Shown: one piece after another, positions 1-37,545 of the stretch
Position numbering within the stretch: position 1 is the stretch's first letter
Layout: each line of letters opens with the position of its first letter
Assembly: GCA_029882525.1 (NCBI GenBank)
Contig: JAOUKO010000005.1
Location: forward strand, 1-37,545
Direction of reading: 5' to 3'
From: Candidatus Aminicenantota bacterium
GTDB lineage: Bacteria; Acidobacteriota; Aminicenantia; Aminicenantales; Aminicenantaceae
DNA length: 37,545 nt
Made by a program: the position numbers and the translations under genes
The notes under the pieces: model-generated
Databases searched by the model: none
What the model saw: the letters and a program-made list of their open reading frames with translations, nothing else
What the model was told of the DNA's origin: nothing

Positions 1-1
1 A

Positions 2-610
2 AAGAAATACGGTTTTCCCAAGATTTCTACGGGGGACCTGCTCCGGAGCGAAGTGCATGAAGGGACACCTCTGGGAAAAAAGGCTGAACTCAAGATGAGC
101 CGGGGTGAATTGGTGAGCGATGATATCGTGATCGAGATGATCAGGAGTAGAGTCTTCCGACCGGAATACCGGAGGGGCTATGTTCTGGATGGCTATCCCC
201 GGAATCTGGCTCAAGCTCAAAGCCTGGAGAAGATCGATCCTGAGCAGGATGAGACTGCAATCGAGATTTATTTGAGCGACCAAGCTGTGTTCGACAGGCT
301 CGGAGCGAGAAGGGTCTGTGTGAGCTGTGAAACGATATACAACTTGAACGATAAGCCGCCAAAAAAAGATGAAGTCTGTGATGACTGCGGAGAAGGGCTT
401 ATCTTGAGGGATGATGATAAACCGGAAGTGATCCAGGACCGCTTAAAAGTCTATCATGAACAGGCAGAGGCACTGATCGATTATTATTCGAGGAAAAGGG
501 TCTATTTCAGAGTGGATGGCGAAGGTCAGATCGAGACCGTTTTCGACCGGATTTGTTCTGTTTTGGATGGAGAACTGGCCAAATTCAGAGAAGTTGAGAT
601 CAGAAAATGA
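2..610 (+). CDS. adk: Adenylate kinase (5' end outside window)
   Basis: Adenylate kinase interconverts ATP + AMP and 2 ADP in the cytoplasm. The reading frame is open from the first bases of the window: the codons before the GTG at 53 encode KYGFPKISTGDLLR, a conserved Adk AMP-binding segment. That GTG is therefore an internal codon and the P-loop N-terminus lies upstream. The core DGYPRN motif is present. The LID carries two Cys-x2-Cys pairs (CVSC and CDDC), as in zinc-binding, long-type adenylate kinases. The stop codon overlaps the start of map (ATGA), and the adk-map-infA order is classic for the end of the spc operon; secY would be expected upstream. Family assignment is secure. Confidence 0.96.
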   Translation, partial: KKYGFPKISTGDLLRSEVHEGTPLGKKAELKMSRGELVSDDIVIEMIRSRVFRPEYRRGYVLDGYPRNLAQAQSLEKIDPEQDETAIEIYLSDQAVFDRLGARRVCVSCETIYNLNDKPPKKDEVCDDCGEGLILRDDDKPEVIQDRLKVYHEQAEALIDYYSRKRVYFRVDGEGQIETVFDRICSVLDGELAKFREVEIRK

Positions 611-1395
611 TTATCTACTGCGAAGAAGAGGTGCACGCCATAAAGAGGAGCAATCAGATCGTGGCCAAGATTCTGGAAGAATTGGGCTCGATGATCAAAC
701 CCGGTGTCCGCACCAGGGAGCTGGATGAGCACGCCGAAGCGAGAACCAGAGAGATGGGAGCTATTCCGGCTTTCAAAGGCTACAGGGATTTTCCCTCATC
801 TCTCTGCACATCCATCAACGAGGAAATCGTCCATGGCATCCCCTCTTCCCGCGCCCTGCGCGAGGGAGACATCATCAGTCTGGATTTCGGCGTTCTCTAT
901 GAGGGATATTATGGAGATGCAGCGGTCACCTTTCCCGTGGGAGAGATAACTCCCAAGGCAAAAAAGCTCATCCAAGCTGCGAAAGAAGCTTTTCACAAAG
1001 GTCTGGAGCAGGCTAGAGCCGGAAACAGGCTGTCCGATATCTCTTACGCCATTCAGGCCTATGTTGAAGCGCAAGGGTTTTCGGTCATTCGCTCCTTTGT
1101 CGGACATGGAATCGGCCTTTCCCTTCACGAGGAGCCACAGATTCCGAATTTTGGTCTGCCCGGAAGGGGTCCGAAAATAAAGCCGGGAATGGTTTTTGCT
1201 TTAGAGCCGATGATTGCCATGGGGGACTGGAACGTTGAAATCCTGGAGGATAACTGGACAGCCATTACCAGAGACAAGAGCCTTTCAGCTCATTATGAGC
1301 ACACGGTGGCCATCACTGAAGATGGTGCTGAGATTTTGAGCGAGTTGGATAAAAAGGAGGCTTCACCCTTTTTAAAGGAGAATCGGTATGCCTAA
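607..1395 (+). CDS. map: Methionine aminopeptidase, type I
   Basis: Removes the N-terminal methionine from nascent proteins in the cytoplasm. The 262-aa product has normal type I length. All five dimetal ligands are visible, D93, D104, H167, E200 and E231, together with the substrate-binding H76. Signature stretches are GHGIG and the YEHTVAIT region. The ATG overlaps the adk stop by 4 nt, which suggests translational coupling. The 3' end overlaps infA by 8 nt. There is no zinc-finger N-terminal extension. Nothing is unusual. Confidence 0.97.
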
Positions 1396-1606
1396 AGAAG
1401 ATGTTTTCGAGACAGAAGGCACTGTCATAGAGACGCTCCCCAATGCCATGTTTCGGGTCGAGCTGGCGAATAAACATATCATTCTCGCTCACATATCAGG
1501 AAAGATGAGGAAACATTTTATCCGTATCCTTCCTGGAGATAAGGTGCTTGTCGAGCTTTCGCCTTATGATTTAACAAAAGGAAGAATCACTTATCGTTTC
1601 AAATAA
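1388..1606 (+). CDS. infA: Translation initiation factor IF-1
   Basis: A small S1/OB-fold factor that binds the 30S A site during initiation. The 72-aa length is exactly that of the family. Typical IF-1 segments are visible: [17 protein letters not shown] near the N-terminus, [16 protein letters not shown] in the middle, and [11 protein letters not shown] at the end. It starts inside the last codons of map (8-nt overlap), and rpmJ follows 11 nt after its stop, so translation is probably coupled along the operon. Confidence 0.97.
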
Positions 1607-1617
1607 AGGTCAGAATA

Positions 1618-1731
1618 ATGAAAGTCAGAGCATCCGTGAAGAAAATTTGCAGGAATTGTCGAATTATCAAGAGGAAAGGGACTCTTCGTGTGATTTGCAC
1701 CAATCCCAAGCACAAACAAAAGCAAGGATAA
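1618..1731 (+). CDS. rpmJ: 50S ribosomal protein L36 (bL36), zinc-binding form
   Basis: A 37-codon gene between infA and rpsM, its usual place. The product starts [14 protein letters not shown] and ends in a KHKQKQG tail. It keeps the zinc ribbon of the C+ type of L36: C11, C14, C27 and H32. An AAAGGT ribosome-binding site lies about 8 nt upstream of the ATG. The gene is easily missed because it is so short, but position, length and cysteine pattern together make it secure. It is a component of the large ribosomal subunit. Confidence 0.95.
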
Positions 1732-1743
1732 AAAGAGGTTAAA

Positions 1744-2115
1744 ATGGCAAGAATAGCAGGAATCACGCTTCCCTCTAACAAGAGGATCGAGATAGGATTG
1801 ACTTACATATTTGGGATCGGCCGTTCCAAGGCAAACAAGATTCTCCTTGAAGCAAAGATTGATAAGGATAAGAAGGTCAAAGACCTTAGTGAGGAAGAGG
1901 TCAGAATTATCCGTGATATCATCGAGAAGCGAGAGAAGATTGAGGGTGACCTGAGAAAAGAAGTTACCCAGAACATAAAACGACTGATCGATATCAGTTC
2001 TTATCGCGGCTTTAGGCACAAAAGGAAATTGCCCGTGAGAGGCCAGAGAACCAAGACCAACGCGCGGACAAGAAAAGGGCCTCGAGGCCAGTCGATCAAG
2101 AAGATCAAAAAATAA
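1744..2115 (+). CDS. rpsM: 30S ribosomal protein S13 (uS13)
   Basis: Binds 16S rRNA in the 30S head and contacts the P-site tRNA and the large subunit. The 123-aa length is normal. The N-terminus [10 protein letters not shown], the [10 protein letters not shown] helix-hairpin-helix segment and the basic C-terminal tail ([15 protein letters not shown]) are diagnostic. It lies 12 nt after rpmJ and 11 nt before rpsK in the alpha-operon order S13-S11-S4-RpoA-L17. Confidence 0.97.
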
Positions 2116-2126
2116 GGGAGTCATAA

Positions 2127-2519
2127 ATGCCGAAAGCGAAAAGGAAAACAAAGAAGAAAAAAGTTAAAAGAGAAATAGGGTTCGGGGCAGCTTATGTCCA
2201 GTCCACCTTTAACAATACAATCATCACCATCACTGACCAGCAGGGCAACACGGTTTGCTGGAGCAGTGCTGGAACGTCCGGGTTCAAAGGCGCCCGGAAA
2301 GGGACGCCTTTTGCGGCCCAGTTGGCAGCTAAAGAAGCTGCGTTGAAAGCAAAAGATTTTGGCGTCCGGTATGTGGACGTGAGAGTCAAAGGTCCGGGTG
2401 CCGGGAGAGAATCCGCCATTCGGGCTCTTCAAGCCAATGGTCTGGAGATAAAGTCGATCAGGGATGTCACTCCGATACCTCACAACGGCTGCCGTGTCCG
2501 GAAGAGAAGAAGGGTCTAA
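2127..2519 (+). CDS. rpsK: 30S ribosomal protein S11 (uS11)
   Basis: A platform protein of the 30S subunit next to the E site. It has 130 aa with a basic N-terminal tail ([13 protein letters not shown]). Diagnostic segments follow: [18 protein letters not shown], then [14 protein letters not shown], and the C-terminal [19 protein letters not shown] ribosome-binding site precedes the ATG. It is followed 28 nt later by rpsD. Length and context are ordinary. Confidence 0.97.
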
Positions 2520-2547
2520 ATGAGAAGAGGAATGTAAGGAGAAGAAG

Positions 2548-3174
2548 ATGTCAAGATACAGAGAACCTGTCTGCCGTCTCTGTCGAGGAGAGAAGGTCAA
2601 GCTTTTCCTGAAGGGAAACAAGTGTCTCACCGACAAATGTCCGATAGAGCGGAGGCTTTATCCCCCTGGAGAGCACGGAAGAATGAGGAGAAGAATCCTG
2701 GGATACGGTCTTCAGCTCAGAGAGAAACAAAAGCTGAAAAGATATTACGGCATGTCCGAGAAACAGTTCAGGCTTTTTTTCCTGAGAGCTGAGAGAAAAA
2801 GAGGTATCACGGGAGAAAATCTTCTTTCCACACTGGAAAGAAGGCTGGATAATGTTATCTATCTTGTCGGATTTTCTCATTCCCGGAGCCATGCCCGCCA
2901 GTTGATCACCCATGGGCACTTTCGAGTCAATGATTGGAATGTCAATGTTCCCTCTTTCCTGGTGGATAAGGGGGATACCATCGCTTTCAAAGACAAGTCA
3001 GGTAAGAATGAAACGCTCAAGGCCATCGTGGATTCCAACAAGAATAAGACTGTTCCGGGTTGGCTGGATATCGACTGGGAGGGGATTCAGGCTAAAGTCT
3101 TGGATTTGCCAACCCGTGAGGACATCACCTTTCCGGTGGAAGAGCATTTGGTGGTCGAGCTTTATTCGAAATAA
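2548..3174 (+). CDS. rpsD: 30S ribosomal protein S4 (uS4), zinc-binding form
   Basis: A primary 16S rRNA binder that nucleates 30S assembly; in many bacteria S4 also represses its own operon. The 208 aa include an N-terminal zinc site with four cysteines (C9, C12, C26, C31), so this is the C+ form. An S4 RNA-binding domain follows around residues 95-160 (RRLDNVIYLVGFSHSRSHAR). An AAGGAG site sits 6 nt before the ATG. A 94-nt gap separates it from rpoA, longer than the other gaps in this operon. Confidence 0.97.
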   Translation: MSRYREPVCRLCRGEKVKLFLKGNKCLTDKCPIERRLYPPGEHGRMRRRILGYGLQLREKQKLKRYYGMSEKQFRLFFLRAERKRGITGENLLSTLERRLDNVIYLVGFSHSRSHARQLITHGHFRVNDWNVNVPSFLVDKGDTIAFKDKSGKNETLKAIVDSNKNKTVPGWLDIDWEGIQAKVLDLPTREDITFPVEEHLVVELYSK

Positions 3175-3268
3175 TTTATTTATAGGAGTCTGGAGAAGCG
3201 TAATTCACTTGAATCACCGTTTCTTACTGAGTAATTTTGATATAGCTGGAGGCTGAAAAGGAGGGAGC

Positions 3269-4297
3269 ATGATAGAAACAGGTTTTCAGAGGCCGAAATA
3301 CCTTGAATGCGATTATGATTCTTTAACCGAGACCTATGGCCGCTTTTCGGCACAACCTTTTGAAAGAGGTTTTGGCATCACCATAGGAAACGCGCTGCGG
3401 CGGATACTGCTTTCTTCTGTAACGGGAGCAGCGATTACCGCAGTCCGGATACAGGGAGTTCTTCATGAGTTCTCGAGCATCCCAGGAGTAGTGGAGGATG
3501 TGACAGACATCATCCTGAACCTAAAAAGCGTTCCGTTGAAGCTGGAAGGACAGGAGCCCAAAGTCATGACTTTGAAGAAAAAGGGGCCGGTCGAAGCCAA
3601 GACATCTGACATCGAGCACGACTCGGATATTGAGATTCTGAACAAGGATATCCATATCGCCTCCTTGGATAAGGACGGCAAATTGGATGTCGAAATGATC
3701 ATCCAGAACAACAGAGGATATATCTCTGCCGAACGCAACTTCGATCCGAATTTGAGCGTGGATTATATCCCCTTGGATTCTTCTCATTCTCCGGTCTTAA
3801 GAGTGAATTACAGAGTTGATCCAGCAAGAGTCGGCAAGAGGATTGATTACGAGAAGCTGAACCTGGAGATCTGGACCACAGGCGCTGTTTCTCCAGCTGA
3901 TGCACTTGCTCAAGCAGCGAAGATCATGCGAGACCATCTGGTCATTTTCTTGAATATAGTTGACGAGCCAACGGAGAGAGAGCAGGTAGCTGCCAAGAAA
4001 GAAATCCCTTATCTCTCCAAATTGGATATCCTTTCTAAATCCATTGACCATCTGGAACTCTCGGTTCGGTCCAATAATTGTCTCAGGTCAGCTGGGATCG
4101 ATAAAATCTATGAACTCGTTCAGAAGACCGAAGATGAGCTCTTGAAGACGAAAAACTTTGGCCGCAAATCCTTATCTGAAATCAAAGAGACACTGCAGGA
4201 GATGAATCTGGGTCTTGGCCTCGAATTACACCCAAAACTGCTGGAAAGGATCGAAGCGGAAAAAAAGGAGCAGGAGCAAGAGGAGCAGGATGAATGA
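3269..4297 (+). CDS. rpoA: DNA-directed RNA polymerase subunit alpha
   Basis: Alpha dimerises to nucleate RNA polymerase assembly and contacts UP elements and activators through its C-terminal domain. The 342-aa protein has the N-terminal dimerisation domain (about 1-235, with [16 protein letters not shown]). After a linker comes the alphaCTD (about 255-325, with [14 protein letters not shown] and [12 protein letters not shown]). A strong GGAGGG site precedes the ATG. The 94-nt upstream gap holds a weak promoter-like pair (TTGAAT at 3209-3214 and TAATTT at 3232-3237, spacer 17), too poor to claim. The end overlaps rplQ by 4 nt. Confidence 0.97.
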
Positions 4298-4710
4298 GGC
4301 ATCTGGTTAAAGGAAAAAAGCTTCGAAGAAACACTGCCCAGAGGCGCGCTCTCCTGCGCAATCTCGTGACCTCTTTCTTGGAAAAGGAGCGAGTCAGAAC
4401 AACTCTGGCCAAGGCGAAAGCGGCAAGACCCCTTGCTGAGAAGATGATCACCCTTGCAAAAAAAGATACTCTTCATGCCCGACGCCAGGCTCTGAGATTC
4501 ATCTACAGGAAGCCTGTGGTGAAGAAGCTTTTCGAAGAGCTCGGACCACGCTTCAGCGAAAGACCCGGGGGGTACACGAGAATCGTCAAAGTCGGAGCCC
4601 GGTCTGGGGATGGAGCGGAGATGGCCATTCTGGAGCTCATCGGCACCGAGTTCAAGAAGAAAGCAAAAAAGAAGAAGGATATCAAGAAAAAGCTGAAAGA
4701 AAAAAAATAG
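4294..4710 (+). CDS. rplQ: 50S ribosomal protein L17 (bL17)
   Basis: A large-subunit protein near the polypeptide exit tunnel. It has 138 aa, starts [20 protein letters not shown] and contains the L17 hallmark region RYTKPV-like [16 protein letters not shown], followed by GGYTRIVK. The C-terminus carries a roughly 20-residue lysine-rich extension beyond the usual L17 core. The ATG overlaps the rpoA stop (ATGA), so the two are probably coupled. It is the last gene of the ribosomal block; the next gene runs on the opposite strand. Confidence 0.96.
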
Positions 4711-4766
4711 CCGCTTTTTATCCATCTCTGTCCTCATTATCCGCCTATCCACTATTAAGCGCTTAG

Positions 4767-4800
4767 TGCACAGGTCGTTTCAGCCATTCCTGTGTATTTT
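4767..4800 (+). terminator. Candidate intrinsic terminator after rplQ
   Basis: A stem of 8 pairs (one G-U) is formed by TGCACAGG at 4767-4774 and CCTGTGTA at 4789-4796, with a 14-nt loop. It is followed directly by TTTT. It lies 57 nt after the rplQ stop, where the ribosomal operon must end. The stem is short and the T-tract modest, so termination could be inefficient or Rho-dependent. Confidence 0.4.
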
Positions 4801-4889
4801 GCCTACTTTATTATGAGTTTGAGCAATTGGATTATAGAACCGTAATGTGTTGGCGAGAAGATTTGATAGGCTGGAGGGGAAGGGCTTGT

Positions 4890-6701
4890 TTAATCCTTGG
4901 GGATGACCCAGAGCTCCTGGCCTGGATAGATTTTCGACCTCTGGCTGAGGCCGTTGATCTGAAGGAATGTGGTGAGGTTCATCCCGAATCTCTTGGCGAT
5001 TTCAAAAGGCGTGTCCCCTGATTTGACAGTATAAGTGGTGGCTCCTTCAGGCTTTCCAGACTGAATCACCAGCTTCTGCCCGACTTCCAGGTCGTTGCTC
5101 GTCAGGCTGTTCTCTTCCCTTATTTTCTGGATGGTTGTGTTGAAAGCGCTGGCGATCTTGTAAAGAGAATCTCCTCTCCTGACAACATAGATCAGTTCTT
5201 CTCCCTCTTTGATAAGCGGAGGAGGCGTGGAAACCTGTACGGAACTTCCAGAAACCGGGACCTTCAGCCTCTGTCCGGGCTTGATGATATTGATGCTGCG
5301 CAGACCGGTCAGCCTGGCTATGGCTCTTACACTTGTCCGGTATCGCTGGGCGATTTGGGAAAGAGTCTCTCCTCTGCGCACATAATGGGTGATATAGCTG
5401 GCTTCAGGAGGAACGTACTTGGCAAGGGTGTCTATGGCAGTGAGTATCTGTTCTCCGTAGCCAAACGGAGCTTTCAGGAGGTATTCCCGGTCAGGGGTGG
5501 ATTTCTGCCGGAGTTCAGGGTTGAGGTTGGCCAGCGTCTCAGGTTCCAATCCCAGAGTCTTGGAGAGAGAGGAAAGCTGGACGGGTTTATTCATGGAGAC
5601 GGTCTCGTACTCGAGAGGAGGATCAGGAACCGGGAGGTCAAACCCGTATTTCTCCGGGTTGTTGATGATAAGAAGGGTGGCGATGAACCGGGGAACAAAG
5701 CGAGCGGTCTCAAGGGGCAGCTTAGGATAGAGATCCCAGAAGTTATCCATATAGTTTATCCGCTGAGTCCGGATAACTCTCTTGACTCTGTACTCTCCAC
5801 AGTTGTAGCCAGCCAGAGCCGTTGTCCAATCGCCAAAGTGAGAATGGAGCTCGTTCAGGTATTTCACAGCAGCTCTGGTCGATTTGATGGGATCCATGCG
5901 TTCATCTATAAAGCGGTCTCTTTTCAAGTCGAACCGGTTTCCTGTCGAAGCGATGAACTGCCACAGACCCAGAGCTCTAGCCCGGGAGTAGGCTCGGGTG
6001 TTGAACCAGCTCTCGATCATCGGGATCCAGGACAGCTCCTCGGGAAGACCGGACTTTTTGAGTTCTTCCAGGATCATCTTCAGGTATTGTCCGGAGCGTT
6101 GGTAGGCTGTCTCGAAAAGATTTCTCTCCTGTCCTTGGAATAATTTTATTTCATCCAGGACAAACTTGTTTTCCTCAAGAGGAATACTTTGGTGATTGTT
6201 TCCGACCGCCGTCTCCTGGGAGGCATAGAGCTCCTGGATTCTCTGGGCGATCATCAACCGCAGCTCATTCTTTTCCTGATTAAGAGGGGAGTCAGGTGGG
6301 AGCCCGAGCTTCAGGAGAAGGCTATAGGACTCGTCCAGAGCAGCCAGGGCTGTGTCGCTATCCCCTTTTTCCCAGGCAAGCTGGGCGTCCTGGTAGGCAT
6401 ACAACGCTTCCTCGAGAATGACCAGGGGATCGTTTTCCTTCTCCACCTTTTTATCCGCTTGCATTTCCTCCTGGTTAGAGACTTCCTCCTGAACAGAAGT
6501 GCCGTTTGTCAGGGCTGTTCCTTCAGTCCCCGCCTGCTCCTGCACTTCTGTTGGGACAGCTTCGTTGAGCGGATTCCCGGCTGGCGTTGAAGGCGGAGGC
6601 GGATGCGGTTGCCTTGGAGTTTTGTGGAAGATAGAGCATCCCCCAAGAAGAACAATAGAAAGGAGAAAGACAGCGATGTATATAAAGGATCTTTTTGTCA
6701 T
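4890..6701 (-). CDS. Lipoprotein lytic transglycosylase with three LysM repeats (MltD-like)
   Basis: Probably cleaves the glycan strands of peptidoglycan from the periplasmic face of the outer membrane. The 603-aa protein begins with a lipoprotein signal ending in LLGGC (C22). A low-complexity linker follows, then an SLT domain at about 215-335 with the catalytic glutamate E230 in IPMIES and the AGYNCGE motif near 297. Three LysM peptidoglycan-binding repeats lie at about 438-483, 503-547 and 556-600. E. coli MltD is shorter with two LysM repeats, so this is an enlarged relative. It has its own strong promoter and is separated from galE by 193 nt. Only a weak ribosome-binding site precedes the ATG. 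Confidence 0.92.
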   Translation of the reverse strand: MTKRSFIYIAVFLLSIVLLGGCSIFHKTPRQPHPPPPSTPAGNPLNEAVPTEVQEQAGTEGTALTNGTSVQEEVSNQEEMQADKKVEKENDPLVILEEALYAYQDAQLAWEKGDSDTALAALDESYSLLLKLGLPPDSPLNQEKNELRLMIAQRIQELYASQETAVGNNHQSIPLEENKFVLDEIKLFQGQERNLFETAYQRSGQYLKMILEELKKSGLPEELSWIPMIESWFNTRAYSRARALGLWQFIASTGNRFDLKRDRFIDERMDPIKSTRAAVKYLNELHSHFGDWTTALAGYNCGEYRVKRVIRTQRINYMDNFWDLYPKLPLETARFVPRFIATLLIINNPEKYGFDLPVPDPPLEYETVSMNKPVQLSSLSKTLGLEPETLANLNPELRQKSTPDREYLLKAPFGYGEQILTAIDTLAKYVPPEASYITHYVRRGETLSQIAQRYRTSVRAIARLTGLRSINIIKPGQRLKVPVSGSSVQVSTPPPLIKEGEELIYVVRRGDSLYKIASAFNTTIQKIREENSLTSNDLEVGQKLVIQSGKPEGATTYTVKSGDTPFEIAKRFGMNLTTFLQINGLSQRSKIYPGQELWVIPKD

Positions 6702-6721
6702 TTTTTTCTTATAAGGTTAAG

Positions 6722-6750
6722 TTTATACCATTTGCAGATGAGCCAGTCAA
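6722..6750 (-). promoter_or_regulatory. Sigma-70-type promoter of the lytic transglycosylase gene
   Basis: Read on the minus strand, TTGACT (6745-6750) and TATAAA (6722-6727) are separated by 17 nt, so each box matches five of six consensus bases. Transcription would start near 6715, giving a leader of about 14 nt before the ATG. The -35 box sits inside two overlapping dyads described under findings. Confidence 0.65.
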
Positions 6751-6894
6751 ATGGCTCGTCGCTCTTCCAGGATACAAAAATCCCTGATCTAAGTAAATCG
6801 CCTTTAGGGATGATATGCGGAGTGATTTTTTTCCCGGGATTTCTCACCCGTGAAGAGGAATGATTTGCTCGTTTCTCGAACTTCGCCAGGCTGT

Positions 6895-7878
6895 TCAGGC
6901 TTTCTTTTTGGCCGTTTTCTGGTGCCAGCTCCAGGCTGTCTCGATGATGGTCTCGATACGGGAAAGGGATGGCTTCCAGCCCAGGATTTTTTCTGATTTT
7001 TCCTTCGAAGCGAGCAGGACGGGCACATCCCCTTTCCGTCTCGGCTTTTTTCTGTATGCCACTTTTTTCCCGGTGACTTCTTCTGTTTTGTGTATGACTT
7101 CCAGTACAGAATAGCCTTTGTTCGTGCCGAGGTTGATAAACTCGCTCCAGGGGGATTCCATAAGCTTTTTCAAAGCCAGCACATGGGCTCCGGCGAGGTC
7201 GGTGACATGAATGTAGTCCCTGACCGCTGTTCCGTCCTCTGTGGAGAAATCCGTCCCGTAAACATCAAAATTCTCTTTCTCTCCGAGAAGGAAGAGAATA
7301 ATGTTAGGGATAAGGTGTGTTTCCGGATCGTGCATCTCCCCCAGAAAACCCTCTGGGTCAGCGCCGGAAGCGTTGAAGTAGCGGAGGGATATGAATTTTA
7401 GCCCATAGGCCCTGTGGTAATCTTCGAGTGCTTTCTCAATGAAGACTTTGGTCTGTCCGTAGGGGTTGATGGGGTTGAGGGGATGGCTTTCCGGAATCGG
7501 AACCTGGAGAGGGACTCCGTAGACAGCAGCACTCGAGGAAAATACAAACGCTTTGACATTCCTCTCCAGCATGGCATCCAGAAGGTTCAGGCTGGTGATC
7601 AGGTTATGGGTGTAATATTTTCGGGGATCCTTGTAGGATTCTCCCACCTGGATGAAGGAGGCAAAGTGAAGGACAGCCCCGATGTTCTTTGTCCTGAAGA
7701 CTCCGCTTATGGATTCCTTATCCATGAGGTCGCCTTCTACCAGCTCTCCCCCCACAAGCAGCTCTCTTTTTCCGGTGGAGAAATTATCGAAGACGACGAC
7801 CTCGTATCCTTCTTCGAGAAGCAATTTAACGGTATGAGACCCGATATAGCCGGCTCCCCCAGTCACCAGGACTTTCAT
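6895..7878 (-). CDS. galE: UDP-glucose 4-epimerase
   Basis: Interconverts UDP-glucose and UDP-galactose, supplying galactose for surface glycans or feeding the Leloir pathway. It is a 327-aa extended short-chain dehydrogenase. The NAD-binding GGAGYIG motif is at residues 7-13, the catalytic Ser near 115-116, and the Y140-x3-K144 pair is intact. Typical GalE strings such as SLRYFNASGAD and GTAVRDYIHVTDL are present. The start overlaps the stop of the upstream polymerase gene by 4 nt (ATGA), so the two are co-transcribed. Specificity for GlcNAc versus Glc forms cannot be told from this reading. Confidence 0.93.
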   Translation of the reverse strand: MKVLVTGGAGYIGSHTVKLLLEEGYEVVVFDNFSTGKRELLVGGELVEGDLMDKESISGVFRTKNIGAVLHFASFIQVGESYKDPRKYYTHNLITSLNLLDAMLERNVKAFVFSSSAAVYGVPLQVPIPESHPLNPINPYGQTKVFIEKALEDYHRAYGLKFISLRYFNASGADPEGFLGEMHDPETHLIPNIILFLLGEKENFDVYGTDFSTEDGTAVRDYIHVTDLAGAHVLALKKLMESPWSEFINLGTNKGYSVLEVIHKTEEVTGKKVAYRKKPRRKGDVPVLLASKEKSEKILGWKPSLSRIETIIETAWSWHQKTAKKKA

Positions 7879-9368
7879 CTTTTTTTCCTTCCAACGACCT
7901 GTCTTGCCAGGCGCAGGCCTTCCTTTTTTGTTTCGAACTCGTTATCGAGCTGCAGCTGGTAAAGCTCCTTCAGGATTCTGCCCATCTCCGGACCTGGGTC
8001 GACTCCCAATTTTATCAGGTCTCGGCCCATTATCAACGGCTGGATGGTCTCCTTGGAGACGTTGAGCTCCTTGAATTTTCGGAGGAGCCATCTGGCCTCT
8101 CTATCCAGCTTCAGGAGCGGCGTCTCCTCTCTTCCTCCTCGGTCAACAGCATCCAGATAAACCAGAAGCTCGATCTCTCCGTTGACATCTGCGGCCAAGC
8201 GGTTAAAGGCTTTTTTGGTCACAACCTCTCTGTTCCCCCAGAGTTCCGAGGCCCGATGGTGGCACCTTATGAGGGAGAGAACCGTTTTTCTCAGGTTAAA
8301 TCCGTTGAATGAGAATATCCGAAACCGGTTGAGGATTTTTTTGGTCATTTTCTCGCTGAGTATGTCATGACCGTTGTTGGTGATGACCATCCGGCCTTTC
8401 TTGAACTCCCATCTGGCTGTGGAAGGCTTTCCTACATCGTGATAGAGGGCAGCCAGAAGAAGGGCGAGTCTTTTCTCCCGGGAAAGCCTCTTGATGTCGG
8501 CCAGCCTTTTGGCCTGGTCCACCGTCAGCTTGGTGTGATGCCAGACGGTGTGATGGCCGTACTCGTCTTTTTCAGGATGGAAAAGAGCATCCTGGATGGA
8601 TAGGGTCAGCCTGTAGAGCTCCGGAAAGAGCTGGCGCAGCACTCCAAGCTTGAAGAACCCTTCGAGGCCGACCGAGGGCTGGGAAGAGTTGAAGAGGATC
8701 TTGAACAGTTCCTCGTTCACTCGTTCTACGCTCAGGCCGGAGAGGTCAATCTCCCTGGAGACCTCATATATTTTAGGAGCGATGGAAAACTCGAGTACAG
8801 AGGCAAAGCGGGCCGCCCGGAGAACGCGAAGCGGGTCGTCAGGAAAGGCGTCCGGGTTGGTCAACCTGATGATTCTGGCCTTGGTGTCAGCCTTTCCCCT
8901 GAAAGGGTCGATGACCGCGTTGTCGATAAGCCTTAAGGCCATGCTGTTGCAGCGGAAGTCGCGCCTTTCCAGGTCTTTCTCCAGCGGAAGGTCCGGGTCG
9001 GCAGAGATGACGAAATCCTTGTGTCCCTTCACTCCAGTTCCCTTGGGCTTATCCTTTCGCGGCAGGGCAATGTCGTATGTCTTTTTGTTGACGGTGAATT
9101 TGATCACGCCAAAGCTCTTTCCCACGAGGTCGACCTTCCCGTAGGGCTCGATCTTCCTGATAATGTCTTCGACGCTGTGGCGGGTGATAAGGATATCCAC
9201 CTCTTCGGTGGGCTTTCCCCTGATGATGTCGCGCACGAACCCGCCCACTGCATAGACATCTCCGCCAAAATGCTGGATGAAGAATTTCTTATCCCGAAAA
9301 TCGGCTGCAGGTTTCTTCACAGCATCTCCAGATGTCGATCGTCCGCTTTTGGTGGATCGTCTTTTCAC
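7875..9368 (-). CDS. CCA tRNA nucleotidyltransferase / poly(A) polymerase family protein with HD domain
   Basis: A class II nucleotidyltransferase that would add CCA (or A residues) to RNA 3' ends. In the 497-aa product the GGFVRD motif is at 42-47 and RRDFRCN at 135-141. DPLRVLRAARFAS near 178-190 marks the RNA-binding core. A C-terminal HD phosphohydrolase domain carries H310-D311 (YHDVGKP) and further histidines. The metal-binding pair that usually reads D-x-D is E56-V57-D58 here. The start is a GTG preceded by GAGGT, after a 106-nt gap from the S9 peptidase gene. Whether it adds CCA, A or only CC cannot be decided. Confidence 0.88.
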   Translation of the reverse strand: MKRRSTKSGRSTSGDAVKKPAADFRDKKFFIQHFGGDVYAVGGFVRDIIRGKPTEEVDILITRHSVEDIIRKIEPYGKVDLVGKSFGVIKFTVNKKTYDIALPRKDKPKGTGVKGHKDFVISADPDLPLEKDLERRDFRCNSMALRLIDNAVIDPFRGKADTKARIIRLTNPDAFPDDPLRVLRAARFASVLEFSIAPKIYEVSREIDLSGLSVERVNEELFKILFNSSQPSVGLEGFFKLGVLRQLFPELYRLTLSIQDALFHPEKDEYGHHTVWHHTKLTVDQAKRLADIKRLSREKRLALLLAALYHDVGKPSTARWEFKKGRMVITNNGHDILSEKMTKKILNRFRIFSFNGFNLRKTVLSLIRCHHRASELWGNREVVTKKAFNRLAADVNGEIELLVYLDAVDRGGREETPLLKLDREARWLLRKFKELNVSKETIQPLIMGRDLIKLGVDPGPEMGRILKELYQLQLDNEFETKKEGLRLARQVVGRKKR

Positions 9369-9474
9369 TTCAGGTTTACCTCGTGCTTAGGCAAAATCTT
9401 ATTCTGAATATTTTTTTCCCTTTGACTCTTTTCGCTTTACTTCCCAATTTTTTTCTGAATAGCGGATTCATGAT

Positions 9475-12183
9475 TTATTCTTTTCCGACCACCACCCTTA
9501 ATCCGGTGTACTCTGCAGGAGGTGTGTGTGTTTCTGATTCATCCCCGGGGCTTAGAGCACAGCGACCGATTATCCTGCCTCCCCCTTTTTCATCCACAGC
9601 CCATTCAGCGACATTCCCTCCTAAGCCATAGATCATTTCTTCTCCAGGGACCAGGAACCTGTCGACAGGAAGAAGAAGAGGAGTGGAGCCCTTGAGGTCT
9701 TTGATTTTTTTCAAAAGGAGCCGGGCATCGTCCGGGTTGAGGGTGTAACCCGCCCAGTAATCCAGAGTATTTCCGCTCTTGCCCGCCCTTTGAGTCAGTT
9801 TTTCAGCTTCCGAAACCGTGGGCAGGCGGAATGCCTTACCCGTTATCTTTTTAAGCCAGTTCACGTATTTTTTCGCTTGTTCGAAAGTCACACTGCTCAC
9901 CGGATAATTACCCGTTCCTTCTTCATACTTGTATTTTTTATCAAAGGAGGCCCACTGGGCACGGGTGATTTCAAACCGGCCGGCCTCCAGATCTCCCACT
10001 TTGACCAGCTCGGGCACAAGATTTTCTTTCATTTTTTGACCATACAAACTTCCGGATCTGGCGAATGTTCTCTCTTTGAAGGCGAGGTCGAGCGGTGACC
10101 TTTTCTTAAAAGCTTCGTTTTCAGGTTCCTCTGTCTTGAAGAAATAGTTGTCAAACCAGGCGATTTCCTCTTTCATTTTGCGCTGCTGGTGGGTGAGCAT
10201 TCCCAGTCCGTGGGGCTGTCCGGGGAATACGATAAATCTGACCGGGGCTTTCCCGATCTGCTGCAGGGCCCGGTAGTATTCCCAGCCCTGCCCGTAGGGG
10301 ACATTGGTGTCCTCGGTGCCGTGGAAAATGATTGTGGGGACCCTCATCTCTTTAAGGTGGAAGATGGGTGATTTCTCGATGTAGTGTTGAAGCTCATCCC
10401 ATGGTGCGCCTTTGAAATAGTAGTTGTCGAAACTCACGCCAAAAGCGCAGTTGCCGTAATCGCTGATCCAGTTGACATCAGCTGCTCCCACTCCTGCGAC
10501 TTTAAAGCGGTCGGTCCAGACCGAGAGACCGATGGTTAGAATTCCGCCGTTCGACCATCCCATGGTTCCCAGCTTATCCGGGTCCACCATTCCTTTCTCC
10601 ACGAGAGAATCGATTCCTTTCAGCAGGTCCGGTATTTCATACTCATAATAATGACCTTTGATGGATTCGGCGAATTTCTGGCCGTAGCCACCAGAGCCAT
10701 GATAGTTGGCTTTGAGGACATAGGCTCCTTTTTGAGCCATGATATTGGGATAGGCTCCCCAGGATTCTCGAAAGGAGTCCGTGTCCACACCAGTGGGACC
10801 ACCATGGATCATGAGAATCAGGGGATAGCGTTTTCCCTTCTGGTAATCATGAGGATAGTAGAGGACGCCTTCGATCTCCTCATCCAGGGCCCCGACCCAC
10901 TTAATCACTTCTGTCCTGGCCTTGGTCTTATTCGTTAAATGGGCGTTGAGTTCTGTGATTTGCCGCTGGGATTTGAGCACGTTGTCTTCCAGCTCACCCA
11001 GAAACCACTGAGCCGGTTGGGATGCGGTCGTGTATACGTAGAGGGCTGTGTTTTTCGTTTTGTGAAGAATGAGGCCGAAGATGTTCGGGTAGTGATCTCC
11101 TTCCAACTCCTTGTAGCTGAATGAGGTGCCAGTCCTGTAATAACGGCGCCATTTGGGCCGGGCTCCGTTAGCCAGTGAAACAATGAAACCATCTTTTCTG
11201 GCCCACAGGCCATAATAGAAGAGACCCCATTGCCAATCCAGAGGCACTTCAAAATGTTCTCTGGTTTCAAGGTCGAAATAATACAGGAAATCCGCTCCGG
11301 GACCGTCGTGGACATAGTCACTGGTGCGCAGCACTGAGAAATAAAAGCCTTTGTCATCCAGAGTCCAGATAAACCTGCGTGGCTTGAATGTCGGGTCAGG
11401 AAAGAGCTCTGTGCTGGATTTATCCTTGATGTTGATCAGAAAGAATTTGGGCTTGATCTTTGCATCCACTCCGTAGCGAACGCTCTGGTCGTTCCGGGTC
11501 AGGACCCATTTTTTATCATTGGATAGCGTAAATGAGTTGATTTGGTCCGTGTTCTCTGTGAGTCGGGTCAGTTTCTTTTTCTTTATGTCGTAAATGAAGA
11601 GCCGGTAAGGAGCCATATGCTCCTGGTCTTCGACGATGTAGGAGGTGTCCTTCCTTTCCTTTTTCTCTTCCTCGAGCAGGGTCATTTTTTCCCTTGTGAG
11701 GACCAGGAAGCGGTCGTCGTCCATCCATTCGTACCCTCTCACTCCGAACGGAAGACTGGTTATCTTCCAGGGCTCGCCTCCACGTTTATCCATGAGCCAG
11801 ATTTGAGAGCCTGAGCCCGGGCTTTTATCATCCGGGCTTTTCCGGCTGCTGAGAAAGCTGATGAGCTTTGCTGATGGTGACCACATCGGATTGTATTCGC
11901 TTGTGTCTCCCCTGGTCAGCTGCAGAGTTTCCGGCTTTTCATCGAGACTGCTGAGAAAAATGTGGCTGATACTTCTGTCTTTTTCTTTATCCGGAATTGT
12001 TTTGACCCATAAAGCCCAGTTTCCATCAGGAGAAATAGAGAAACTGCCTGCTGATTCCTGTCCGGTCACATCTTCTATTTTCCATTCGGTCTGGGAAGCG
12101 CCTTTCTTTTCTTCTGGGTAGAGGCCGACTGCCAGACAGAAGATAAGAAGAGAAACAGAGATAATTTTTTTTACGTCTTTCAT
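9475..12183 (-). CDS. Exported S9 prolyl-oligopeptidase-type peptidase fused to a SUMF1-like domain
   Basis: Likely a periplasmic or secreted serine peptidase acting on peptides. The ATG at 12183 (902 aa) is chosen over an in-frame TTG at 12195 because GGAG sits 6 nt before the ATG. Order: signal peptide (about 1-22), a beta-propeller (about 40-420), then an alpha/beta-hydrolase domain (about 430-685). The hydrolase has HGGP, nucleophile S544 in GWSNGG, D625 in HGTEDT and H658 in PGQPHGL. Residues from about 724 resemble the FGE/SUMF1 fold (ITRAQWASF, NYPVSSVTFEQA, GGNVAEW, TGLRVV). It follows the C1 peptidase gene by 21 nt. The fusion is unusual; the C-terminal domain may be structural rather than catalytic. 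Confidence 0.9.
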   Translation of the reverse strand: MKDVKKIISVSLLIFCLAVGLYPEEKKGASQTEWKIEDVTGQESAGSFSISPDGNWALWVKTIPDKEKDRSISHIFLSSLDEKPETLQLTRGDTSEYNPMWSPSAKLISFLSSRKSPDDKSPGSGSQIWLMDKRGGEPWKITSLPFGVRGYEWMDDDRFLVLTREKMTLLEEEKKERKDTSYIVEDQEHMAPYRLFIYDIKKKKLTRLTENTDQINSFTLSNDKKWVLTRNDQSVRYGVDAKIKPKFFLINIKDKSSTELFPDPTFKPRRFIWTLDDKGFYFSVLRTSDYVHDGPGADFLYYFDLETREHFEVPLDWQWGLFYYGLWARKDGFIVSLANGARPKWRRYYRTGTSFSYKELEGDHYPNIFGLILHKTKNTALYVYTTASQPAQWFLGELEDNVLKSQRQITELNAHLTNKTKARTEVIKWVGALDEEIEGVLYYPHDYQKGKRYPLILMIHGGPTGVDTDSFRESWGAYPNIMAQKGAYVLKANYHGSGGYGQKFAESIKGHYYEYEIPDLLKGIDSLVEKGMVDPDKLGTMGWSNGGILTIGLSVWTDRFKVAGVGAADVNWISDYGNCAFGVSFDNYYFKGAPWDELQHYIEKSPIFHLKEMRVPTIIFHGTEDTNVPYGQGWEYYRALQQIGKAPVRFIVFPGQPHGLGMLTHQQRKMKEEIAWFDNYFFKTEEPENEAFKKRSPLDLAFKERTFARSGSLYGQKMKENLVPELVKVGDLEAGRFEITRAQWASFDKKYKYEEGTGNYPVSSVTFEQAKKYVNWLKKITGKAFRLPTVSEAEKLTQRAGKSGNTLDYWAGYTLNPDDARLLLKKIKDLKGSTPLLLPVDRFLVPGEEMIYGLGGNVAEWAVDEKGGGRIIGRCALSPGDESETHTPPAEYTGLRVVVGKE

Positions 12184-12204
12184 CACCTGCTCCAAATTTT
12201 TGAG

Positions 12205-13437
12205 TTAGAATTTTGCCAGAAGGTCAGCCACAGCGTCCTTATGAACCATGAAGTTCAGCATCTTTAGCCGAACGAAATCATCCCTGTAGAAGTAATAACC
12301 TTTAAACTGACCTTGGTGAGCACTCCCTCCCGAGTCTTTGATCAGAAACCAGGCATGAGCTCCTGTCTCCTTGTAGCCCACGAGATGGATGGCGTGGTCA
12401 TCGGTCGAGGACCTGTTATAGAACCTGTATTCCCGGCTGTCCTGGTCGATCAGCCGCCGGGGAATGTCAAAGGTGGGGACGATGGCCATGTCATTTTCTC
12501 CGCTGATCCCGGGCTCGGAGACATCCCCGCCCAAAGCCACAGTGTACCCTTGATTTATGGCACTGACGATAGCGGCGTAGAAGTCATCGAGAGGAACGTT
12601 ATAATATTCCTGGCTGTGCCACCAGTTATCCGGGACCTTGAATTCTCCCTTGGTATAAAACGGAAATGACTTCAGGCTCATGAAGCATACATAATCATCC
12701 AGGGGAAGCTTGAGGACATTATCCAGGTATTCCCTTGGAGTCAGGGTCTGGCCGTTGACGGAGATCGCCTCCGGTGGTTTCCCCAGGTGTTTATCCAGGA
12801 TGCTCTTGACGTAGTTGACGGCCTTCTCTTCCTCCCAGTAGCCGTTTGTCTTGCAGAATTCCAGATAATTCTTGATTTCCCGCAGGAGCTTTCCGTGGTC
12901 GTGTTCTGTCTGACCCGGGAGAAGACCCGTGTAATCCGAGGCCCTGACCGCCCCGTAGTCTTTCATCCGGGCTGTCACGGCGTTGTGTTCTGAGCCGTGG
13001 TTAACGTAGGATTCTCCTTTTTCTTTGATATAGCGCCTCGCTTTTTCGACGAATTCCCAGTAGGCCGTGTGCATCTCTGAGAGTTTTACCGGGTCTTTGC
13101 CCATACGCTTCATCTCGGATTCGAGAAAAGATGTTGTCGCAAAGCACCAGCAGGTACCGGTATTGTATTGGCGGATGGGAGGGAAATGGAAATACTGCTT
13201 GAATTCTTCGGGTGAAGCCGGTTTTTCGATACCCGAGAAGTCCAAAGAGAGATACGTCCTGGTTCTTCCTCTGACTTCTCTTGTCCTGTAGACAGCCGCG
13301 TTTTTCTCCTGAAGGTCCTGATCCGATATCTGGATCACCTGTTTTTCGGCCGCTGTCTCCTTCTGGCTGCAGGATATCAGGGAAAAGCTGATGCAGAGAA
13401 TGAGACTTGCGGTCAGGATAAAGCCGGTCTTTTTCAT
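12205..13437 (-). CDS. C1 (PepC / bleomycin hydrolase-like) cysteine peptidase lipoprotein
   Basis: A papain-fold peptidase that is probably lipid-anchored outside the cytoplasm. I place the start at the ATG at 13437: it has an AGGAGG site, and a promoter lies within the longer frame that begins at a TTG at 13521. The 410-aa protein has a lipobox ending LISC (C23), oxyanion Q90 and nucleophile C96 in GTCWCFA. The helix LSEMHTAYWEFVEKA resembles the PepC family. The catalytic histidine is H348 in DDHAIHLVGY. The third catalytic residue, normally Asn, reads Asp (D368, IKDSGG). It is first in a transcript with the S9 peptidase, so the pair probably digests external protein. Confidence 0.86.
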   Translation of the reverse strand: MKKTGFILTASLILCISFSLISCSQKETAAEKQVIQISDQDLQEKNAAVYRTREVRGRTRTYLSLDFSGIEKPASPEEFKQYFHFPPIRQYNTGTCWCFATTSFLESEMKRMGKDPVKLSEMHTAYWEFVEKARRYIKEKGESYVNHGSEHNAVTARMKDYGAVRASDYTGLLPGQTEHDHGKLLREIKNYLEFCKTNGYWEEEKAVNYVKSILDKHLGKPPEAISVNGQTLTPREYLDNVLKLPLDDYVCFMSLKSFPFYTKGEFKVPDNWWHSQEYYNVPLDDFYAAIVSAINQGYTVALGGDVSEPGISGENDMAIVPTFDIPRRLIDQDSREYRFYNRSSTDDHAIHLVGYKETGAHAWFLIKDSGGSAHQGQFKGYYFYRDDFVRLKMLNFMVHKDAVADLLAKF

Positions 13438-13491
13438 AAGGCCCTCCTTTAAAATCATGTCGTTCAGGCTCAAGCGCCTGTGTTGTGTCTT

Positions 13492-13521
13492 ATTATAAAA
13501 GCAGTATCCCTTTGGATTCAA
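13492..13521 (-). promoter_or_regulatory. Sigma-70-type promoter of the C1/S9 peptidase genes
   Basis: On the minus strand TTGAAT (13516-13521) is followed after 18 nt by a perfect TATAAT (13492-13497). Transcription would start near 13485, giving a leader of about 48 nt. That leader contains a small hairpin (CAGGC/GCCTG, 13466-13481) and then the AGGAGG site. It supports the short start of the peptidase gene. Confidence 0.65.
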
Positions 13522-13546
13522 ACTTTTTTTTAAGAAACCTGAGGGC

Positions 13547-13575
13547 TTGTCCTCTTCCGCGCGTTGGTGTATCCT
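13547..13575 (+). promoter_or_regulatory. Candidate promoter of the LEA/WHy-like gene
   Basis: TTGTCC (13547-13552) and TATCCT (13570-13575) have a 17-nt spacer; each box matches four of six consensus bases. The start would be near 13582, just before an AGGAG site at 13587-13591. It lies back to back with the peptidase promoter in a 159-nt divergent region. Confidence 0.4.
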
Positions 13576-13596
13576 TTATGACTCAGAGGAGATGAA

Positions 13597-14448
13597 GTGA
13601 AGACCATGAGAAGGATCTGCTTTTTCCTTGTTCTTCTGGGAATCCTATCCGCATTCGCGGCGTCCATGTCCTTGGAAGAGGATATTCAAATCACCCTTCA
13701 AGAGAAAAGGATCAAGGATTTTGACCTTTCCGGGCTTTCCCTTGTGTTTTACCTGAACATCGAGAATTTGTCCTCGAGGACGTATTATCTTTCCAGCTAT
13801 GATTACGGTTTTCTTGTTAATCAACAGGAATTCTTCCGTCTGCAGAGGTCTCTGGAGAGCATGATCAAGATTGAGCCCAGGAAAAACAAGCTTCTCTCTT
13901 TTCCTATAAAGATCACCTTTGCCCACCTTTTCCGGCTTGTCGAGGGAATTGAAAAGGCAGACAAGGCTGAGGGAGCGTGGACTGGCTCCATAGCCTTTTC
14001 CGATGGCAAGAGAGAAAGAGGAAGGCTTTCCTTTGACTTCTCGGGTGAATTCCCTATCTTCAAGAAGCCAGAGTTTAAGTTCATTTCCCTTCAGGTGAGA
14101 GACCTGACCATCGGCGGAGCGGATACAGTCTTTGAGGCAAGTTTTGCCAATCCCAATGCCTTTGACCTGACTGTGGAGAGGATCAGCTACAACTATTTTC
14201 TGAGGGACAGCCTGGTTGGCGAGGGCACCGTCAAGGAGAAGAAGGATGTCAAAAGCAAGGGAGAAGCAGCTTTCTCTTTTCCTATGCTTATGAATTTTTT
14301 TGAGGTGGGAAAGGAAGTTTTTACCATGCTCCAGAGAAGTTCCTCCCTCTGCCGGTTTTCCGGAGAGGTCGAGGTGACGACAGAATGGGGCAGGTTGAAA
14401 ATCCCTTTTGACAAGACCGATAGAGTCATCATCTCCAGAAATCCTTGA
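13597..14448 (+). CDS. Exported LEA type 2 / WHy-like protein
   Basis: Function unknown. The 283-aa product begins with a hydrophobic signal (about residues 5-22, ending near AFAASMS). It appears to hold two copies of a beta-rich LEA_2/WHy-like fold, roughly 28-150 and 160-280. The recurring pattern is a short segment such as VFYLNIENLSS or VFEASFANPNAF followed by an L-x-V/Y strand. Such domains occur in bacterial envelope proteins linked to stress or lipid transfer. The GTG start is favoured because AGGAG lies 5 nt upstream; an ATG three codons later is poorly spaced. It is followed 21 nt later by the GT2 gene and is likely co-transcribed with it. Confidence 0.72.
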   Translation: MKTMRRICFFLVLLGILSAFAASMSLEEDIQITLQEKRIKDFDLSGLSLVFYLNIENLSSRTYYLSSYDYGFLVNQQEFFRLQRSLESMIKIEPRKNKLLSFPIKITFAHLFRLVEGIEKADKAEGAWTGSIAFSDGKRERGRLSFDFSGEFPIFKKPEFKFISLQVRDLTIGGADTVFEASFANPNAFDLTVERISYNYFLRDSLVGEGTVKEKKDVKSKGEAAFSFPMLMNFFEVGKEVFTMLQRSSSLCRFSGEVEVTTEWGRLKIPFDKTDRVIISRNP

Positions 14449-14469
14449 GAGGGATTCATTCTCAACCCG

Positions 14470-15333
14470 ATGATCAGTGTTATCATCCCCACATACAACC
14501 GAGCGTCGTTTTTAGGAGAGGCTATACGATCCGTCCTGGACCAGGAATATTTCGTTCAAAATGGTCCTTCTTGCTTCGAGCTTTTAGTGATCGATGACGG
14601 CTCGACGGACAATTCACGCGAGATCGTGCGTTCGTTCGGAGACAACCTGAAATACGTCTTCCAGCAGCATAGGGGTGTTAGTGCTGCCCGAAACCACGGT
14701 CTTGAACTTGCCCGGGGAGATTATATCGCCTTTCTGGACTCGGATGACCTCTGGAAAAAAGAAAAGACAGGCGTTCAGATGAGCTTCATGAAGGCCTTTC
14801 CTGAGGCCATGGTCTGCTGCACAGAGGAGACCTGGATAAGAAGGGGCAGGTTCGTGAATCCCAAGAAAAAACACCGGAAGTATTCCGGATGGATTTTCGA
14901 CAAGGTTCTCCCTCTCTGCCTGTTGAGCCTTTCTTCTGCGTTGTTCAAGATGGAATTGTTTGAGGAGATAGGAAGGTTTGATGAGGAACTGCCGGCTTGT
15001 GAGGATTATGACCTGGGGATTCGGATAGCAGCGAAGTATCCCATCCACCTGCTTCCCCGGCCGTTGATCGTCAAGAGGGGAGGACACGCTGACCAGCTCT
15101 CCAGGAAATACTGGGGGATGGACAGATTCAGGGTCAAAGCTTTGGAGAAAGCTCTGCAGCTTGACGTGACTTCACAGCAGGAGCAGCTTGTCAGGCAGGA
15201 GCTGGTGAGGAAGTACAAAGTCTTGGCCGGGGGATTCGAAAAAAGAGATAATCGGGTAGAAATGAAGGAATGCATGGCCCGCATAGAGAAGTATAGGTTT
15301 AGAGAGCAAAATGATGGAACGGAGGTAAAATGA
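14470..15333 (+). CDS. Family 2 glycosyltransferase
   Basis: Transfers a sugar from a nucleotide-sugar donor to an unknown acceptor, probably a surface glycan. The 287-aa GT-A fold starts MISVIIPTYNR, with IDDGSTD near residue 40. GVSAARNHGLELARGDYIAFLDSDDLW at about 74-100 contains the metal-binding D-x-D. ACEDYDLGIRIA near 176 holds the likely catalytic acid. No transmembrane helix is visible, so it is cytosolic or peripheral. There is no clear ribosome-binding site, so translation may depend on the gene 21 nt upstream. The stop overlaps the nitroreductase start (ATGA). Confidence 0.9.
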   Translation: MISVIIPTYNRASFLGEAIRSVLDQEYFVQNGPSCFELLVIDDGSTDNSREIVRSFGDNLKYVFQQHRGVSAARNHGLELARGDYIAFLDSDDLWKKEKTGVQMSFMKAFPEAMVCCTEETWIRRGRFVNPKKKHRKYSGWIFDKVLPLCLLSLSSALFKMELFEEIGRFDEELPACEDYDLGIRIAAKYPIHLLPRPLIVKRGGHADQLSRKYWGMDRFRVKALEKALQLDVTSQQEQLVRQELVRKYKVLAGGFEKRDNRVEMKECMARIEKYRFREQNDGTEVK

Positions 15334-15845
15334 GCGTTTTAGAAATCATCCAAAAAAGACGGAGTGTGAGGAGATACAAAGGAAATCCTATTCCTCAGGA
15401 TGTCTTCCTGCGGGTACTTGAAGCCGCCCGCCTGGCACCCTCGGGAAAAAATTATCAACCCTGGAAATTCATCATCGTCCAGGAGGAGGGTTTGAAAAAA
15501 AAGGTAGCCAAGGCATCTGCGGAACAGTATTTTATAGCCGAAGCAGCGCTGATCATCGTAGCCTGTGGCTTTCCTGAAAATTGCTATTCACGTATGGGCC
15601 GCTACATGAAGTCCTGGCCTGTGGATGTGGCCATTGCCCTGGAGCATCTCATCCTCCAGGCTGAGGAAGAGGGGCTGGGGACGTGCTGGATCGGATCTTT
15701 CGAGGAGAAGGAGGTTAAAGCTCTGCTGAACATCCCCGAAGAGGTCAGAGTACTGGCCCTGACTCCCCTGGGATATCCGGATCAGACGCCGTCTGACCGG
15801 GGCCGGAAGAGCTTGGACGAGATCATATCTTACGATAGCTATTGA
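15330..15845 (+). CDS. Nitroreductase family FMN-dependent oxidoreductase
   Basis: An FMN-binding NAD(P)H oxidoreductase; the natural substrate is unknown. The 171-aa length is typical of short nitroreductases. The N-terminal RRSVRRYKGNPIP and ARLAPSGKNYQPWKF motifs bind FMN phosphate. The later VDVAIALEHLILQAEEEGLGTCWIGSF region is the family's second signature. It overlaps the GT2 gene by 4 nt and ends the three-gene transcript. The 100-nt region after it holds the thi4 promoter. Confidence 0.9.
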   Translation: MSVLEIIQKRRSVRRYKGNPIPQDVFLRVLEAARLAPSGKNYQPWKFIIVQEEGLKKKVAKASAEQYFIAEAALIIVACGFPENCYSRMGRYMKSWPVDVAIALEHLILQAEEEGLGTCWIGSFEEKEVKALLNIPEEVRVLALTPLGYPDQTPSDRGRKSLDEIISYDSY

Positions 15846-15894
15846 GCCAATTGATAGTCATGGATGTGGAGAGGCTTACGACTGTTAATGTGAA

Positions 15895-15923
15895 TTGACC
15901 AAATGCATACATCCCATTATAAT
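15895..15923 (+). promoter_or_regulatory. Near-consensus sigma-70 promoter of thi4
   Basis: TTGACC (15895-15900) and a perfect TATAAT (15918-15923) are exactly 17 nt apart. The transcript would begin near 15930, 16 nt before the ATG at 15946. The promoter rules out the longer in-frame starts at 15895 (TTG) and 15922 (ATG), which fall inside it. No TPP riboswitch motif is visible. Confidence 0.8.
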
Positions 15924-15945
15924 GGAGTCTTTTAAGAGGCAAGAG

Positions 15946-16725
15946 ATGCTGGATGATGTGGTGATTTCCAAGGCCATTATCGAGAGCTACACCAAGGAGA
16001 TTCTGGAGAGCCTGGAATCCGACGTGATCATCTGCGGCGGGGGACCCTCTGGACTCTGCGCAGCCTATTATCTGGCCCAAGAAGGTTTCAAGGTGGTGGT
16101 CTTTGAGAGAACGCTCAGGCCCGGAGGGGGAATGCCTGGGGGCGGAATGATGTTCAACAAGATTGTCGTCCAGGAGGAATCCAAGCCCGTTCTGGATGAG
16201 CTGGGAGTGACCACCACCCATTACAAGGAGAACTACTATCTGGCCTCATCTCTTGAGACTTTAGGAGTGCTGCTCAGCCAGGCCATCAAAAAAGGAGCCC
16301 ATGTTTTCAACTGCATCTCTGCAGAGGATGTTCTGGTCTACGATAATAAAGTTCAAGGTGTCGTGATCAACTGGACAGCAGCCGCTGTGGCCAATTTTCA
16401 TGTGGACCCGCTCACTGCTCGAAGTTCCTGCGTGGTGGATGCGACCGGCCATGCGGCTGAGATCGCTCATGTTGTCAGCCGGAAGTCAGGAGCCAAACTG
16501 ATGACCCCTACGGGCGAAGTGGTCGGAGAAAAACCCATGTGGGCGGAGAAAGGAGAAAAGGTCCTCCTGACCAACACCAAGGAGATCTTCCCGAACCTCT
16601 ATGTCTGTGGAATGGCAGCCAATGCTGTTTTCGGCGGCCCCAGGATGGGGCCCATTTTTGGAGGGATGCTGCTTTCCGGCCAGAAGGTGGCCCGGCTGCT
16701 CAGCGAGAGATTGCGTCAAAAATAA
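15946..16725 (+). CDS. thi4: Thi4-type thiazole synthase, sulfide-dependent
   Basis: Makes the adenylated thiazole precursor of thiamine from NAD, glycine and sulfur. The 259-aa product starts MLDDVVISKAII, matching the N-terminus of archaeal Thi4; AAGAGG lies 6 nt upstream. The FAD/NAD-binding GGGPSG is at 31-36, with RPGGGMPGGGMMFNKIVVQEE at about 58-78 and GPRMGPIFGGMLLSG near the C-terminus. Where yeast Thi4 has its sacrificial cysteine, this protein has H152 (NFHVDP), as in methanogens. It should therefore use free sulfide catalytically, which fits an anaerobe. It stands alone with its own promoter and abuts the convergent downstream gene. Confidence 0.9.
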   Translation: MLDDVVISKAIIESYTKEILESLESDVIICGGGPSGLCAAYYLAQEGFKVVVFERTLRPGGGMPGGGMMFNKIVVQEESKPVLDELGVTTTHYKENYYLASSLETLGVLLSQAIKKGAHVFNCISAEDVLVYDNKVQGVVINWTAAAVANFHVDPLTARSSCVVDATGHAAEIAHVVSRKSGAKLMTPTGEVVGEKPMWAEKGEKVLLTNTKEIFPNLYVCGMAANAVFGGPRMGPIFGGMLLSGQKVARLLSERLRQK

Positions 16726-17529
16726 TTAAAACCAGTAGTTTAATCCCACGGAAAGCTGGTATCCACTCAAGTCAAAGGGATCGAATCCTTCAAAGGATGC
16801 ATCGGCTCCTTCTTTGAATTTTCCCTGAACGTAATTGTATTTCAATTCGACTTCGATCGAAAATCTCTGAGCCACGGGCACCATCATCCCGGCGAAACCA
16901 TGATACCCGATCGTTATCCGGCTGTCTTCCCGGGCATCGGTGTAGTAGACAGGATAGACAGGAATATCTGCATCCAAGACTGGGTCATAGTAAGTGTATG
17001 AAGTGTCATTAAAATCGGCCATGTCACCCCGAATCCTGACATACCAGAGATAGACACCAACACCCCCGCCTATGTAGGGAATCATCTTCCCTTTTCTTCC
17101 CAGAGGAGTGAGCTTCAAGGAGAACTGGATAGGGGTAATGGACACGCTAAAACTGTGGAAGATGTTGAACATTTCATCAGAGAAGAAGTCCTCTTCGTAG
17201 CCATTCGGAAAAGCAAGATCATCAGCTATCCCAAAAACACTTCCATAGACGCCAAAATAATTTTCATAGATTCCACCTTTGTTCTTCGTATAGCTGTCGA
17301 CGCCGATGGTGAAGCTCAATTCTTTTGTCAAGAAGTATTCATAGGAGAAAGCGAAGTTGGAATTGTAGAAGTGGGTTTTCCCGAAATTCATGTTTTCGAA
17401 CTCAATATCCCAGAGGTCGCTCTGCGCCTGAGGGATAAAGAATCCTACTTTGAAAGTTAGGATCCCCGAGAAAGCCAGGCTTGGAGTCAGAAGTATCAAA
17501 GCCAAGAGAATGATCAAGTATTTTTTCAT
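16726..17529 (-). CDS. Outer-membrane beta-barrel protein
   Basis: Probably an eight- to ten-strand outer-membrane barrel of unknown role. The 267-aa product has a cleavable signal peptide (MKKYLIILLALILLTPSLAFS). Alternating hydrophobic/polar strands rich in Tyr and Phe follow, with a glycine-rich strand PYIGGGVGVYLWY in the middle. It ends ...VGLNYWF, the C-terminal aromatic typical of BAM substrates. A GAGGAG site precedes the ATG. Its stop codon directly abuts the thi4 stop with no nucleotide between them. A weak promoter-like pair (TTCCAT / TATGAT, spacer 17) lies upstream on the minus strand. Confidence 0.82.
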   Translation of the reverse strand: MKKYLIILLALILLTPSLAFSGILTFKVGFFIPQAQSDLWDIEFENMNFGKTHFYNSNFAFSYEYFLTKELSFTIGVDSYTKNKGGIYENYFGVYGSVFGIADDLAFPNGYEEDFFSDEMFNIFHSFSVSITPIQFSLKLTPLGRKGKMIPYIGGGVGVYLWYVRIRGDMADFNDTSYTYYDPVLDADIPVYPVYYTDAREDSRITIGYHGFAGMMVPVAQRFSIEVELKYNYVQGKFKEGADASFEGFDPFDLSGYQLSVGLNYWF

Positions 17530-17839
17530 CTTTTTCTCCTCTCACTCAATCATATGCAAAAGTTATGCCAAATGGAATCCAGAGTAAATTCCTTGTCTGT
17601 TGTGCCCTAAAAAGGTCAACTGTCCTCTTCTCCACAGCATTTTTTATTCAAAATTACTGTTCGTAAATCGGATAGCCCAGGAAGCCAGGAGAAGGAGCGG
17701 GATCGATCACGCAACCTGTTGGGCCACTCCTTTATCATTATATACGAAAGAGAAATTCGAGGAAAGAGGCTGTCTCTCTCGGAAATGTGTCCTGAAATGT
17801 TGAGTCCCGACACTCTTTTGATTTACTATAAAGAAAAAG
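17530..17839 (+). other. Intergenic region between divergent barrel and tsaC genes
   Basis: This 310-nt stretch has no convincing gene on either strand; the short open frames lack ribosome-binding sites and coding character. It contains the ribosome-binding site of the barrel gene at its left end and the candidate tsaC promoter at its right end. I see no tRNA cloverleaf and no strong hairpin. Confidence 0.5.
17800..17829 (+). promoter_or_regulatory. Candidate promoter of tsaC
   Basis: TTGAGT (17800-17805) and TACTAT (17824-17829) are 18 nt apart. The start would fall near 17836, only about 4 nt before the ATG at 17840. The preceding AAAGAAAAAG is not a clear ribosome-binding site, so the message might be almost leaderless. 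Confidence 0.4.
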
Positions 17840-18490
17840 ATGGCTGTTGAAACGAGAATAATCAGGATCAAACCGGACCGGGTAGGGCCGGATGTGATCG
17901 CGCTTATAGCTGGTGTCCTGCGCAAGGACGGCGTCATGGCTTACCCTACAGATACTTTTTACGGGCTGGGAGCGAGCTGTTTTTCAAAGAGAGCCATCCA
18001 GAGAATCTACCGGTTGAAGAAGAGAGAGCGTGCCAAGCCGCTCTCCATCCTCGTTTCCGACCTGGGAATGGTCCGCAGCCTGGCCGTCGGGATTCCTCGC
18101 TTATTCTGGCAGCTGGCCGAGGAGTTCTGGCCGGGACCTCTGACTCTTGTCCTGAAAGCATCCTCCAGTCTTCCTGAAGAGATACTCGGTCCGGAGGGTT
18201 CCGTGGGGATCCGACTGCCCGCTCTTCCCTGGCTGAGAGGGTTGATCAGCAAGGCTGCTTTCCCGATAACAGGCACCAGCGCCAACATTTCCGGTGAGAA
18301 GGAGATCGAAAATCCAGAGGATGTCATCGCTTCTTTCTCCGGTATGGTTGACCTTATCGTTGACGGAGGGAGGACAGAAGGAGGACTTCCCTCTACTGTG
18401 GTGGACCTTGCCTCCCCTGATCCAGTGATAGTAAGAGAAGGGGCCGTGCCCCGTTCGATTCTCGATGGATATCTTCAGGAAAGGTCCTGA
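17840..18490 (+). CDS. tsaC: Threonylcarbamoyl-AMP synthase (Sua5/YrdC/TsaC family)
   Basis: Makes threonylcarbamoyl-AMP from threonine, bicarbonate and ATP, the first step of t6A37 modification of ANN-decoding tRNAs. The 216-aa protein is a single YrdC domain without the C-terminal Sua5 extension. Signature motifs are AYPTDTFYGLGA near residue 34, the KKRERAKPLSILV substrate-binding loop, VGIRLPALPWL and TGTSANISG near 147-155. The downstream gene is convergent with only one nucleotide between the two stop codons. Other t6A genes are not in the window. Confidence 0.92.
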   Translation: MAVETRIIRIKPDRVGPDVIALIAGVLRKDGVMAYPTDTFYGLGASCFSKRAIQRIYRLKKRERAKPLSILVSDLGMVRSLAVGIPRLFWQLAEEFWPGPLTLVLKASSSLPEEILGPEGSVGIRLPALPWLRGLISKAAFPITGTSANISGEKEIENPEDVIASFSGMVDLIVDGGRTEGGLPSTVVDLASPDPVIVREGAVPRSILDGYLQERS

Positions 18491-18491
18491 A

Positions 18492-19562
18492 CTAAATAAA
18501 AAACTCCATTCCCTCTGAAGCCAGGTCAAACCCCGCTTCTCTGATTTCTTTCCCTGCCTCTCCGTCAGGGTCGAGGGCCGGATTGGAATGGTTGAGGTGG
18601 GTGAAGAAGACCTGCTTTTTTTCTTCTTGGACCACATTCCGGAGGGTTTTTAAGCTGGTCTGGATCAGGGGATGGCCGATCTCAGAGATGTTGCGGCCAG
18701 GAAGCTCGTCCTGGCTGTAGAAAGTCCCGTCCAGAAAGGAGATATCGGTCTTCCCGGCTTCTTCAACGATCGACCGGTTCCAGGCTTCCCAGCTCTGGAT
18801 ATCCGGGATGTAGAGAAGGCTCTTTCTCTCCCCTGAGATCCTGAAGCCGACCGTGTCTGAGTACTCATCCCTGTGGGGAACCAGGAGAGGAGTCAAAGAG
18901 ATCCTGGAAGTCAACAGGAATTCTTTTCCGGGAAAGATGGTCCTGAGGGATATGTTCTTCAAGCGCACCAGCTGACTCCAGGGGCCATTCTGATTCAGAA
19001 AGCTCTGCAGGCGGGAAGAACAGTACACCGGCAGCTCCTGGGCGGACATGGCTTCATAGCCGAAGAACATCAAGCCGGTGTAATGTCCGATATGGGCATG
19101 GGTCAGCACCACAGCGTGGGGAGCATTCTTTCTCCCCAGTTTTTCAGTTCCCAAACGTCCCAGGGCATCATCTGCCTGGAGCCGGATGTCCGGAGTGGCG
19201 TCCAGCAGGAAGTATTTTCTGTCCTTTAAGTCCAGGATGGCAATTGACGAGATGAGTCGGGCAAAACGGGGGTCTTTTCGAGCTCGCAGGCAGTTCTTGC
19301 AGTAACAGCCTAACTGAGGGATTCCCCCATCCTGGGCTGTCCCCAGGACCCTTATCAGGACGCTGGTTTCATCCTGGTGTTTTTTTTCATAGTCGGGGAT
19401 GTCCTCTGCAGGGAGACTCTTTTTTTCGTTCGGTATGAGAGATGGATGAGGGGAAAAAGGATGTCCCTTTCGGAGACGCCCTTCAGCAGAAAGAAAAATA
19501 CCCCAGCCCGCACAGCCCCCGAATACTGAATAAAGAAACTCCCTTCTTTTTATTTTTTTCAT
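18492..19562 (-). CDS. Tat-exported PqqB-like metallo-beta-lactamase-fold protein
   Basis: Exact function unknown. The 356-aa product begins with a twin-arginine signal (KRREFLYS then a hydrophobic run). A PqqB-like domain follows: VLGTAQDGGIPQLGCYCKNC at about 73-92 supplies the CxC/C motif, and LLDATPDIR follows. The metal-binding motif is HAHIGHYTGL rather than canonical HxHxDH. The C-terminal FFTHLNHSNP adds more histidines. PqqB proper acts in pyrroloquinoline quinone synthesis and is cytoplasmic; no pqqA, C, D or E is in this window. A different periplasmic hydrolase or oxygenase role is likely. It lies 135 nt after metG and may be read through from that operon. Confidence 0.8.
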   Translation of the reverse strand: MKKIKRREFLYSVFGGCAGWGIFLSAEGRLRKGHPFSPHPSLIPNEKKSLPAEDIPDYEKKHQDETSVLIRVLGTAQDGGIPQLGCYCKNCLRARKDPRFARLISSIAILDLKDRKYFLLDATPDIRLQADDALGRLGTEKLGRKNAPHAVVLTHAHIGHYTGLMFFGYEAMSAQELPVYCSSRLQSFLNQNGPWSQLVRLKNISLRTIFPGKEFLLTSRISLTPLLVPHRDEYSDTVGFRISGERKSLLYIPDIQSWEAWNRSIVEEAGKTDISFLDGTFYSQDELPGRNISEIGHPLIQTSLKTLRNVVQEEKKQVFFTHLNHSNPALDPDGEAGKEIREAGFDLASEGMEFFI

Positions 19563-19697
19563 TTTGACCCTCCCCGCCTGGTTTGAATGTGGAGATCGCG
19601 CCTCAATATTTGATATTTGTCATGCAGATGCTGATCAGAAGGATTCTTCTCTGTTGACCAACAGCATAAAGAAGATCGGATATTAAACGGTTTTCGT

Positions 19698-21632
19698 CTA
19701 TCTGACCTTGGCTCCGGCCGGGACGTCCTTGTCGAAAAAGGGTATGATGGCTTTTCCCTCGATCTCCGCTGCCAGGAGCATCCCCCGAGACTCGATTCCT
19801 CGAATGACCGCGGGCTTGAGGTTGACGATGACGATGACCTTTTTTCCGGCCAGTTCCTCTGGAGAATAGACATCGGCTACACCAGCGACCATCGCTCTTT
19901 TCTCGGTCCCGATGTCGACTTCCATTTTGACCAGCTTATCTGTTCCTTCGACTTTTTCGGCAGTGAGAATTTCTCCGACACGAAGGTCCATTCTTTTGAA
20001 TTCATCGAAAGTGATCATGTCCATTTTTTCCTCCTTTTTCGGTGGAGCCTGCCGGGTTTCCTCCTCTTTGAGGAAATCTTTCAGAGCCACTCTCGGGAAA
20101 AGAGGCTTTGGCTCCTTCATGGCTTGACCCAGCTTGAGGTTTTTAAACTTCAACTCTGAAAGTGATTCATCCTCTATGGATTTTTCTTCTCCGAGGAAAT
20201 CCCAGATTTTCTCCGATGAAACGGGAATTACAGGGAAGAGGAGATAACTTATCACCCTGAGAGCTGCGGCAGCCTGGTAAAGGATTCTTCCCAGCCTCTT
20301 CTTCTGGGATTCATCCCTGGCCAGTTTCCAGGGCTCATTATCTGCCAGATATTTGTTCACGGTGCTGATGAAAAACCAGATTTCCTCCAGAGCCCTGTTC
20401 AGGGCGTAGTCTTCATAGAACCGGATAATTTTCTCCTTTGAGTTCTCGAACTCCTCACGAAGTGCTTTATCTGCTTTTTCCTCTTTATCCATTTCCTCGA
20501 TCTTTCCCCCGAAGTAGCTGTGGACCATGGTCAGGGTCCTCTGGACGAGATTCCCGAGGTCGTTGGCCAGGTCGGAGTTGACGCGGTGGATGAATCCCTC
20601 ATGGGAGAAGTTGCCGTCAAGCCCGATCGGGATCTCCCGGAGCAGAAAATAGCGCAGCGGGTCGGGCCCGAATGTCTCAAGGATCAGGTGCGGGTCAAGG
20701 ACGTTGCCCTTGGATTTGGACATTTTGGCTTCATCCTTGAGCCACCAGCCGTGGCCGAAGACAGTCTGGGGAAGGGGGAAGCCAGAAGCCATGAGAAACG
20801 CCGGCCAGAAAATCGCGTGAAACCTGAGGATGTCTTTGCCGATAAGATGGACGTCGGCCGGCCAGAATTTCTCGAAGTGCGGCCTGTCCCAATCATACCC
20901 GATACCCGTCACATAATTGTGGAGCGCGTCAAACCAGACATAGATAGTGTGCTTCGGGTCATCCGGCACAGGAACTCCCCACTCGACCGTAGTCCGGGTG
21001 ATGCTGATATCTTTCAGCCCCTGTTTGACGAAGCTGACAACCTCGTTCATCCGGCTCCGGGGTCTGACAAACGTCGGCTTCTGAGCGTAGAAGTCAAGAA
21101 GCGGCTTCTGGTAAGCGGACAGTTTGAAAAAATAGCATTCTTCAGAGACGATGAAAGCTTTTGTCCCGCACTCAGGGCAGATTTTGAAGCCGCCTTCTTC
21201 AAGCGGAACGTCCTCGTCCAAAAAATGTTCCGTAGAATCACAATACCATCCTTCATAGATACCCTTGTAGATGTCGCCTTTGTCCTTTAATTTTTTAAAG
21301 ATTTTCTGGATGTTCTCTTCATGAATGGGCTGGGTGGTGCGGATGAAAAAATCATAGTCTATGTTCAAAGCCTTCCAGAGTTCTTGAAACCTCACCACCA
21401 CCTGGTCGGCCAGCTCGATCGGTTTCAACCCCTTTTCCTGAGCCGCTTTTTCCACTTTTTGCCCGTGCTCATCGGTTCCGGTGAGAAAAAAGACGTCTTT
21501 TCCCAGAAGCTTCTTGTAGCGGCTTATGGCATCAGCGATGATCGTAGTGTAGGCGTGTCCGATATGCGGGACATCGTTGACATAGTAGATAGGGGTCGTG
21601 ATGTAAAAGGTGTTCTTAGATTTCTTTGCCAC
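19698..21632 (-). CDS. metG: Methionyl-tRNA synthetase with C-terminal tRNA-binding domain
   Basis: Charges tRNA-Met in the cytoplasm. The 644-aa product has the class I HIGH motif at 23-26 and KMSKS at 303-307. A CP-domain CPECG (152-156) has one visible knuckle. A C-terminal EMAP-II/Trbp111-like domain lies at about 537-644 ([28 protein letters not shown]), which supports dimerisation or tRNA binding. The start is GTG at 21632, inside the last codons of folE. Its AGGAGGT ribosome-binding site is encoded by the folE C-terminus, so the two are probably coupled. Confidence 0.96.
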
Positions 21633-22245
21633 CGAACATACCTCCTCTGATTAGAGTCATGGCTTCAGCTCGCGTCGCGCTGTGCGTGCGAAATGAGCCT
21701 CGCAGGGCAGAGGTCACTGTGAGAGACTTGGGCTTTTTCGCCCCTCTCATGGACATGCACATGTGCTCTGCTTCGATCACCACCATGACGCCGAGGGGCT
21801 TGAGGTGTTCCATGATCATGTCAGCGACCTGCTTGGTCAGCCTTTCCTGGACTTGCAGTCTGCGGGAAAGAATGTCAACGACCCTGGCGATCTTACTCAG
21901 CCCCACAATCCGACCTCCTTTGGGGATGTAAGCGATATGCGCGACTCCGGCAAAGGGAAGGAGATGATGCTCGCACATCGAATACAGAGGGATGTTCTTG
22001 ATGAGAACCATCTCATCATGCTTTTCACCCTGGATCACCCGGAGATGCCGGGCTGGATCCTCGTTCAAGCCTCCCAGGATTTCTGAGAACATGCGGGCCA
22101 CCCTTTTTGGCGTATCTTTGAGACCTGAACGCTGGGGGTCTTCGCCCACTCCTTCCAGGATGAGCTTCACCCCTTTTTCGATCTTTTCCAGATCCGAAGT
22201 TTTCTTTTTGATCTTTCCGGCCATTTTTGGGTTCTTCCTTATCAT
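21616..22245 (-). CDS. folE: GTP cyclohydrolase I
   Basis: Converts GTP to 7,8-dihydroneopterin triphosphate, the entry to folate synthesis. The 209-aa protein has the zinc ligands in [10 protein letters not shown] and [37 protein letters not shown] is also diagnostic, as is [13 protein letters not shown]. Two in-frame starts are possible: ATG at 22245, and an ATG seven codons later with an AAGGAAG site; I keep the longer one. It follows larC by 20 nt and overlaps metG by 17 nt. Confidence 0.95.
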
Positions 22246-22265
22246 TCAGGGTGTTTTATTCGCAT

Positions 22266-23450
22266 TTATCTTTTTGAGTCTTTACTCCTCTTATGGTATT
22301 CGTTGACAGCCAGCTGGAGGATTTCTTTGACAGGCCGGCCGCTTTTCTTGGCCAGCCTCAGGCAGTCCGAGAATTCAGGCGCGATGTTGATGACCTCTCC
22401 CAGGTGGGAAGAGACTTTGAAGGTCACTTCTTCTCCGAAGACTCGATGCTTCTCTGACTTCCTCTCCAGCACTTGCCGTTCAACTGGAAAATACCTGACG
22501 CCTATGGAACTCGTCTCTCTGAAGACCGCGCTAATCAGAGCCTCTATTTTATCAATCTCAGCCAGGACGGTCAATTTTGCGGCCAGGCGGTTTTTCTTCA
22601 TCGATACAGGGGTTAAAAATACATCCAGCGCTCCCAGGGCAAAAGCCCTGTCAAAGAAAGCGGCCAGCACCTGAGGCGTGGAATCATCGATGTTCGCCTC
22701 CAGGATATAGACCTTTTTATCGGCCTTGAATTCTTTGCTGTTTCCGAAGAAGACTCTCAGGATGTTGGGAAAGCCTTTGAAATCCCGCGCGCCGGCTCCG
22801 CAGCCGACCTTTTCGTAACAGATCTCAGGGAAGGGAACGAATTTTTTAACCAGAGTGGAGACGATCGCTGCCCCGGTGGGCGTGACCAGCTCTTCCTTGA
22901 CATGCTCGGAATAGACCGGGATGTTCCTCAGGAGCTCTGCCACTGCGGGCGGAGGGACGGGAAGCCTGCCGTGGGAAGTCTTGACCCAGCCCTGACCGAG
23001 GTTCAGAGGCGAGGAATAGAATTCGCTGATATCGAGTGTTTCAGCCAGCCAGCAGCAGCCGACGATATCAACGACCGCGTCATCCGCTCCCGCCTCATGG
23101 AGATGCGCCTCCTCGAATCTATGGCCGTGAACCTTGGCTTCAGCCTGGAAGAGCTTCTTGAAGACGGCCAGAGAGGTCTTTTGGACAGGAGGAGAAAAGG
23201 AGCTTTTTTTGATGAGAGCTTCGATGTCGGGCCACTTCCGGGAAGAACCTTCTTGGGCTTTAACCAGGACATCCACCTTCAGAGCCCGAAGGGAAGATCG
23301 GTAGGTTTCCTTGACCCGGATCTCCACCGGCAGGCTCAATTCTGCCATCTTTTTCTTGAACAGGGAGGCGGATACTCCTAGATCCAGGAATGCGCCGAGG
23401 ATCATGTCGCCGCTTAAACCGGCCGCTGCATCGAAATAAACGTATTTCAT
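22266..23450 (-). CDS. larC: Nickel pincer cofactor biosynthesis protein LarC
   Basis: LarC inserts nickel into the pyridinium dithiocarboxylate mononucleotide to give the nickel-pincer cofactor of lactate racemase and relatives, in a CTP-dependent reaction. The 394-aa product opens with the family hallmark YFDAAAGLSGDMILGAFLDLG. It also shows HLHEAGADDAVVDIVG and TPTGAAI segments, plus a C-terminal half with LEANIDDSTPQVLAAF. In Lactobacillus plantarum the gene is split by a programmed frameshift; here it is one continuous frame. larA, larB and larE are not in this window, so the cofactor's client enzyme is unknown. It starts 6 nt after sir2 ends. Confidence 0.92.
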   Translation of the reverse strand: MKYVYFDAAAGLSGDMILGAFLDLGVSASLFKKKMAELSLPVEIRVKETYRSSLRALKVDVLVKAQEGSSRKWPDIEALIKKSSFSPPVQKTSLAVFKKLFQAEAKVHGHRFEEAHLHEAGADDAVVDIVGCCWLAETLDISEFYSSPLNLGQGWVKTSHGRLPVPPPAVAELLRNIPVYSEHVKEELVTPTGAAIVSTLVKKFVPFPEICYEKVGCGAGARDFKGFPNILRVFFGNSKEFKADKKVYILEANIDDSTPQVLAAFFDRAFALGALDVFLTPVSMKKNRLAAKLTVLAEIDKIEALISAVFRETSSIGVRYFPVERQVLERKSEKHRVFGEEVTFKVSSHLGEVINIAPEFSDCLRLAKKSGRPVKEILQLAVNEYHKRSKDSKR

Positions 23451-23456
23451 CTGAGT

Positions 23457-24221
23457 TCAATCCTTTTTTGCGGAAAATGCTTTTTTTAACTCCTCATCTA
23501 TCAAAGGCAGGATCTCTCCCGCTTTTCCTCGGAACGAAAAATTCGCGTAGGGCGTCAGGGGAGTGGGGTCCGGGTTGACCTCCACGACCTTGGCTCCTCT
23601 TTCCGCTGCGGCCAGGGGGAGAGATGCGGCTGGCTGGACCACGGCTGAGGTCCCGACGACAAACATCACCTCGCACGAGGCGCTCTGCTGGAAAGCATTA
23701 TTCAGGACAACAGGGGAGAGGGATTCCCCGAACCAGACCACATGGGGTCTGAGAAGGGCACCGCAGGCAGGACAGAGAGGAGGAATCTTTGTTAAGGGGA
23801 CCTCATGATTTTCCGTGACCGTTCCTTCCTCGGTGCATCTGACCTTCCAGATGTTACCGTGGAGCTCCAGGATGCTTTTCGAGCCTGCTTTCTGATGAAA
23901 GCCGTCTATGTTCTGGGTGATGAGCGAAAAAGAGGGAAAAATATTCTCCCAGGAAGCCAGGACCTGGTGACCGGGATTGGGTGTCTTCTGGGCGATTATT
24001 CCCCGGCGCCAGTCGTAAAATTCCCAGACGAGCTCCGGATTCTGGGTAAAGGCAGTGGGAGTGGCCAGCTCTTCCGCACGGAATTGTTTCCACAGTCCTT
24101 CTTGGCCGCGGAAGGTGGGGATGCCGGATTCAGCCGAGATGCCAGCGCCTGTGGAGACAGTGACGCGTCTTGTCTGGAGGAGGACTTCGACGAGCGCTCC
24201 GATATCCTGTTTCTCGGTCAT
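23457..24221 (-). CDS. Sirtuin, class III (SIRT5/CobB-like) NAD-dependent deacylase
   Basis: Removes acyl groups from lysines using NAD. The 254-aa product has GAGISAESGIP (25-35), TQNIDGFHQ (102-110) and catalytic H121 in LHGN. Y69 and R72 in EFYDWRR match the Tyr-x2-Arg pair that binds the acidic acyl group in SIRT5 and CobB, so desuccinylase or demalonylase activity is likely. The zinc site shows only three cysteines (C129, C150, C153); the fourth position is not Cys. An AAAGGA site precedes the ATG. It is the first gene of the sir2-larC-folE-metG operon. Confidence 0.92.
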   Translation of the reverse strand: MTEKQDIGALVEVLLQTRRVTVSTGAGISAESGIPTFRGQEGLWKQFRAEELATPTAFTQNPELVWEFYDWRRGIIAQKTPNPGHQVLASWENIFPSFSLITQNIDGFHQKAGSKSILELHGNIWKVRCTEEGTVTENHEVPLTKIPPLCPACGALLRPHVVWFGESLSPVVLNNAFQQSASCEVMFVVGTSAVVQPAASLPLAAAERGAKVVEVNPDPTPLTPYANFSFRGKAGEILPLIDEELKKAFSAKKD

Positions 24222-24241
24222 TTCGTTTCCTTTCGCACCCT

Positions 24242-24270
24242 AGGATAATCTTTTCTCGGCGAAAAATCAA
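24242..24270 (-). promoter_or_regulatory. Promoter of the sir2-larC-folE-metG operon
   Basis: On the minus strand TTGATT (24265-24270) and TATCCT (24242-24247) are separated by 17 nt. Transcription would start near 24235, giving a leader of about 14 nt that contains the AAAGGA ribosome-binding site. Confidence 0.5.
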
Positions 24271-24336
24271 AGTGTATTGGGGAATGATAGGCATCTCTAT
24301 CTCCATGACAGTTGATTATGAAGGTGGTATCTGTCA

Positions 24337-24415
24337 CAGTGACGGTTCCCCTCCATCCTAGCCAAGACCCTCCCACCCACCACCATGGGCTTCGGATGGA
24401 AAGGAACCGTCACTG
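24337..24415. repeat. Long imperfect inverted repeat in the sir2-pfkB intergenic region
   Basis: The arms at 24337-24358 and 24394-24415 can pair over 20 of 22 positions: 13 pairs, a 2x2 mismatch, then 7 pairs, around a 35-nt loop. The arm sequence is CAGTGACGGTTCC followed by cc and TCCATCC. There is no T-run on either side, so it does not look like a terminator. It may be a REP-like palindromic unit, a small mobile-element remnant or a structured RNA. The pairing is certain; the role is not. Confidence 0.7.
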
Positions 24416-24488
24416 CGCTTCCCCATTAGGTCAGATGTTTTCCCTCATTACGGAACTAGAGATGCGTGCTGGGCAATATCCGCTGTAC

Positions 24489-24517
24489 TTGACTTGATGT
24501 TCTATAAATTATATATC
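24489..24517 (+). promoter_or_regulatory. Candidate promoter upstream of the small ORFs and pfkB gene
   Basis: TTGACT (24489-24494) and TATATC (24512-24517) have a 17-nt spacer, inside an AT-rich tract. Transcription would start near 24524, about 17 nt before the ATG at 24541. Confidence 0.5.
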
Positions 24518-24540
24518 AGTATCCGCGTTCAAGGAGGAGG

Positions 24541-24618
24541 ATGGCTGCGGAGAATAAGAAACTGGCTCAGGCAGAAAGAGGCATTCTCAATCGTACTGAT
24601 TCTGCACCATGGCCATGA
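24541..24618 (+). CDS. Putative 25-residue small ORF (leader peptide?)
   Basis: Not recognised. The ORF encodes MAAENKKLAQ, then AERGILNRTDSAPWP. An exceptionally good AAGGAGGAGG ribosome-binding site directly precedes the ATG, and a promoter lies 24 nt further up. It would be the first translated frame of the pfkB transcript. Its TGA overlaps the ATG of a second mini-ORF (ATGA at 24615-24618). It could be a leader peptide, a true microprotein or the remnant of a broken gene. The evidence is the ribosome-binding site and the coupling only; no homology can be claimed. Confidence 0.35.
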   Translation: MAAENKKLAQAERGILNRTDSAPWP

Positions 24619-24653
24619 AGAAAAAGCCTTGGAATATTTTCGGCAAGTGTTAA
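24615..24653 (+). CDS. Putative 12-residue small ORF coupled to the preceding one
   Basis: Encodes MKKKPWNIFGKC and then stops, beginning in the ATGA overlap with the previous mini-ORF. It lies 67 nt upstream of the PfkB gene. There is no independent ribosome-binding site, so any translation would be by reinitiation. Very speculative; it may be chance. Confidence 0.18.
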   Translation: MKKKPWNIFGKC

Positions 24654-24720
24654 AAAAAAATGAGATCGCCACGCTTTGCCCGCGATTACAATTGATCTAG
24701 GTGTATAAAAAGGAAACATC

Positions 24721-25623
24721 ATGAGCCTGGTTATAGTCGGGTCCGTCGCTTTTGACACCATCGAGACGCCCTTTGACAGAAGGGAACGGATCGTGGGCGG
24801 CTCGGGTACCTATTGTTCCTTAGCGGCAAGCTTTTTCACCCAGCCCAAGCTTGTGGCCGCTGTTGGAGAGGATTTCCCTGAGGAAATGGTGGAGTTTTTC
24901 AATCAGAGAAGGATTGATACCAGGGGAGTGGAGATCAAGCAAGGGAAATCCTTTTTCTGGGAAGCCCGCTACGGAGATGACCCCAACCAGAGGACAACCC
25001 TGAAAACCGAGCCGAATGTCTTTGAGAATTTCCGGCCTCAACTTCCTTCTGACTATCGACAAAACGGGATTGTCTTCCTGGCCAACATCGACCCCGACCT
25101 CCAGGACGACATCCTGTCCCAGGTAACAAAGCCCCAGCTCGTGGCCATGGACACGATCAATTTCTGGATCAACCGGAAGCCTGCGTCGCTGTTGAGGGTG
25201 CTGGAAAAGGTGGATCTGTATTTTGCCAATGATGAGGAGATTCGGCTGCTGACCAGAGAAAAAAATTTGATAAAGGCGGGGAAGAAGATTCTGGAGGGAG
25301 GGCCTTCTCTCGTGGCTATCAAAAAAGGTGAGCATGGCGCGCTGGTGATGGGAAAGGATTTTGTTTTTGGTGTTCTCGCTCACCCCTGCGAAGAGGTGGT
25401 TGACCCGACCGGCGCAGGAGACAGCTTTGCCGGGGGCTTTCTGGGTTATCTCGATAAAGCAGGGAACATCCGGGATGAGAATGAGTTCCGCAAGGCTACC
25501 GTTTACGGAAGCGTGATGGCCTCTTTTGTCATCGAGGACTTTGGTATTAACCGGCTTAAATCTTTATCCATCAAGGAGATAGAAGAACGCTTTTCCTATT
25601 TTAAGAAGCTGGTTTCTTTCTAG
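24721..25623 (+). CDS. PfkB-family carbohydrate/nucleoside kinase
   Basis: A ribokinase-like enzyme that phosphorylates a sugar or nucleoside with ATP; the substrate is unknown. The 300-aa product has GGSGTYCSLAASFF near residues 27-40 (substrate side). The C-terminal PfkB signature DPTGAGDSFAGGFLGYL, near 226-242, contains the catalytic base aspartate and anion hole. AGGA lies 7 nt before the ATG. It stands alone on the plus strand; the next gene is convergent, 25 nt away. Confidence 0.9.
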   Translation: MSLVIVGSVAFDTIETPFDRRERIVGGSGTYCSLAASFFTQPKLVAAVGEDFPEEMVEFFNQRRIDTRGVEIKQGKSFFWEARYGDDPNQRTTLKTEPNVFENFRPQLPSDYRQNGIVFLANIDPDLQDDILSQVTKPQLVAMDTINFWINRKPASLLRVLEKVDLYFANDEEIRLLTREKNLIKAGKKILEGGPSLVAIKKGEHGALVMGKDFVFGVLAHPCEEVVDPTGAGDSFAGGFLGYLDKAGNIRDENEFRKATVYGSVMASFVIEDFGINRLKSLSIKEIEERFSYFKKLVSF

Positions 25624-25648
25624 GCGAGCTTCTGGTCAAGATTGCCTT

Positions 25649-26803
25649 CTACTTGAAAGCCGCCATCTCCAGAAGCTGCTGGCCGATGGTCAACTGGTGG
25701 ATCTGGGCTGTGCCGCCGAGTATTGTGGCTGTGATCGCATCCTGATAGTGATGGCCTACCGGATAATCATCGAAAGTTCCGAAGGAACCATGGATCTTAA
25801 CCGCCTGTGAGGCAGCCCAGAGAGCCGTCTCAGCCGCAAAATATTTGGCGTAGGACATCTCTTTGATATGGCGGACACCGCGGCTCTTGAGGTCTGCAGC
25901 GCGGTAGGCGAGCCACCGGGCTGCTTCGGTCCTGGTCGCCATTTCAGCAATTATCTCCTGTATCAACTGGTGGCCGCCGATGGGCTTTCCAAACTGGACC
26001 CGCTCCTTGGCGTACTTTAGACAGGAATCGAGGCAGCTCTGGGCCACACCCACACAGCCAGCAGCCAAAAACAAACGCGCCGTATCAATGCCCCGTAAGG
26101 CATCTCTCAATGCACTCCCGACCTCTCCGACCTGGTTCTCCAGCGGCAGCTCCATGTCGGTGAACTGTAAAGCGCCTTCACTTCCTCCTCTCCAGCTTAT
26201 TCTTCCTTTCATGGGTGTGCTGGAGAAGCCTGGAGTGTCTTTTTCGACGATGAAGCTGGTCAGTCCCTTAAGGCCTTTGCTTTTATCGGTCTGGGCAATG
26301 AACAATACGACATCCGCTATCTCGCCGTTGGTGATGAAGATTTTACTGCCGTTGATGATCCAATGATTGCCGCTGCGGGCAGCGGCGGTCTCGATCATGG
26401 ATGAGTCGCTGCCAGCGTTGGGTTCCACAACGGCTCCAGACATGATCCGTTCCCCCTTACATACTGGAGGCAGGTATTTCTGTTTTTGTTCCTCTGTGCC
26501 GGCATCAAGAAGGTTGGTCGCAGGCTGGATAGGGCCGCTCACTGCCGCCTGGGTTACAGCCAAGCTGGCGTGGCACAGAGACTCCCAGATAACAGCTGAG
26601 GTCACATAGTCAAGCCCCATTCCCCCGTACTTCTCGGGCATATGCGGAGCCAAGAGACCCTGTGAAGCCATTTTTTTTATAATCCCGGGATCAAATTTTT
26701 CCTGACGTTCATTTTCCCTGAGTTTCGGTATGATCTCCTTTTCCGCGAATTTTCGAGCCATATCCCGGGACATCATTTGTTCTTCGGAGAGTTCGAAGTC
26801 CAT
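25649..26803 (-). CDS. Acyl-CoA dehydrogenase family flavoprotein, non-canonical active site
   Basis: The family oxidises acyl-CoA to enoyl-CoA with FAD, passing electrons to ETF. The 384-aa length and strings such as EPNAGSDSS, ERVQFGKPIGGHQLIQ and AVKIHGSFG are typical. Two points differ. The position of the MCAD-type catalytic glutamate (YEGT) reads LGGT (G363). The isovaleryl-CoA-dehydrogenase-type position reads Ala (A242, IDTARL). So neither usual base is present. Either another residue acts as base or the chemistry differs. It follows the epimerase gene by 39 nt with a GGAGG ribosome-binding site, suggesting work in propionate or branched-chain acyl-CoA metabolism. Confidence 0.9.
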   Translation of the reverse strand: MDFELSEEQMMSRDMARKFAEKEIIPKLRENERQEKFDPGIIKKMASQGLLAPHMPEKYGGMGLDYVTSAVIWESLCHASLAVTQAAVSGPIQPATNLLDAGTEEQKQKYLPPVCKGERIMSGAVVEPNAGSDSSMIETAAARSGNHWIINGSKIFITNGEIADVVLFIAQTDKSKGLKGLTSFIVEKDTPGFSSTPMKGRISWRGGSEGALQFTDMELPLENQVGEVGSALRDALRGIDTARLFLAAGCVGVAQSCLDSCLKYAKERVQFGKPIGGHQLIQEIIAEMATRTEAARWLAYRAADLKSRGVRHIKEMSYAKYFAAETALWAASQAVKIHGSFGTFDDYPVGHHYQDAITATILGGTAQIHQLTIGQQLLEMAAFK

Positions 26804-26842
26804 TTTTTCCTCCGCAAAGTCAAATTATTTTTGTCGCTGATT

Positions 26843-27241
26843 TCATTCCTTTTTTTCCACCAGTTCAACCAGGATACCATGAGTCCCTCTGGGATGAAGA
26901 AAAACGCTCATTCCCTCTGCCCCCGGTTTTGGATCTCCGAGCACATCCAATCCCGCTGCCTTTATCGAAGCGATTTCAGCATGGATATCGTCCACGTCAT
27001 AGCAGATATGATGGAAACCCTCTCCTCGCTTTTCCAGGAATTTGGCCATGACTCCTTCACTTCCTATAGGCTGGAGGAGCTCGATGAGAGTGCTGCCGAC
27101 TCTGACCATACTGACTCTTATCGTCCCGTCGCCGCCTATGATGGGCTCAGACGATTCCAGCCCGAAAACCGAGCGATAGAACTCCCTCGCCTCTTCAAGA
27201 TTCTTCACTGCCATTCCCAGGTGACTGACCTGTTTGATCAT
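26843..27241 (-). CDS. mce: Methylmalonyl-CoA epimerase (VOC fold)
   Basis: Interconverts the (R) and (S) forms of methylmalonyl-CoA, linking propionyl-CoA with succinyl-CoA. The 132-aa protein is the normal length. Metal-ligand motifs of this vicinal-oxygen-chelate family are visible: H7 in SHLGMAVKNL, the glutamate in TLIELLQP, the histidine in GFHHICYDV and the last glutamate in GILVELVEK. GGAGG lies 6 nt before the ATG. It is upstream of the acyl-CoA dehydrogenase in a two-gene operon. The mutase and carboxylase partners are not in the window. Confidence 0.9.
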   Translation of the reverse strand: MIKQVSHLGMAVKNLEEAREFYRSVFGLESSEPIIGGDGTIRVSMVRVGSTLIELLQPIGSEGVMAKFLEKRGEGFHHICYDVDDIHAEIASIKAAGLDVLGDPKPGAEGMSVFLHPRGTHGILVELVEKKE

Positions 27242-27561
27242 CTCTGGCCTCCAATATGCTGATATTTTATAGTGAATAAGGATATGGCTCGCTCTGACTC
27301 TTTAGAATCGTTAGGGCTTTTTTCGAGCGTAAATTCCCTTTAAATCTGGAACTCTCTCTATTTTCTGGCAAATGACTTATAACATAGGAAAAATTTGATG
27401 TCAAAAAGACAATTTTATTCATTTTTCTCGCAATTCAAAAACAATTCTGGCATAATTCAGTCTTGTATCTTCGATAATAAATTTTGAGAACTCGATGCCA
27501 ATCCATTAGTGATTCATGAAAATAGACCGAATGCAGTTAACGCATTAATAGTCTTGACCTG
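27242..27561. other. AT-rich divergent regulatory region between mce and the aminotransferase gene
   Basis: This 320-nt stretch has no gene that I can support. It holds the mce promoter (27376-27404). A dyad AATGC-n7-GCATT lies at 27530-27546, 15 nt before the aminotransferase ATG, and a TTCATGAA palindrome near 27513. I could not find a convincing plus-strand promoter for the aminotransferase operon. That operon also lacks a clear ribosome-binding site at its first gene. Confidence 0.5.
27376..27404 (-). promoter_or_regulatory. Near-consensus promoter of the mce/acyl-CoA dehydrogenase operon, with overlapping dyad
   Basis: On the minus strand a perfect TTGACA (27399-27404) is followed after 17 nt by TATAAG (27376-27381). 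Transcription would begin near 27369, leaving a leader of about 128 nt before mce. The perfect dyad TTTGA-TG-TCAAA (27394-27405) covers the -35 box and could be a repressor site. Confidence 0.65.
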
Positions 27562-28659
27562 ATGAAAAAGCTAATAAGGGAAAGCATCCTCCGAATTCAG
27601 CAGTATGAACCCGGAATGCCTGCGGAGGTTCTCAAAGGGGAACTTTCTTTAAAGGGAGAATTCAGTAAACTCGCCTCAAATGAAAATCCCCTTGGCCCTT
27701 CACCCCTTGCTGTCGAGGCCATCAAAAAATCTCTTGAGGATGGGAACCTCTATCCGGATAATAGCTGCATCCATTTGAGAGATAGGATAGCCCAATGCCT
27801 GGGAGTCCCCGCAAAAAATCTAGGTGTAGGTAACGGCACTACGGAATTGATTTTCCTCATAGGGGTCGCCTTTTTGAATCCTGGCGAGACTTTCATTATG
27901 AGTGAATCCTCCTTTATCATGGCCAAGATAGTTGCCCAGATTATGGACTGCAATCTGATAGAAGTTCCGTTGAAAGACTACCGGCATGACCTCGATGCCA
28001 TCTTGAAAATGGTCTCCGATGATACAAAACTCGTGTATCTTGATAATCCTATGAACCCAATCGGCACCATGGTTACCCAGCCAGATGTTTCCCGGTTCAT
28101 GGGGGAGATTCCTGAAGATATAATCATCGTCTTCGACGAGGCCTATTTTGAGTATGCAAATAAAGAGAACTTTCCGGATACACTCAGGTTCATTCAAGAA
28201 CGGAGGAATGTAATCGTCCTGCGAACATTTTCCAAGATGTATGGTTTGGCCGGCTTTCGGGTTGGATATTGTGCAGCTCCAGAAGATTTTATTGATGCCC
28301 TCAACAGGGCAAGACCTCCATTCTCTGTTAACCATTTTGCCCAGGTTGGAGCAGCTGAAGCTTTGAGGGATGAGGCCCATATAAAGAAGACACAAGAGAT
28401 CACTGAATCGGGGAAAAGATTCCTTTATGAGAATTTCGAGAGCATGTCTTTGTTTTATATTCCGTCTGAAACGAATTTTGTGACTGTGGATGTAAAGACC
28501 GATGCCCAAAAAATAGCTGATGAATTCAAAAAGAGAAGCGTGATCGTCAGACCTTTGACAATGTACGGGAAACCCACATTTTTAAGAGTGACGATAGGTA
28601 CCCCCGAACAAAACAAGAAGTTTATTGAGGTGCTGCAACAAATTCAGATGAATGATTAG
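27562..28659 (+). CDS. HisC-like PLP-dependent aminotransferase
   Basis: A fold-type I aminotransferase of the histidinol-phosphate aminotransferase family (365 aa). KLASNENPLGPSP is at about 36-48 and NGTTELI near 95. YLDNPMNPIG and FDEAYFEY are PLP-pocket segments. The Schiff-base lysine lies in TFSKMYGLAGFRVGY. No other his genes are nearby. It lies immediately upstream of iorAB, so it more likely transaminates aromatic or related amino acids to the 2-oxoacids that IorAB oxidises; HisC relatives often accept aromatic amino acids. The N-terminus matches the family well despite the missing ribosome-binding site. Confidence 0.85.
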   Translation: MKKLIRESILRIQQYEPGMPAEVLKGELSLKGEFSKLASNENPLGPSPLAVEAIKKSLEDGNLYPDNSCIHLRDRIAQCLGVPAKNLGVGNGTTELIFLIGVAFLNPGETFIMSESSFIMAKIVAQIMDCNLIEVPLKDYRHDLDAILKMVSDDTKLVYLDNPMNPIGTMVTQPDVSRFMGEIPEDIIIVFDEAYFEYANKENFPDTLRFIQERRNVIVLRTFSKMYGLAGFRVGYCAAPEDFIDALNRARPPFSVNHFAQVGAAEALRDEAHIKKTQEITESGKRFLYENFESMSLFYIPSETNFVTVDVKTDAQKIADEFKKRSVIVRPLTMYGKPTFLRVTIGTPEQNKKFIEVLQQIQMND

Positions 28660-28701
28660 GGATTTCACCGGTCATTTAAAACAGATCCAAAAATAATTAA
28701 A

Positions 28702-30567
28702 GTGGCTGAGAAAGAGACGAGAATCTTATTGGGCAATGCCGCCATAGCCAGAGGTCTTGTTGAAGCTGGCTGTCATGTCGTGACATCTTATCCGGGAACA
28801 CCGAGCTCGGAAATCATTCCCGCCGTGGTGGAGTATAAAAAAGAGTTAGGCCTGAACACTTACATCGAGTGGTCAGCCAATGAAAAGGTTGCCTTTGATA
28901 ATGCCTTGGCAGCCAGCTTAACCGGAAAAAGGTCAGCCGTCGCCATGAAACAGGTGGGATTGAATGTCGCTTCTGATTCTCTGCTGAGTTCAGCATATAC
29001 AGGCGTTATCGGAGGGATGGTCGTTATCAGCTGTGATGACCCAGGCCCGCTCAGCTCACAAACCGAACAGGATTCCCGTTTCTTCGCCATGTTTGCCAAG
29101 GTGCCGGCCTACGATCCTTCGACTCCACAAGAGGCAAAGGAAATGGTCAAGGAGGCCTTTGAGCTTTCAGAAGCGTATCAGATTCCTGTCATTTTGCGTC
29201 CGACGATCAAGGTGTCCCATGCCAAGCAGAGCGTGAAGATTTCGCCGGTGAAAGTGCTCGATAGAAAGGCCGATTTCAAGAAAGACCCAGAGCGGTGGGC
29301 CGCCACTCCCAAATACAGGTTTGTTCTACACAAGAAATTGAATGAGGCCCTCAAGAAAATAGAGGAAAGATTTGAGCAGGAATCCCGTTGGAATTATGAA
29401 GTCAAGGCCAGCCGCGACGCTCCTCTTGGAATCATCACCTGCAGTGTGAGCTTTGCTGTGCTCATGGATATTCTGGAGGAGTTGGACTTAAAAAAAGAAA
29501 TCAATATCTTTAAAGTTGGAACTCCTTTTCCCCTTCCCCAAAAAAGAGTTGCGGATTTCATCGAGAGGCATAAGAGGGTTCTGGTGATGGAGGAGACCGA
29601 TTCTGTTATCGAGTATCAAATAGTTGATAAAAGCAAGGTGCTCGGGAGGCTGACCGGCCACATTCCATTGCAGGGAGAGCTCACTCCGGATGTGATTTAT
29701 GATATCCTGGCAAGAGTTTTGAAAGAGATGGGAATGGCCGATTTGGAGAAGAGCGGGGATGAGCGGCTTGCCAAGCTCATCGAAGACCTGAATATTGATG
29801 TGCGCAGGCCGACCTTATGTGCGGGCTGCCCCGAGAGAGCGGCGTTTTTTGCGATCAAGAGAGCCCTTCCCAGGGCCATCTACAGCAGTGATATAGGCTG
29901 TTACACCCTCGGGCTCAACCTGAAAGCGGTGGACACCGTCCTCGATATGGGAGCTGGCATTACCCTGGCAAGCGGATTTTATCATGCCTATCATCAGGAT
30001 GAAAATGATGTCCCGATAGTGGCGACCATGGGTGACTCGACTTTTTATCATTCGGGCCCGGCTTCACTTTTGAACGCAGTCTACAACAAGGCGAGATTTG
30101 TTTTGGTCATCATGGACAACGAGATAACCGCCATGACAGGGATGCAGCCTACTCCGGGCTCAGGGATAACGGCTGAGGGGAGCAAAGGGGAAAAGATCTC
30201 TCTGGAGGAATTGATTAAAGGGTGCGGAGTGAGATGGATCAAGACAATAGATCCTTACGATGTGGAGAATTTAATAGTACTGCTGAAAGAAGCAAGAAAA
30301 TATACTCAGAAGCGCGACGGAGGCATAGCTGTCATAGTTGCCAGACATCCCTGTCTGATCCGCTATCCGGATGTGTGCAGGGAAAATCCTGTTAAAGTTG
30401 TGATAACCTCTGACTGTGATGGCTGTCAGTATTGCCTGGATTATTTTGAGTGTCCTGCGCTTTATCTGAATGAAGAAAAAGATCGTGTCGAGATCGACCG
30501 GAATTTCTGTGTCGACTGCGGCGTGTGCATCCATGCCTGTCCGAAAGGAGCTATCATACCGGTATGA
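28702..30567 (+). CDS. iorA: Indolepyruvate:ferredoxin oxidoreductase, alpha subunit
   Basis: With IorB it oxidatively decarboxylates aryl-2-oxoacids to aryl-acetyl-CoA, reducing ferredoxin. The 621-aa protein starts at a GTG with no clear ribosome-binding site. It has the N-terminal pyrimidine-binding half (SYPGTPSSEIIP; EWSANEKVAFDNALAAS) and a TPP-binding half near residues 370-500 (LCAGCPERAAFF, MGDSTFYHSG, DNEITAMTGMQPTPG). The C-terminal ferredoxin domain carries C572/C575/C578/C584 and C603/C606/C609/C613 for two 4Fe-4S clusters. It follows the aminotransferase by 42 nt and overlaps iorB by 4 nt. Confidence 0.94.
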   Translation: MAEKETRILLGNAAIARGLVEAGCHVVTSYPGTPSSEIIPAVVEYKKELGLNTYIEWSANEKVAFDNALAASLTGKRSAVAMKQVGLNVASDSLLSSAYTGVIGGMVVISCDDPGPLSSQTEQDSRFFAMFAKVPAYDPSTPQEAKEMVKEAFELSEAYQIPVILRPTIKVSHAKQSVKISPVKVLDRKADFKKDPERWAATPKYRFVLHKKLNEALKKIEERFEQESRWNYEVKASRDAPLGIITCSVSFAVLMDILEELDLKKEINIFKVGTPFPLPQKRVADFIERHKRVLVMEETDSVIEYQIVDKSKVLGRLTGHIPLQGELTPDVIYDILARVLKEMGMADLEKSGDERLAKLIEDLNIDVRRPTLCAGCPERAAFFAIKRALPRAIYSSDIGCYTLGLNLKAVDTVLDMGAGITLASGFYHAYHQDENDVPIVATMGDSTFYHSGPASLLNAVYNKARFVLVIMDNEITAMTGMQPTPGSGITAEGSKGEKISLEELIKGCGVRWIKTIDPYDVENLIVLLKEARKYTQKRDGGIAVIVARHPCLIRYPDVCRENPVKVVITSDCDGCQYCLDYFECPALYLNEEKDRVEIDRNFCVDCGVCIHACPKGAIIPV

Positions 30568-31133
30568 AAGTACAGATCGTTTTAGCCGGGATCGGGGGGC
30601 AGGGGATACTGTTTTCTTCAAAGATATTTTCAGAATTGGGGTTGAGGTTGGGTCTGGATGTCATGGGCTCAGAAACCCACGGCATGAGTCAACGGGGTGG
30701 CTCAGTGACCGCTCATCTGAAGCTGGGTGGGTATCAAAGTCCTATGATCAGGACAGACACGGCTGATATTCTCTACTCTTTTGAGGAAAAAGAGACTTAC
30801 AGGACCTTGAGATTCTTGAGAAGAGCAGGCACGTGTTTTATCAATCTTTTGAGCGAGGATCGATTTGATAAAAAAATCCTCGATCATCTTAAGAAAAAAG
30901 AGATAACATTGAGAGCATACGATGCCAGCGGAGCGGCCTCTAAGATCGGATCGATCTTAACTGCCAATATAATGCTCATCGGCTATTCTGTGGGGACAGG
31001 ATTGGTCCCTTTTAGGCACGAGGATTTGAGATGTGTACTGGCATCGGTGAGCAAAAAGAAAGACCTTAAGATGAACCTGAAGGCCTTTGACTCCGCTGTT
31101 CGGGAAGGACGGTCATCCCTAAATCCTCTTTAG
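30564..31133 (+). CDS. iorB: Indolepyruvate:ferredoxin oxidoreductase, beta subunit
   Basis: Second subunit of the arylpyruvate:ferredoxin oxidoreductase, of the pyruvate/ketoisovalerate oxidoreductase gamma family. The ATG at 30564, overlapping the iorA stop (ATGA), is preferred over a frame extending back to 30525 because the conserved N-terminus is MKVQIVLAGIGGQGILFSSK. The 189 aa include the GSETHGMSQRGGSVTAHLKLG motif that contacts CoA and TPP partners in this family. It is followed 14 nt later by the HAD-ECH gene, so the operon continues. The enzyme is expected to be oxygen-sensitive. Confidence 0.93.
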   Translation: MKVQIVLAGIGGQGILFSSKIFSELGLRLGLDVMGSETHGMSQRGGSVTAHLKLGGYQSPMIRTDTADILYSFEEKETYRTLRFLRRAGTCFINLLSEDRFDKKILDHLKKKEITLRAYDASGAASKIGSILTANIMLIGYSVGTGLVPFRHEDLRCVLASVSKKKDLKMNLKAFDSAVREGRSSLNPL

Positions 31134-31147
31134 AAAGGAAGGTTATC

Positions 31148-33169
31148 ATGGCTTGGGAAATTTTTGGACGCAATATTCGTAAGATAGGAGTCGTCGGCTC
31201 CGGCAATATCGGACCTGATATCGCTCTCTATTTCAGCAAGGTTATCCATGAGCTGGGAGTTCCTGTCGTGGTTGTCGATATAGCTGAGAAAGCGCTCAAG
31301 TCCGGAGAAGCCCGTGTCAAGGGAAAATTGAGCAGGGGAGTCAAAACCGGAGCATTCCGGAAGGAAGAAGTGGATTCGATGGTCGCCAATATCTCCTGGA
31401 CTGCTGATTACTCTCAGTTGAGTGGAGCCGACCTGGTGGTTGAGGCGGCCACAGAAGACAGGATGATAAAAAGCAAGGTCTTTACTCAACTGGAGAAGAT
31501 CTGTCCTGAGACGACGATATTTGCTTCAAACTCCTCCCATCTGGAACCCGAGATCATTTTCGCAGACTTGAAGAATAGAAAGAGATGTCTGGTTATCCAC
31601 TACTTTTTCCCTGCGGAGCGAAGTATTATCGTCGAGATTGTTCCTGGAAAGGACACCGAATCCGGGATCACGGATTTTGTGATGAAGTTCTACGAACAGA
31701 TCGGCAAGGCTCCGATCAAGGTAAAAAGTCGGTACGGGTACGCGATCGACCCTATATTTGAAGGGATCTTCCTGGCCGCCGCTCTTCTGGTGGAGAAAGG
31801 AATTGGAACCGTTAAGCAGGTTGATGCCATTGCTCAAAAAGCGTTGGGTCTGGGAGTGGGCCCTTTCACCGCGATGAACCTGACCGGGGGAAATCCGATT
31901 ACCCAGCATGGCCTTACCCAGATGCATGAAAAGATCAATCCCTGGTTTCACTGCCCCGGAATCCTGGACAGACAGATCTCGATCGGAAGACCATGGGAGA
32001 CGCCGATGATGGGTGAAGCTGTTGGCTATAATGAGAATGATTTTGAAATGGTGTCGAACCTTATCAAAGGCGCTTTCTTCGGGCTCGTGTGCGAAATACT
32101 CGACTCTGGAATATCGAACATCGCGGATTTAGAGATGGCTGTAGAGAATGCCCTTGTCATGAACCCGCCTTTTCAGACGATGAACAAGATTGGAGTGGAT
32201 AAATCCCTCGAACTGGTTAAAGCCTGCGCCAAGGAATGGCCAGAATTCCCTGTTCCCAAAGTCCTTGGTGAACAGGCTCGGTCCGGAAAACCCTGGAATA
32301 TTCCGTTTGTCTTTAGAGAAGACAAGGACGATGTCGCTGTGGTCACCATTCGAAGGCCAAGGTCATTGAATGCCCTCAATTCCTCAGTCATGATTCAACT
32401 GGCTGAAATATTCACTGATATAAAAAAAGATAAAAAAATAAAAGGGGCTGTCCTGACCGGTTTTGGCGTAAAGGCTTTTGTCTCAGGTGCGGATATCAAT
32501 GTTTTGGCTCGAATAAAGACACCTAGAGACGCAGAAACTGTGGCCTTAGAGGGTCAGGAGGTACTCAACCTGATTGAGAACCTTGGCAAGCCTGTTATCT
32601 GTGCGCTGAATGGTCTTGCCTTCGGAGGCGGGAATGAGCTGGCGATGGCCTGTACGGCAAGGATCGCAAAAAAGGGATTGGCGGTTCTTGTCGGCCAGCC
32701 CGAGCCCAAGCTCGGTGTTATTCCCGGATTTGGAGGAAGCCAGAGGCTCCCTCGAATCGTGGGGCTCGAGAAGGCCTGGCCCATTCTTCGGACTGGAAAC
32801 CCTATCTCTTCATCAGAGGCCATAAAAATAGGCTTGATCAGTGAAGAGGTAGATGGAGATATCAAGGAAGCAGGCATCGCCTTTGCCCAGAAAGTGATTT
32901 CAGGGAAAGTGAAGGTTCTGCCCATAGAAAGAAAGCCGATGAAGGTTCCCGAATCTCTTCCTGAAGTGGACATAGGACATCTTTCTCGGAAGACCGATGA
33001 ATTTCTTAAGAAGGCAATCCTTGAAGGAGCCCGAATGACCCTTGAGGAAGGACTCAAGCACGAAGCCAAGACGTTCGGTGAATGCGCGAGGACCAAGGAT
33101 ATGAGGATCGGGATGGAAAATTTTCTCAAATATGGACCTAAAAAGAATGCTCAATTTTCACACGCGTGA
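31148..33169 (+). CDS. 3-hydroxyacyl-CoA dehydrogenase / enoyl-CoA hydratase fusion (HAD first)
   Basis: A bifunctional beta-oxidation-type enzyme of 673 aa. Residues 10-200 form the NAD-binding HAD domain (GSGNIG at 17-22; SNSSHLEP; H151 and E163 of the catalytic pair). About 195-380 is the HAD C-terminal region, and about 390-600 a crotonase domain with glutamates E497 (GGGNELA) and E519 (QPEPKLG). This order is the reverse of FadB and resembles archaeal crotonyl-CoA hydratase/3-hydroxybutyryl-CoA dehydrogenase. The HFFNP motif reads HYFFP, and the usual VNR asparagine site reads Asp (about D201). It lies 14 nt after iorB and before a thiolase. Confidence 0.92.
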   Translation: MAWEIFGRNIRKIGVVGSGNIGPDIALYFSKVIHELGVPVVVVDIAEKALKSGEARVKGKLSRGVKTGAFRKEEVDSMVANISWTADYSQLSGADLVVEAATEDRMIKSKVFTQLEKICPETTIFASNSSHLEPEIIFADLKNRKRCLVIHYFFPAERSIIVEIVPGKDTESGITDFVMKFYEQIGKAPIKVKSRYGYAIDPIFEGIFLAAALLVEKGIGTVKQVDAIAQKALGLGVGPFTAMNLTGGNPITQHGLTQMHEKINPWFHCPGILDRQISIGRPWETPMMGEAVGYNENDFEMVSNLIKGAFFGLVCEILDSGISNIADLEMAVENALVMNPPFQTMNKIGVDKSLELVKACAKEWPEFPVPKVLGEQARSGKPWNIPFVFREDKDDVAVVTIRRPRSLNALNSSVMIQLAEIFTDIKKDKKIKGAVLTGFGVKAFVSGADINVLARIKTPRDAETVALEGQEVLNLIENLGKPVICALNGLAFGGGNELAMACTARIAKKGLAVLVGQPEPKLGVIPGFGGSQRLPRIVGLEKAWPILRTGNPISSSEAIKIGLISEEVDGDIKEAGIAFAQKVISGKVKVLPIERKPMKVPESLPEVDIGHLSRKTDEFLKKAILEGARMTLEEGLKHEAKTFGECARTKDMRIGMENFLKYGPKKNAQFSHA

Positions 33170-33229
33170 TTCAAGAAAAGACATTGGATTTATCCTTTTC
33201 AATCAGAATATTTTAAGCTGGAGGCAATG

Positions 33230-34438
33230 ATGGCTCTTAAAAAAGCATTTATTCCTTATGACGGATACTGGAGCACGCCCTTTTGCCGCTGGCAGGGGAG
33301 CTTTGCCAATCTCCATTCAATGGAGTTTGCCGCTGAGGTCTGCAAGGGAGCTCTTCCCGCGCGAGGGATCCCGCCGAAGACATTTGACAGCCTGATCCTA
33401 GGCATAACCGTTCCCCAGAAAAGCAGCTTCTACGGAGCTCCCTGGGTGGCCGGGATGATAGGAGCTGCCGGGATAACAGGCCCCACAATCAGTCAAGCGT
33501 GTGCGACCTCGGCGAAATGTGTGGCAGTTGCTTCCGGGGATATAGAACTGGGTAATAATGAAGCGATTCTCGTCGTGACCTGCGACCGGACAAGTAACGG
33601 ACCTCACATCTATTACCCCAACCCTCTGGGCACTGGAGGAACCGGAGATAAGGAAGATTGGGTGTGGGACAATTTTGGCCGTGACCCCTATGCCAAGAAT
33701 GCCATGATCGAGACCGCTGAAAACGTAGCCAGGGAGGCTGGCATCTCTAAGGAAGAACAGGATGAAGTGACCCTTATTCGATACAATCAATACCAGGACG
33801 CCCTCAAAGACAACAGTGCCTTCCTTAACCGCTTCATGGTTGTTCCTGTTGAGGCCAGAGACCCGGCTGGCAGGAAAGTGATAGCGACCGTGACCGGTGA
33901 TGAAGGAGTCTTTCCGACCACTGCTGAGGCCCTGGCCAGGCTGAGACCCGTAATTCCCAACGGGACTGTTACCTTCGGAACTCAGACTTACCCCGCTGAC
34001 GGAAACGCCAGCATGGCCATATCCACCAGGGAAAAGGCCCGCGAACTGAGCCGTGATCCAAATATCGAGATACAGGTCCTTTCCTGCGGCGAGGCAAGAG
34101 CCAAGAGAGGTTTTATGGCCATGTCTATAGTCCCTGCAGCCAGAAAAGCGCTTTCATCTGCGGGAATAGGGATCAAGGACGTCAAGGCGATAAAGACTCA
34201 CAATCCTTTTGCGGTCAATGACATCTATTTCTGCAGGGAGATGGGGATCAAGCCTGGTAACATGAACAATTACGGCTGTTCTCTTATCTGGGGTCATCCT
34301 CAAGGCCCGACCGGTACTCGTTTGATCATTGAACTGATCGAGGAACTGGTGATCAAGGGCGGTGGATATGGTCTATTCGATGGCTGTGCGGCAGGAGATA
34401 CTGCGGCAGCAGTCGTTCTCAAAGTGGACGTGAAGTAA
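33230..34438 (+). CDS. Thiolase family acyl-CoA acyltransferase
   Basis: Probably the thiolytic last step of the operon's acyl-CoA pathway, or the reverse Claisen condensation. The second of two adjacent ATGs (33230) is chosen because GGAGG lies 5 nt upstream; the first, at 33227, is only 2 nt away. The 402 aa carry the nucleophilic cysteine in SQACATSAKC, then THNPFAVND, the histidine in WGHPQGPTGTR, and the second cysteine in DGCAAGDTAAA. So all thiolase catalytic parts are present. It follows the fusion gene by 60 nt and ends the operon before a convergent molybdenum-enzyme gene. Confidence 0.9.
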   Translation: MALKKAFIPYDGYWSTPFCRWQGSFANLHSMEFAAEVCKGALPARGIPPKTFDSLILGITVPQKSSFYGAPWVAGMIGAAGITGPTISQACATSAKCVAVASGDIELGNNEAILVVTCDRTSNGPHIYYPNPLGTGGTGDKEDWVWDNFGRDPYAKNAMIETAENVAREAGISKEEQDEVTLIRYNQYQDALKDNSAFLNRFMVVPVEARDPAGRKVIATVTGDEGVFPTTAEALARLRPVIPNGTVTFGTQTYPADGNASMAISTREKARELSRDPNIEIQVLSCGEARAKRGFMAMSIVPAARKALSSAGIGIKDVKAIKTHNPFAVNDIYFCREMGIKPGNMNNYGCSLIWGHPQGPTGTRLIIELIEELVIKGGGYGLFDGCAAGDTAAAVVLKVDVK

Positions 34439-34451
34439 TTTTCGACAAAAT

Positions 34452-34505
34452 GAGACTGTCCCTTTCAGTCCTTATTTTAATAAGATTGGGACTGTCCCCT
34501 TTTTA
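34452..34505. terminator. Candidate bidirectional terminator with repeated GACTGTCCC motif
   Basis: The 73-nt gap between convergent genes holds GACTGTCCC twice (34454-34462 and 34490-34498), the second time inside GGGACTGTCCCC followed by TTTTT. CAGTC (34466-34470) can pair with GACTG (34490-34494) enclosing a CTTATT/AATAAG stem, which gives a plus-strand hairpin before the T-run. On the minus strand GACTG/CAGTC precedes ATTTT. The pairing is imperfect, so this may instead be a REP-like repeat. Confidence 0.35.
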
Positions 34506-34511
34506 CTGAGT

Positions 34512-36896
34512 TTACTTGATCTTTTTCAGTGCGGCCAGTATCTTTTCCGGTGTGATGGGCAGGTCGCGGATCCGGACACCGACGGCGTCGTAGATGGCGT
34601 TGGCAATGGCCGGGGCAGTGGGAACCAGACCGGGCTCAGCGACTCCTTTTGCTCCAAAGGGTCCGTAGCTGTCATCGGTCTCGATGAACTCGAGGTCGAT
34701 GGGAAAGTTCATGTCACAAACACTGGGGATTTTATAATCCCTGAAATTCGGGTTCATGATCTTCCCCTGCTGAGACTGGAGCTCTTCGTAAAGAGCGTAA
34801 CCCAAGCCCTGAGCGAGTGCCCCGTAGATCTGGCCTTTGAGCGCCAGGGGATTCAGGACTTTACCCACATCATGGGCCGCGACCATGCGGAGGATCTTGA
34901 CCTCTCCTGTCTCGGTGTCTACCTCAACTTCTGCACCCTGAGTTCCGAAAGCATAGGTGGCAGAGATATTCCCCAATCCTTTTTCAAAGTCAGGAAGTTC
35001 GTTCGGAGGGTCGTAGAAGACTTCCGTGGTCAGCATCTGGCCCTGGGTGCGAAAGTGGACAGCCCGCAGCAGCCGTCCCAGCTCCAGCCGCAGCCAGGGT
35101 TCCTGAGGACTGTCCTTGATAAAGATAAATCCGTCGTGCAGCTCGAAGCGGTCGCGCCTGGCCGCCTTCATAACATCGAATTTCGGCGGCTTATAGCCAG
35201 GATTTTTCTCTCTATACTTTTTGAGGTTTTGTTCTGTTTCTCTGGGAAAGAATTCTTCGGCCAGTTCGAAGATCTTACTCCGTAGCTTGTTCGCCGCAAG
35301 AATAGCCGCATTACAGGCCATAAAGGCGCCGCGGCTGGCATGCGTTCCCACATCCCAGGGGCACGTTCCTGTGTCTGTGGGGTTGATGATTACCTGCTCA
35401 GGCCTCACTCCCAGAGCCTCAGCCACGGCCAGCGTCAGGACCGAATGAAGTCCCTGCCCCATCTCCACACCGCCGTGAAAAACATTCACGTTGCCGAAGT
35501 CATCCAGTTTGAGGATCAGGCCGCTGGCATCTGACCGGTAGATTCGTCCTCCTCCACCCACATGAATCAGAGAAGCCATGCCTACTCCGGAACGTTTTCC
35601 TTTTTTGCGTTTTTTCTTCCAGTCCAGCTTCCTGGCAACGGTTTCCAGACACTCTTTAAGACCACAGGTGCTGACTTTCAATCCCATGGGGGTGGTCTCG
35701 TTGGGCTGGTTGCGGTTCAGCATCCGGAAGTCGAACGGGTCGATCCCGGCTTCTTCGGCCAGTTCATCCATGTTGCTTTCCAGAGCCCAGGTATGTTCGG
35801 GATTGCCGTAGCCGCGCATAGCCTGACAAAAGGTATTGTTTGTGTAGACCAAGCGGGCGTTAAAATACACATTGGGCACCCGGTAGAGAGAGGTGGCCGG
35901 CATCATCATCACCGACGGATAGGTCGCTCCCCAGGATGTGTAGGCTCCGTTATCTTGAAGCACCTCGACCTCGCGGAAAGTGAGCTTACCGTTCTGGTCA
36001 CACCCCTGGATGATTTTGGTGATGGATGATTGTCGAGGCGAAAGGTTGGCAAACTCTTCGGTTCGGGTATAGACGATCTTCACCGGACGGCCTGTCCGGA
36101 AGGCCAGCAGGATGGCGATATACTCGTAGGCGTGGGTATCCAGTCCCGACCCAAAAGCTCCCCCGAGAGTGGGAACGATGACGCGCGTGTTCTTGCCGGG
36201 CAATCCCATATCGGAAAGAGCCCGGTTGAAATCACGCTGGGCCAGAAAAGGTATCTGGGTTTTGGCCCAGATGGTCAGGTTATTGCTCATGTCGAACTCA
36301 GCGATGCATCCCGCTGTTCCCAGGCAGCATTGCTGCACCATCGGGGTCGAGTACTCTCCTTCGGCAACATATTTTGCGGTACGCTTTCCCGCTTCCAGGT
36401 CGCCGGATTCGTGATGGAACTTCAGAGGAATAAGATTGTCTGTCCTGGGGCGGCCCTGGGGATCGCTTTCGTGAATGAGGGGAGATCCTTCCTTCATCGC
36501 CTCATGGGGACAGAAGACGCCCGGCAGAGGTTCGTATTCCACTTCGATCAGCTCGACAGCCTCTTCAGCGGTTTCAGGATCGATGGCGGCCACAGCGGCA
36601 ATTTCGTCCCGGTAATGACGAACCTTGTCTTTTTTCAGGGCAAAGTTATCCCGCAGGAAGCCGAAGCGGATTTCCGGAGTGTTGGCGGCAGTGATCACTG
36701 CCCTTACTCCGATCAGCTTTTCGGCTCTGGAGGTGTCGATACGCTTGATCCGGGCATGAGGGTGGTCGCTGAACTTGATTTTCCCGTAGAGCATTCCTGG
36801 ACGCTCGAGGTCATGAATGTAAAGGGCTTTGCCGGCAGCCTTATCAGGGCCATCAGGCCGGGATGCTTTTTTCCCGATATGGTAAAAGTCTGTCAT
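34512..36896 (-). CDS. Molybdenum hydroxylase large (molybdopterin) subunit, xanthine dehydrogenase family
   Basis: Catalytic subunit of a molybdenum hydroxylase that adds or removes an oxygen on an N-heterocycle, aldehyde or aryl-CoA. The 794-aa product has the conserved order. A small N-terminal a/b-hammerhead domain comes first, then LGGAFGSG and AMRGYGNPEHT. After these come GGVEMGQGLHSVL and GAKGVAEPG with the active-site glutamate. The loop reads AMRGYG, not the cysteine-bearing AYRCSFR of aerobic CO dehydrogenase, so CO is not the substrate. The start overlaps the 2Fe-2S gene by 4 nt. It converges on the thiolase gene. Confidence 0.92.
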   Translation of the reverse strand: MTDFYHIGKKASRPDGPDKAAGKALYIHDLERPGMLYGKIKFSDHPHARIKRIDTSRAEKLIGVRAVITAANTPEIRFGFLRDNFALKKDKVRHYRDEIAAVAAIDPETAEEAVELIEVEYEPLPGVFCPHEAMKEGSPLIHESDPQGRPRTDNLIPLKFHHESGDLEAGKRTAKYVAEGEYSTPMVQQCCLGTAGCIAEFDMSNNLTIWAKTQIPFLAQRDFNRALSDMGLPGKNTRVIVPTLGGAFGSGLDTHAYEYIAILLAFRTGRPVKIVYTRTEEFANLSPRQSSITKIIQGCDQNGKLTFREVEVLQDNGAYTSWGATYPSVMMMPATSLYRVPNVYFNARLVYTNNTFCQAMRGYGNPEHTWALESNMDELAEEAGIDPFDFRMLNRNQPNETTPMGLKVSTCGLKECLETVARKLDWKKKRKKGKRSGVGMASLIHVGGGGRIYRSDASGLILKLDDFGNVNVFHGGVEMGQGLHSVLTLAVAEALGVRPEQVIINPTDTGTCPWDVGTHASRGAFMACNAAILAANKLRSKIFELAEEFFPRETEQNLKKYREKNPGYKPPKFDVMKAARRDRFELHDGFIFIKDSPQEPWLRLELGRLLRAVHFRTQGQMLTTEVFYDPPNELPDFEKGLGNISATYAFGTQGAEVEVDTETGEVKILRMVAAHDVGKVLNPLALKGQIYGALAQGLGYALYEELQSQQGKIMNPNFRDYKIPSVCDMNFPIDLEFIETDDSYGPFGAKGVAEPGLVPTAPAIANAIYDAVGVRIRDLPITPEKILAALKKIK

Positions 36897-37372
36897 CGTC
36901 TTCCTTTGAGCTGCCGAGCTGCCTTTTTCACGGCTTGGATGATCTGGACATAACCGGTGCAGCGGCAGAGGTTTCCCTGCAGGGCATTCCGGATATCGTC
37001 TTCAGAAGGTGCCGGGTTGGAATCGAGAAGAGCTTTGGCTGACATGATCATCCCGGGTGTGCAGAAACCGCACTGGATCGCGCCTTCCTCGACAAAAGAT
37101 TTCTGGAGGACAGACAGCTCATTTTTTGGGCCCTGCAGACCCTCGATGGTTGTGACGCTCTTGCCTTCAACCTCAAGAGCTGGATAGAGGCAGGAATTCA
37201 CGGCCCGGCCGTCGATGATGACCGTGCAGGATCCGCATTCTCCCTCGCCACATCCCTCCTTGGTTCCGGTCTGCCTCAGAGGACCGCGCAGGACGTCGAT
37301 CAACCTATGGTGGCCCTCGACCGCCACTCTGACTTCCGAACCGTTGAGAATAAAAGAAATCTCCGTCTTCAT
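36893..37372 (-). CDS. Molybdenum hydroxylase 2Fe-2S subunit
   Basis: The electron-transfer subunit of the molybdenum hydroxylase. The 159-aa protein has the N-terminal plant-type 2Fe-2S motif CGEGECGSC with a later cysteine (NSC). A C-terminal helical 2Fe-2S domain carries QCGFCTPGM and LCRCTGY. Both clusters therefore have all eight cysteines. It overlaps the large-subunit gene by 4 nt downstream and the FAD-subunit gene by 4 nt upstream, so the three proteins should be made in step. Confidence 0.95.
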   Translation of the reverse strand: MKTEISFILNGSEVRVAVEGHHRLIDVLRGPLRQTGTKEGCGEGECGSCTVIIDGRAVNSCLYPALEVEGKSVTTIEGLQGPKNELSVLQKSFVEEGAIQCGFCTPGMIMSAKALLDSNPAPSEDDIRNALQGNLCRCTGYVQIIQAVKKAARQLKGRR

Positions 37373-37545
37373 GGCTGGCTCCAGTCCAGAGCTTTTTCGA
37401 GTGCACGCTTCACCAGAACGCCAATAATTTGACGACGGTATTCTTCGGTGGAGCGAATGTCTGTGATCGGAATGATATTGTCCTCAGCCAATCGTTGGGC
37501 TCTGGCAACTGCCCTCCTGGAAATAGCGGCTCCTTCGAACAAGGC
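37369..37545 (-). CDS. Molybdenum hydroxylase FAD-binding subunit (only the C-terminal end in window)
   Basis: Only the last 58 codons are inside the window; the gene continues beyond the right edge. The visible part reads ITDIRSTEEYRRQIIGVLV then KRALEKALDW. This matches the C-terminal CO-dehydrogenase-flavoprotein-like domain of xanthine dehydrogenase medium subunits. The TGA overlaps the ATG of the 2Fe-2S gene (37369-37372). The gene order FAD > FeS > Mo is the common one for this family. The FAD-binding motifs cannot be checked here. Confidence 0.85.
   Translation of the reverse strand, partial: ALFEGAAISRRAVARAQRLAEDNIIPITDIRSTEEYRRQIIGVLVKRALEKALDWSQP

Follow-up and report, generated by a model that had tools for sequence, protein, structure and literature searches.

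The S9 serine peptidase encoded in this window (the whole stretch of DNA that was analysed, 37,545 nucleotides from a Candidatus Aminicenantota bacterium) is joined to a C-terminal domain of the SUMF1/formylglycine-generating enzyme (FGE) type. The fusion is a real, apparently undescribed peptidase subfamily and not an accident, since the same joined protein is found in several bacterial phyla. We think it probable that these proteins are active S9 peptidases with a non-catalytic accessory tail; whether ligand binding is the tail's main job is, in our view, an evenly balanced question.

The gene occupies an open reading frame at 9475..12195 on the minus strand, begins with the ATG at 12183, and continues through 902 codons in a single frame that has no internal stops (Table 1). 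A preliminary description of this DNA had given the correct coordinates, to which we add the strand, on which it was silent; its placement of both domains in one frame is borne out by the uninterrupted codons and the two Pfam matches. It had also named a frameshift joining two genes as one of two findings that would refute the fusion, the other being the lack of a significant SUMF1 match. The chance that a frameshift or misassembly produced the joined gene is negligible: the frame is unbroken and the identical fusion stands on 30 further contigs, which together exclude a frameshift, a chimera or a misassembly.

Table 1. Positions in the window of the S9-SUMF1 gene, its predicted parts and nearby genes.
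Feature	Residues	Positions	Strand	Basis
S9 peptidase with C-terminal SUMF1/FGE-like domain, complete gene, 902 aa		9475..12183	-	ORF listing, Pfam, alignment
Predicted signal peptide (Sec-type) or membrane anchor, hydrophobic core about 7-21, no lipobox	1-26	12106..12183	-	Hydropathy scan
Predicted beta-propeller	35-400	10984..12081	-	Predicted strands; Foldseek full-length match to 8wt1, target TM 0.87
Alpha/beta-hydrolase catalytic domain, Ser544/Asp625/His658	401-690	10114..10983	-	PF00326, E=9.4e-46; triad invariant in 31
Linker, conserved	691-724	10012..10113	-	Alignment; ordered in model
SUMF1/FGE-like domain, minimal, without cysteine pair	725-899	9487..10011	-	PF03781, tail model, Foldseek
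Peptidase C1-like predicted lipoprotein, bleomycin-hydrolase type		12205-13437	-	PF03051, E=6.3e-13; LISC lipobox
LEA_2-domain protein		13597-14448	+	
2-oxoacid (indolepyruvate-type) ferredoxin oxidoreductase, two overlapping ORFs		28702-31133	+	

A scan of contigs found 21 relatives, 20 of them full length with the tail; the 21st (L029) is truncated where its contig stops yet includes the tail. Across 60 relatives of the host, 14 matches score above 700 bits, and every one of them reaches into the tail (to at least residue 898); the S9 matches that come after these, at about 280 bits, end near residue 690 and are without it. Three of the 14 duplicate contigs already counted (L030=L011, L031=L013, L032=L009, with identical scores), which leaves 30 distinct full-length homologues, 39-67% identical, with the same architecture across several phyla. 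Their source labels are Aminicenantes, KSB1, Caldithrix, Deferribacteres, Bacteroidetes, Balneolaceae (Fodinibius/Aliifodinibius), Planctomycetota, Krumholzibacteriota and Latescibacterota, though single labels may be wrong because most of the records are metagenome bins. The preliminary description had proposed a search for this architecture in other genomes and had called the SUMF1-like domain an unusual partner for S9 peptidases. These homologues answer the first point and refine the second: the pairing is no one-off, but the usual domain arrangement of a single monophyletic clade of S9 peptidases.

When a profile of the tail was searched against 149 genomes of the phylum, the family appeared in ten (E<=1.7e-31, with other SUMF1 domains from 1.4e-17), in ORFs of 724-925 aa that all include the peptidase part. 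Each of 12 named-record genomes searched holds one copy, at 9.8e-68 versus 1.1e-11 for other SUMF1 domains. In the genomes searched, then, the family's SUMF1 domain was never seen apart from an ORF with the peptidase. A peptidase-part tree, built from the 31 fusion proteins and 15 S9-only proteins with 200 bootstrap trees, places the fusion proteins in a single clade (100/100) with one state change in 200 of the 200 bootstrap trees; the branch leading to the clade is long (1.53), which leaves its sister group uncertain. The tail tree repeats the main groups of the peptidase tree, as would be expected had the two halves travelled together: it recovers Bacteroidota/Balneolota, the window's nine-member group, the second group of the window's order, and Krumholzibacteriota/Latescibacterota. 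The two trees fit a single old fusion that appears to have been retained since.

The body of the protein carries the marks of peptidase family S9: a PF00326 match over residues 479-681 (156 bits against a cut-off of 22.6), the catalytic triad in the order Ser-Asp-His, and an N-terminal beta-propeller in the strand pattern and in Foldseek. The triad lies where the preliminary description put it, and S544, D625, H658 and the GWSNG nucleophile motif (GxSxG) are invariant in all 31 full-length proteins. With this triad intact, the body would be expected to be active as a peptidase. A hydrophobic N-terminal segment is present in 30 of the 31 members by hydropathy scan (the exception is L022, going by its ORF as read), which makes export likely. 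The AlphaFold2 model of the full protein has a mean pLDDT of 87.5 and a pTM of 0.76. Among solved structures, S9 carboxypeptidases and acylaminoacyl peptidases (8wt1, 7ep9, 5yzm, 4hxe) come closest; they share the propeller, the alpha/beta-hydrolase and the Ser-Asp-His order and match the body over their full length (target TM 0.81-0.87), but at only about 20-24% identity; the likeness to the carboxypeptidase subgroup is one of overall fold. Of the earlier reading as an exported prolyl-oligopeptidase, the S9 peptidase stands, export is likely, and a specificity for prolyl bonds is no more than putative. The solved structures also stop after the hydrolase domain, where the S9-SUMF1 protein continues for about 210 further residues.

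These further residues open with a linker in which S696, G715, L722 and P724 are invariant and P697 and L698 nearly so, which suggests that the attachment of the tail to the hydrolase is fixed rather than loose; from this linker conservation the tail may also pack tightly on the hydrolase. The resemblance of the C-terminal region to SUMF1, noted in the preliminary description, holds in a domain search: PF03781 (FGE-sulfatase) matches residues 738-865 with 31.8 bits (E=1.5e-7, curated cut-off 23.3), spanning profile positions 69-192 of 255. The tail domain searched alone scores 36.2 bits, and all 31 C-terminal domains match individually (E<=0.01, best 2.3e-17). Mean pairwise identity is 59.5% in the hydrolase, 46% in the tail and 39% in the propeller. 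Modelled alone, the tail reaches a pLDDT of 91.8, and Foldseek matches it to CarF, SUMF2, ToxD, FGE, PvdO, CalU17 and OvoA/EgtB (E about 1e-5 to 1e-3, prob 1.00) with moderate superposition (TM about 0.5-0.63, rmsd 5.5-13). The model therefore points to an FGE superfamily fold in compact, diverged form.

Comparison with known members of the superfamily shows both likeness and distance. FGE itself (SUMF1, PF03781) shares the core motifs EVT.AQ, WL..tG..yRLP, GGNVAEW and GLRVV, but solved FGE chains have about 270-300 residues against about 175 in the tail. SUMF2/pFGE, an FGE-fold protein not known to have FGE activity, is a structural match (1y4j, E=1.2e-5), but unlike the tail it is free-standing, eukaryotic and longer. 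Among solved structures the best profile match is to the PorK/GldK lipoproteins of the T9SS ring (7.1e-13); the tail nevertheless falls far under the GldK equivalog cut-off (TIGR03525, 28.2 versus 350 bits), and PorK/GldK contain no peptidase.

It is tempting to attribute FGE activity to a domain with an above-threshold PF03781 match, a fold related to FGE, PvdO and EgtB, and a retained GGNVAEW-type core, and so to regard the protein as bifunctional, the tail being an active FGE or another oxidative enzyme. We consider this very improbable. Active FGE uses copper, requires oxygen, and depends on two active-site cysteines, Cys336 and Cys341 in the human enzyme (PMC4505483). The alignment shows no conserved Cys column in the tail across the 31 members; 13 of them contain not one Cys beyond residue 690, and the single Cys of the window's tail (residue 875) is common to five members only. 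Aligned with ordinary SUMF1 domains, the family is without the stretch that separates the GGS-type strand from GLRVV, the site of the FGE pair, and also without the N-terminal GxFxMG strand. The host genome has 11 sulfatase matches, and all three loci fetched show the CxPxR motif; it also encodes a radical-SAM sulfatase maturase (anSME, 425.7 bits, above cut-off) at C436:745-4836, on the same contig as two Cys-type sulfatases. No other PF03781 domain was detected in this genome, although a separate FGE could have been missed as the assembly is 91.6% complete. No part of the 902 residues has a Pfam match to the DinB-type domain that carries iron ligands in EgtB/OvoA. The need of FGE for oxygen also sits poorly with the 2-oxoacid:ferredoxin oxidoreductase genes and the anSME, which suggest an anaerobic host. 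Given the absent cysteine pair, an anSME for the host sulfatases and the tail's standing as the sole PF03781 domain detected, the tail is almost certainly not a formylglycine-generating enzyme. The missing pair, the shortened segment and the host anSME lead us to reject that identity; the first and last of these strengthen the idea of a binding module put forward in the preliminary description, which had pointed to the copper-binding cysteines as the feature to check. To judge from its sequence and from the host genome, the tail is neither needed nor equipped for sulfatase activation.

One further site offers a lead only. The residues that we take to form the second calcium site of human FGE (N293, G296, A298, E300) would map to 853, 856, 858 and 860. 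At 853 the window has Gly, whereas Asp prevails in members that do not belong to the window's own group; E860 is nearly invariant.

The genes around the fusion do not explain it, because those next to it in close relatives are not seen beside more distant members. A C1-like gene is found on the same strand, 21 bp upstream; its product seems to have Asp in place of the customary catalytic Asn (LIKDSGG). It adjoins the S9-SUMF1 gene only in close relatives (the window, L009, L011, L013, L033), was not found in L010 or L034-L036, and was undetected near more distant homologues, although the flanks of some of these are short. We therefore reject a conserved operon with this peptidase as the functional key. 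Downstream, a CCA-adding enzyme and an epimerase likewise accompany the gene in close relatives only. The LEA_2-domain gene is divergent to the C1/S9 pair and is kept with a glycosyltransferase neighbour in L010 and L034-L036. Farther along the window, the oxidoreductase ORFs adjoin an aminotransferase; such genes are of the kind used in amino-acid fermentation, in line with extracytoplasmic peptide cleavage. The host genome also encodes S9-type peptidases in many further ORFs, which fits a protein-degrading way of life.

How, then, might the two parts work together? The propeller and alpha/beta-hydrolase would cleave peptides outside the cytoplasm, trimming them for a protein-degrading anaerobe. 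The best reading of the compact, catalytically dead tail, held on the hydrolase by the conserved linker, is that of an accessory module, which may bind a substrate, cell-envelope or partner ligand, or may shape how the catalytic chamber is reached or how oligomers assemble. Alternatively, the tail could be purely structural, binding no ligand itself and serving as a rigid support or as a surface for oligomerisation. We hold this to be possible, if somewhat doubtful. It would account for the conserved linker, the even conservation and the constant fusion to the peptidase, and SUMF-fold domains do build assemblies, the PorK/GldK ring of the T9SS among them. However, the invariant tail residues N805, W810, G812, G873 and A876 are not confined to the vicinity of the linker but extend into the middle of the domain and its C-terminal part, and an assembly-type role would draw on analogy with that ring.

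Many FGS domains are variable domains of DGRs or conflict systems, and the frequent linkage of SUMF1/FGS domains to both (PMC8195603) raises the same prospect here. It is extremely improbable for this family, in which the C-terminus is conserved without hypervariability and the neighbours are housekeeping genes. The window ORFs scanned include no reverse transcriptase and no conflict-system NTPase; the conserved C-terminus and the lack of a reverse transcriptase among these ORFs lead us to reject a DGR variable domain. Returning to the accessory module, a more specific version is that the dead FGE-fold domain of this cross-phylum subfamily either acts as a gate to the catalytic chamber or recognises something specific on the substrate, such as a glycan or a modified peptide. 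We regard this as rather unlikely in its particulars; if true, the peptidase would gain a dedicated target.

The fusion is a conserved new variant built from known parts. Peptidases with a C-terminal PF03781 domain are known from metacaspase-FGE-sulfatase fusions (PMC4933709), but there the peptidase is a caspase-like cysteine peptidase of family C14, with a catalytic domain unrelated to S9. FGS domains have been proposed as sensors in conflict systems (PMC8195603). The open-access literature searched holds no description of S9 or prolyl oligopeptidase combined with SUMF1/FGE, though domain databases may list it already, and FGE, SUMF1 and DUF323 are unmentioned in a survey of prokaryotic serine protease architectures (PMC2605481).

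These results add a class of serine peptidases to the partners that SUMF1-fold domains have, and they caution that S9-SUMF1 proteins should not be annotated as sulfatase activators. The tail's role is testable, as relatives of the protein occur in isolated bacteria (Fodinibius halophilus, Nafulsella turpanensis). Altogether, the results define a peptidase subfamily that is present once in each of the genomes examined and is conserved in several phyla; this implies that its role is a specific one and goes further than breaking down peptides in general.
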